From: a virus | IMG/VR virus record: IMGVR_UViG_3300036781_000823 | Coordinates: 1 to 41,025 of that record | Length of the DNA stretch: 41,025 nt | Direction: 5' to 3' (one strand) | Shown: positions 1 through 41,025 of the stretch, piece after piece | How positions within the stretch are numbered: the stretch's first letter is position 1 | Layout of the letters: each line of letters starts with the position of its first letter | Program-made: the position numbers and the translations under genes | Notes under the pieces: generated by a model | The model's input: the letters and a program-made list of their open reading frames with translations, nothing else | The model's database searches: none | Told to the model about the DNA's origin: nothing

Positions 1-129
1 TCATATCCGCCTCCCCAGCCGGCGTTCCCAAAACGCCAACTCGCGCTCGTAGATCGCCTCCGAGCGATCGTGCAGGCGGCGCGCGTGGGCGATGCGGATG
101 CGCGAGATCAGGATGAGTAGCGGGGTCAT
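1..129 (-). CDS. Small hypothetical protein, last gene of left operon
   Basis: A 42-residue basic peptide (MTPLLILISR at the start, ending in LGRRI) runs from an ATG at 127-129 to a TGA at the first three bases of the window. Its ATG overlaps the stop of the upstream gene (ATGA), which is the usual sign of translational coupling, so I accept it despite its size. The first eight residues are hydrophobic and the rest is Arg-rich and probably helical. I do not recognise a family. It is the promoter-distal gene of a six-gene minus-strand operon. Confidence 0.6.
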   Translation of the reverse strand: MTPLLILISRIRIAHARRLHDRSEAIYERELAFWERRLGRRI

Positions 130-350
130 GCTGCACCGCTTCCGGTCTTACGGTAGAGGCCAATGTCGCGTTCAGCCTCTTGCAACCGGACGATCGCCTC
201 GGAGAGGGTGTCAGCGAGGCGCTGGACGTCCTCGTAGTCAACGCCCTCGGTAGAATGCATGGCGTGGTAGACGGTGACAGTGATGGCGAGCGCACGATTG
301 ACGCTGTCGCCAGCCCGCGTGATTTTGGTGGGGTCGTATTCCTCGACCAT
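126..350 (-). CDS. Hypothetical protein, left operon
   Basis: This encodes 74 residues beginning MVEEYDPTKI. A GTG lies just upstream, but the ATG at 348-350 overlaps the preceding stop as TGATG and is the better start. The protein looks all-helical, with an acidic C-terminal half (VQRLADTLSEAIVRLQEAER) of heptad character. It has no membrane segment or recognisable motif. Its place between two coupled small genes supports it being real. No function can be assigned. Confidence 0.6.
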   Translation of the reverse strand: MVEEYDPTKITRAGDSVNRALAITVTVYHAMHSTEGVDYEDVQRLADTLSEAIVRLQEAERDIGLYRKTGSGAA

Positions 351-733
351 CACGCTGCCCTCCCGATCTCAGCGAGCAGGTTCAGCAGCTTCCACTGGGC
401 ACGGGTCGCAGCGTCGTCGGCCTCGATCCATGCGGACTTGACGGGGTGGTCCACCGGCAGCGGATGGTAGACACCGTTCTTCGTGTTGCGGGCAGCAGCA
501 GCGTCATACTCGACCGTTGCGGCGTCCTTCTCGGCGCGGGCGCACTGCCACTCTTTGATGGCAGCCATGATCTCGGGAGAGGCTGAGAACGACGGGCTTC
601 CGACCCTGACGAACACCGGCATAGCGGCTTCGGCAACAGGCTCAGCAAGAACTGCTGTAGAGACGAGCGCGCCAGCCGCTGCGACGGCGATAGGGGAGCG
701 GCGCAGGAACAGACGGCGGGTAAGGTTCCCCAT
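350..733 (-). CDS. Hypothetical protein with Tat-like N-terminus
   Basis: The 127-residue product starts MGNLTRRLFLRRS, followed by an Ala-rich hydrophobic stretch ending near VLAEPV. This is a twin-arginine-like leader (RRLFL) with a plausible signal-peptidase site. An in-frame start farther upstream at 826 would bury this leader, and the ATG at 731-733 overlaps the previous stop (TGATG), so I use 733. The rest is a small helical domain (SPEIMAAIKEWQ, ATRAQWKLLNLL). The family is unknown. Tat export is inferred from the N-terminus only. It is odd in an early phage operon, where most products are cytoplasmic. Confidence 0.65.
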   Translation of the reverse strand: MGNLTRRLFLRRSPIAVAAAGALVSTAVLAEPVAEAAMPVFVRVGSPSFSASPEIMAAIKEWQCARAEKDAATVEYDAAAARNTKNGVYHPLPVDHPVKSAWIEADDAATRAQWKLLNLLAEIGRAA

Positions 734-867
734 CACGCCCTCCCCGCCTGTTCGCGTGCCAGTTCGAGCACGAAAGCGAAGGCTATGGCCTTTTGAGCCG
801 GTGGCAGCGCGCGCCACATGTCCCATAGGTCAAGCGCCGAAGCAGCTTTCTTGGGGTCCTCAGACAT
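733..867 (-). CDS. Small hypothetical protein, left operon
   Basis: This 44-residue ORF begins MSEDPKKAAS and ends AREQAGRA. It fits exactly between its neighbours: its ATG lies 8 bases inside the end of 860-1690, and its stop overlaps the next ATG by one base. It carries a Trp-containing amphipathic helix (LDLWDMWRALPPAQ). No family is recognised. The tight overlaps on both sides are the main evidence that it is translated. Confidence 0.6.
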   Translation of the reverse strand: MSEDPKKAASALDLWDMWRALPPAQKAIAFAFVLELAREQAGRA

Positions 868-1690
868 TCGGCACCTCACTCGGGGCAAGGTAGTCGAGCG
901 CGACGCGGACCATGACGTCGGCGATATCGCTGCCGAGGAAGGCTGTGTTCTCGTCAGCAGCCAGACGCAGCGCGGCTACCGCTCCGGCCAGCGTGCGGGC
1001 CGGCTTATCCCACGCCTTGAGGACCTCCAAGGGCGGCCCGTAGGTGGCTGCTATCTGCGCCGCCTCCTCTTCCGGCGTCATGCAATCGGGCGTGCCGTTA
1101 AAGGCCTCGTTGCCCCTGCGATAGGCATCGATGGCATCGATGGCATCGAACAACGGATCGTGCGCCGCGAGTTGGCGGAAGCTCCAAACCTGCTCCGGCT
1201 CCCCCGAGCGGATGGTGACCTCCCACTTGCCAAAGTGGAAATCGCCCATAGCTTGGACGGCACGTTCGATATGGATCGCCGCCAGGGGGAGGCCGACGAG
1301 ATCGTCAGTCTCCGGCGCTCCGGCCACCGTCACGGCACTGATCGTTTCGCGGGCGATGCGCCAGCCCCGGTCGTAGCTATCGATGTCGGCGAAACCGACG
1401 GCATAGGGCTTACCCGCCGGGTGGACTACGGCGACGCACAGGGAGCTGGCGATGTCGCTCTCGCGCACCTCGGCCAGAGCGATGCTCAACTCCTTGGCGA
1501 GGCGGTGCGCCTTTTCCCACGGGTGTTCAGGCTGGGCCGTTGGGGCCAATGCCGTGTTGGGCGTGGCCTCCGCGCCCTTGGCGGCAACACCGCCGAGGGA
1601 GTTCACGGCGACAGCAGCAGGCACCGCAGTAGCGGCGGCGGATGCGGTAGCGCCGATCATTCGCGGCGCGGCGGGTGAGGTAGCGCTCAT
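860..1690 (-). CDS. Hypothetical protein, left operon
   Basis: The 276-residue product starts at an ATG overlapping the previous stop (ATGA). Residues 1-40 are Ala/Val-rich and could be a signal-like or disordered segment. The rest is a mixed alpha/beta domain with two similar segments of the type 'Y.RG..IARE' and 'YRRGNEAFN'. A perfect 9-base tandem repeat (GGCATCGAT, 2.9 copies, 1124-1149) encodes DAI repeats near residue 184. Similar unassigned proteins are common in rhizobial prophages by my recollection, but I cannot name a family. It is the largest gene of the left operon. Confidence 0.65.
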   Translation of the reverse strand: MSATSPAAPRMIGATASAAATAVPAAVAVNSLGGVAAKGAEATPNTALAPTAQPEHPWEKAHRLAKELSIALAEVRESDIASSLCVAVVHPAGKPYAVGFADIDSYDRGWRIARETISAVTVAGAPETDDLVGLPLAAIHIERAVQAMGDFHFGKWEVTIRSGEPEQVWSFRQLAAHDPLFDAIDAIDAYRRGNEAFNGTPDCMTPEEEAAQIAATYGPPLEVLKAWDKPARTLAGAVAALRLAADENTAFLGSDIADVMVRVALDYLAPSEVPNV

Positions 1691-2070
1691 GCCGCAACTC
1701 CCTCGGCCGGAGCGACCAGGTAATCGGAATGAACGCCGGGCCCAGTCAGGTAGACCGGACCTTCAGCACAGCGCATCCCGACGGTCGCGAGGATCCAGCT
1801 CCATTCGGAGGCGTCGCGTCCCGCCGCGGGGCGCGGCATGTCGCGGACACGATCGCTGACGGCGATACAAAAGCCGGCCAGCATGCCCTGAAAGTCGTCG
1901 ACGCAGCGGATTGCCGCGAACTGGCTGGCGCTGTGCTTGCCGTCGGGCCCGAATAGACGCAGATCGTGAAGATCGACCTCATCGAGTGAAACCGACGGGT
2001 TGTACCCGAGCGCGGACGTTTCGACGGTTGCCGGCGGCGGGGCGCTGGCGGAAGCGGTAGGCGAATACAT
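1687..2070 (-). CDS. Hypothetical protein, first gene of left operon
   Basis: This encodes 127 residues from the ATG at 2068-2070, which has an ideal Shine-Dalgarno (GGAGG, 5 bases upstream). A TTG four codons earlier overlaps that Shine-Dalgarno and is rejected. The N-terminal 25 residues are Pro/Ala/Ser-rich, and the remainder is a compact domain with two or three Cys and several Trp (SEWSWILATVG). It is the promoter-proximal gene of the left operon, directly downstream of repressor operators. That is the position lambda gives N, but the sequence shows no Arg-rich N-like motif, so no antitermination role is claimed. Confidence 0.65.
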   Translation of the reverse strand: MYSPTASASAPPPATVETSALGYNPSVSLDEVDLHDLRLFGPDGKHSASQFAAIRCVDDFQGMLAGFCIAVSDRVRDMPRPAAGRDASEWSWILATVGMRCAEGPVYLTGPGVHSDYLVAPAEGVAA

Positions 2071-2101
2071 GGTGACCTCCAACGTGGTGCGTTGGGATCA
2101 A

Positions 2102-2213
2102 ATTATCCATTTACGGAATACACGCAAGCATTAACTATCCCTATGTGGATAATTTATGCCAGTTGACTAGCATCCTCCTGTCAGGCACGCGCACGATTAT
2201 CCGTTTAAGGCTA
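2102..2213 (-). promoter_or_regulatory. Left operator/promoter region (OL/PL-like)
   Basis: Three copies of a 16-base dyad with consensus TATCC-N6-GGATA lie here: 2104-2119 (TATCC/GGAAT), 2136-2151 (TATCC/GGATA, perfect) and 2198-2213 (TATCC/GGCTA). The same motif recurs upstream of the repressor gene. A minus-strand -10-like GATAAT (2102-2107) overlaps the operator nearest the left operon, so bound repressor should block its promoter. No strong -35 is visible. The third copy overlaps the 3' end of the repressor gene. The arrangement matches lambda OL, with the repressor gene between two operator clusters. Confidence 0.65.
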
Positions 2214-2789
2214 CATCCGAATTTGCGACAAACCGACCCTACCGACGATGGTGGGTTCATTGTCGGGGAAGAGGGTTTCGTGGCTCGGGTCCGTCGATAC
2301 CGGCTCGAATCGCATCGGGTTTGGGCGAAACCGTTTGTAGGTGGCGTTGCCCTCGCCGTCGTCGATGACATAGCAGGCATTGGGCACCAGGCGCTTGTCC
2401 TTGCGGTTCAGGACGATGTTGCTGCCCGGCGGCGAAATTCGGTCCATGGAGGTTCCCTTGACCTCAAGAGCGATCCAGTCGCCCTCCGGCAAATCGGCCA
2501 CTGCGATGGTGCCAATGGCCTCTTGGGCCACATCGTCCCGGGTGAGCTCGCCGGCGCTGATCCACGACAGTAGCGGCACCGCCATCATTTCAGGGTGGAC
2601 CTCGCTCGAGCCGAGGAAGTGCTCGCTGTAGAGCTGGGCGATGGCGTCGCGGTGCTGCCCGCGAGGCTCTGATTGGCGCTGGCGCCAGCGGTTAACCGTC
2701 GACTGCGACACCCCGAGATGATCGGCAATGCGGCTTTGCGTCCACGCCGGGTCGGTGAGTAACCGGTCGAGCTTGTCAAAAATGTTCAT
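2211..2789 (-). CDS. CI-like phage repressor (HTH + S24/LexA peptidase)
   Basis: This 192-residue lysogeny repressor has an N-terminal HTH (about residues 17-38, IADHLGVSQSTVNRWRQ) and a C-terminal LexA/S24 self-cleaving domain. The expected cleavage dipeptide is Ala79-Gly80 in SWISAGEL, and the catalytic pair is Ser114 (KGTSMD) and Lys152 (TYKRF). By family knowledge, RecA-stimulated autocleavage at Ala-Gly inactivates the repressor on SOS induction. The gene is flanked by copies of the same operator on both sides and is divergent from a Cro-like gene. No clear Shine-Dalgarno precedes the ATG, so poor or leaderless translation from a PRM-like promoter is possible. Confidence 0.93.
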   Translation of the reverse strand: MNIFDKLDRLLTDPAWTQSRIADHLGVSQSTVNRWRQRQSEPRGQHRDAIAQLYSEHFLGSSEVHPEMMAVPLLSWISAGELTRDDVAQEAIGTIAVADLPEGDWIALEVKGTSMDRISPPGSNIVLNRKDKRLVPNACYVIDDGEGNATYKRFRPNPMRFEPVSTDPSHETLFPDNEPTIVGRVGLSQIRM

Positions 2790-2800
2790 GGGTCAGAGCA

Positions 2801-2872
2801 TATCCGCGAGCGGATATTTTTCTACTCCCATATGCGGATAACCTTAATTGACAGATAATCCGCGTACGGATA
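2801..2872. promoter_or_regulatory. Right operators (OR-like) between repressor and Cro-like genes
   Basis: Two full operators are visible. One is 2801-2816 (TATCCGCGAGCGGATA, extendable by one base each side to an 18-base dyad). The other is 2857-2872 (AATCC-GCGTAC-GGATA). A half site GGATA at 2836-2840 has a degenerate partner and may be a third, weaker site. The 2857-2872 operator sits between the -35 and -10 of the rightward promoter, and the 2801-2816 site lies just upstream of the repressor start codon. Repressor and Cro-like binding here is inferred from position and symmetry. Confidence 0.75.
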
Positions 2873-2876
2873 GTAC
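2848..2876 (+). promoter_or_regulatory. Rightward promoter (PR-like), likely leaderless
   Basis: A perfect -35 TTGACA (2848-2853), a 17-base spacer and a -10-like TAGTAC (2871-2876) predict a start near 2883. That is exactly the A of the ATG of the Cro-like gene. No Shine-Dalgarno precedes that ATG. The operator 2857-2872 fills the spacer, so repressor binding would exclude polymerase. Confidence 0.65.
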
Positions 2877-2882
2877 GGGTGC

Positions 2883-3137
2883 ATGAACCCGATTTGCTAC
2901 ATCCGCAAGAACGTCTTCGGCCTAAAGCAGGCCACCTTCGCCAAGATGATCGGCGTCGGGCAAGCATCAGTTTCTCGGTGGGAACACGGTGGCGTACCCA
3001 CCCTCACCGAGATGGCGACGATCCGCAACGCCGCAAAGGCGCGAAATCTGCCTTGGGACGACGAGCTGTTTTATGCCGTGCCGGCGGACACGCAGCGAAA
3101 TCAGCCGCGACAGGAGCAGGAGCCTGCCGCCGCCTAG
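2883..3137 (+). CDS. Cro-like HTH protein
   Basis: This is an 84-residue DNA-binding protein. Residues 10-40 form an XRE/Cro-type HTH (KQATFAKMIGVGQASVSRWE), and the C-terminus is an acidic and Gln-rich tail. It is divergent from the S24-type repressor, with shared operators between them, which is the classical Cro position. It is the first gene of the rightward early operon. The ATG coincides with the predicted transcription start, so it probably starts on a leaderless mRNA. YdaS-like antitoxin homology is an alternative family label with the same role. Confidence 0.85.
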   Translation: MNPICYIRKNVFGLKQATFAKMIGVGQASVSRWEHGGVPTLTEMATIRNAAKARNLPWDDELFYAVPADTQRNQPRQEQEPAAA

Positions 3138-3215
3138 CAGCCCTAACGGCGAGGCCGGGACGGGTGGGGCGGCGGCGCTGAACCTGCCCTGGTCAAATTC
3201 ATCAGGAGAACAACC

Positions 3216-3641
3216 ATGCGTTCGATCGACAGGATCGACGACGGCGAAGGTTTGTCCGCGCCGGATGCCACCCGCCTGATGGGCGGCGGCGCCGGCCGCG
3301 ACCGTGCGGTGATTATCGCCGAATACACCCACGAGCTTGAAATGGCGCTGCTGGCCGCCTGCCTTCGGACGCCTGTGGGGATCGATGAGGTTTCGGCAGT
3401 GATCTCGTCCAAGGATTTCCAGGAGCCTGCCTTCGGACGCCTGTGGGGATCGATGATCACCGCCCGGATCGAATGCAGCATCATCACCGACGACATGCTG
3501 CGTGTCACCCTGGCCGGCCTCGACGATGGGCTCAAAATTGAGCCGATCATTCACCGGCTGCGCCACCCGCTGGTCAAGCCGAAGTCGCTGACCAAGTTCG
3601 CCCGAGACGTCAAACGCCTGGCGCTGGAGCGGTCAGCTTGA
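3216..3641 (+). CDS. DnaB N-terminal-domain-like replication protein
   Basis: This encodes 141 residues with a good Shine-Dalgarno (AGGAG, 7 bases before the ATG). Residues 38-82 read like the helical N-terminal domain of replicative DnaB helicase: E-x3-LLAACLRTP, IDEV, then DFQEPAFGRLWGSM. No Walker A or RecA-like core follows, so this is not a helicase. By analogy it could recruit or load host DnaB, which is inference. It lies at the head of the replication block. A 32-base perfect direct repeat (3357-3388 and 3425-3456) lies inside it, read in two different frames, and is a candidate origin element. Confidence 0.7.
   Translation: MRSIDRIDDGEGLSAPDATRLMGGGAGRDRAVIIAEYTHELEMALLAACLRTPVGIDEVSAVISSKDFQEPAFGRLWGSMITARIECSIITDDMLRVTLAGLDDGLKIEPIIHRLRHPLVKPKSLTKFARDVKRLALERSA
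3357..3456. repeat. 32-bp perfect direct repeat pair, possible origin iterons
   Basis: The same 32 bases (beginning GCCTGCCTTCGGACGCCTGT) occur at 3357-3388 and 3425-3456, with starts 68 bases apart. Because 68 is not a multiple of three, the copies are translated in different frames (RTPVGIDE versus FGRLWGSM), so protein repetition does not explain them. They lie within the first replication gene. Lambda's origin iterons also lie inside a replication gene (O). No AT-rich unwinding stretch is obvious next to them. Confidence 0.75.
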
Positions 3642-4189
3642 GGGACTATGGGAAAGTGCAAATCACCTTCTGGTCGAGCGCCACGATTCGCGCGCTGAGC
3701 GACTCCGGTCGGCTGCTGGCGCTGTATCTCATCACATCGCCGCATTGCACCATAACCGGGGTCTACCGGCTACCGGACGGCTATGCGTGCGATGATCTTC
3801 AATGGACTGCTGACCAGGTCGGCGAAACCCTTTCGGAACTGTTCGAAAACGGTTTCGCAACCCGTTGCAGCATCACCAACTGGGTGTGGGTCCGCAAATT
3901 CCTCGATTGGAACAAGCCGGAGAACCCCAACCAGATAAAGGCGGCCGTCAAGGTCGTCGACAGCATCCCGGCCAACTGCGTGTGGCTCCCGGTTTTCATG
4001 GCGGAGCGAGGTTCTAGTCTCGGCCTCCGACCACCAACTCAGGCAAACCGTTCCGAAACCCTTTGGGAAGGGTTGCCCCAACCGTTTCGAAACCAGAAAC
4101 AGGAGCAGGAGCAGGAGCAGGAGCAGAACCCAAGGCTTATCCAAGAAGGCACTGAACTATCAGTCAGCAGAGGGGGTAAGGCGGCATGA
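3638..4189 (+). CDS. Phage replication initiation-like protein
   Basis: This 183-residue product opens RDYGKVQITFW, a conserved beginning of many alphaproteobacterial phage replication or HTH proteins. That is why I keep the TTG start at 3638, whose bases overlap the previous stop (TTGA). A GTG at 3656 is the alternative. Residues 15-100 look like a winged-helix domain (ALSDSGRLLALYLITSP, TADQVGETLSELFENG, WVWVRKFLDW). The C-terminal third is low-complexity, including a Gln-Glu run encoded by a CAGGAG repeat. It resembles O/DnaD-type initiators in layout and may bind the nearby direct repeats. The function is inferred. Confidence 0.6.
   Translation: MRDYGKVQITFWSSATIRALSDSGRLLALYLITSPHCTITGVYRLPDGYACDDLQWTADQVGETLSELFENGFATRCSITNWVWVRKFLDWNKPENPNQIKAAVKVVDSIPANCVWLPVFMAERGSSLGLRPPTQANRSETLWEGLPQPFRNQKQEQEQEQEQNPRLIQEGTELSVSRGGKAA
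4100..4126 (+). repeat. CAGGAG hexanucleotide tandem repeat (4.5 copies)
   Basis: Four perfect CAGGAG units plus CAG encode the QEQEQEQEQ tail of the gene at 3638-4189. Loss or gain of units keeps the frame, so this would vary linker length rather than switch the gene off. Each unit also contains AGGAG, a strong Shine-Dalgarno core, in the mRNA about 60 bases before the next gene. Confidence 0.8.
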
Positions 4190-5673
4190 CCGACCTATGG
4201 CCCCACCAGGAGCGCGGACTGCACGCGCTGCGCCAGAGCCTGATGAACGGCGCCAAGCATCCCGTGCTGCAACTGCCGACCGGCGGCGGCAAGACCAAGC
4301 TGGCAGCGCACATCATCCGCAGCGCGCTGGCGAAGGGCAATCGAGCCGTCTTCGTGGTCCCGGCGATTTCGCTGGTCGACCAAACGGTCGCGGCCTTCGG
4401 CGCCGAAGGCATCGAGCATATCGGCGTCATGCAGGCCGACCATCCGCTGACCAACGAATTCGCGCTGGTGCAGGTGGCATCGGTGCAGACGCTGGCACGG
4501 CGCGCGCTGCCGAACACGGAGCTGGTGATCGTCGACGAGTGCCACATGCGGTTCGCTGTCATCGAGCACTGGATGAAAGAGCGACCCGACGTGCGCTTCA
4601 TCGGCCTGTCGGCGACGCCTTGGGCAAAGGGCATGGGCAAGCGCTTCGATGCGCTGGTAGTCGCGGCGACGCTGCAGGAACTGATCGATGCCAAGGTCCT
4701 CGCGCCGTTCCGGGTCTACGCCCCAACGCATCCCGACCTTGCCGGCGTCCACACTGTGCAGGGCGACTACGACGAGGGCGAGCTGGGCGACATCATGGAC
4801 AAGCCCGAGCTGACCGCCGACATCGTCAGCACCTGGCTGAAGTTTGGCGAAAATCGCCCGACCCTGTGCTTCGCGGTCAACCGGGCGCACGCCCGGTCCC
4901 TCGAACAGCAGTTCGAGCTCGCCGGTGTGCCTGTGGCCTACATCGACGCCAACACCGAGCGGGCGGAACGTAACCGCATCGGCGAGGCGCTCGCCGCCGG
5001 ACGGATCAAGGTGGTGGTGAACATCGCGACGCTGACCACCGGCGTTGACTGGGACGTGCGCTGCATCATCCTGGCCCGACCGACCAAGAGCGAAATGCTC
5101 TACGTGCAGATCATCGGCCGGGCGCTGCGCTCGGCGCCAGGCAAAGTCGACGCGCTGATCCTCGACCACTCCGACACCACCCTCCGCCTAGGCTTCGTCA
5201 CCTCGATCCGGCACGACATGCTCGACGACGGCGAGCCGAAAAAGATCACGGCGCGCATGGCGAAGGCCAAGGCGGCGACGCTGCCGAAGGAATGTCCGTC
5301 CTGCCACTTCGTGAAGCCGGCGGGGATCCACAAATGCCCGGCCTGCGGCTTCGCCCCGGTGTTCCGCGAGGACGTCGCCATGCGCGAGGGCGAGCTGGCG
5401 CAAATGAGCGGGGAGAAGATCGAAGCGACGCGCGAAGCCAAGCAGCAGTTCTGGTCGGGGTTGCTCTGGTACTGCGAGGCGCGCGGCCGCAGCCGAGGAT
5501 GGGCGTCACATCGATTCCATGAGCGCTTCGACGTTTGGCCGCGAGGCCTGCGGGAACAGGCAGAGCAGCCGAACGCGACCGTGCGCAATTGGGTGAAGGC
5601 TGGCGATATTCGCTTCGCAAAGGCCCGCGACCAGGAGCGTAGGTCGAACGTGGCGGGGTCGAACCATGCCTGA
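4186..5673 (+). CDS. SF2 DEAD/DEAH-box helicase
   Basis: This 495-residue superfamily 2 helicase has Walker A PTGGGKT (31-37), motif II DECH (117-120), motif III SATP (142-145) and motif VI QIIGRALR (308-315). A four-Cys zinc knuckle (Cys370/373 and 384/387, CPSC...CPACGF) lies near the C-terminus. These are the hallmarks of the SSL2/UvrB-like helicases that phages of this type carry in the replication block. It uses ATP to remodel DNA, probably at the origin or fork, acting with the primase next to it. Its ATG overlaps the previous stop (ATGA), and its end overlaps the primase gene by 8 bases. Confidence 0.92.
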   Translation: MTDLWPHQERGLHALRQSLMNGAKHPVLQLPTGGGKTKLAAHIIRSALAKGNRAVFVVPAISLVDQTVAAFGAEGIEHIGVMQADHPLTNEFALVQVASVQTLARRALPNTELVIVDECHMRFAVIEHWMKERPDVRFIGLSATPWAKGMGKRFDALVVAATLQELIDAKVLAPFRVYAPTHPDLAGVHTVQGDYDEGELGDIMDKPELTADIVSTWLKFGENRPTLCFAVNRAHARSLEQQFELAGVPVAYIDANTERAERNRIGEALAAGRIKVVVNIATLTTGVDWDVRCIILARPTKSEMLYVQIIGRALRSAPGKVDALILDHSDTTLRLGFVTSIRHDMLDDGEPKKITARMAKAKAATLPKECPSCHFVKPAGIHKCPACGFAPVFREDVAMREGELAQMSGEKIEATREAKQQFWSGLLWYCEARGRSRGWASHRFHERFDVWPRGLREQAEQPNATVRNWVKAGDIRFAKARDQERRSNVAGSNHA

Positions 5674-6601
5674 GCAAACCCCGCTGTGGGAGCGCGCCAA
5701 GGGCCGGTGGAAAGAAATCCTGCCGACCGTCGCCGGCATCGACGTGCGCCTGCTCGATGGCAAGCACCACCCATGCCCTCTCTGTGGCGGCACCGACCGC
5801 TGGCGCTACGACAATCGGGAGGGCTACGGCACCAGCATCTGCGGGCAGTGCGGCAGCAGGACCGGCCTGAAGCTGGTTATGGCGGTCAAAGGCTGGGAAT
5901 TTCGCGAAGCCGCTATCGAGATCGAAAAGATCATCGGCACGGGGCCGCCGACCGAGGAAGCCGAGCCCGCGGCCGCGATCGATGATGCCGCAAAATACCG
6001 CGAGGCACTGGCGCTGTGGCGGCAAGGCTCGCGCATCGCGCCGGGTGATCCCGTCGACAAATACCTCATCGGCCGATTGGGCAAATACGAGTCCACGCGA
6101 GCGCTCAGGATCATTCCCGAGACGCATTTCAGCGGGCGGAAAATGCCGGCCATGATCAGCGCTTATGTCGACCAGCACGGCGATCTCGCGGGCATCCAGC
6201 GCACGTTCCTGACCGCCGATGGCCGGAAGTACCCCGACCTTGAGGCCGACCGATGGAACACGGGCAAACTACCCGACGGCGGCGCGGTTCGTCTGGCCAA
6301 GCACGACAACGTGCTGGGCATTGCCGAGGGCGTGGAAACCGCGCTCAGCGCCACCGTGCTCTACGGCGTGCCGGTGTGGGCAGCGCTCAACGCAAACCGT
6401 CTCAGGGTCTGGCAACCGCCCCAAGGCGTGAGCAACGTCGTCATCTTCGGCGACGCCGATCGCAACAATGTCGGTCAGGCGGCGGCCTTCTCACTGGGCG
6501 AGCGGCTGGAGCGCGAAAAGATTACCACGCAGGTGATGATCCCGCCGGAGCCGGGCATGGACTGGAATGATGTTTTGAAACAGCAAAGGCCGGCAGCATG
6601 A
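5666..6601 (+). CDS. DNA primase-like protein (zinc finger + TOPRIM)
   Basis: This 311-residue protein has an N-terminal gp4-type zinc ribbon (Cys37/40 and 59/62, CPLCGG...CGQCG) and a TOPRIM domain. In the latter, the catalytic Glu lies in AEGVETALSA (about 221-224) and the DxD motif is FGDADRNN (263-265). This pairing is that of phage and conjugative-plasmid primases that prime DNA synthesis. No helicase core is fused. The separate SF2 helicase upstream and the DnaB-N-like protein suggest that the replicative helicase comes from the host. It is coupled to the next gene through an ATGA overlap. Confidence 0.9.
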   Translation: MPEQTPLWERAKGRWKEILPTVAGIDVRLLDGKHHPCPLCGGTDRWRYDNREGYGTSICGQCGSRTGLKLVMAVKGWEFREAAIEIEKIIGTGPPTEEAEPAAAIDDAAKYREALALWRQGSRIAPGDPVDKYLIGRLGKYESTRALRIIPETHFSGRKMPAMISAYVDQHGDLAGIQRTFLTADGRKYPDLEADRWNTGKLPDGGAVRLAKHDNVLGIAEGVETALSATVLYGVPVWAALNANRLRVWQPPQGVSNVVIFGDADRNNVGQAAAFSLGERLEREKITTQVMIPPEPGMDWNDVLKQQRPAA

Positions 6602-7809
6602 CCGTCGAACACGAATTCCGCGACCCCGGGGAGGTGCCGGCGCTCGACTGGATCGACAAGGATCTGATCGATGTCGACCCGACCTATCAGCGCGAGCTCG
6701 ATGCGGCCCGCGTGCAGCGCATCCTTGACTGGTTCGATTGGTCGAGCTTCGGCGCGCTGGTGGTGGCACCCAAGGAAGGCGGCCGGTTCAACTGCACCGA
6801 CGGGCAGCACCGGCTCGAGGCTGCCAAGCGCCACCCGCTGGTCAAACAGGTGCCGGGCGTCATCATCGCCAAGAGCGGCACGGTCGACGAGGCGGCGAAC
6901 TTCGTAGCGATCAACGCCAACCGGAAGAACGTCACGCCGCTGCAGCTCTATTGGGCCGAACTGGCGGCCGGCGATCCCGAGGCGGTGACGGTGGCCCAGG
7001 TGTGCGAGCGGGCTGGCGTGACGATCATCCGCGGCGCTGGCGGGACACCCAAGGCCAAGCCCGGCGAGACCGCTGCCATCGCCGCCGTGCGCGGTGTCGT
7101 CGGCAAGTACGGCGCCATGCGCGGCCGGCAGATGCTGGAGGTGCTGGGCAAGGCGCAGCTCGCGCCGATCACCGCCTTGCAGGTGCGCGCCGCTGAGCTG
7201 CTGCTGACCGATCCCGAATTCAAGGACGACGTGGAGCCCGAGGCGCTGACCGAGGCCATCGCCGGCCGCGGCCTGGTGCTGGAGGACGAGGCCCGGGCAT
7301 TCGCCGCCACGCACCGCCTGCCGCTGACGAGAGCGTTGGCGAGTGTATGGTTCAAGCGCACCAGGAAACGCCGGAAACCCGCAGCAGGGGTCGACGAGCC
7401 GAAGATCACCCGCGGAGATGCGCTGCGACGAGCGGAGGAACGCGAGGCACCTGAGATGGCGAAGGCTGAGCGATCTATGGCCGAGCGGCAGCAGGCAGTC
7501 GACACCCGTATCGCCAGCGTGGTGGCAGCCTTCGGCGCCACCCTTACGGAGGCGCGGATACTGGTCGAGCTGCTGTCAGGACGGCTTGCCACCAAGGAGG
7601 CACTTCACGCCGCGCTATATGGCGACGATCCCGGCGGCGGGCCGGAGATGAAGATCATTGACGTGCTCGTCTGCAAGCTCCGGCCCAAACTCGACGATCA
7701 CGGCATCACGGTGATGACCGTGCGCGGCATGGGCTATCAGCTCACCGGCGAAATGGTCCGCCGCACTGAGGCCGTTCTTCGGACTGACGAGAGGACGAAA
7801 GCGGCATGA
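6598..7809 (+). CDS. ParB-like domain fused to OmpR-type winged helix
   Basis: In this 403-residue protein, residues 15-110 form a ParB/sulfiredoxin-like fold with the signature DPTYQRE and DGQHRLEAAK (68-77), similar to the DUF6551 type found in phages. Residues 309-384 match the DNA-binding C-terminal domain of OmpR/PhoB regulators: LTEARILVELL, KEALHAALYG, KIIDVLVCKLRPKL, TVRGMGYQL. A basic linker (KRTRKRRK, 253-260) joins them. The ParB-like fold can act as a nucleotidase, nuclease or partition clamp; which applies is unknown. No receiver domain is present. It overlaps both neighbours by ATGA, so it belongs to the early operon. Confidence 0.8.
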   Translation: MTVEHEFRDPGEVPALDWIDKDLIDVDPTYQRELDAARVQRILDWFDWSSFGALVVAPKEGGRFNCTDGQHRLEAAKRHPLVKQVPGVIIAKSGTVDEAANFVAINANRKNVTPLQLYWAELAAGDPEAVTVAQVCERAGVTIIRGAGGTPKAKPGETAAIAAVRGVVGKYGAMRGRQMLEVLGKAQLAPITALQVRAAELLLTDPEFKDDVEPEALTEAIAGRGLVLEDEARAFAATHRLPLTRALASVWFKRTRKRRKPAAGVDEPKITRGDALRRAEEREAPEMAKAERSMAERQQAVDTRIASVVAAFGATLTEARILVELLSGRLATKEALHAALYGDDPGGGPEMKIIDVLVCKLRPKLDDHGITVMTVRGMGYQLTGEMVRRTEAVLRTDERTKAA

Positions 7810-8036
7810 CCAAGATCATCCCGTTCCCCGAGCGCGGCCGTCCTGCTCACTGGGTTTTCTGGAAACCCGGTGATCCGCGACCGGTCATCAGGCCGGTGAG
7901 GATCAGCGCCGAGCAATTCGAGGAAGCGCACCGGCTGGCTGACGACTGGAACGCCCTCAAGGGTGACTGGAGCAAGGTTGTGGGAAAATCCCATAACCCC
8001 GACGCACCCGACGACGACGGCCCGAGGGCAGCATGA
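7806..8036 (+). CDS. Small hypothetical protein
   Basis: This encodes 76 residues starting MTKIIPFPERG. It has a Trp-rich beta-like first half (HWVFWKPGDPRPVIRPV), then a helix (ISAEQFEEAHRLADDWN) and an acidic tail. It is joined to both neighbours by ATGA overlaps, which is the chief evidence for it. No family is recognised. The position in the early operon suggests a small accessory or host-modulating protein, which is inference. Confidence 0.6.
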   Translation: MTKIIPFPERGRPAHWVFWKPGDPRPVIRPVRISAEQFEEAHRLADDWNALKGDWSKVVGKSHNPDAPDDDGPRAA

Positions 8037-8314
8037 CCTTGGTCGAGCGAGTGGCAGAAGGCCTCCTGAACGAATATCGCCGCCGGCAGGGTATCGGCCC
8101 GACGACGCTGGCGGGGATGCGGCCGGAGCATCGCGTGCAGTGGCTGCAGGATGCCCGCGCTGCGATTGCCGCCGTTGCCACCGTCACTGTCGATGAAGCT
8201 GTGCCCGGTGGTCTAGCGATCGAGGACGCGATGTTCGGAGAAGGCAAGCTCGTGTTCCACGCCGCGCAGGATGCGGTGGTGGCGATCTGCCGCGCGGCGA
8301 TAGGGGATGCCTGA
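8033..8314 (+). CDS. Small hypothetical protein
   Basis: The 93-residue product begins MTLVERVAEGLLNEYRRRQG. It is helical, with a short segment RVQWLQDARAAIAAV reminiscent of small proteins encoded near phage replication genes. The ATG overlaps the previous stop (ATGA). No catalytic motif was seen. It ends just before a GC-rich structured spacer (8317-8362). Confidence 0.6.
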   Translation: MTLVERVAEGLLNEYRRRQGIGPTTLAGMRPEHRVQWLQDARAAIAAVATVTVDEAVPGGLAIEDAMFGEGKLVFHAAQDAVVAICRAAIGDA

Positions 8315-8316
8315 GC

Positions 8317-8362
8317 CCTCGCGCACGTGCATGTGCACGCGTGTAGCGCGCCGCGCGCGAGG
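8317..8362. repeat. Nested inverted repeat with alternating purine-pyrimidine tract
   Basis: The arms CCTCGCGC (8317-8324) and GCGCGAGG (8355-8362) are perfect complements. Between them lies a second dyad CGTGCA-TG-TGCACG (8326-8339). Bases 8321-8345 alternate purine and pyrimidine without a break, mostly CG/CA/TG steps, a composition known to favour left-handed Z-DNA under supercoiling. There is no T-tract, so it is not an ordinary terminator. It lies between two early genes. Confidence 0.6.
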
Positions 8363-8404
8363 ACGCTGCTGGTGATGCGGCTCAACCAGCGCTAAGAGGC
8401 GACT

Positions 8405-8608
8405 ATGAAAGTGCAGATTCTCGTCGACGGCCAGATCGTCAATACCCAGATCGTCAGCGAATTGCTGCTCAACGAAAAGGCGTCGATCCGGGACATGAAG
8501 CGCCTCGCCCTCAAGGCGGCGCTCGAGGACAAGGCAATCCGCATCAGCGACTCGCTGCGCGCGACGTTCCGGCTGTTCGATGTGATGGGCGAGCCGGTTG
8601 ACGAATAG
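8405..8608 (+). CDS. Small hypothetical protein
   Basis: This encodes 67 residues starting MKVQILVDGQIVNTQ, with an AGAGG Shine-Dalgarno 7 bases upstream. The beginning looks like a beta hairpin, and the rest is helical and basic (SIRDMKRLALKAALEDKAI). No family is recognised. It is the last early-operon gene before the 8676-8704 hairpin. Confidence 0.55.
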   Translation: MKVQILVDGQIVNTQIVSELLLNEKASIRDMKRLALKAALEDKAIRISDSLRATFRLFDVMGEPVDE

Positions 8609-8675
8609 TCGTTGAGCCTTGTGGCGCCTCGCAAATCACCCCATAATCTCCTCACCGCCGCTCTACCCGTCCCGG

Positions 8676-8704
8676 CCTCACTGATTTCGAACCAGTGAGG
8701 TTTT
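8676..8704 (+). terminator. Rho-independent terminator-like hairpin containing the next Shine-Dalgarno
   Basis: CCTCACTG (8676-8683) pairs perfectly with CAGTGAGG (8693-8700) over a 9-base loop, followed by TTTT, the form of an intrinsic terminator. The 3' arm contains GAGG (8697-8700), which is the only Shine-Dalgarno for the ATG at 8709, 8 bases away. The hairpin can therefore both stop transcription and hide the ribosome site. It ends the early operon and precedes a possible regulator gene. Confidence 0.75.
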
Positions 8705-8708
8705 CCAC

Positions 8709-9689
8709 ATGTCCACCGACAAAGCTCGGCTTGCCGGAATCGTGTTCCATGCGGAGGGCGACCGCGTCCGCATCAAAACGACGCTGCGCAGCGACCTGGC
8801 GCGCGGCCGCCTCGATGGTCAGCGCAAGCGCAATGACGATATCCAGCGGATTAAGCGGGACGCAGCCAAGGCTGGGCGGCAGATCGATCGCGGCATAGCG
8901 TTCGACATCGTCGGTGTGGTGGAGACGCCGAGCCCGGCGTCGGCGCGCAAACTTCGCCGGGTGCTGGAGAAGGTTTTCGGCCAGTCCGGCGCCAGTTCGA
9001 CGATGGCAACCGTCGATGTCGCGGACGCTCTCACGCGATGCCGCCGACTTGGCCTGCGGTCGTTCGGCGTTACCGATGAGCTGCCTGAGCCGTCGCGGAT
9101 GCACGGCCAAACCCCGATCATCGAAAAGCGCTATGTCCAGGATCCGATGATGACCCGGGCGGAACTGCTTCACCAATTGGACATGGCGCCCAACCAGCGA
9201 TGGGTCGGCCACATCAAGGCCGAAGCCAACATGTCGATCCTCATCGGCGGTCTAGCTCGCGTCCGCCGCCGCACCGAAGCGCAGACGCGCGGGGCCGGGT
9301 GGTTCAGGGACATTGCCGAGAGAGCCCAGCTCGGTGGCGCTCGGGCGATCGACTATACCGCGGCCAGGGTCGATACCAGCGGCCCGACTGAAACCGGCGT
9401 AGCCGATGCCGGCGCCGACGCCCGGGCCGAATACAAGCGAGCGCGCGAGGAGCTGGGGCTTGGCACACTGCGACTAGCTGTCGCCGAGCGCGTGGTGGTG
9501 GAAGGCGAGACCATCGCGCACGTTGCCGAGGCAATGGGCTTCGGGAAGGGCGGCGCGGCGCGGGAGAAGCTGACCTCAGTGGCGCTGGACGCTGCCGATA
9601 TCCTGGCGCTGATCTCCGGCAACGCCAGCAAGCCAGCGCAGTCGTCTCGTATCCGGGCTGATGGGGACAAGCCGAGCGACACCACGTGA
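8709..9689 (+). CDS. Hypothetical protein, possible late regulator (DUF6456-like C-terminus)
   Basis: This 326-residue, Arg-rich protein has no obvious enzyme motif. The N-terminal third is basic and may bind nucleic acid (RVRIKTTLRSDL, RKRNDDIQRIKRD). The C-terminal 130 residues (from GARAIDYTAARVD through AEYKRAREELGLGTLRL to AREKLTSVALDAADIL) resemble the helical domain that I know as DUF6456 in alphaproteobacterial phage and chromosomal proteins; this label is tentative. It stands alone between the early operon terminator and a convergent HTH gene, upstream of the packaging genes, where a late-gene activator or antiterminator often sits. That role is inference. Confidence 0.6.
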   Translation: MSTDKARLAGIVFHAEGDRVRIKTTLRSDLARGRLDGQRKRNDDIQRIKRDAAKAGRQIDRGIAFDIVGVVETPSPASARKLRRVLEKVFGQSGASSTMATVDVADALTRCRRLGLRSFGVTDELPEPSRMHGQTPIIEKRYVQDPMMTRAELLHQLDMAPNQRWVGHIKAEANMSILIGGLARVRRRTEAQTRGAGWFRDIAERAQLGGARAIDYTAARVDTSGPTETGVADAGADARAEYKRAREELGLGTLRLAVAERVVVEGETIAHVAEAMGFGKGGAAREKLTSVALDAADILALISGNASKPAQSSRIRADGDKPSDTT

Positions 9690-9754
9690 GGCAATTGACA
9701 AATCAGGCTAAGCAGAGGCAAATCACTGCACGCTGGTTTTTGACGCCAGCAGGA

Positions 9755-9795
9755 CGGCGCCGGGAGTTGACCTCCTCTGGCGCCGAATTTGTTTT
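9755..9795. terminator. Inverted repeat between convergent genes, likely terminator
   Basis: CGGCGCC (9755-9761) pairs with GGCGCCG (9779-9785), with an inner GGAG/CTCC pairing, and is followed on the plus strand by AATTTGTTTT. It lies between the plus gene ending at 9689 and the minus gene ending at 9794, where a terminator is expected. A weaker hairpin GCTGG/CCAGC lies just before it (9732-9750). The remaining bases 9690-9754 hold no gene that I can see. Confidence 0.5.
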
Positions 9796-10300
9796 AGTCG
9801 GAACGCTTCACCGCCCGCTTTTTGGCCTTCGCCTCGCGCTCGGCCATGTCCCGCTCGTAGAGGGCGACACTCCCGGCGAGCTCACGGAGATTGGCCGGCA
9901 GCAGGCTGACCATTTCGGATTTGGGCTGGTGGATCACCAGCTCCATGGCCGCGAGTTGCGCAGCTTTAAGATGCCACGGCTTGGTGATCGTCTCGCCGTT
10001 CTCCAGCATCTGGTAGGTGCGGGCAGGCATCCCGATAGCCTCGGCCATCTGGACCTGGGTGATACGAAGCGATTTCCTCAGATCGAGCAGTTCCTGCTGG
10101 TCGGGCGTCATGTTGCTCCTCGCTATTGCGTCAGCTTCTCGGGCGAGAACTTCCCGTGCGGCGCTGATCCGATCAGCCTCCGTGTACCGGTAGACTCGCT
10201 GCGTCCCGTTGATGTCGAACGACCTTGAGAACGGGATGGTAGCCAAGGCTTCGTCAAAGGTCATCCCTCTGGCGGGCGTTGCGGTATTCAGGCTGGACAT
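9794..10300 (-). CDS. XRE-family HTH regulator (HigA/antitoxin-like)
   Basis: The 168-residue protein begins MSSLNTATPARGM at an ATG with a strong Shine-Dalgarno (AAAAGGAG, 7 bases before). The frame is open another 76 codons upstream, but that segment overlaps a structured leader and has no good start. Residues about 80-115 form an HTH (LRKSLRITQVQMAEAIGMPA then RTYQMLENGETI). The C-terminus is basic (KAKKRAVKRSD). Single HTH proteins of this kind are often antitoxins or autoregulators. No toxin ORF is evident beside it. Two dyads at its own promoter suggest negative autoregulation. Confidence 0.75.
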   Translation of the reverse strand: MSSLNTATPARGMTFDEALATIPFSRSFDINGTQRVYRYTEADRISAAREVLAREADAIARSNMTPDQQELLDLRKSLRITQVQMAEAIGMPARTYQMLENGETITKPWHLKAAQLAAMELVIHQPKSEMVSLLPANLRELAGSVALYERDMAEREAKAKKRAVKRSD

Positions 10301-10320
10301 GGTATTCTCCTTTTCACGGA

Positions 10321-10456
10321 GGAGGTGAGAGCCTTCTTTCCGGTGGGAGCCGGGCTTCCGCCCGACCCCCTTCTTCAGCGGCTGAGTGTCAGGGTCAGGG
10401 ACCAACCAAACCATCTGACATTCAGCGTGAACCGGAATTTCAGCGCTCTCACCTCC
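10321..10456 (-). promoter_or_regulatory. Structured mRNA leader with 12-bp long-range inverted repeat
   Basis: On the minus strand, the leader of the HTH gene starts near 10480. A near-perfect Shine-Dalgarno (AAAGGAGGT) is followed by AGAGC, and GGAGGTGAGAGC (10445-10456) is perfectly complementary to GCTCTCACCTCC (10321-10332). The second arm lies immediately before the HTH gene's own Shine-Dalgarno (10307-10314). Pairing would mask the first ribosome site and restructure the second. This looks like translational control. It is seen directly as sequence complementarity; the effect is inferred. Confidence 0.6.
10375..10443 (-). CDS. Possible 22-residue leader peptide (CTG start)
   Basis: Seven bases after the strong Shine-Dalgarno of the leader, a CTG opens a 22-codon frame (LKFRFTLNVRWFGWSLTL and on to LSR) ending in TGA. 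The spacing is ideal, and the peptide has a regular beta-strand-like alternation of hydrophobic and polar residues. The only weakness is the rare CTG initiator. Without it, the Shine-Dalgarno has no start codon at all. If translated, ribosomes would disrupt the 12-bp leader pairing. Confidence 0.35.
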   Translation of the reverse strand: MKFRFTLNVRWFGWSLTLTLSR

Positions 10457-10486
10457 TTTCGTCCGCCCCACTATCGGGGCACAATC

Positions 10487-10538
10487 TTTATCGCACACGC
10501 AAAGATTGCGTGCAAGCATAAAGCGCAATGATTGCGTG
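10487..10538 (-). promoter_or_regulatory. Autoregulated promoter with two dyad operators
   Basis: Reading the minus strand, TTGCAC (10510-10515), a 17-base spacer and GATAAA (10487-10492) form a promoter starting near 10480. The dyad CACGCAA-N3-TTGCGTG (10496-10512, perfect) fills the spacer. A second, slightly degenerate copy lies at 10522-10538, with centres 26 bases apart. An HTH protein binding here would shut off its own transcription. The protein-site match is inference. Confidence 0.65.
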
Positions 10539-10901
10539 AAATCGTATTCCAGTTTGAGGCGAGCGCTATGTCTCCGGCAAAGGTCGCGCTGAGCCGGCGA
10601 TTAAATGCACGTTGATCCGACGGCGCGAGCACCGGGTCACGCCTCAATTCAAATCGAAGCGGCGGCGTGGACGGACACGCACGAAACAGCAGCGCGGGAT
10701 AGTTGCCGGGTGCGGAGTTGGGGAGGCGGCGGACTTCGTCCGTGCAGCTAGTACCGGTCCCGTGCGGAGGGCGCTCCTCGGAAGGCCCGCTAGTCGGTAT
10801 CCAGCCCGGCCCGCTTCGATGTTCGTCACCCACCAGTAGCGTGCTGCTGGTCCTGCGCCGAGGTCGGCTGAAATCTCAGCTCTCCTCGGCTCGCAGCGTG
10901 C
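10539..10901. other. Non-coding stretch with nested hairpins
   Basis: No convincing gene was found. A 15-codon ORF with a GAGG Shine-Dalgarno (10568-10615, MSPAKVALSRR) is possible but unsupported. Near the right end, GCCGAGG (10857-10863) pairs with CCTCGGC (10884-10890), enclosing a second stem GCTGA/TCAGC (10867-10880) with an AATC loop. A competing stem GGCTCGC/GCGAGCC (10888-10894 and 10909-10915) shares three bases with it. There is no T-tract on either strand. It may end the minus gene at 10902 or be part of a small RNA. Confidence 0.4.
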
Positions 10902-11126
10902 CTAATCGGCGAGCCCAGTCGGTAGCACCCCGGTTTTGAACAGCACCTTCGGATCGTCATAGGTGTCCGTCTCGACATCAATGTCCTGCGAGTAGGCCCA
11001 GACACCAGCCACCGACGGCGCGACGCGCTCAGCCTTAGTGATGGCAGCTTCGGGCGAACGGACCTTCTCGGGCGGCTGTGGCTCCAACTTCCTGCCTTTC
11101 TGGCGGAAGGCCTGCACGAAGAACAT
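10902..11126 (-). CDS. Small hypothetical protein
   Basis: The 74-residue reading MFFVQAFRQKGRKLEPQPP...TYDDPKVLFKTGVLPTGLAD looks like a real small alpha/beta protein: a beta strand, then a helix (PEAAITKAERVA), then a strand with an acidic run. By my recollection, similar short proteins with this start and the ending 'LFK.G.LP' recur in rhizobial prophages. In-frame starts farther upstream (up to 11282) run into the HNH gene's territory. No clear Shine-Dalgarno supports the ATG at 11124-11126, so the start is uncertain. It is divergent from the HNH gene, with 46 bases between them. Confidence 0.55.
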   Translation of the reverse strand: MFFVQAFRQKGRKLEPQPPEKVRSPEAAITKAERVAPSVAGVWAYSQDIDVETDTYDDPKVLFKTGVLPTGLAD

Positions 11127-11172
11127 GACTGCCATAGCGGTGCGCACCAATCGCATGAGGAGCGTGGACCCT

Positions 11173-11547
11173 ATGCCCAGCAAGCCACCCTCGGCAACGG
11201 GCAGCCGCATGGACCATCGGTCACCAAGAGCCCAAGCATGGCGAGCCTGGTACTGGACAGCCGAATGGCGAGCGCTGGCCAAGCATCAACTCGCAACCGA
11301 GCCCTTATGCCGAATGTGCGCAGCTCGGGGCAGAGCAACACCAGCCACCGTCTCTGACCACCTCGACCGACACAATGGCGATCCAGTGAAGTTCTGGGGC
11401 GGACCGTTTCAGTCCCTATGCAAGACCCACCACGACATCACCAAGCAGCGGGAAGAGAACAGGGGCTTCACCGTGGGCAACGACGCCAGCGGACGCCCCG
11501 TCGATCCTGCGCACCCATGGAACCGCCGCCCGCCCGCCAAGGGGTAG
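11173..11547 (+). CDS. HNH endonuclease, packaging-associated
   Basis: This 124-residue HNH nuclease has Cys46-x2-Cys49 and Cys83-x2-His86 as structural zinc ligands, Asp62-His63 (SDHLDRHNGD) as the catalytic start and Asn68 and His87 completing the HNH motif. I choose the ATG at 11173, which has AGGAG about 10 bases upstream; the frame is open back to 11038 without a better start. HNH proteins directly before TerS/TerL are known in HK97-type phages to assist terminase cleavage of concatemers at cos. The placement strongly suggests that role here. Confidence 0.88.
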   Translation: MPSKPPSATGSRMDHRSPRAQAWRAWYWTAEWRALAKHQLATEPLCRMCAARGRATPATVSDHLDRHNGDPVKFWGGPFQSLCKTHHDITKQREENRGFTVGNDASGRPVDPAHPWNRRPPAKG

Positions 11548-11624
11548 CCCCTCCAAAAGTCCACGGCCTTGGGGTTCCCTACCGGCTGGGGGGCCCGTTC
11601 GCACTGACCAGAATTTTAGAAGGG

Positions 11625-11653
11625 GGGGATGATCGCCATCCCCGAAGGGGATG
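11625..11653 (+). promoter_or_regulatory. Competing hairpins over the TerS start codon
   Basis: CATCCCC (11637-11643) can pair with either of two identical heptamers. One is GGGGATG at 11625-11631 (loop of five). The other is GGGGATG at 11647-11653 (loop of three), whose last three bases are the TerS ATG. The two 7-bp stems are mutually exclusive, and one buries the start codon. A second ATG at 11629, after a G-rich Shine-Dalgarno, opens a 15-codon frame that overlaps the TerS start. The rest of 11548-11624 is GC-rich and holds no gene that I can see. Confidence 0.55.
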
Positions 11654-12088
11654 ATGCCGAAAATCACCGAGATTGACGGCGGCGCTGGCCTGCCGCGCGA
11701 GCCAGACTGGTCGCAAGCGTTCACCGACGAGATGGACCTCGCGTTAGCGCATGAGGAATGGGGAATCGTGACCCGCGAGCTGTCGGGCGCTGGCGTGCTG
11801 GCGGTGGCCAACGGTCATTCGATCCGCCGACTGGTAGAGTTTCGGGTGCAGTACGAGCGCAGCGCCAAGCACGTCGCTGAGAAAGGCGCCATCCTCGCGC
11901 CGACCAGCAAGAAGGCGAAGACCGGGCAGTGGAACCCCCACTGGTCTGTGATGCGCCAGGCTGACGAGTCGATCCGTGTGCTCGAGGCTGAGCTCGGCCT
12001 CGCACCGACGCGCCGCGGCAAGACCACAAAGGTTCAACGTGGCCAGAAAAAGCCAAGGGCGGCGGACAGCTACCTCCGCACCGTCTGA
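11651..12088 (+). CDS. terS: Terminase small subunit
   Basis: The 145-residue protein has the length, position and pattern of P27-type small terminase subunits: EIDGGAGLPREPDW, an all-helical middle (FTDEMDLALAHEEWGIVTREL, then RLVEFRVQYERSAKHV) and a conserved SVMRQADESIRVLEAELGL segment before a basic tail (RRGKTTKVQRGQKKPR). It binds phage DNA ends and hands them to TerL during packaging. Two tandem ATGs (11651, 11654) are possible starts. Both are close to a G-rich Shine-Dalgarno and covered by a hairpin. TerL starts 50 bases before its end. Confidence 0.88.
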   Translation: MMPKITEIDGGAGLPREPDWSQAFTDEMDLALAHEEWGIVTRELSGAGVLAVANGHSIRRLVEFRVQYERSAKHVAEKGAILAPTSKKAKTGQWNPHWSVMRQADESIRVLEAELGLAPTRRGKTTKVQRGQKKPRAADSYLRTV

Positions 12089-13892
12089 CCCGACTACGGA
12101 GTACGCTCGCGCCGTAGCGGCGGGCAGGCGCCCCGATGGCAGCCTCGCCGGTGAATTTGAGATTGCAGCGTGCCGTCGTCACCTTGAGGATCTGAAGCAT
12201 GGTCCGGATCGCGGGCTGCGGTGGGAGCCGGATCGCGCTGCACATGCGCTGGGCTTCCCGCCGGCGATGCTGACGATCACCGAGGGTACCAAGGTCGGCC
12301 AGCCATTCTCGCTGCTGCCCTGGCATGTGTTCTGCACCGGCTCACTCTTCGGCTGGCGCCGGACCTCGGGCCGCATGCGGTTTCGATCCGCTTGGGTGGA
12401 GACGGGTAAGGGCCAGGCGAAGTCGCCTTGGATGGCAGCTATCGGTCTCTACATGGCCGGCTTCTACGGCATCGAGCGCGCCAAGGCCTTCGCCATCGGG
12501 CAGGACCGCAACACTGCCAACGTGCTGTTCAAGGATGCGGTCGCGATGTGTCGCGGACCGATCCCGCCGGCTCCCGGGGACGAGGTTGACGAAGCCGACA
12601 CGCTCGTTGAGCGGGGCATCGCGCTGATCCGCGGCGAGGGCGACAACGCATGGAAGATCGAGTTCCCGGAATCGGACGCGCTGTTTCAGTCGCTCGCCAA
12701 TGGTGAGGCGATCTCTGGTCCGAAGCCGACGCTGGTGGCGGCCGACGAAATCCACGAGTTCAAGACCAACACCTCGATCGAGTTGTGGAAGAACGCCATC
12801 GCCAAAATGCCCGGCGACGCGTTGATGCTCCTGGGGACGAATACCCCGTCGTCTGATCAGATCGTCGGCACCGATTACTCCGACTACTACCAGAAGGTGG
12901 CGCGAGGGCTGATCGTTGACGATGAGGCCTTCGGCTTCATCGCCCGCGTCGACAAGGCCGATCGCGAAACCGTCTTCGACACGCCGGAGGTCTGGACCAA
13001 GTCGCTGCCGGCGCTCGGGATCACGTTCCCGCGCGAGAACGTCGACGGCATGGTCAACACGGCCAAGCAACTGCTCTCGACGGCGCTGTCGACCAAGCGC
13101 CTCTACTTCGGCATTCCGATCGGCGCGACCGAGTTCTGGATCGCCGAGGAAGCGTGGACCGAAGTCCAAGGCGAATTCGACGTCGCCGACATGGTCGGGC
13201 TGCCATGCTGGCTCTCGCTCGATCTGTCGAAAAAGAACGATCTAACCGCGCTGACGGCCTGCTGGCGCGACGACAAGGATCACCTCTGGGTCAAGACCTG
13301 GTACTGGACGACAAGCGAAGGGCTGGCGCAGCGATCCCTTGCCGACCAGGCGCCATACGACCAGTGGGTGGAGAAGGAATTCATCACGCCGGTCGACGGC
13401 GCCGTCATCGACAAAACCTTCATCGCGGCCGAGGTCGCTGAGATCTGCGCCGTACATGAGGTCGAGTTTCTCGCGTTCGATCCGGCCGGCATCGCTGACT
13501 TCATCGCGGCTTGCGAAGACATCGGCTTCGACGTCTGGCGTTGGACCGGGCCGGACTGCGACGAGGGCAACGGACTGAAGCTCGTCAGCCATGCGCAAGG
13601 CAACAAGGTCCGGTTCGAAGACAAGCAGCTGACGATGCCGCGCAGCATCGAGCGGCTTGAGGATCGAATCCTCGAAAAGACGATCACCATCGAGTCCTCC
13701 CCGGTGACCTACTCGTGCGCCGCCAATGCGCACGTGCTGGTCGACGGGCAGGAAAACAGGGCCTTCGACAAGAAGCGCAGTCGAGGCCGTATCGACGGCA
13801 TCGTCACCATCGCCATGGCAACCGGGGCAGCAACAATGAACGAGACTGACGACGGCCTCGACGGCTTCCTTGCCGGGCTGGCAGCTCACTGA
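12039..13892 (+). CDS. terL: Terminase large subunit (HK97 type)
   Basis: This 617-residue packaging motor and nuclease uses the GTG at 12039, with AAAGG 6 bases upstream; the frame continues upstream in the TerS gene without a better start. The ATPase domain carries a deviant Walker A ETGKGQAKS (about 121-129) and Walker B VAADE (about 233-237). The nuclease half has an acidic strand SLDLSKKNDLT (about 390), FDPAG and a terminal DGIVTIAMA with the expected Asp. By family knowledge it pumps DNA into proheads and cuts concatemers. Its stop overlaps the portal ATG (TGATG). Confidence 0.95.
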   Translation: MARKSQGRRTATSAPSDPTTEYARAVAAGRRPDGSLAGEFEIAACRRHLEDLKHGPDRGLRWEPDRAAHALGFPPAMLTITEGTKVGQPFSLLPWHVFCTGSLFGWRRTSGRMRFRSAWVETGKGQAKSPWMAAIGLYMAGFYGIERAKAFAIGQDRNTANVLFKDAVAMCRGPIPPAPGDEVDEADTLVERGIALIRGEGDNAWKIEFPESDALFQSLANGEAISGPKPTLVAADEIHEFKTNTSIELWKNAIAKMPGDALMLLGTNTPSSDQIVGTDYSDYYQKVARGLIVDDEAFGFIARVDKADRETVFDTPEVWTKSLPALGITFPRENVDGMVNTAKQLLSTALSTKRLYFGIPIGATEFWIAEEAWTEVQGEFDVADMVGLPCWLSLDLSKKNDLTALTACWRDDKDHLWVKTWYWTTSEGLAQRSLADQAPYDQWVEKEFITPVDGAVIDKTFIAAEVAEICAVHEVEFLAFDPAGIADFIAACEDIGFDVWRWTGPDCDEGNGLKLVSHAQGNKVRFEDKQLTMPRSIERLEDRILEKTITIESSPVTYSCAANAHVLVDGQENRAFDKKRSRGRIDGIVTIAMATGAATMNETDDGLDGFLAGLAAH

Positions 13893-15208
13893 TGAGCGCT
13901 TCCTCGCCGGGACGGACCCTGCGCCGCCTCGCCACGAAGGCGATGTCGGTATTTGCGCAGGGCCTGCACCTGACCGATCAGCGGCTCTACAGCTTCTTGG
14001 GAGGCGGTGAGACCGACGCCGGCGAGCGAGTTTCGGTCGAGATGGCGATGCAGCTCGACGTGGTCTGGGCCTGCGTCCGCCGCATCGCCGAGACCATCGC
14101 CACCCTGCCGCTGAACTTCTATAGCGCGAACCCCGACGGCATCGGGACGCTCGACACCGAGCACCCCCTCTACTTCATCCTGCACCACAGCCCGAACTAC
14201 GACATGACGGCGGTCAACTTCTGGGAGTGCATGGTCGGCTGCTACCTGCTGTGGGGTAACAGCTTCGCCGAGATCGTGCGTGGCGGCGACGGGCGGATCA
14301 CTTCGCTCAATCCGATGCGTCCTGACCGGGTGCAGGTTCGCCGCGATGCAAACGGCGATCTAATCTACATCTACAACTACCTTGGGCAGAGCTTCACCTT
14401 CACGGCCGAGCAGGTCTTTCACATTCGGGGCTTCTCCCTCGACGGCCTCATGGGCATGTCGCCAGTGCAGCAGGCTCGCCAGACGCTGGGCACCGCCCGT
14501 GCGACACAGCGTGCCCGGGCTTCGATCTTTCGCAATGGCATGCGGCCATCGGGCGTCCTGATCGCGCCGAAATATCTCAATGCCGCCCAGCGCGAGGAAA
14601 CGAAGCCTCTAATCGAGAAGTTCTCCGGCGCCGGCAACACCGGCAGCGTGCCGCTCCTTGAGGGGGGGTGGGACTTCAAGTCGCTAGCGATCTCGCCCGA
14701 GGATGCACAGTTCATCCAGACCGAAACGTTCCAGGTCGAGCAGATTTGCCGATGGTTCGACGTTCCGCCCGTGCTGGTCGGACATTCGGCTCAGACCACG
14801 TGGGGCTCCGGCATCGAGCAGATCATGCTGGGGTGGCTCACCTTCGGTCTGCGAGCGCACCTCAAGCGCATTGAGCAGGCGATCGGTAGCGGGCTGCTGA
14901 CGCCGCAGGAGCGCGGTCGCGGCTACTATGCCGAGTACGACGTCGACGGGCTGCTGCGTGGTGACAGCGCCAGCCGCGCAGACATGATGGTGAAGCTGGT
15001 CAACAACGGCCTGCGCACTCGCGACGAGATGCGCGGCAAGGACAATCTGGGCAAGCTTCCGGGCGGAGACATCCTCACCGTCGCGGCCAACCTGCTGCCC
15101 GCCACCGACATCGGCAAAGTCGCCAAGCTACCGAAGGACCGCAAGGTCGCGATCGGGGCGAGCGTGGACGCGCCGCCGGAAGAACCCACCAAGGGGACTG
15201 CATCATGA
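13892..15208 (+). CDS. Portal protein (HK97 family)
   Basis: The 438-residue protein shows the HK97 portal pattern: VSVEMAMQLDVVWACVRRIA near the start, then LPLNFYS, HPLYFILHHSPN, WECMVGCYLLWGNSF, LNPMRPDRVQV, VFHIRGFSLDG and the late PPVLVGHSAQTTWGSGIEQ. The dodecameric portal forms the DNA entry channel at one capsid vertex and docks TerL and the connector proteins. The length matches the family's usual 400-450. It is coupled by overlap to TerL upstream and the protease downstream. Confidence 0.95.
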   Translation: MSASSPGRTLRRLATKAMSVFAQGLHLTDQRLYSFLGGGETDAGERVSVEMAMQLDVVWACVRRIAETIATLPLNFYSANPDGIGTLDTEHPLYFILHHSPNYDMTAVNFWECMVGCYLLWGNSFAEIVRGGDGRITSLNPMRPDRVQVRRDANGDLIYIYNYLGQSFTFTAEQVFHIRGFSLDGLMGMSPVQQARQTLGTARATQRARASIFRNGMRPSGVLIAPKYLNAAQREETKPLIEKFSGAGNTGSVPLLEGGWDFKSLAISPEDAQFIQTETFQVEQICRWFDVPPVLVGHSAQTTWGSGIEQIMLGWLTFGLRAHLKRIEQAIGSGLLTPQERGRGYYAEYDVDGLLRGDSASRADMMVKLVNNGLRTRDEMRGKDNLGKLPGGDILTVAANLLPATDIGKVAKLPKDRKVAIGASVDAPPEEPTKGTAS

Positions 15209-16125
15209 ATTCGCTCATCGTCACGCCGCTCGATGTGAAGTTCGCCGACAATGCCGCGGCCGGATCGTTCTCGGGCTACGGCGCTATCTTCGGCAACCAG
15301 GACTCGCACGGCGACGTCATCGCCCCGGGCGCCTTCGCCGACAGCCTGGCTGAGCGCAAAGCGCAGGGACGCGGACCGATCCCGATGCACGTGATGCACC
15401 GCGGCCTGTTCGGCGGTGATGGCCTGCCGGTAGGCGTCTGGACCGATATCAGCGAGGACGACAAGGGCCTCAAGGTCGAGGGCAAGATTTCCGGCATGCA
15501 GACCGACACGGGCCGCTTGCTCTACGAGCGCGTCAAGGACGGCGCGCTTGGTGGTCTGTCGATCGGCTACACGGTGCGGGGGAAGGGTGCTTCCCTGGGC
15601 AAGAACCCGGGCGACCCGAAACGTATTCTCAAATCGCTCAACCTCCACGAGATCAGCCTCGTCGATGATCCCTCCAATCCACTGAGCCGGGTGGAAGAGA
15701 TCAAGGCCGCGCTGGCCGCCAGCGGCGCGGTCGACCCCAATGTCGACGATGCGGTCGAAGCGATCGCCGCTGCCATCGTCATGCAGGACAAGATCATGCA
15801 GGGCTACGGCTATGGGGGCTCGTCGAAGGATGCCGCCCTGCTGATGGACCGCCTGCGCGATGCGCATGAGGCGCTGACCGGCACTCGTGCCCCTGACGGG
15901 CTCGACGGCTGGACGAAGCGCGCCGCAACAATTCGCGAGATCGAGAGGGTGCTCCGGGAGGAGTTCAAGCTCTCGCGCTCGCAAGCCGCCGAGATCGCCG
16001 CTCGGCGCTTCACTGCAGAACCTCGGGATGAGGGGAGCACTCAGGCGAACCAGTCGGACACCAAGGCCGCGCTCGATCAGATCGGCGCGGCGCTGTCCAA
16101 TTTCAAACTCCCCAGCCTTTCCTAA
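15205..16125 (+). CDS. Prohead serine protease (HK97 U35 family)
   Basis: This encodes 306 residues. The N-terminal 170 form a U35 protease with the hallmarks FSGYGAIFGNQDSHGDVI, a catalytic His (about 62-65, MHVMHR) and the nucleophile Ser119 in GGLSIGY, then ISLVDDPSNP. It removes the scaffold domain of the capsid protein during head maturation and then digests itself. The C-terminal 100 residues are an extra helical region with no protease motif, possibly scaffold-like. The start overlaps the portal stop by four bases. Confidence 0.93.
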   Translation: MNSLIVTPLDVKFADNAAAGSFSGYGAIFGNQDSHGDVIAPGAFADSLAERKAQGRGPIPMHVMHRGLFGGDGLPVGVWTDISEDDKGLKVEGKISGMQTDTGRLLYERVKDGALGGLSIGYTVRGKGASLGKNPGDPKRILKSLNLHEISLVDDPSNPLSRVEEIKAALAASGAVDPNVDDAVEAIAAAIVMQDKIMQGYGYGGSSKDAALLMDRLRDAHEALTGTRAPDGLDGWTKRAATIREIERVLREEFKLSRSQAAEIAARRFTAEPRDEGSTQANQSDTKAALDQIGAALSNFKLPSLS

Positions 16126-16137
16126 AGGAACCGCAAA

Positions 16138-17346
16138 ATGACCGAACACACTCCTGAGCAGGAGATGAAGGCGCTCGCCACGGATTTGACCAAGGCGACC
16201 GAAGAGGTGAAGAAATTCGCCGAAACCGTCCAGACCGAGATGAAGAACCTCGGCAAGGTGACGGAAGAGACCAAGGCGAGCGCCGACAAGGCCCTCACCG
16301 AAATGGGCACCTTCTCGACCCGCCTGACCGACATCGAGCAGAAGGTTGCTCGTCGCCAGTCGGCGCACGTCGACGAAGCCAAGACGCTCGGTGCGCTATA
16401 CATCGAGGACGAGGGGGTGAAGGCCTTCCTCGCCGGCAACAAGCGCGGCATTGCCCGCCTCAGCATTGAGGGCAAGACCGTCATCAGCCTCACCAGCGCC
16501 ACGGCGACGGTGGGCGCGACGACCTCGGTGGGCACTTCGCTGGTCAGCCCTGATCGTCAGGCACTCGTGCCGCTGCCGCAGCGCAACCTCGCTGTTCGCG
16601 ACCTGCTCACTCCCGGCGAGACGAGCTCGAACGCGATCGAATATGCCCGTCAGGTGACGTTCCAGAACCTCGCGGCGACGGTGGCCGAGGCGGCGCAGAA
16701 GCCGCAGTCGGACATGACCTTCAACCTGGTCAGCGCCCCGGTGCGGACCATTGCGCACTTCATGAAGGCGTCGCGACAGATCCTCGACGACTCGCCGCAG
16801 TTGCGTTCGTTCATCGATGGCATCCTGACCTACGGCCTGAAGTACGTCGAAGACCAGCAGTTGCTGACCGGCGACGGTACCGGCCAGAACATCACCGGCC
16901 TGGTGACCGCCGCCACGGCCTACTCGGCGCCGTTCACCGAGCCGGCCGGCACCACCGCGATCGACCGCATCCGCTTTGCGATGCTGCAGGCCGCGCTGGC
17001 GCTCTATCCCTCGACCGGAATTGTGCTGAACCCGACCGATTGGGCGGTGATCGAGACCCTCAAGGACTCGCTCGGCCGCTACATCATCGGCGACCCCCAG
17101 GGCACGGTGACGCCGCGCCTCTGGGGCCTGCCTGTGGTGTCGACCCCGGCCATGGCGGCTGGCAACTTCCTGACCGGTGCCTTCCGTGGCGGCGCTCAGG
17201 TCTTCGACCGCATGCAGACCGAAGTGCTGGTGTCGACCGAGGACAGCGACAACTTCCAAAAGAACATGGTGACCGTCCGCGCCGAGGAACGTCTCGCGCT
17301 CGCGATCTACGTTCCCGCCGCCTTCATCACCGGCACGCTGCCGTAA
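16138..17346 (+). CDS. Major capsid protein (HK97 fold)
   Basis: This encodes 402 residues with Shine-Dalgarno AAGGAA. Residues 1-75 are a charged coiled coil (the delta/scaffold domain), followed after VARRQ by a typical HK97 shell domain: SLVSPDRQALVPLPQRNLAVRDLL, GETSSNAIEY, a basic E-loop region, FMKASRQILDDSPQLRSFI, LLTGDGTGQNITGL, the A-domain and EERLALAIYVPAAFITG. The protease gene upstream should release the coiled coil. It assembles the icosahedral head. An 11-bp hairpin follows the gene. Confidence 0.95.
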   Translation: MTEHTPEQEMKALATDLTKATEEVKKFAETVQTEMKNLGKVTEETKASADKALTEMGTFSTRLTDIEQKVARRQSAHVDEAKTLGALYIEDEGVKAFLAGNKRGIARLSIEGKTVISLTSATATVGATTSVGTSLVSPDRQALVPLPQRNLAVRDLLTPGETSSNAIEYARQVTFQNLAATVAEAAQKPQSDMTFNLVSAPVRTIAHFMKASRQILDDSPQLRSFIDGILTYGLKYVEDQQLLTGDGTGQNITGLVTAATAYSAPFTEPAGTTAIDRIRFAMLQAALALYPSTGIVLNPTDWAVIETLKDSLGRYIIGDPQGTVTPRLWGLPVVSTPAMAAGNFLTGAFRGGAQVFDRMQTEVLVSTEDSDNFQKNMVTVRAEERLALAIYVPAAFITGTLP

Positions 17347-17364
17347 GGCCCGCTGCCCCAAACC

Positions 17365-17390
17365 GGGTGTCCGCAAATCTGCGGACACCC
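17365..17390 (+). terminator. Perfect 11-bp hairpin after the capsid gene
   Basis: GGGTGTCCGCA (17365-17375) and TGCGGACACCC (17380-17390) are perfect complements around an AATC loop. No T-tract follows. Such a stem can protect the 3' end of the abundant capsid mRNA or attenuate transcription into the connector genes. The flanking bases 17347-17426 hold no gene. Confidence 0.65.
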
Positions 17391-17426
17391 CATTGAGCAG
17401 CATCCCGAAACGGAGGTCCAATCATC

Positions 17427-17831
17427 ATGGACGACACGAACAAAACTGCCGACGCCGCTACCGCGGCCCAACCCTCGACGGCACCTGCTGCCGCGACCGT
17501 CACCACCCTCACCTCAGGTGATCGCCCTCAGCCCGACCAGACCCAGCCCATCGAGCAGGTGAAGGCGGCAGAGCCCGCTCCGGTCGATCCCGTCGACCAG
17601 GTCACCGTGCAGGCCATCCGGTCTTTCGAGGGAATCGAGGGCTTCAAGAACCCGCAGAGCGCGCCGTTCACCGTCTCGAAACTCCGCGCCGCCGACCTCT
17701 TCGCCGTCGGGCTGATCGAATATGTCGACCCGGCCGACGAAGATGCCGCCATCGACGAGCAGGCCGAAAAGCAGGTCGAGGCGGTCAAGACCGCCGCCGC
17801 CTCTCGCCGCACCAAGAAACCGAAGAGCTGA
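17427..17831 (+). CDS. Hypothetical head-associated protein
   Basis: This encodes 134 residues with a GGAGGT Shine-Dalgarno. The first 60 residues are Ala/Thr/Pro/Gln-rich and disordered. The middle (VQAIRSFEGIEGFKNPQSAPFTVSKLRAADLFAVGLIEYVDP) is a small ordered domain, and the tail is Lys-rich. The position directly after the capsid gene is where decoration or small connector proteins lie, and the 'F.V....A..L...GL.E' pattern is seen in small phage head proteins. The exact role is unknown. Confidence 0.65.
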   Translation: MDDTNKTADAATAAQPSTAPAAATVTTLTSGDRPQPDQTQPIEQVKAAEPAPVDPVDQVTVQAIRSFEGIEGFKNPQSAPFTVSKLRAADLFAVGLIEYVDPADEDAAIDEQAEKQVEAVKTAAASRRTKKPKS

Positions 17832-17842
17832 GGGCCAGCACC

Positions 17843-18256
17843 ATGAAGCGCATTCTCCTCGCGGCGTTGGCCGTCGCCACGCTCTTCCTCAGCCCGGCGC
17901 TGGCGGCTGGGCCTTATGCTTTCCGACCGCAGGCTATCGCGATCGATAGCGGCACCAAGACCGCCGCCGCCACGTCTGGCGCCGCCACCCTCAACAAGTC
18001 GGCCGGTGTCATCACCTCAGAGGCGCTGACCACTGCGGCCGCCGCCAGCTACACGCTCACCTTGACCGACAGCCAGGTCGCCGCCGGCGATCAGGTATTC
18101 GCCAGTGTCCAGTACGGCACCTCGACCACCGGTACGCCGGTGATCACGAAGATCACCCCCGGCGCAGGGTCGGTCGTCATCGTGGTGCAGAATATCCACG
18201 CCTCGGCCGCCCTCAATGGAACGATTAAAATCTCGTTCTTCGTCCTCAAGAACTGA
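17843..18256 (+). CDS. Signal-peptide-bearing beta-rich protein in head module
   Basis: This 137-residue protein has a textbook Sec signal: MKR, hydrophobic ILLAALAVATLFLSPAL and a cleavage motif ALA-A near residue 22. The mature part is Thr/Ala/Ser-rich with alternating strands, like a small beta-sandwich. It sits between capsid and connector genes in an unbroken operon, the place of a head decoration protein. Yet the leader points to the periplasm, an odd combination. The family is unknown. Confidence 0.7.
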   Translation: MKRILLAALAVATLFLSPALAAGPYAFRPQAIAIDSGTKTAAATSGAATLNKSAGVITSEALTTAAAASYTLTLTDSQVAAGDQVFASVQYGTSTTGTPVITKITPGAGSVVIVVQNIHASAALNGTIKISFFVLKN

Positions 18257-18267
18257 TCCGGGCGCCC

Positions 18268-18981
18268 ATGTCCCTCATCCTCGTCACTCCGCCGGCGGTC
18301 GAGCCAATCCTGGTGGCCGACGCCAAAGCCATGCTCGGCATTGGCGCGGAAGTGTCGGACACGGTCATGGGCGCCTTCGTTACCGCCGCGCGGCAGATGA
18401 TCGATGGTTCGGTCGGCTGGATAAACCGCTGCCTCATCACCCAGACCTGGGACCTCACCCTCGACGCGTTCCCGTGGCAGGATAATTATTCGGCGCAGGA
18501 CCGCGGCTTCTATCCGCGCCCCGGTGACCACGGCGTGCATCAGCAGCACCAAGGGCGACAGGGGATCATCATCCCGCTGGCGCCGGTGCAATCGATCGTC
18601 TCGGTGTCCTATCAGGACGGCAGTGGCCAGCAGCAGACGATGGATCCCTCGAATTACACGCTGGTGCTCGGCGAGCCCGCCCGACTGGTGCAGGCCTTTG
18701 CCGGATCGTGGCCATCGACGTCGTGTGTGCCGGGCTCGGTCAAGGTGCGGTTCATCGCCGGCTATGGCGACGATGGCACGAACGTGCCTCAGCCCTTCCG
18801 TACCGCCATCGCCTTGCAGGCCAGTCATTTGCGCTCGCTTGCGGCGCGCAACCTCTTCATCAGCTCGGAAACCGTCGACGGCATCGGTGCCAAGACATAC
18901 GTGGTCGGCAATGGGGCCGGGCTCGCGATCGATGCCACCGTGCTGGCGCTGCTCGAAGGCCAGCGGGTTATCCTGCCGTGA
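18268..18981 (+). CDS. Head-tail connector protein (gp6-like)
   Basis: This encodes 237 residues. The N-terminal helices (ADAKAMLGIGAEVSDTVMGAFVTAARQMIDG) and the phrase RCLITQTWDLTLDAFP are typical of HK97 gp6/YqbG-like adaptor proteins that bind the portal. After a variable insert with a His/Gln-rich loop (HHGVHQQHQ-like, near residue 90), it resumes with PLAPVQSIVSVSYQD and VKVRFIAGYG, then PFRTAIALQASHL. It forms the first connector ring below the portal. The next gene's GTG overlaps its stop (GTGA). Confidence 0.85.
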   Translation: MSLILVTPPAVEPILVADAKAMLGIGAEVSDTVMGAFVTAARQMIDGSVGWINRCLITQTWDLTLDAFPWQDNYSAQDRGFYPRPGDHGVHQQHQGRQGIIIPLAPVQSIVSVSYQDGSGQQQTMDPSNYTLVLGEPARLVQAFAGSWPSTSCVPGSVKVRFIAGYGDDGTNVPQPFRTAIALQASHLRSLAARNLFISSETVDGIGAKTYVVGNGAGLAIDATVLALLEGQRVILP

Positions 18982-19304
18982 CGCCGGCCGAAGCCATCGC
19001 CATGCTGGATGCTCAGCTGGCTGAGAACGGCGAAGACATCGCCCTTCGCCACCTCGTGGGCGGCGCCACCGTCTCGACCGAGACCGTGCGCGCTTTCGTC
19101 CGCGGCTACAAACCACAGGACGTCGTCGGCGACATCCAGCAGGGCGACGGTTACATCATCATCTCGCCCACCGGCCTCGCCTCAGTACCCAAGCAGGGCG
19201 ACAAGGCGGTGATCGGCGGCAGCAAGGTGCGCAACGTCCAATCCGCCGAGGAGGTGCGTCTCAACGGTCAGCTCGTCCGCGTGAATATTCAGGTCCGCGG
19301 CTGA
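18978..19304 (+). CDS. Head closure / connector-type protein
   Basis: This 108-residue product from the GTG at 18978 overlaps the previous stop and reads MTPAEAIAMLDAQLAENGED. It is followed by a small beta-barrel-like stretch: TVRAFVRGYKPQDVVGDIQQGD, IIISPTGL, PKQGDKAVIGG and a closing VRLNGQLVRVNIQVRG. The length, sequence character and position match head-closure (head-tail joining) proteins that plug the portal. The frame is open upstream, but the overlapping connector gene excludes earlier starts. Confidence 0.75.
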   Translation: MTPAEAIAMLDAQLAENGEDIALRHLVGGATVSTETVRAFVRGYKPQDVVGDIQQGDGYIIISPTGLASVPKQGDKAVIGGSKVRNVQSAEEVRLNGQLVRVNIQVRG

Positions 19305-20041
19305 TGGCGAAATTCGAAACATTCGACCGCGATCTGAAACTGGCAACCGCCAGTATTGCGCCCGAGGTTATCTCCGCTGAACTGGCGAAGCTCGCCAAGT
19401 CGGAGCTAGTGGCGGCCATTGAGCGCGGCGAGGCGAGCCCGGTCTTCACCCGGTACGTCGATGGCGTCGATGGCGCGACGGAAGAGACCGTCGACGTGCT
19501 CAGCACCAAGACGCCGGGCCCGATCCTCTACGTCTTCAGTTGGTGGAAGCCCATTATAGAATTCGCGCTGGCTGACCTGATCAAGCGCAGTCCGAAGCGC
19601 AGCGGCAGGTTTGCGCAGAGCTTCATCGTCATCGTTCGCGACCGGCTGGTGAGCGACTACAGCACCATCCGCGCCGATGACGAGGTGATCATCACCAACG
19701 CGCAGCCCTATGTCCGCAAGGTGCAGGTGGGCGCCATGGAAATGTCGGTACCGCCGCAGATCTTCGATGCGGCGCGCTCGGCCGTGGTCAAGGAGTTCGG
19801 AGCCGGCAAGAATGGTTTCGGTTTCGCGGTGCGCTTCCTCGATATCGCCGCCGGCGTCCACCCGCTCATCCCCTATGTGCTAAAGGGCGAGTACGCCGGC
19901 CGCTTCAATGCGCAGCGGGCCCGGTTGCGCGCCGGCCAATCGCTCCGCACCGGGGAAAAGCGGCTGCAGCGTCGCAAGGATCGCGATGTGGGGCAGCCGA
20001 TCACCTATCCCGCGCTGGTCCTCAACATGACGGTGCATTGA
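19304..20041 (+). CDS. Neck / tail-completion protein (gp10-like)
   Basis: The 245-residue protein lies where HK97 gp10-like tail completion proteins are found. Its core includes LADLIKRSPKRSGRFAQSF, the characteristic 'T.P..TG.L..S' segment of that family, followed by EVIITNAQPYVRKVQVG. The N-terminal half and the basic C-terminal tail (RLRAGQSLRTGEKRLQRRKD) are longer than in the short family members. It is coupled to both neighbours by overlapping stops and starts. Confidence 0.7.
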   Translation: MAKFETFDRDLKLATASIAPEVISAELAKLAKSELVAAIERGEASPVFTRYVDGVDGATEETVDVLSTKTPGPILYVFSWWKPIIEFALADLIKRSPKRSGRFAQSFIVIVRDRLVSDYSTIRADDEVIITNAQPYVRKVQVGAMEMSVPPQIFDAARSAVVKEFGAGKNGFGFAVRFLDIAAGVHPLIPYVLKGEYAGRFNAQRARLRAGQSLRTGEKRLQRRKDRDVGQPITYPALVLNMTVH

Positions 20042-20454
20042 TGTCGAGCCCGACGACGTTCGATCCCATTGAAGCGCTGCTCAGAGCGGAATGGAGCAGC
20101 ACGCCGCTGGTGCTCGAGAACGAGACCTGGCCGGCGCCGGACGAGCCTGCGCCGTTCCTCTTCGTCGAAATCTTCGGCAGCTATTACGACCAGGCGTCGA
20201 TCGGCGGCGGCGAACTGGTCACTGACAATCTCTGGCGCGAGCGCGGTCAGCTCTATGGCCACGTCCTCATCCCCAACGGCACCGGCAGCCGGCCCGGCCG
20301 CGTGCTGGCCCAGCAATTCGTCGACCTGTTCCGGGGCCAGGACCTCGGATCGATCCGCTTCCTCGGCGCCAGTATCGGCGCAGGCCAGCCGGGCGACCAG
20401 GACGGCAACTATTACCGCATGACCGCAACCATCGATTGGGAGCGCGACGAGTAA
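20041..20454 (+). CDS. Tail terminator-like protein
   Basis: This encodes 137 residues from the ATG overlapping the previous stop (TGATG); an upstream TTG is less likely. The pattern FDPIEALLRAEWSSTPLVLENE, PAPFLFVEIFGSY, RERGQLYGHVLIP and RVLAQQFVDLFRGQDL is that of small phage tail terminators (lambda U / DUF4128 type). These proteins cap the tail tube when the tape measure's end is reached and join it to the head. It immediately precedes the tube gene, as expected. Confidence 0.8.
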   Translation: MSSPTTFDPIEALLRAEWSSTPLVLENETWPAPDEPAPFLFVEIFGSYYDQASIGGGELVTDNLWRERGQLYGHVLIPNGTGSRPGRVLAQQFVDLFRGQDLGSIRFLGASIGAGQPGDQDGNYYRMTATIDWERDE

Positions 20455-20478
20455 GTCGCCTCTCGCAAGGAGCAACCC

Positions 20479-21954
20479 ATGGCCGCTAGCGATACCAACC
20501 GCGTCCGACTGACCTCCGTCGAGGAAGTCACCCTCGGCACCACCCCCGACACGCCGCGCATGCGCCGCGCCCGCATGACCGGCGAGGGGCTGCAGTTCCA
20601 GCCGGCCTTCACGCAGTCGGCGGAAATCCGCGATGATCGCATGAATGCCGATCCGTCCAAGACCAACGAGACCAATCAGGGCCCGATCAACGGCGAGTTG
20701 TCCTATCCCGTCGACCTGAGCCCGTTTTCGGCTTGGCTGAAGTCGTTGTTCTTCAACCCATGGGTCAACACCCCTTCGCGCGACAATGACGGCGTCGCCG
20801 ACAGCGTCATCACCGGCGTGGCCGCCGAAGACGGTGTGATCACCGTGTTGACCGGTGCCCCGTTCGTCGTCGGGCATCTGGTCCGGGCCAGCGGCTTCAC
20901 CAATGCGGGCAATAATGGCCTGCAGGCGATCACGACGGGCTCGGCGACGGTTCCTGCCGTGGGTGACGGCATCCTCACCGACGAGGCAGCGCCGCCCGCC
21001 ACGGCCCGGCTCAAGGTGGTCGGGCTGCAAGGCACCGCGGGCGATATCGTCGCTGTCGCCGATGGCTTGACCTCGACCACGCTAGATTTCACCACCTTCG
21101 GCCTCGTGGTCGGCCAGTGGGTCAAGATCGGCGCCACCGGAGCGGGCTTCCGGCTCGCCACGGCGGCATGCAACGGCTGGGCTCGCGTCATCGCCATCGC
21201 GGCGCACAAGCTCACCCTCGACAACCTGCCGACCGGCTGGGCCACAGACACCGGTACTGGCAAGACGCTGCGGGTGTTCTTCGGCGACACCATCAAGAAT
21301 GGCGTGACGACCTTCAGCGAGACGCTGGAGCGCGGCTTCATGGCCCAGGCCGTCCCGAGCTACATCATCCAGCGCGGCATGATCGCGGGGCAGGGCGAGT
21401 TCAACTTCCAGTCCGAGCAGCTTGCGACGTGGACGCTGACCTTCACCGGCATGACCGGCGAGATTTCCACTACCTCGCTCGACGACGCGCCGGATCCCGC
21501 GACGACGAACCGGATCATGTCGGCGGCGGTCAACGTTGGTCGCATCGCCGAGGCGGGCGTCTCGATCGGCGGCCCGAACTTCATCAAGTCGCTGAAGCTG
21601 ACCATCAACAACAACCTGCGCCCGCTGTCTGCGATCCGAGACGATGGCCAGGTCGGGCCGGTTGATATCGGCAGCGGCAGCGCTGACGTGACCGTGGCGC
21701 TCGAAAGCTACTTCGGCTCGGCGGTGCTGTTGCAGAAGCTGTTCGCCGGCACGGCGACCAACCTCAACGCTCGCGTCGCGAAAGACAGCCAAGCCATCGT
21801 CTTCGGCATCCCGCGCGTCACCTTCACCGATGGCTCGGTGTCGGCCGGCGGCAAGAATCAGGATGCCATGCTGCCGCTCACCGCGCAGGCCAGCATCGAT
21901 CCGCTCACCAATGCCCATGTCCTGATGGACCGGCTCGAATACTTCGAGGTCTAA
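20479..21954 (+). CDS. Major tail tube protein
   Basis: This 491-residue protein has a good Shine-Dalgarno (AAGGAG). It begins with the pattern NRVRLTSVEEVTLGTTPDTP RMRR, followed by FQPAFTQSAEIRDDR and a late ITPLMKLTINNNLRP-like segment (here FIKSLKLTINNNLRP). This is typical of the large phage tail tube (Phage_tube_2-like) proteins of rhizobial siphophages. A central beta-rich insertion (about residues 105-270) has two similar elements (GHLVRASGF.NAGNNGLQ and GQWVKIGAT), suggesting surface-exposed duplicated domains. It polymerises into the tail tube. Confidence 0.85.
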   Translation: MAASDTNRVRLTSVEEVTLGTTPDTPRMRRARMTGEGLQFQPAFTQSAEIRDDRMNADPSKTNETNQGPINGELSYPVDLSPFSAWLKSLFFNPWVNTPSRDNDGVADSVITGVAAEDGVITVLTGAPFVVGHLVRASGFTNAGNNGLQAITTGSATVPAVGDGILTDEAAPPATARLKVVGLQGTAGDIVAVADGLTSTTLDFTTFGLVVGQWVKIGATGAGFRLATAACNGWARVIAIAAHKLTLDNLPTGWATDTGTGKTLRVFFGDTIKNGVTTFSETLERGFMAQAVPSYIIQRGMIAGQGEFNFQSEQLATWTLTFTGMTGEISTTSLDDAPDPATTNRIMSAAVNVGRIAEAGVSIGGPNFIKSLKLTINNNLRPLSAIRDDGQVGPVDIGSGSADVTVALESYFGSAVLLQKLFAGTATNLNARVAKDSQAIVFGIPRVTFTDGSVSAGGKNQDAMLPLTAQASIDPLTNAHVLMDRLEYFEV

Positions 21955-21957
21955 CCC

Positions 21958-22377
21958 ATGACGATCAAGCTCGCTTCCCTCGCCGCCGACCTCGACCGTG
22001 AGCTGAAGGGCGATTGGGTCGAGTATCCCGAGTGGCCGGGCGTCTCGTTCAACGTGTCGTCGCTGATGAAGCCGGCCTACGTGACCGAGCGCGACATCCT
22101 TCTGCAGCGCCTCGCGCGCCTGCACAAAGGCAAGCCGCCGCCGGCTGCAGAAATCGCGCCGGAAGCCGGCAGGCTTTATTGCCGGCACATTTTGCACGGC
22201 TGGAGTGGCCTCGATGTTGAATACTCCGCCGAGACCGCGCTCGAGGTGATGAGCGATCCGGCCTATCGCGCCGTCGTGCTCGCGGTGGAGTGGTGCGCCG
22301 GCCAGATCGCGCAGCTCGATGTGGAATTCGTCGAGGCCGAAGCAAAAAACTCCGTAGCGCCTTCCGAGACCGCCTGA
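21958..22377 (+). CDS. Tail assembly chaperone (short form, lambda G-like)
   Basis: This 139-residue protein starts with MTIKLASLAADLDREL and is helical after residue 50. It is encoded between the tail tube and tape measure genes, exactly where siphophages encode chaperones that coat the tape measure before tube polymerisation. It ends at TGA 22375-22377 in normal reading. A slippery A_AAA_AAC at 22344-22350 allows some ribosomes to shift -1 into 22350-22706. The result is a long fusion form, as for lambda G/GT. Confidence 0.85.
   Translation: MTIKLASLAADLDRELKGDWVEYPEWPGVSFNVSSLMKPAYVTERDILLQRLARLHKGKPPPAAEIAPEAGRLYCRHILHGWSGLDVEYSAETALEVMSDPAYRAVVLAVEWCAGQIAQLDVEFVEAEAKNSVAPSETA
22344..22350 (+). 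promoter_or_regulatory. Programmed -1 ribosomal frameshift site
   Basis: The zero-frame codons GCA AAA AAC contain the canonical heptamer A_AAA_AAC. After a -1 slip, translation continues with CTC CGT AGC into the overlapping frame that ends at 22706. Six bases downstream, GCGCC (22357-22361) can pair with GGCGC (22380-22384), and a second stem CGCGGC/GCCGCG lies just beyond, giving a plausible stimulatory structure. The predicted fusion is 249 residues. Such frameshifts are a conserved feature of tail chaperone genes. Confidence 0.85.
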
Positions 22378-22706
22378 CCGGCGCGGCGGGCGCTGCCGCG
22401 TGGCTGGCGAAGCTGGCCGAGGAATACCCGGAGGAGGGCCTCATCCTCCCCGAGACCGAAGACAACCCCGAACCCCAGCCATGGCACGGGCTCTACTGGC
22501 GCGCTTTCGAAGCCCTTCGCTTCGATCGCCAGTATGGCGCCCTCGGGGGCGAAACGCCCATCTCCTACATCGCCATCAGCCGCTACGCCGAAGACCACGG
22601 CATCGGGCCGGATGACATCCACCTGTTCCATACCCTGATCGCCGCCGTTGACGCGGAATGGCTCGCCTATGTGGCGGCCGAACAAGAAAGGAAGGCTCAG
22701 AAATGA
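22350..22706 (+). CDS. Tail chaperone -1 frameshift extension (T-like part of GT)
   Basis: This frame has no good start of its own and is reached by the slip at 22344-22350, adding about 118 residues to the chaperone. The part reads LRSAFRDRLTGAAGAAAWLA, then EDNPEPQPWHGLYWRAFEALRFDRQYG and PISYIAISRYAEDHGI. This is a common pattern of the second tail-assembly chaperone segment in alphaproteobacterial phages (GTA-like small helical domain). Its stop overlaps the tape measure ATG (ATGA). Confidence 0.8.
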   Translation, partial: LRSAFRDRLTGAAGAAAWLAKLAEEYPEEGLILPETEDNPEPQPWHGLYWRAFEALRFDRQYGALGGETPISYIAISRYAEDHGIGPDDIHLFHTLIAAVDAEWLAYVAAEQERKAQK

Positions 22707-24931
22707 CCGTGCAGCTTTCCACGCTCCGGGTCAGCGCTGACCTCGACGCCGGCAAGTATCTCTCTGGCGCCCGGGCGATGACCGCGGCGAACCAGAGCGT
22801 CGCGGCGTCGGGAACGGCGGCCGGCGCCAGCGTCACTGCCACCCAGACGAAGGTCAATTCGGCGGGCGATGTCTGGCAGCGGCTCTCTCGTCAGTATGTC
22901 GACGGCGCGGGCAACGAGCAGAAGATGACGGCGGCGCTTCGCAGCCTGCAGCGCGGCATCGACACCGGCAACGTCAGCATGTTGCAGGCCGAGCAGATCC
23001 TCGACGGTCTCAACCGCAAACTGGGTGTGACCGCGAATGCCGAGGAACTGGCGGCTAACGGTCAGTATGCGCTGGCGCAGGCGGTCAGCACGGTGAACGC
23101 TCGACTGGCTCAGCAGGAGCAGCAGCATGGCCGCACCGGCCGCGCGATCGGCCTCAACGCCGGCCAGCTGCAGAACCTGTCGTTCCAGGTCAACGACGTG
23201 ATTTCCGGCATCGCCATGGGCCAGGCGCCATTGACCATCCTTGCGCAGCAGGGCGGGCAGGTGGTGCAGGTGCTCGGCATGGCCGAGGGCGGCATCGGCG
23301 CGGCACTGGCGGGGCTGCTGCCTATCCTGATCCCGGTCGGCGCCGCCATCGGTGTCGTTGCTTTGCTCATTGCCGGCCTGACTTCGGCTATCGACGAAAA
23401 TAGCGGCAAGACCGTGAGCTGGGGCGACACGCTTAAAGCGGTGTTCCAGACAATCGGCGATGGCATCGGCGCGGTCTTCGGGCCGGTGTTCTCGTGGGTC
23501 AGCGGCTGGTTTTCTGACCTGGTGCAGTTGATCTCGCCGGGTCTCAAGGCCGGTATCAACTTGATCGTCGGCGGCCTCGTCGGTGCGTTCACCGTGATCA
23601 AGGACACGTGGAGCCTGCTTCCTGCGGCGCTCGGCGACCTGGTAATCCAGGGATCGAACGGCATCATCGGCGCCGTCCAAAATATGCTCAATGCCATCAC
23701 CCACACCCTCAACGACTGGATCGCCGACATTAATAGCAAGATCCAGCAAATCCCGGAGCAGTTCCGCTTCGGCTGGCAGGGGCTGGGGACTTTCGGCGAT
23801 GTCCAGTTCGGTCGCATCGATAATCCGTATGCCGGCAGCGTGGACAAGGCGAATGCCATTGCTGCACAGGACCGCAGCGCGGCCTTTGGTTTTGACTACG
23901 CGGGCGCGGCCTTTGGCGACTTGCAGAAGCACGCTCTCGAAAACGCCGCCAACGACAACAAGAAGAAAAAGAAGACCGCAGGCGGCAAGGGCGCGACGTT
24001 CAGCGACCTCATGGACGATGCCGCGACCGACACGGCGACGCTGACGGCGCAGGCGGCGGCGCTGGGTCAGTCGAGCACGCAGACCGCCTATCTCGAGGAA
24101 AAGCAGAAGCTCCTCAACAAGGCGGTCCAGCAGCACATCGCGCTCACGCCCGACCAGATCTCCAAGATCGACGCGGCGGCGCAGGCGTTTGGCAAGCAGA
24201 AGGGCATCCTCGAGAGCCTGACCGCGGCCTACGATATCAGCAAGGATGCCTTCAAGGGTCTGTTTACCGACCTGTTCGCCAACGAGGGCAAGGGCGAGAG
24301 CTTCTGGCACGCGTTCCGCGACGCCGCGTTCAGCGCCATCGTCTCGGTCGAAAACAAGCTGATCGACCTTGAGACGAGCAAGGCGTTCGACGCGCTGTGG
24401 TCGGGCGGCACGACAGACGGTAGCGGCGGCATCGGCGGCTTCCTCGGCGGCATCCTGAAGGGCTTTGGCTTCGGCGGGTCGGTGTCGGCGCCTGCAGGGC
24501 TGAGCGGCGCCGCCGGCGACCTTGGTGTTCTCACCCCGGGTTTCGCCCGCGGCGGGTATACCGGCCACGGTGGCAAGTTCGAACCTGCTGGTATCGTCCA
24601 TCGGGGCGAGTTCGTGTTCGATGCTGCGGCGACCTCGCGTCTCGGCGTCGGACGGCTCAACGCCCTGCGCGGTTATGCCGATGGCGGTCTTGTCGGAGGC
24701 GCGGCCAATCAGAATGGTGCCGCGACCTTCAACCTCACCGTCATCGTCGACGGGGTCGAGCAGCAGCCGCAGAAAGTCACGCAGACCAAGAACGCTTCCG
24801 GCGGGAGTGACTACGTTGCGATCATCGATCGTGCCACGGCCAAGAATGTTGCAACCCCGGGCTCACAGACCAATCGAGCGAACAAGGTGGCGCTCGGCGC
24901 GCGGCAGCAGCTCACGCGGCGAGGTTCCTGA
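22703..24931 (+). CDS. Tape measure protein
   Basis: This encodes 742 residues from the ATG at 22703, with AAGGAAGG upstream; an upstream in-frame start at 22658 is rejected. The N-terminal coiled region (AGKYLSGARAMTAANQSVAASG) precedes the phrase GQLQNLSFQVNDVISGIAMG, which is a hallmark of the alphaproteobacterial tape measure family. A hydrophobic membrane-spanning block (LLPILIPVGAAIGVVALLIA) follows, then Gly-rich linkers and ARGGYTGHGGKFEPAGIVHRGEFVF near the end. At about 0.15 nm per residue, it predicts a tail near 110 nm. It threads the tube and may exit into the host membrane. Confidence 0.93.
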   Translation: MTVQLSTLRVSADLDAGKYLSGARAMTAANQSVAASGTAAGASVTATQTKVNSAGDVWQRLSRQYVDGAGNEQKMTAALRSLQRGIDTGNVSMLQAEQILDGLNRKLGVTANAEELAANGQYALAQAVSTVNARLAQQEQQHGRTGRAIGLNAGQLQNLSFQVNDVISGIAMGQAPLTILAQQGGQVVQVLGMAEGGIGAALAGLLPILIPVGAAIGVVALLIAGLTSAIDENSGKTVSWGDTLKAVFQTIGDGIGAVFGPVFSWVSGWFSDLVQLISPGLKAGINLIVGGLVGAFTVIKDTWSLLPAALGDLVIQGSNGIIGAVQNMLNAITHTLNDWIADINSKIQQIPEQFRFGWQGLGTFGDVQFGRIDNPYAGSVDKANAIAAQDRSAAFGFDYAGAAFGDLQKHALENAANDNKKKKKTAGGKGATFSDLMDDAATDTATLTAQAAALGQSSTQTAYLEEKQKLLNKAVQQHIALTPDQISKIDAAAQAFGKQKGILESLTAAYDISKDAFKGLFTDLFANEGKGESFWHAFRDAAFSAIVSVENKLIDLETSKAFDALWSGGTTDGSGGIGGFLGGILKGFGFGGSVSAPAGLSGAAGDLGVLTPGFARGGYTGHGGKFEPAGIVHRGEFVFDAAATSRLGVGRLNALRGYADGGLVGGAANQNGAATFNLTVIVDGVEQQPQKVTQTKNASGGSDYVAIIDRATAKNVATPGSQTNRANKVALGARQQLTRRGS

Positions 24932-25290
24932 TGCCCGCCACCTGGCCAGACACGCTCCCGCAGCACCTGCTCGTCGACGGCAATCACGAGGCTATGGGCG
25001 ATGGTCGCCTCAAGAGCCAGACCGATACCGGTCCCGGCAAGATGCGTCGCCGGTCATCCGCGATCGCTCGCCCGCTCAGCGGCGGGATGATGATGACCTC
25101 GGCGCAACTGGCGATCCTCGAGTCCTTCGTCAACGACACCGTCGCCGGTGGCACACTGCCGTTCTACTTTCCGATGACGCGGGGAGCGGGCACCTGGCTG
25201 GTGCGGTTCGCAACCGATGGCTTGCCGAGTTGGGGCAATGTCGGCGGTCTCATGTGGAGTGTATCCCTCGGTCTGGAGATCCTGCCGTGA
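24931..25290 (+). CDS. Distal tail / minor tail protein
   Basis: This 119-residue protein begins MPATWPDTLPQHLL and contains a segment KMRRRSSAIARPLSGGMMMTSAQLAILESFV, then TLPFYFPMTR and WSVSLGLEILP. The pattern resembles small minor tail proteins after the tape measure (lambda M position). It is coupled to the tape measure by an ATGA-type overlap and to the next gene by GTGA. The role in tail-tip assembly is inferred from position. Confidence 0.7.
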   Translation: MPATWPDTLPQHLLVDGNHEAMGDGRLKSQTDTGPGKMRRRSSAIARPLSGGMMMTSAQLAILESFVNDTVAGGTLPFYFPMTRGAGTWLVRFATDGLPSWGNVGGLMWSVSLGLEILP

Positions 25291-25805
25291 CCAACCGCAC
25301 GGTGTCGCTGACGATGCGCTCGGCGGTCTTCGCCGAAGAGACCGACGAGATATTCTTCTACCTGCTGACTATCACGCATCCGTCGCTGACCGACGGCCCG
25401 ATCTATCTCTCGACGGACCCGACCCAGCGGCTCTCGGAAGACCCACTGGTCTACGGCACTGTCAGCCGCGGCAAGACCTACAAATACCTGCCGATCTCGG
25501 TCGTGCTGCCCGACGACAGCGACGGCACGCCGCCGGGCATTACGCTCGCGATCGCTAACATCTCGCGCGATCTCATCCCGCTGGTGCGCTCGATCGGGCC
25601 GACCGGCATCCGCGCCAAGGTGACGGTGGAGCTGATGGCCGTGTCCGACCTCGAGACGGTGCAGTTGACCTGGCCGGCCTTCGACATGCTGAGCGCGCCC
25701 TATGACGGCCTGACGCTAAACGTCACGCTCGGCATCGATGCGCTCGCCACTGAGCAGTTCCCGGCCGGCATGTTCACGCCCAGCGGCTTCCCGGGCCTGT
25801 TCTGA
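25287..25805 (+). CDS. DUF1833-family tail protein
   Basis: This 172-residue protein starts at the GTG at 25287, which overlaps the previous stop. FAEETDEIFFYLLTITHPSL, IYLSTDPTQRL, YLPISVVLPDD and the end YDGLTLNVTLG...LATEQFPAGMFTPSGFPGLF match the DUF1833 family, which is found in lambda-like and GTA-like tail tips in the L position. The frame is open far upstream inside the tape measure gene, but that part is a shadow. It is probably a hub or baseplate component. Confidence 0.85.
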   Translation: MTNRTVSLTMRSAVFAEETDEIFFYLLTITHPSLTDGPIYLSTDPTQRLSEDPLVYGTVSRGKTYKYLPISVVLPDDSDGTPPGITLAIANISRDLIPLVRSIGPTGIRAKVTVELMAVSDLETVQLTWPAFDMLSAPYDGLTLNVTLGIDALATEQFPAGMFTPSGFPGLF

Positions 25806-25808
25806 GAC

Positions 25809-26225
25809 ATGGATTCCGCGCGGTTTGTTGGACTGCCATGGCGTGACCATGGCCGCGAGCTCGACGGCTCGGACTGCTGGGGCTTGTTCAAGCTCGTCTT
25901 CGAAGCCGGTACCGGCATCGAGATCGCCAGCTTTGCCGACGACTATTCGAGTTCGGCCGACAAGCGCGAGATCGCCGCCATCGTCGATGGGGAAGTGAGT
26001 GACTGGCTACCGGTCGCCGCCGGTGCGGAGAAGCCGTTCGACGCGGCACTGATGAAGATCGGCAGCGGGTTCCACGTCGGCATCGTCGTCCGTCGCGGCC
26101 TGGTGCTGCACATGCCGCTCCGGGGAACCAGCGTCATCGAGCCGCTGAGCCGATTCCGAACCGTGCTCGCGGCCGTCGAAGGCGTGACCGGGCTCTATCG
26201 TCACCGCGAACTATCGGGGCGCTGA
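25809..26225 (+). CDS. NlpC/P60-family tail peptidase
   Basis: This 138-residue cysteine peptidase has its nucleophile Cys23 in DGSDCWGLFKLVF, general base His89 in SGFHVGIVV and a third polar residue His101 (LVLHMPL). The fold and order match the NlpC/P60-like domain of lambda K and the GTA peptidase, which cut host peptide crosslinks during DNA injection or process the tail tip. It is a short single-domain form. The next gene starts at TTG directly after its stop. Confidence 0.9.
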   Translation: MDSARFVGLPWRDHGRELDGSDCWGLFKLVFEAGTGIEIASFADDYSSSADKREIAAIVDGEVSDWLPVAAGAEKPFDAALMKIGSGFHVGIVVRRGLVLHMPLRGTSVIEPLSRFRTVLAAVEGVTGLYRHRELSGR

Positions 26226-29200
26226 TTGACCGCACTCAACAGGGCGCCGCTGCACGGAGAGGTCATCCCCCCTGGGCAGGGGGTGACACTCGTCATCGCG
26301 CTGCATCCGCTGCGGCACGACCGCGACATCATCGAGGCGCCGGCCGGCTACTCGGTCGGTGAGCTCGTCGACTTCGCCCGTGCGCGGCAGCAATACCGGC
26401 TGCGCACCCGTATCGCGGCGTCGATCAATGGCGAGGCGGTCGGGTCTGAGCACTGGCGCTACGTGCGCCCGCGGCCCGGAACGACGGTCGTGCTGCGCGG
26501 CGTCGCCGCCGGGCCGGGCAATGACACGCTGAAGGCCATCCTCGGCATCGCGATCGCCGCTGGCGCGCTGGTGCTGGCGCCGATCATCGCCCCGCTGATC
26601 GTCGGAGCCGGAGCCTCAGCGGCGGTGCTGGCAGGCGCGACCGCGCTCATTGGCGCCGGCATCAGCATCGGCGGGCAGCTTGCGCTCAACGCGCTGTTCC
26701 CGATCGCGCCGCCCATGCTCGGCGACGGCACAGGCACGTCGACGACATATTCGATCTCCGGAGGGCAGAACACCGCGAACCTCTATGGCGTGGTGCCGGT
26801 CAACCTCGGCAAGAACCGGATTTATCCGAACCTCGCCGCCAAATGGTACACCGACAATGTCGGTTCCGATCAGTACCTCATCGGCATTATCACCGGCGGC
26901 TACGGCGCGCAGGATATCTCGGCCATCAAGATCGGCGAGACGCCGATCGAGCAGTTCGCCGACGTGCAGCTCGAGGTGCGGCAGGGCTATGCCGGCGACG
27001 CCCCGATCACGCTCTATCCGAGCGAGGTGCTGCAGGACGATCTGTCGATCGACATCACGGCCGCGGCCGGCGCGCAGATCCGCACCACCGATACCAACAT
27101 CGAAGCGGTCTCGCTCGACTTCGTGGCGCCGAGCGGCGTGGGCAGTGTCGGCAGCGACGGTTCGGTCAAGACCTACACCGTCACCATCAGGGTCGAGTAC
27201 AGCCTCGCCGCTGCGAACGCCTGGTCGCAACTCGGCATCGTCACCTTCTCCGGCCGGTCGCGCGACACGATCCGGCAGGGCATCAAGGCGACGCTGCCGA
27301 AAGGCCAGTACGATATCCGCGTCACCAAGACGAGCGGCGACGCCAACTCCGACCAGGTGCAGGAGCAGGTGGTCTGGACCGCGCTCAGGGGCTTCCGCAA
27401 CGAAGCGCCGATAGCGTTTTCGAAGCCGCTGGCAAAGATCGCCATTCGCATCCGGGCGACATCGCAGCTCAACGGCTCGATCAACAGCCTCAACTACATC
27501 AGCCAGTCCAAGGTCAAAAGCTGGAACGGCACCGAATGGCTCGACGACACGATCAGCAACAACCCGGCGGACCTGTTCCGCTACGTGCTGCAGTGCGCCG
27601 CGAACGCGCTGCCGGTCGCGGATGCGGGCATTGATCTCGAAACCCTGCAGGAGTGGGCGGAGTACTGCACGGCGCAGGGCTTCACCTTTGACATGCAGCG
27701 TGACACCGCGGTGTCGGTCTATGACACGCTGGTCGCGATCGCCTCCGGCGGCCGGGCCAAGGTGGTGTTTCCTGACGGTCGCTGGTCGGTCTACTGGGAC
27801 GATCAGGATGCGCCGATTGTCCAGTATTTCACGACGCGCAACTCGTGGGGGTTCAAGGGCGAGCCGACATTCGCGCTGTTGCCGCATGCGCTGCGCTTCC
27901 GCTTCATCAACCAGGACGTCGGCTACGCTGAGGACGAGCGGACGGTCTATGAAGACGGCTATGACGAGACGAACGCAACGCGTTTCGAAATGCTCGAGAT
28001 GCCTGGCCAGGTCAATCCGCGGAACGTCTGGCGCCATGGCCGCTTCCACCAGGCGCAGGCCAAACTCCGGCCGGAAATCTACTCGCTCAACTCGGACATC
28101 GAACACATCGTCTGCACGCAGGGCAGCCGGGTCGGCGTCACCTATGACGTGCCAGAGTGGGGCGGCAGCTCGGCGCGCGTGAAGTCGATCGTGGGGCAGG
28201 TGGTTACGCTCGACGATCCGGTGACGATGGTGGCAGACACCGCCTATTCCATCGGCTTCCGGCTATCGGACGACCAGGCGCTGATCCGGTCGGTGGTAAC
28301 CGATGATGGCGAGCAGTACGTGGTCACGCTCGATGGCGACGGTGATTTGCCGGAAGTGGGCGATCTCGCGTGGTTCGGCGTCACCGGGCAGGAGTCGGTA
28401 ATCTTGCGGGTGCGCTCCGTCACCCCAGACGCCGATCTCTCGGCGCTGCTCACCTTCGTCGATGATGCGCCTGCGATCTCTCAGGCAGACCAGGGCGCCA
28501 TCCCGCCCTTCGACAGCAAGATCACCGTCCCGATCGACCCGCACACCGCGGCACCGATCAACCTCGTGCTGCGCGAGGCGCTCGAGGGCGTCAACGGCGA
28601 CATCAGTTCCGGCGTGGTGATGACCTGGGACGTGATGGCGGGTGAGTACCCGGTGTCATTCGAGACGCAGTACCAGGACGTCGACGGTGACCAGCTCTGG
28701 CGGCCGAACAACACGGTGCTGGTGCCCGCGCTGACCGATACGGTGCACAGCCTGGCGGTCGGCAAATGGAGCTTCAGGGTTCGGGCGATCTTCGCCGATG
28801 GCTCGGCCTCGGGCTGGACGCAGGCGACGCTGGTGCTGACCGGGCTCGCCGGGGTGACGCTGGGCGACGTCACCGATCTGCGGTTCACCTATATCGACAA
28901 GACGGCGGCCATCACCTGGTCGGATGTGGCGAGCGCCTGGCCGGTCATCTACGAAATCCGCTCCGGCGATAGCTGGGAAGGCGCGCTGAAAATCGGGGAG
29001 CAGGCGCACCCGCCCTTCACCACCTTCGGCGATGGCACCTACTGGTTCGCGGCGAAAATCCAGCCGGCGCCCGGCGTCGTCAAATACAGTGAGCACCCGG
29101 CACAGATCCTTATCGCTGGGTCGGTGCTGGTCGAGAACGTGGTCGCCGAGTTCGACGAGGCGGGGACAGGTTGGACCGGCACGGTCACCGGCCCGGGTGA

Positions 29201-29918
29201 AATCTCCGGCGCCGACTTCGTGACCACGGGCTCGGGCGATATCGCCTATTACGAGATTCCAACGGCGCATGCCGTGGCGGTCGGTTACTCGCGGGCAACG
29301 CGGCTCAACGCCTCGATCAAGGCGACCGGCGTGCCGACAGCGGCGGACTTCCTCGGCGATCCGGACTTCCTCAACAACCCGGACATCTTCGCCGGCGCGA
29401 GTGCGCGGCAGGTGGACGCGTGGGTGGAGGTCGCGAGTTCGACGGGCGGCGCTGACAATGATGCATTCGCGCCGACTGACGCCTTCGCCGAGACCGATGT
29501 CTTTCTCGCGGGATCGAGCTTCGGGCCGTGGGTACGATTCGCGCCGGGCGTCTATGTCGGCAGTCGGTTCAAGCTGCGCGTCGCGTTGCGCACCAACGAC
29601 GCTGCGGTGCAGGGCGTCGTCACCGAGTTCTCGTGGAGCGTCGACGTGCCGGACCGCGTCGACCACGTCATCGACCATCCCCTCGCCGACGCCGGCGAGA
29701 CGTTCACCTTCGCGCCGGACGCTACTGGCGTGGCGACGCCGTTCAATGGCGGCCCCAACAAGCAGGACACACCGCTCGTCCTTGTCAACGTCATCGACGG
29801 CAGCGCTGGCGACGAGGTGCTGATCACCGCCAAAACGCTGACCGAAGTGACAATCCAGATTGTCAACGGCGGCGTCCGCGTGGCCCGCACCATCAACGCA
29901 TTTTTCCAAGGCTGGTAG
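26226..29918 (+). CDS. Tail tip / host specificity protein (J-like)
   Basis: This 1230-residue protein starts at TTG, with its stop-adjacent position fixed by the upstream gene. An N-terminal domain (about 1-95) resembles the I-like beta-grasp fused to J. Two hydrophobic stretches (about 103-165, e.g. AIAAGALVLAPIIAPLIVGA) are followed by the conserved J opening GGQNTANLYGVVPVNLGKNR and IGETPIEQF. Middle domains form the hub (LRGFRNEAPIAFSK, LFRYVLQCAANALPVADAGI). Residues about 860-970 read like a fibronectin-III repeat. It binds the receptor and anchors fibres at the tip. Confidence 0.9.
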   Translation: MTALNRAPLHGEVIPPGQGVTLVIALHPLRHDRDIIEAPAGYSVGELVDFARARQQYRLRTRIAASINGEAVGSEHWRYVRPRPGTTVVLRGVAAGPGNDTLKAILGIAIAAGALVLAPIIAPLIVGAGASAAVLAGATALIGAGISIGGQLALNALFPIAPPMLGDGTGTSTTYSISGGQNTANLYGVVPVNLGKNRIYPNLAAKWYTDNVGSDQYLIGIITGGYGAQDISAIKIGETPIEQFADVQLEVRQGYAGDAPITLYPSEVLQDDLSIDITAAAGAQIRTTDTNIEAVSLDFVAPSGVGSVGSDGSVKTYTVTIRVEYSLAAANAWSQLGIVTFSGRSRDTIRQGIKATLPKGQYDIRVTKTSGDANSDQVQEQVVWTALRGFRNEAPIAFSKPLAKIAIRIRATSQLNGSINSLNYISQSKVKSWNGTEWLDDTISNNPADLFRYVLQCAANALPVADAGIDLETLQEWAEYCTAQGFTFDMQRDTAVSVYDTLVAIASGGRAKVVFPDGRWSVYWDDQDAPIVQYFTTRNSWGFKGEPTFALLPHALRFRFINQDVGYAEDERTVYEDGYDETNATRFEMLEMPGQVNPRNVWRHGRFHQAQAKLRPEIYSLNSDIEHIVCTQGSRVGVTYDVPEWGGSSARVKSIVGQVVTLDDPVTMVADTAYSIGFRLSDDQALIRSVVTDDGEQYVVTLDGDGDLPEVGDLAWFGVTGQESVILRVRSVTPDADLSALLTFVDDAPAISQADQGAIPPFDSKITVPIDPHTAAPINLVLREALEGVNGDISSGVVMTWDVMAGEYPVSFETQYQDVDGDQLWRPNNTVLVPALTDTVHSLAVGKWSFRVRAIFADGSASGWTQATLVLTGLAGVTLGDVTDLRFTYIDKTAAITWSDVASAWPVIYEIRSGDSWEGALKIGEQAHPPFTTFGDGTYWFAAKIQPAPGVVKYSEHPAQILIAGSVLVENVVAEFDEAGTGWTGTVTGPGEISGADFVTTGSGDIAYYEIPTAHAVAVGYSRATRLNASIKATGVPTAADFLGDPDFLNNPDIFAGASARQVDAWVEVASSTGGADNDAFAPTDAFAETDVFLAGSSFGPWVRFAPGVYVGSRFKLRVALRTNDAAVQGVVTEFSWSVDVPDRVDHVIDHPLADAGETFTFAPDATGVATPFNGGPNKQDTPLVLVNVIDGSAGDEVLITAKTLTEVTIQIVNGGVRVARTINAFFQGW

Positions 29919-29922
29919 GATC

Positions 29923-32484
29923 ATGACCCATCTGAAGCGACTTTTCACGGCGGCGCTGCTGGCGCTGTCTTTCGTGCCGGCGGCGATGGCCGCGCAGGCG
30001 ACCTACACGATGCCCTCGACCGGGCCGATGAGCCTTGGCACCTTCGTCGCCGACTATCTCAACCCGGCCCTTGGCGCCGCGCTCAGCTGCAACGCCGGGT
30101 CGAGCGCGCCATCGGTCAGCGGGCAGCCCGCCACCTATCAGTGCTGGATCGACACCTCGACCACGCCGAAGTCGATCAAGATTTACGACACGGCGTCTTG
30201 GGTGGTGACCGGCTATCTCGACACGAGCGGCCACGCCTATAGCGTCGGCGGCGTCTCGATCAAGCTGCTCAACTCGTCGAGCGGCACCACGACGATCACG
30301 CCGCCGGCCTCCGGCACCAATGCGCTGACGCTGCCGGCCGGGACCGACACGCTGGTCGGCAAGGCCACGACCGACACGCTGACTAACAAGTCGCTCAGCG
30401 GCTCGTCCAACACTTTCACCAACCTGCCTGCCTCGGCACTCACCGGCGTCGTGGCATCGGCCAATGGCGGCGCCGGCAGCATCAGCGGAGCGCTCAAGGG
30501 GAATGGCAGCGGCACGACCTCGCAGGCGGCCTGCGCCGACCTCAGCAACGCCACGGCTGCATGCTCCACGCCGGTCGGCACCAGTGGCGCGACGATCCCG
30601 CTGCTCAATGGCGGGAACACATGGTCTGGCGTCCAGTCGATCACCAGCGGGGACCTCGCGCTGAAGGGGGCGAGTTCTGGTGCGCTGACCGTCAACGCCG
30701 CTGCCGCGGCAGGTAGCAACACGCTGACTTTGCCGGCCGGCACGACGGATTTCTCCGCCACTGGGGGCACGTCGCAAGTCGTCAAGCAGACCTCGGCGGG
30801 CGGCGCCCTCACCGTTGCCAGGCTTGCGTGTTCTGACCTCAGCAACGCGGCGGCATCATGCTCTACCGATGCAACAAACGCCTCCAACCTCACGGGCCAG
30901 GTGGCCGTCGCCAACGGCGGCACTGGACAAGCAACAGCCCTTGCATCGAGGAGCGCCGCCGGCCTCAACATCGAAGGGGCAACTACCCAGGGCGACGCCA
31001 ACAAGACCGTCGCGGCCTCCGACCGGACCATCGTTACGACGGCGACGTTCACTGCCGCGCGCACGGATACGCTGCCAGCCGCCAGTGCCGTTAATCCCGG
31101 CGCGCACTTGGTCATCGCCGACATGGCGGGTGCCATCAACGGCTCAAACAGCCTCACAGTGCAGCGTGCAGGCTCCGACACGATCAATGGGGTGAGCAGC
31201 GTCGCATTGACTGCGCAGTATGCCTACATCGATCTCGTCTCCGACGGCGCCAGCAAATGGACGTATCAAGCGGCGTCAGGCGGTGGCGGTGGCTCGGGTA
31301 CCGTGACCAATGCGACGACCGCTGCCGGCACCGGGATAGCTGTCAGCGGCACTTGTGCCATCACGACGTCGGGCACGTGCACCGTGAGTCTGGCTACAAT
31401 CGCCGCCCACACGTATCTGGGGAACAGCAGCGGCAGCAGCACCACTCCGACGCCCGTGTCGGCGTCGAACGTCTTGCTGGATATCGGCGCAGCCAATGCG
31501 CTGCAAATCGGTCAACCAGTCAACGTCGCTTGCGCTGCGTCGGTCAGCAGCAATGCACTGACCATCACGCTGAACGGCAACGACGGCAACGCGCTGTCGT
31601 CGACCAACCCGGGCTATATTCCGTTCCGCAGCGCGACCGCGGCGACCGGCACTCAGGACGTGCTCACGCTCACCTCGTCGCCGACCTTTACCTTTAGTTC
31701 CGGCTCGACCGCGGGGTTCGTAAACGCCACGGCCGGTCGGGTGTGGGTGGTCGGCTTCAACGATGGCTCAACCTTCCGGCTCGGTGCGGTCAATGCTCGC
31801 TCGGGCACGAGCATCATGTCGCTCGGAGACGATATCCTTACGTCGAGCACCGCCGAGGGTGGGACGGGCGCGGCGGATAGTGCGCAGGTAATCTATACCG
31901 GCACTGCCGTCAGCTCGAAGGGGATGAGGATTCTCTGCTACATGGACTGGGCCTCGGGCTTGACGACCGCCGGCACATGGGCGTCGGGGCCAACGAAGAT
32001 CCAGGTCTTCGGACCGGGTGTGGCAAAGCCGGGAACGCCGCTTCAGCGAGTGCCATTTCAGACGGGCGCGGATGCTACCGGCTCGACGGTTATCCCGAAT
32101 GACAACACGATCCCTCAGCAGACTGAGGGGACGCAGTTCATGTCGAACTCGATTACACCGTCGGCCGCGCCAAATGTGCTGCAGGCTGAGGTGACGGTCT
32201 TCGCGAGCAACAGCGCGACCGGAACGATGATTTCCGCGCTCTTCCGCGACAGCGGGGCCAATGCCATTTCGGCCTTTGGCGCCTACCAAGGCACCGCTAC
32301 AGGCGCGGCCCCAGTCTCGTTTCAGTGGCTCGGGTTGGCTGGCAGCACCAGCTCGACGACGTTCAAGGTGCGATCCGGATGCCAGAGCGGAACGTTTAGC
32401 TTCAACGGCTCATCTGGCGTCACCGGCGGGCAGTTCGGCGGCGTTGTCGCGTCGACGCTGAACCTCGTCGAGTTCATGGGCTAG
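29923..32484 (+). CDS. Tail fibre-like protein with N-terminal signal peptide
   Basis: This encodes 853 residues from the ATG at 29923. A clear Sec-type leader (KRLFTAALLALSFVPAAMA) opens the protein. Residues 25-110 form a module with WIDTSTTPKSIKIYDTASW, a common virion-attachment motif of phage fibres. Then come repeated Thr/Ser/Gly-rich units (ALTLPAGTDTLVGKATTDTL, NGGTGQ) of trimeric fibre type. The C-terminal 250 residues are a beta-rich receptor domain. It probably decorates the tail tip; the leader is unexplained. Its stop overlaps the convergent cargo gene within one CTAG. Confidence 0.85.
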   Translation: MTHLKRLFTAALLALSFVPAAMAAQATYTMPSTGPMSLGTFVADYLNPALGAALSCNAGSSAPSVSGQPATYQCWIDTSTTPKSIKIYDTASWVVTGYLDTSGHAYSVGGVSIKLLNSSSGTTTITPPASGTNALTLPAGTDTLVGKATTDTLTNKSLSGSSNTFTNLPASALTGVVASANGGAGSISGALKGNGSGTTSQAACADLSNATAACSTPVGTSGATIPLLNGGNTWSGVQSITSGDLALKGASSGALTVNAAAAAGSNTLTLPAGTTDFSATGGTSQVVKQTSAGGALTVARLACSDLSNAAASCSTDATNASNLTGQVAVANGGTGQATALASRSAAGLNIEGATTQGDANKTVAASDRTIVTTATFTAARTDTLPAASAVNPGAHLVIADMAGAINGSNSLTVQRAGSDTINGVSSVALTAQYAYIDLVSDGASKWTYQAASGGGGGSGTVTNATTAAGTGIAVSGTCAITTSGTCTVSLATIAAHTYLGNSSGSSTTPTPVSASNVLLDIGAANALQIGQPVNVACAASVSSNALTITLNGNDGNALSSTNPGYIPFRSATAATGTQDVLTLTSSPTFTFSSGSTAGFVNATAGRVWVVGFNDGSTFRLGAVNARSGTSIMSLGDDILTSSTAEGGTGAADSAQVIYTGTAVSSKGMRILCYMDWASGLTTAGTWASGPTKIQVFGPGVAKPGTPLQRVPFQTGADATGSTVIPNDNTIPQQTEGTQFMSNSITPSAAPNVLQAEVTVFASNSATGTMISALFRDSGANAISAFGAYQGTATGAAPVSFQWLGLAGSTSSTTFKVRSGCQSGTFSFNGSSGVTGGQFGGVVASTLNLVEFMG

Positions 32485-33449
32485 ATGCCTCTCCGCTTCC
32501 CTGTTAGGCGGCTGGATACTCGTGCGGGCAGCCGCCACGCCAACCTGGCGGTCTGGCTCAGAGCCTTGCTGAAATGCCCCATAACATCGGCAAGTGTGGG
32601 GTCATACACGTCGCCGGCGTCGAATGACACCAGACCGAAACCGCGCGAGTAGTTGGAGTTGACGACGATGCCGACGTACCCACGCGCGATGTCCTCAAGG
32701 TGAATGTTCTGGTCGAGGTACGCGAGGTGCTGTCCCTTATGATGCAGGTACTTGAACAGCGGCTCACGTGGATGAATTGGTATCGTACGGTCGCTCTGCA
32801 GCCACATGTTGTACCACGAGAATTCGTAGGGCGAGATGTTCAGCAGACCTCGATAGTCGAGGCCATTCGGCACCATGTATTTTTCGCGCAGCGCCCCGAG
32901 CACCTTGGCGGAGAAAATCGAAAAGCCGTGGCTGGTGATCATGGTGCGATCGCTCAGGCCAACCGCCCGCTGGATTTTGGCGATCGAGGCGCGCCGAGCC
33001 TCCCAGTACGTCCGATAGTAAAATGGGTCGACGATCAGGTCGTTGTCTTCGGCGAGCAGGGTATACGGCGTCGTTTCGTCGAACATGAAGTCGGCGATCC
33101 GGAAGTCGCGGATGAACTCGCCGTCGGAGTCGAGGCAGAGGTAGTTAGCGGTCAACCCCAGTTCCCAAAACGCCAGCTTGACGATCTCCTGATTGATGTA
33201 CCCAGGCCGGACGCCGTTCAGCGGCTCCGTCACCAGATGCTCGCCTAGGCGCTCCTCGGCCACCAATTCTGTGGCACAGGTAATATCTTCGAAGAGCGGC
33301 AGGTCGTTAGCCGGAGCGACGATGTAAAGCGGGATGCCGTCGACGTTGTGTGCTTCGAAAGTGGCCGCGAGCCGGTGTGCATATACCGAGTCACCGGCGT
33401 AAGTTTTCAGCATCATAGCAAAAGCATGCACGCCACGATCTCCATCCAT
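32481..33449 (-). CDS. Glycosyltransferase-like cargo gene (DUF6492-like)
   Basis: This encodes 322 residues on the strand opposite to the late operon. Its N-terminus AMMLKTYAGDSVYAHRLAATF, then IPLYIVAPANDLPLF, an acidic metal-binding LDSDGEF (107-109) and KYMVPNGLDY/YNMWLQ segments suggest a GT-A glycosyltransferase of the DUF6492 type. The base composition looks more AT-rich than that of its neighbours. Such morons commonly modify host surface sugars and block superinfection, which is inference here. ATG 33449 lacks a good Shine-Dalgarno. ATG 33416 (two in tandem) is an alternative start. Confidence 0.7.
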   Translation of the reverse strand: MDGDRGVHAFAMMLKTYAGDSVYAHRLAATFEAHNVDGIPLYIVAPANDLPLFEDITCATELVAEERLGEHLVTEPLNGVRPGYINQEIVKLAFWELGLTANYLCLDSDGEFIRDFRIADFMFDETTPYTLLAEDNDLIVDPFYYRTYWEARRASIAKIQRAVGLSDRTMITSHGFSIFSAKVLGALREKYMVPNGLDYRGLLNISPYEFSWYNMWLQSDRTIPIHPREPLFKYLHHKGQHLAYLDQNIHLEDIARGYVGIVVNSNYSRGFGLVSFDAGDVYDPTLADVMGHFSKALSQTARLAWRLPARVSSRLTGKRRGI

Positions 33450-33549
33450 GTATTATCTGCCGCCAATATTTATCTGTTAAATCATCACAGTGGCACGCTG
33501 CGCAAGTAGCCGTCTCAAAAGCTCAATCCACACCGCCGGAGACTTCACC

Positions 33550-34578
33550 ATGAACGCATACAAGCGGGCAGCGCTCGCTCTCGCGCTTCTGTTGCTATCC
33601 GTCCTGCCGGCCTTCGCCGACCAGGGCTCGCTGTGCATGCCGACGAGCGGCACGGTCAGCGGCCTCGCCTTCGCGCAGGACGTGAACGCCGCCCTCAAGG
33701 CACTCGCGACTTCGCACTCCGGCGACACGGCGCCGACCAACGACTGCACCGGGCTAACGCTCGAGGGGCAGGTGTGGCTCGACACCTCGACCACGCCCGC
33801 CACCGTCAAGATGTTCGATGGCGCGGTGCAGCAGGTGCTGGGCACTCTGGATGCGGCATCGGGCGTATGGACCCCGCCGGTGGGCGGTGGCGCGACCAGC
33901 ATTGCGAGCGCGTCGACGACCGATCTGTGGTCGGTGGCGCCGGCCTATGTCACGGTCTCCGGCTCGACGACGATCACCAAGCTCGCCGGTAGCGGCGCGG
34001 TGGTCGGCACCACGAAGTTCGTGCGCTTCTCAGGCGCGCTGCAGCTCACCTACAACGCCACGCAGCTGATCCTGCCGGGCGGAGCCAGCATCACCACGGC
34101 GGCCGGGGACACGGCGCAGGTGATCGCGCTGGGCGGCGGCAATGTGCTGGTGTTCAGCTATGTGCCGGCGAGCGGCCGGCCGCCGGCGCTCGGCAATGTC
34201 GACAACACCGCCGACGCCAGCAAGCCGGTGTCGACGGCACAGGCCGCGGCCGATCTCAAGTCGCAGACGCAGAACGTCGGCTGGAACCTCCAGACATCGA
34301 GCTACACCCTCGTCCTTGGCGACGCCGGCAAGCTGGTTTCGATCAACAATGGCAGCGCCAACACGCTGACGGTGCCGACCAACGCCAGCGTGGCGTTCCC
34401 GCTCTACACCCGTATCGATCTCTCTTCGTATGGCGCGGGGCAAATGACGGTCGCGGCGGCATCAGGCGTCACCATCCACTCCGCGCAAAGCCGCCTCAAG
34501 CTCAACACCCAGTATTCGGGCGCCACGCTGTTCAAGGTCGGCACCAATGAATGGCTGCTGTTCGGTGACCTGCTGTGA
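33550..34578 (+). CDS. Second tail fibre-like protein with signal peptide
   Basis: This 342-residue product starts at an ATG with GGAG 8 bases upstream. The leader KRAALALALLLLSVLPAFA is a strong Sec-type signal. Residues 25-105 are clearly related to the N-terminal module of 29923-32484: CMPTSG, DVNAALKALATS, and VWLDTSTTPATVKMFDG. A beta-rich shaft follows. The C-terminal VGWNLQTSSYTLVLGDAGKLVSI...NTLTVPTNASVAFPLYT is a frequent phage fibre tip fold. It is separated from its paralogue by the opposite-strand glycosyltransferase gene. Confidence 0.8.
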   Translation: MNAYKRAALALALLLLSVLPAFADQGSLCMPTSGTVSGLAFAQDVNAALKALATSHSGDTAPTNDCTGLTLEGQVWLDTSTTPATVKMFDGAVQQVLGTLDAASGVWTPPVGGGATSIASASTTDLWSVAPAYVTVSGSTTITKLAGSGAVVGTTKFVRFSGALQLTYNATQLILPGGASITTAAGDTAQVIALGGGNVLVFSYVPASGRPPALGNVDNTADASKPVSTAQAAADLKSQTQNVGWNLQTSSYTLVLGDAGKLVSINNGSANTLTVPTNASVAFPLYTRIDLSSYGAGQMTVAAASGVTIHSAQSRLKLNTQYSGATLFKVGTNEWLLFGDLL

Positions 34579-35384
34579 TGGCCCGCCTCCATAGGTTTGC
34601 CGCCGCGCTTCTTGTCGGGCTGTTCGTTGCCCTGACGGGCACGGGCGTTCCGGCGTATTTCTCGCCGGGCCTGCTTAGCGCCTCGTCGGCGCGGATCTTT
34701 GCGATCTCGCCGGCCGTCGGCGGCAAATCGACGTGGAACCTCGATGTCGACGGCGATCTCACGATCCCGACTGCCGGCACGTGGACGATCACCGCGACCA
34801 CGAACTTTCGGGCGACGGCGACACTGTGGAGCGGCGGCGGTGCAGGTGGCGGCAATGGCGGCGGGACCGCCGCCGACCAGGCCGGCGACGGCGGCGCATC
34901 GAGTTTCGACTCGATGTCGATCACCGGCGGCGATGGCGCGCAGAACGCCCGGCCGCCGTCGAGCATCTTCACCGGCGCCAAGGGCAGCGGCAAGGGCATC
35001 GCCACCGGCGGGGATACAGACACCAACGGCATCGACGGCACGGACGGCGCGCGCAGCGGCAGCAACGGCCATGGCGGCAATGGAGCTGGCGCCCCGGATG
35101 GCGGCGGCGATGCGCCTGGGCCGAACACCTCCGGCGCCGTCGTCGGCCCCGCGGGCACCGCGCCGGGCGGCGGTGGCGCCGGAGCTGGCGCCGGCACCGG
35201 CTTCAACCCAGCGAATGCCGCAGCTGGCGGTGGGGGTCAGAGCGGCGGCGAAGGGATCAAGCTGGTGCAGTTCATCGCGGGCACCGGCTACCCGCTGGTC
35301 ATCGGCGCTGGCGGGGCGATCTCGATCGCCTCGATCGTGGTGGCCGGCGGCACCGGCGCGCCCGGGCAGTTCATCCTCCACTAA
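34578..35384 (+). CDS. Glycine-rich adhesin-like protein
   Basis: This encodes 268 residues from the ATG overlapping the previous stop (TGATG). It has an N-terminal hydrophobic leader (RFAAALLVGLFVALTGTG), a short beta domain (WNLDVDGDLTIPTAGTWTITAT) and then about 160 residues dominated by Gly, Ala, Asp and Asn (SGGGAGGGNGGGTAADQAG and similar). This recalls the polyglycine-rich tip adhesins (gp38 type) of T-even phages, where Gly-rich helices form a receptor-binding brush. It follows two fibre genes, fitting an adhesin role. Confidence 0.75.
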   Translation: MARLHRFAAALLVGLFVALTGTGVPAYFSPGLLSASSARIFAISPAVGGKSTWNLDVDGDLTIPTAGTWTITATTNFRATATLWSGGGAGGGNGGGTAADQAGDGGASSFDSMSITGGDGAQNARPPSSIFTGAKGSGKGIATGGDTDTNGIDGTDGARSGSNGHGGNGAGAPDGGGDAPGPNTSGAVVGPAGTAPGGGGAGAGAGTGFNPANAAAGGGGQSGGEGIKLVQFIAGTGYPLVIGAGGAISIASIVVAGGTGAPGQFILH

Positions 35385-35408
35385 CTCAACCAGCAAAGTG
35401 AGATTTTC

Positions 35409-35945
35409 ATGGACGCATCCGTACCTCGCGGTGCAGCGCTGCTGCTCGCCTTTATCTATGGCTTCGAGAGCGGCAACGACTACACCGTAGTTTACGGCCA
35501 TCACCAGTCGACGCTGGCAAAGCCGATCACCTCCATGACGCTGGACGAACTGGCGGCGGCGCAGAAGGTGCTGGCGAAGCGCTACGGCTCATCGGCGGTT
35601 GGCGCGCTGCAGCTGATGCAGGAAACGCTGGCGGGGCTGCGCACCGCGCTCAAGCTCACCGGCAAAGAACTGTTCACCCCCGACCTGCAGGACCGGCTCG
35701 GCTACCAGCTGCTGCAGCGCCGCGGCTACGCCAAGTTCAAGGCTGGCCAGATCAGCACCGAAACCTTCGCCCGCAACCTCGCGATGGAATGGGCCTCATT
35801 GCCCGTACTCGCCACCACGCAAGGCGCGCACCGGAAGATCGCGGCGGGCGAGACCTATTACGCCGGCGACAAGCTCAACCGCGCGCTCGTGGCGCCGGAC
35901 AAGGTGCGCACCATCCTCGCGAAGGTGCTGACCGCCGCCAGCTAG
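35409..35945 (+). CDS. Endolysin (GH104/lambda R-like)
   Basis: This 178-residue protein aligns by pattern with the lambda R transglycosylase family. It has LLLAFIYGFESGNDY with a catalytic Glu20, SSAVGALQLMQETLAGL at the R 'GRYQL' position, then FTPDLQDRLGYQLLQRRGY and FARNLAMEWASLP. It cleaves peptidoglycan glycan strands at the end of infection. No signal sequence is present, so it needs a holin. It begins the lysis block after the fibre genes. The Shine-Dalgarno is weak (AGTGAG). Confidence 0.82.
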   Translation: MDASVPRGAALLLAFIYGFESGNDYTVVYGHHQSTLAKPITSMTLDELAAAQKVLAKRYGSSAVGALQLMQETLAGLRTALKLTGKELFTPDLQDRLGYQLLQRRGYAKFKAGQISTETFARNLAMEWASLPVLATTQGAHRKIAAGETYYAGDKLNRALVAPDKVRTILAKVLTAAS

Positions 35946-35954
35946 GTGCCCAAG

Positions 35955-35983
35955 AAAAAAGCCCCGAGCGCGAAGCCCGAGGC
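35955..35983 (-). terminator. Minus-strand intrinsic terminator-like hairpin
   Basis: Read on the minus strand, GCCTCGGGC-TTCGC-GCTCGGGGC forms a 9-pair stem with two G-U wobbles, followed by TTTTTT. On the plus strand, the same bases have two A-C mismatches and the A-run precedes the stem, so it works only leftward. All nearby genes are on the plus strand, so it may stop antisense transcription from the right end. Confidence 0.5.
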
Positions 35984-36070
35984 TGAGTGAGGGGGAGTCA
36001 TGTCCATTGACCCTCGCTCAACATCCATCCGCGCCGGCGGTTCCCGGCATCCCAACATGGAGGTGCGGCC

Positions 36071-36283
36071 ATGCCGCCCGATAATCTCTATGCCTACACT
36101 GCGCCCGGCGCGGACATGCCGGAATTTGTTTCAGTCAACAAAGCGGATGGGGGCGGGATCGATATCGTCGTTCGCAGCCCGAAAGAATTCGGCAGCGCCA
36201 CGGCACAGATTGCGCTCAATCGCGACCAGACCCGCGCCCTCTACCATGCGCTCCAAATCCACCTGACGCCGAACGCGGCGTAG
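36071..36283 (+). CDS. Small hypothetical protein, lysis region
   Basis: This encodes 70 residues with an excellent Shine-Dalgarno (GGAGG, 7 bases before the ATG). It begins MPPDNLYAYTAPGADMPEF and reads like a compact beta-alpha protein (GGIDIVVRSPKE, then TAQIALNRDQTRALYHAL). Conserved small proteins of this shape occur near phage lysis genes, but I know no function. A longer frame from 36000 overlaps it out of frame and looks like a shadow. Confidence 0.65.
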   Translation: MPPDNLYAYTAPGADMPEFVSVNKADGGGIDIVVRSPKEFGSATAQIALNRDQTRALYHALQIHLTPNAA

Positions 36284-36336
36284 GTCCTCGCGCGCCGGGC
36301 GCTATCCGGCAAATCCCAACATCATCGGAGACTGTC

Positions 36337-36885
36337 GTGGGCCACTACCTCGACACGCTTGAGCACCGCAAGGCGCTGCAGCGGGCGCTCAACGCTGCCC
36401 TCGGCAATCAGCTGCAACCCCAGCTCGAGGTGGATGGCGTACTCGGCAACCAGAGCGCCGCGGCCGTCCGCCTGTGGCGCCAGGTCAACGGCAAAGTCAT
36501 CACCGGCGCGGACGGAAAGCCTGTCGCCTCCGTCGACAACGAAATGCTGCGGCTGCTCGGTCTGGGCCAGCCGCTCATCACCGAGCCGGGGACGCTCGGC
36601 AACACCATCGCGCTCCCCATCATCAACCTCGTTCTCAACACTGCTTTGAAAGGCACGGGTATCACCATGGACTTCTCGAAAATCGCAAAGGCTATCGCTG
36701 GCGGCCTGTCGGGCGCCGGCATCGGCGGCGGCGCTGCGGCCTACACCTATCTCAGCCTGCCGCCCTCGGCGGCCGATGTGCTGCCGCATTGGGTGCCGGT
36801 GGCGGTCCCGATCGTCAACATGGCCATCGGCTTCGTGGTTGGCTTCTCGGTCGTCTACTTCGCCCCGGCGAACAAGCCGGCCTGA
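36337..36885 (+). CDS. Peptidoglycan-binding/holin-like membrane protein
   Basis: This 182-residue protein from a GTG (GGAG upstream) has two parts. Residues 1-60 match a PG_binding-type fold (HRKALQRALNAALG, LEVDGVLGNQSAAAVRLW). Residues about 118-180 contain two membrane helices (GGLSGAGIGGGAAAYTYLSL and VPVAVPIVNMAIGFVVGFSV). The second part starts at an internal ATG (36667, MDFSKIAKAIAGGL) that looks exactly like a small holin's N-terminus. The gene may make a wall-anchored membrane protein plus a 73-residue holin from a second start. No separate holin is evident. Confidence 0.65.
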   Translation: MGHYLDTLEHRKALQRALNAALGNQLQPQLEVDGVLGNQSAAAVRLWRQVNGKVITGADGKPVASVDNEMLRLLGLGQPLITEPGTLGNTIALPIINLVLNTALKGTGITMDFSKIAKAIAGGLSGAGIGGGAAAYTYLSLPPSAADVLPHWVPVAVPIVNMAIGFVVGFSVVYFAPANKPA

Positions 36886-36954
36886 TCGCCGTTGCCGGGC
36901 GGTCTCCGGGCCGCCCGCCATCATCCCCTCAACACCAGTTTCAATAGGGCGCGC

Positions 36955-37341
36955 ATGACGCTGGACCTTTCCACCATCAGTCTCGTTTGGGGCGTCATCG
37001 TCTCGGTGCTCACCAGCATAGGCCTCGTAGGCGGGCTGATCTGGCGCATCAGCGTGAGCGTCAACGCCAAGTTCGAGCGGCTGCAGGCCGAGCTCGAAAG
37101 GGTCGAAAAGGACGCGGCCCTGACCCTCTCCGCTTCGGACGGCCGGGCCAAAATCGCAGAGGACGAACTGCGGCGCTCCATCGAAGCGCACAAGCTCTTC
37201 GCCGCCGAACACTTTGCGACCGAAGAGGGGGTCAGCAAGGCGCTCGACCCCGTGCTCAAGGCCATCGATCGGCTGGCTGATCGGCTCGACAAGCTGCTCG
37301 CCGAAGGCCTGCCAGCCAGATCCCCGACGCGGACGCGCTAG
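36955..37341 (+). CDS. Membrane-anchored coiled-coil protein (spanin-like position)
   Basis: The 128-residue product begins with a single membrane helix (LVWGVIVSVLTSIGLVGGLIW). A long heptad-rich coiled coil follows (NAKFERLQAELERVEKDA, then EDELRRSIEAHKLFAAEHF), and then a basic tail. This N-in topology with a periplasmic coiled coil is that of inner-membrane spanins (Rz). No nested lipoprotein (Rz1) gene with a lipobox was seen, so a spanin role is only suggested. The Shine-Dalgarno is weak. Confidence 0.65.
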   Translation: MTLDLSTISLVWGVIVSVLTSIGLVGGLIWRISVSVNAKFERLQAELERVEKDAALTLSASDGRAKIAEDELRRSIEAHKLFAAEHFATEEGVSKALDPVLKAIDRLADRLDKLLAEGLPARSPTRTR

Positions 37342-37353
37342 GAGATTTCACCA

Positions 37354-37767
37354 ATGCTGAATCTTGCCGCCCCGCTCGCTGCCGGCGCGTATCTGCTCGT
37401 CGTCATGGTGCTGGTGTTCGGCGTGGCCGGTGGCTTCGCTGCTGAGCCCTGCGCGGGCTCCATGGTGACGGTCTCATGGTACGGCAAGGAAACCTGCCAT
37501 GGACGGCCGCCAGGTCGTGGCAGGGGCAAATGCGAGACGGCGGCGGGCATCCCGTTCGACGGCAGCCAGATGCTCGTGGCACATCGGACATTGCCGCTGG
37601 GGACCCGCGTGCGGTTCACCTATCGCGGCAAGTCGCTGGTGCTGCGGGTGATGGACCGCGGGCCGTGGGTCCGAGGTCGATCCTATGACCTTAGCGAGGC
37701 CGCAGCTCGCGCGCTCGGCATTAGACTCGGCGGCGTTGTACGAGCGTGTACCAAAATTATCGACTGA
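37354..37767 (+). CDS. RlpA-like double-psi beta-barrel protein
   Basis: This encodes 137 residues with AGGAG upstream. After an N-terminal hydrophobic segment (residues 5-30, possibly a signal or anchor), it has the RlpA/DPBB core: VTVSWYGKETCHG, AAGIPFDG, LVAHRTLPLGTRVRFTY and the catalytic-type VMDRGPWVRGRSYDLSEAAARALGI (Asp101, Asp112). RlpA family proteins cleave or bind denuded glycan strands at the septum. In a phage lysis block it may add wall-degrading activity. A cargo role in the lysogen is possible. Confidence 0.85.
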   Translation: MLNLAAPLAAGAYLLVVMVLVFGVAGGFAAEPCAGSMVTVSWYGKETCHGRPPGRGRGKCETAAGIPFDGSQMLVAHRTLPLGTRVRFTYRGKSLVLRVMDRGPWVRGRSYDLSEAAARALGIRLGGVVRACTKIID

Positions 37768-37795
37768 CTGCGGTCGCGGCTCCGGGCGCCGTCGT

Positions 37796-38083
37796 CTAAT
37801 TCATCTTCCTAATCCAGTGACCCCGCCCGTTCGGCCATTTCAGAAGGGCGGCCACTGAGGCGAGCGCCGCGGCATATGGAAGATATTTAAGTGGCTGATT
37901 GCCGGGCAGATCATTCAGCACGGCGTATAGTGATATCGCTAGGATGATCAGGCCCACGAAAACAACTACGTTCCATAACCTGGGGGCCTCCCAATGCGCC
38001 CCGCAGCCTTGGCAAACGAAGGCCGCAGGGGGAACCGTCTTGCCGCAAAATGGGCAAGCGCCATTGTGGTTGTAGTTGGGCAT
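37796..38083 (-). CDS. Zinc-ribbon membrane protein (accessory)
   Basis: This encodes 95 residues from the ATG at 38081-38083, with GGGAG just upstream; longer starts are not supported. Residues 8-28 form a zinc ribbon (CPFCGKTVPPAAFVCQGCG, Cys-x2-Cys twice). Two membrane helices follow (LWNVVVFVGLIILAISLYAV and LPYAAALASVAALL) and a basic tail. It is opposite to the lysis operon and probably expressed in the lysogen. Small zinc-ribbon TM proteins occur in superinfection-exclusion settings, but no function is established here. Confidence 0.65.
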   Translation of the reverse strand: MPNYNHNGACPFCGKTVPPAAFVCQGCGAHWEAPRLWNVVVFVGLIILAISLYAVLNDLPGNQPLKYLPYAAALASVAALLKWPNGRGHWIRKMN

Positions 38084-38185
38084 TCCGGCTCCCGCGCTCC
38101 CCAAACAAATCTGTAGTAAGCTTGCACAAGATTTTGATGCTGCAAACCCGCTCAGCATTGCACCGCTGACATTTTCACTCCTAAC

Positions 38186-38224
38186 GACCCCTCTGCCTTG
38201 ATCGGCGAGGGGTCTTTTATTTTG
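38186..38224 (+). terminator. Rho-independent terminator of the late operon
   Basis: GACCCCTC (38186-38193) and GAGGGGTC (38207-38214) form a perfect 8-bp stem, extended internally by GCC/GGC, followed by TTTTATTTT. It lies in the plus direction after the lysis genes and is the strongest intrinsic terminator in the window. The intervening 38084-38185 carries no gene on either strand that I can support. Confidence 0.85.
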
Positions 38225-38344
38225 TCTGCCGCGGCGCGAGGCCGATGATCGAGCCCAAGATCAGCAGCACCCCGCCATCATCAGCCCGTAGGGCACCAGC
38301 CCGAGCCATCGCCAGGCAACAGCACCAGCGCCAGTCCGCGGCAG
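38217..38344 (-). pseudogene. Remnant of a small membrane protein with a frameshift
   Basis: On the minus strand, the frame reading AWRWLGLVPYGLMMAG breaks into a stop after CC. One base shift at a GGGG run (around 38271-38275) continues it as VLLILGSIIGLAPRQTK with a natural TAA at 38217-38219. Joined, the two give a convincing membrane helix and basic tail. There is no good start. It could be a decayed accessory gene or a sequencing error. The stop lies in the T-tract of the late terminator. Confidence 0.35.
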
Positions 38345-38424
38345 AATGCGCCGGCGATCGATAGGATTAGCCTCCCATAGGTACACACGCGTGGGAAGGT
38401 CGTGAAAAAAAATAACTACGGAGG

Positions 38425-38452
38425 TTGATTTTTTGCGCAAAGGCTCTATTTT
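38425..38452 (+). promoter_or_regulatory. Promoter and operator of the XRE-ImmA operon
   Basis: TTGATT (38425-38430), a 16-base spacer and TATTTT (38447-38452) form a sigma-70-like promoter starting near 38459. The perfect 10-base palindrome TTTGCGCAAA (38432-38441) lies in the spacer, where a repressor would block it. A second dyad CGGAGG-GGT-CCTCCG (38461-38475) lies in the leader. The surrounding bases 38345-38496 contain no gene that I can support. Confidence 0.55.
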
Positions 38453-38496
38453 TCTGCTCACGGAGGGGTCCTCCGGGAGGAGCAGGACAAGAAACA

Positions 38497-38859
38497 ATGC
38501 AAACAGAACTTGGAAAGGAGCTTCGGAAGCTCAGAATTGATAAGGAGGAGCGGCTGATGCAGATGGCCACTCGCCTTAATGTATCTGCGTCGTTCATCTC
38601 GGCCGTTGAGACGGGGAAGAAATCCCCTCCAGTCGGCTTCGAAAGGCAAGTTGCGGCGGCCTACGATTTGAGCGCCGCCGATCTGCAACGGCTTTGCGAT
38701 GCAGCTGACGCGTCTCGCGTCGCTTTCACGATTTCACCTACCTCGCCGCTCGGACGCAATACGGCCGGCCTGCTTGCCCGCCAGATCGGGTCGCTCTCCG
38801 ACGAGCAATTGGAGAGCATCCGGAAAATCTTACTTAACAGCCAAAAGGGCAAAAAATGA
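38497..38859 (+). CDS. XRE-family transcriptional regulator
   Basis: This 120-residue protein starts at the ATG at 38497 (AGGA 9 bases upstream); an in-frame upstream extension lacks a ribosome site. Residues 5-65 form an XRE HTH (ELRKLRIDKEERLMQMATRL then NVSASFISAVETGKKSPP), unusually close to the fold of Cro/CI regulators with 'FISAVE.G'. The helical C-terminus ends in a region NTAGLLARQIGSLSDEQLESI. Its gene overlaps a metallopeptidase gene by ATGA. It is probably a repressor cleaved or paired with that peptidase, like ImmR/ImmA. Confidence 0.85.
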   Translation: MQTELGKELRKLRIDKEERLMQMATRLNVSASFISAVETGKKSPPVGFERQVAAAYDLSAADLQRLCDAADASRVAFTISPTSPLGRNTAGLLARQIGSLSDEQLESIRKILLNSQKGKK

Positions 38860-39392
38860 GCGGAGAGGACTACATCGTGCCTCCCTTATCGTGGCCGGCG
38901 ATCGATCAGATGGCCGACAACTTACGGGCGCAGTTTGGCCTGGGCGACACGCCCAAGTTTCCCATCGTCGAATTCTTGGAAGAAGTGCTTGACTACCGGC
39001 TGGGGATTACGCGGTTTCTCGTTGGCGATCGCCTCGAAATGGGTACCGCCGAAGGGCTGACTGACCCGGCTGGTCAGTTTGTCATGCTCCGCGAGGACGT
39101 CTATTCGAAGGGTCTGAGCGGCCAAGGCAGAGATCGGTTCACAGCCGCGCATGAGCTGGGTCACCTTGCCATGCATACCAATATAGCTCTTGCCCGGGCA
39201 CTCCCCGGGCAAGAGGTTAAACCGTACTCTCGGGCGGAACCTCAGGCCAACCAGTTCGCGAGCGGACTGCTGATGCCAAGGCGCTTCTTCGCGCCGGCTG
39301 ACACCCCCGAGACCGTGGCAGGCCGTCACGGTGTCTCGCAGGAAGCGGCGCGCCTTCGGCTCGAATACTTCAGAAAAAAGGGGCTGCTCTAA
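38856..39392 (+). CDS. ImmA/IrrE-family metallopeptidase
   Basis: This 178-residue protein has the zinc motif AAHELGHLAMH (His99, Glu100, His103) and the following EPQANQFASGLLMP helix (Glu128 as likely third ligand), diagnostic of the ImmA/IrrE (M78) family. By family knowledge, such peptidases cleave a partner XRE repressor to trigger excision or a stress response. The partner is the gene immediately upstream, with overlapping start and stop. The C-terminus has a helical GRHGVSQEAARLRLEYF segment. Confidence 0.92.
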   Translation: MSGEDYIVPPLSWPAIDQMADNLRAQFGLGDTPKFPIVEFLEEVLDYRLGITRFLVGDRLEMGTAEGLTDPAGQFVMLREDVYSKGLSGQGRDRFTAAHELGHLAMHTNIALARALPGQEVKPYSRAEPQANQFASGLLMPRRFFAPADTPETVAGRHGVSQEAARLRLEYFRKKGLL

Positions 39393-39401
39393 AAGAAAAG
39401 A

Positions 39402-39423
39402 CCTAGGCAGGGCCTAGGCCTAG
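39402..39423. repeat. CCTAG-rich inverted repeat cluster
   Basis: CCTAGGC-AGG-GCCTAGG (39402-39418) is a perfect 7+3+7 dyad. Overlapping it, GGCCTAGGCC (39411-39420) is a perfect 10-base palindrome, followed by a further CTAG. That makes three CTAG tetramers in 22 bases, a tetramer that is rare in most bacterial genomes. No T-tract follows directly. It lies between immA and integrase and could bind a recombination or regulatory protein. That is inference. Confidence 0.55.
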
Positions 39424-39457
39424 AAGTTTTCCTCATCGGGCTCAAAGGGGCTCGCCG

Positions 39458-39535
39458 GTGTGGAAGCCGCTCGTGAAGTTCGTCGAGGATTTGATCGTCC
39501 CGAAACATAAGACGACGCACGGGTTTTGGCAATAG
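39458..39535 (+). CDS. Possible 25-residue mini-protein
   Basis: GTG at 39458 follows AAAGGGG with a 7-base gap. It reads MWKPLVKFVEDLIVPKHK and ends in GFWQ. It is amphipathic at the start, basic in the middle and rich in Trp. The good Shine-Dalgarno and compact sense-like composition support it, while the length argues against it. It may form a two-gene operon with the 46-residue gene downstream. No function can be assigned. Confidence 0.4.
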   Translation: MWKPLVKFVEDLIVPKHKTTHGFWQ

Positions 39536-39557
39536 CGCCCCCAGGAAGGAGCGGACG

Positions 39558-39698
39558 ATGGCGAAAACGCCGTTACCACCGCCCCCGTCCGGATTTCGGT
39601 ATATCTTTCGCCCGTGGCGCAAAGACCCGAAGACCGGCACCGTGCTGTTCGCCAAAGCCTTCGGGCTGAAGGCGTGGCCGATCCTCGTCCCCGAATGA
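39558..39698 (+). CDS. Small conserved-looking protein before integrase
   Basis: This encodes 46 residues with a strong Shine-Dalgarno (AAGGAG, 7 bases before the ATG): MAKTPLPPPPSGFRYIFRPW, then a short segment RKDPKTGTVLFAKAFGLKA and an acidic end. It looks like a small beta protein with conserved aromatic residues. By my recollection, similar FRPWR..PKTG proteins occur in rhizobial genomes. Its own terminator follows (39716-39742). Small basic proteins near int can be excisionases, but no HTH is evident, so none is claimed. Confidence 0.6.
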   Translation: MAKTPLPPPPSGFRYIFRPWRKDPKTGTVLFAKAFGLKAWPILVPE

Positions 39699-39715
39699 TC
39701 GGGGTCTAATCTATG

Positions 39716-39742
39716 GGCGGAGGGGCAACCCTCCGCCTTTCT
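39716..39742 (+). terminator. Rho-independent terminator
   Basis: GGCGGAGGG (39716-39724) and CCCTCCGCC (39729-39737) form a perfect 9-bp stem with a GCAA tetraloop, followed by TTTCT. It ends the small plus-strand gene at 39558-39698 and lies just before the convergent end of the integrase gene. Confidence 0.8.
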
Positions 39743-39744
39743 CG

Positions 39745-41025
39745 TTACTGCGTTCGTCTAGAAAGGGGCCTCGGCATATCCACCACCGTGGCGCTGCGAT
39801 CTGTCATGAGCCGATAGACCTCCGCCGCCACCTTGTTCGCCGCTGCAACGAGCACGGCATCGAGCTTGTGGACGTAGCGGCTGGTCATCGTGCCGACCGC
39901 ATGCCCGAGCATCGCCGCGATGGTACTGTCGGCATAGCCGAGATCCCCAGCGACCGACGCGAAGCTGTGGCGCATCGTGTGTGGAGTGATGCCATCGAGG
40001 CCAGCGCCCTTCATCAGACGAACCCATGCGGCCGGCATTGCCCGGAAGTGTCCGGCATCTTTGCGTGCCGATGGCAAGACGTAGGGCGAACCCGCCTCGC
40101 GCTCGATTCCCGCAATGATCTTGAACGCGTCCCTGCCGATCGGCCGGACGCTCGCGCCCTCCTTGCTGTCCTCGAGGCGGAAGCCGCCGCCGGCCTCATC
40201 GACTTCGGACCATTTCAGGTTCTCGACTTCGCCGATGCGGCATCCGGTGAGCGCGATCAGCCACGCCCCTGCCCTCGCCTGCCACGCCTCGGTCTCAGCG
40301 CCCGCGATGGCCTTCCCGATGACTCGGTACTCGTCAGGCGTGAGGCGGCGGTCGCGACGGTTGTCGGCTGGCTTCTTCACCCCCTGCACGGGGTTTGTCG
40401 CTATCACGCCCTCAGCCACCGCGAACGACAGGATGCCCCCCAGCAGCCCAACCGTGCGCGATGCTGTGCCCGTGCCGCCGGTGACCTCGACTCTGGCGCC
40501 GTTCTTTCCCGAGCGGTCCTTGCGCGCCGTCTTGCCGGTCGCCACGTCCCGCATGAATTTCACGATGTCGCTGGGCTGTAGATCGGCCACGAGCCGCGAC
40601 CCGAGCAGCGGTTTGATGTGGCGGAGGATGCGGCCTTGGTCGATCTCTAGCGTCGAGGCTTTCTTGCCTCGCCCGGTCTTGCCCAGCACCAGGCCCTTTT
40701 CGGCAGCGGCGACGTACTGATCGCAGAGCTGCGAGACCGTGAGCGAGCGCCGCCGGGTCTTCCGCTCCATCAGCGGATCCTCACCATGCACGACGCTGCC
40801 CATAGTTGCGATGGCGAGCTTGCGTGCCTCATCCGTCGTGATCTTGCCGTGCTGGCCGATGGTCATTCGCCGCCGCGCACCCTCGGCGCGGTAGTCAGCG
40901 TAGTAGACGCGCTTGCCGGTAGGGAAGATGCGAACACCGAATCCCGACAGCTCCGAGCACCAGAGAAAATACGGCGTGGCGCGCAGCTCGGCGGCGTCCA
41001 CGACGCGCTTCGTAAGTCGGGTCAA
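39745..41025 (-). CDS. int: Tyrosine site-specific integrase
   Basis: This encodes 426 residues reading inward from the right edge. The N-terminal DUF4102 arm-binding domain (LTKRVVDAAE, GFGVRIFPTGKRVYYADYR, TIGQHG) is followed by a core-binding domain (about 95-215) and a catalytic domain. In the latter, Arg263 (TGCRIGEV), His349-x-x-Arg352 (HTMRH), His375 (LGHA) and the nucleophile Tyr384 (SRYVHK) are all present. A TTG forms codon 1 exactly at the window end; an ATG slightly beyond the edge is possible, so the 5' end is uncertain. It integrates and excises the phage DNA at an attachment site probably outside the window. Confidence 0.93.
   Translation of the reverse strand: MTRLTKRVVDAAELRATPYFLWCSELSGFGVRIFPTGKRVYYADYRAEGARRRMTIGQHGKITTDEARKLAIATMGSVVHGEDPLMERKTRRRSLTVSQLCDQYVAAAEKGLVLGKTGRGKKASTLEIDQGRILRHIKPLLGSRLVADLQPSDIVKFMRDVATGKTARKDRSGKNGARVEVTGGTGTASRTVGLLGGILSFAVAEGVIATNPVQGVKKPADNRRDRRLTPDEYRVIGKAIAGAETEAWQARAGAWLIALTGCRIGEVENLKWSEVDEAGGGFRLEDSKEGASVRPIGRDAFKIIAGIEREAGSPYVLPSARKDAGHFRAMPAAWVRLMKGAGLDGITPHTMRHSFASVAGDLGYADSTIAAMLGHAVGTMTSRYVHKLDAVLVAAANKVAAEVYRLMTDRSATVVDMPRPLSRRTQ

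Follow-up and report, generated by a model that had tools for sequence, protein, structure and literature searches.

The HTH gene of this phage is preceded by a conserved RNA element that is probably a small gene in its own right, one of a new family of modules resembling type I toxin-antitoxin systems. The window, meaning the whole stretch of 41,025 nt that was analysed (IMG/VR record IMGVR_UViG_3300036781_000823, positions 1 to 41,025), contains every feature named by a sequence-only reading at the place given there, and all of these features lie on the minus strand. The 145-base element (10316..10460, minus strand; 131 bits against model R2) lies upstream of a gene for a 168-aa XRE/HTH_3 DNA-binding protein (9794..10300, minus strand, ATG at 10300), whose Shine-Dalgarno sequence AAGGAGA (SD2) lies at 10312-10306 on the same strand. 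A conserved ORF, a covarying structure, the position of an antisense site, the coupling to HTH genes in phages and the presence of tandem copies can all be seen directly in the sequences.

Architecture and covariation of the RNA element

A hairpin, GCCCC-GATAGT-GGGGC (10465..10480, minus strand), marks the probable start of the RNA, and many relatives carry a perfect hairpin of at least 6 bp at a similar place just 5′ of the first Shine-Dalgarno sequence (SD1), with different sequences. SD1 itself, AGGAGGTGAGAGC (10445..10457, minus strand), is very strong and forms the 5′ arm of a long-range stem, the 3′ arm of which is its exact complement, the anti-SD GCTCTCACCTCCT (10320..10332, minus strand), with 19 nt between the anti-SD and the HTH ATG. 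The sequence-only reading had described an exact complementarity of 12 bases between SD1 and sequence upstream of SD2; the pairing is indeed exact and is one base pair longer, at 13 bp. Allowing up to one mismatch, the 13-mer occurs in the window only at these two places, and none of 100 shuffles held two copies. Between the arms, the hairpin GGGGGUCGGGC-GGAA-GCCCGGCUCCC (10345..10370, minus strand) constitutes helix 4 of the structure, which is 97.3% paired and in which 7 of the 10 pairs show double changes in some relatives. The leader folds with -100.8 kcal/mol (z = -6.7), a stability equalled by none of 200 shuffles.

Covariation of the two arms, which had been proposed as a check of the pairing, was looked for in the relatives and is present. 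In alignment A2, 97.7% of the cells of the SD1/anti-SD helix are paired, and 7 of its 12 pairs show compensatory changes; among these, A-U has become G-C (in 7 and in 8 elements) and G-C has become U-A (in 5). The structure as a whole has 121 double-change cells, against 31 in shuffles, which ignore relatedness, and 12-31 in slid controls, which take it into account. Folding models give SD1 an accessibility of about 0% when the RNA is full-length; if the anti-SD arm is taken away, SD1 becomes open in most elements. The covarying stem and these models thus point to an SD hidden by mRNA structure, as is frequent, if not universal, in type I toxin mRNAs. A hammerhead-like core (CUGANGA) seen in some members is not conserved in the alignment and was dropped, and no Rfam family matches the element at gathering score.

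Distribution and gene context of the relatives

About 40 relatives were found, eight more of them in phages and the remainder in bacterial genomes, mostly of Rhizobiales. A pattern for the SD plus first codons led to phage L004, where an element of this layout is followed by a different HTH gene; a hairpin pattern then recovered copies in Rhizobiales genomes, and covariance models widened the set, adding L102, L103, L112, L126 and L171. The seven further phage copies came from another two scans of viral sequences and from a single phage record. Requiring both SD and anti-SD served to set aside pattern matches in unrelated GC-rich DNA. Homology of the HTH protein was abandoned as a route to relatives, as near homologues of the window protein were absent from viral and genome contigs and the matches in phages and plasmids were weak and partial. 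The window protein is related to the HTH protein of L169, the other copy with a CTG start (49% over 53 residues). Altogether 37 non-identical elements, the window included, were located with the ORF and both arms; they do not amount to 37 independent events, because some are closely related to one another or come from a single array.

Around Rhizobium smilacinae (locus L037), the element was detected in 15 of 395 genomes of the family, 4 of 297 of the order and 2 of 385 of the class, and in the phylum sample only in the genome already known; these counts are lower bounds because the filters were strict. The distribution among genomes is patchy. Tandem arrays that lack HTH genes, spaced at ~300-390 bp, occur in three genomes: G514 has four copies ~308 bp apart (C15:8669-9742), G283 has three and two (C8:4467-5272 and 14048-14590) and G349 has two (C9:97816-98271). 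Most hosts have a single copy, and where there are more they mostly stand in local tandem arrays, which speaks against a dispersed mobile repeat.

An HTH gene opened by an ATG lies 16-33 nt after the anti-SD in 9 of 9 phage copies and in L103, L120 and L127, and L171 also has an SD and an ATG at the HTH-start position. This arrangement is what would be expected of a leader-peptide device for the HTH gene, in which the anti-SD is rearranged when the CTG-start ORF is translated, and HTH translation is set in this way; the anti-SD moreover contains CUCC, complementary to GGAG-type SD2 sequences. Control of the HTH protein by leader translation was the proposal of the sequence-only reading, and it does not hold up well against the wider set. 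No HTH gene lies directly downstream in 28 of the 40 elements examined, and occupation of SD1 has a small and inconsistent effect on predicted SD2 accessibility (from 0.63 to 0.48 for the window), leaving SD2 about equally open in either state. Nor does such a device explain the conserved antisense promoter-like site described below. Because 28 of 40 copies are HTH-less, some of them in tandem arrays, the element is not simply an HTH leader and should have a function of its own; the leader model is an unlikely reading that we retain as a rival for the phage copies only.

Some further observations concern HTH-type genes around these loci. In other Rhizobiaceae, a motif search for HTH genes akin to the L120 protein located the gene in 6 of 30 loci, and among these six an upstream inverted repeat was seen only at L128, which is the L120 locus. 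The HTH gene and element of phage MW202613 (L158:6001-6216, plus strand) are unannotated, and CDSs are called there on the opposite strand. The window itself encodes another HTH-like protein (MQMATRLNVSASFISAVETGKKSPP...), preceded by a strong SD, close to the opposite phage end (38543-38859, plus strand), as well as a 403-aa protein in which a ParB-like region is fused to a C-terminal Trans_reg_C domain (6598-7809, plus strand).

A non-ATG ORF under coding constraint

In the window, the strong, near-consensus SD1 (10457-10445) has only a CTG at 10443 to serve, as had been noticed before, and this opens a 22-codon ORF (10375..10443, minus strand) for the candidate toxin-like peptide LKFRFTLNVRWFGWSLTLTLSR. 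An in-frame GTG at 10452 overlaps SD1, making it an unlikely start. The start is almost always a poor one among the relatives, with TTG in 28, GTG in 7, CTG in 2 and ATG in none of the 37 elements, and the most distant member, L171, has an ATG at the same place. The ORFs run to 21-25 codons, so that at the level of sequence the sense RNA encodes a small peptide (<60 aa) as type I systems do.

Coding constraint across relatives now supports the CTG-start ORF that was first proposed as a leader. For 24 dereplicated ORFs of equal layout, the BLOSUM excess is +1.00 in the sense frame, against -0.42 to +0.48 in the five other frames; stops are missing from the sense frame, whereas 67-925 stop-containing codon differences are met in the others. 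None of 100 column shuffles reached the sense-frame score, and gaps within the ORF in alignment A2 are, by inspection, multiples of three. On this sequence evidence the ORF is under frame-specific coding constraint. The predicted peptides are cationic (charge +3 to +7, GRAVY -0.2 to 0.9), and the majority are amphipathic with a strand-like rather than helical moment. Short and only mildly hydrophobic, with this strand-like periodicity, the candidate is unlike most known type I toxins, which are usually, though not universally, hydrophobic transmembrane peptides of alpha-helical form. No known protein family was matched in PHROGs or NCBIfam, searched with the window peptide, or in Pfam, searched with five members. 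L120 and L127, from the 2-Mb genome G307, are AT-rich members, and their peptides (LKPSKEFRLRIKFLSCQIEIVFKF and LRKPKYVRFQMKILCWHIELILKF) are by eye the closest to AapA1 of Helicobacter pylori.

A promoter-like site that reads back into the element

The feature that alters the interpretation most is an antisense promoter-like site that is conserved in sequence and position. A match to TTGNNN-N15-18-TANNNT on the opposite strand, with its -10 ending at most 16 nt from the anti-SD, is found in 30 of 37 elements and reads from beyond the anti-SD back into the element. Its consensus is TTGAAA-N16-TATTAT, often with an extended -10. On the same strand, no other 8-nt bin out to 270 nt holds matches in more than one element. 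The remaining 3′ flank over that distance has two isolated pattern matches, with two on its other strand, and the 5′ flank has a few isolated ones together with four sense-strand matches at the expected place of the sense promoter, 32-39 nt 5′ of SD1. The site is kept both in copies without a downstream HTH gene and in those where it overlaps the start of one. The window's own candidate for the antisense promoter (TTGCGG-N18-TATTCT with an extended -10, TGG; 10279..10308, plus strand) overlaps the HTH start codon. It scores no better than shuffles, while the site is strong in most relatives, and a stricter promoter scan of the window region returned no promoter on either strand, the sense one included. 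The argument for an antisense promoter in the window is therefore one of position and family rather than of its own score. No clear terminator was identified for the sense or the antisense RNA.

A very stable, covarying fold and the antisense orientation of the best conserved promoter-like site would also suit a structured regulatory RNA acting in trans from either strand, with the ORF incidental or secondary, and Bartonella Brt RNAs of similar layout have been proposed to act as a trans-acting sRNA plus riboswitch (PMC5387305). We think this improbable, since RNA structure by itself would not be expected to give frame-specific coding constraint, a frame free of stops and a start that keeps its position.

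The predicted sense promoter and its operator-like dyads

The sense promoter of the window (10487..10515, minus strand) is predicted to consist of a -35 TTGCAC (10515-10510), a 17-nt spacer and a -10 GATAAA (10492-10487), and in several relatives the best sense promoter-like site likewise ends ~32-39 nt 5′ of SD1, with a weak consensus. A promoter with a perfect CACGCAA-N3-TTGCGTG dyad in its spacer had been proposed here. The dyad, CACGCAA-TCT-TTGCGTG (10496..10512), is perfect and covers the end of the -35 as well as the spacer, which makes it a probable operator for the HTH protein; a pattern search places a second, imperfect copy with two mismatches at 10522..10538. With up to three mismatches the pattern is found three times in the window against 2.64 expected, so it is no commoner than chance, and what speaks for an operator is that the perfect copy lies inside the promoter. 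With dyads in the sense promoter region, the HTH gene is probably under its own operator, in keeping with the self-operators of the sequence-only reading.

Of the 13 HTH-linked copies, among which L171 is included, 10 have a dyad of at least 6 bp in the sense promoter region; of the 28 others, 5 do. The dyads of HTH-linked copies differ in sequence among copies, and some are simple A/T runs. Their excess would fit repressor autoregulation. The sense promoter regions of L004, L158, L167 and L168 have a common operator-like dyad (CGTACTCAGTACG, CATACTCAGTATG, CATACTGAGTATG), and the HTH proteins of these phages are alike.

A proposed type I toxin-antitoxin-like module

In the mechanism that we consider probable, the sense RNA would start at the 5′ hairpin and carry the very strong SD and a 21-25-codon ORF, with an almost always non-ATG start, whose product would be a cationic amphipathic peptide. 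As long as the RNA is full-length, the exact anti-SD at its 3′ end would lock the SD, so that the peptide would not be made, and loss of the 3′ end would expose the SD. The promoter on the opposite strand just past the anti-SD would give an antisense RNA covering the element, which may act as the antitoxin. In phages, the product of the XRE gene 16-33 nt downstream on the same strand probably represses the shared sense promoter through the operator dyad. Transcription from both promoters, translation and toxicity of the peptide, antisense control and operator binding are what we infer from the conserved features.

Self-silencing together with tandem duplication and a patchy distribution is the usual pattern of type I toxins. 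The element appears to fit type I logic in that its SD is locked and its start codon poor, its small peptide is cationic, a candidate promoter opposes it, and its copies are duplicated in tandem and patchily distributed. A conserved peptide, an antisense site and a locked SD are not in themselves proof of toxicity, and a small non-toxic peptide with some other target, its synthesis antisense-controlled, could be built in the same way; that usual toxin pattern speaks against this reading, which we hold to be quite improbable. Returning to the type I-like module, the HTH coupling means that the phage versions could be regulatory. More tentatively, the phage copies may constitute an undescribed three-part module, composed of a self-silenced toxin-like peptide RNA, an antisense promoter in the start region of the XRE repressor gene, and the repressor acting on the sense promoter. 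If this is so, expressing the repressor gene would physically oppose the firing of the antitoxin promoter and vice versa, and the repressor state of the phage would be wired to the toxin.

The element thus defines a compact RNA/peptide family, strongly supported by sequence, without a match in Rfam or, as far as tested, in Pfam, PHROGs and NCBIfam. No description of an earlier type I toxin-antitoxin family in Rhizobiales was found in open-licence papers, so a prior description is possible. The family offers named loci in culturable Rhizobiales where toxicity, antisense control and 5′-3′ folding can be tested directly, and its union with a repressor-like gene in phages leads one to ask whether the repressor state of the phage and a toxin are linked.

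Comparison with known systems

The peptide and RNA structure of hok/sok are unrelated to those of the element, and its antisense layout differs. What the two have in common is an mRNA that is inert by folding, with the SD sequestered by a downstream anti-SD (hok/sok as described in PMC6733600).

The nearest worked example is AapA/IsoA of Helicobacter pylori, which likewise combines a small cationic peptide, an mRNA with a 5′ stem-loop, a 3′ anti-SD that sequesters the SD and a cis-antisense RNA (PMC6733600), the antisense RNA of the element being a candidate. In AapA3/IsoA3, 5′-3′ pairing keeps the full-length mRNA inert, 3′ trimming activates it, and it is against this activated form that the antisense RNA is directed (PMC6733600). 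The aapA3 ORF contains the -10 box of IsoA3 (mutated positions A87 and A90; PMC6733600), whereas the candidate antisense promoter of the element lies beyond the anti-SD and not inside the toxin ORF. AapA1 is an alpha-helical transmembrane peptide (PMC8309996), in contrast to the strand-like periodicity of the element's peptide; the C-terminal KR of AapA is not kept in the element's peptides, and their starts are non-ATG. AapA loci as described have no HTH coupling, unlike the phage copies of the element. Scored against the peptide profile, the AapA1 stretch WKTLYLKISFLGCKVVVLLKR (sequence from PMC10537873) reached a value attained by 0.15% of full and 0.9% of class-preserving shuffles, and a resemblance beyond composition is at present a lead only. 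Three features argue against classing the element as AapA, namely where its antisense site lies, the strand-like periodicity of the peptide and the absence of the C-terminal KR.

The Brt RNAs of Bartonella are structured, multicopy RNAs of 194-203 nt with an XRE HTH gene (Trp) within 10-18 nt (PMC5387305). Their loci lie in a prophage-containing region, and attempts to delete Brt1 did not succeed (PMC5387305). The likeness consists in a structured RNA, a short gap and an XRE gene, which in the element is found downstream in the phage copies but not in 28 others. On plasmid pBGR3 of B. grahamii, the stretch L159:26475-26690 (plus strand), taken as the plasmid's Brt copy from the count and layout in PMC5387305, combines a 5′ hairpin with a long stem, GGGAGUAAAAG / CUUUUAACUCCC, that hides an SD-like sequence before an HTH gene. 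It differs from the element in having no ORF after the SD-like sequence and in its HTH protein. Model R2 did not match pBGR3, the one Brt copy examined, and Brt is therefore kept as an analogue rather than a relative. The Bartonella Brt/Trp loci could nevertheless be a remote or ORF-less branch of the three-part module design, and the element offers a testable angle on these unexplained loci.
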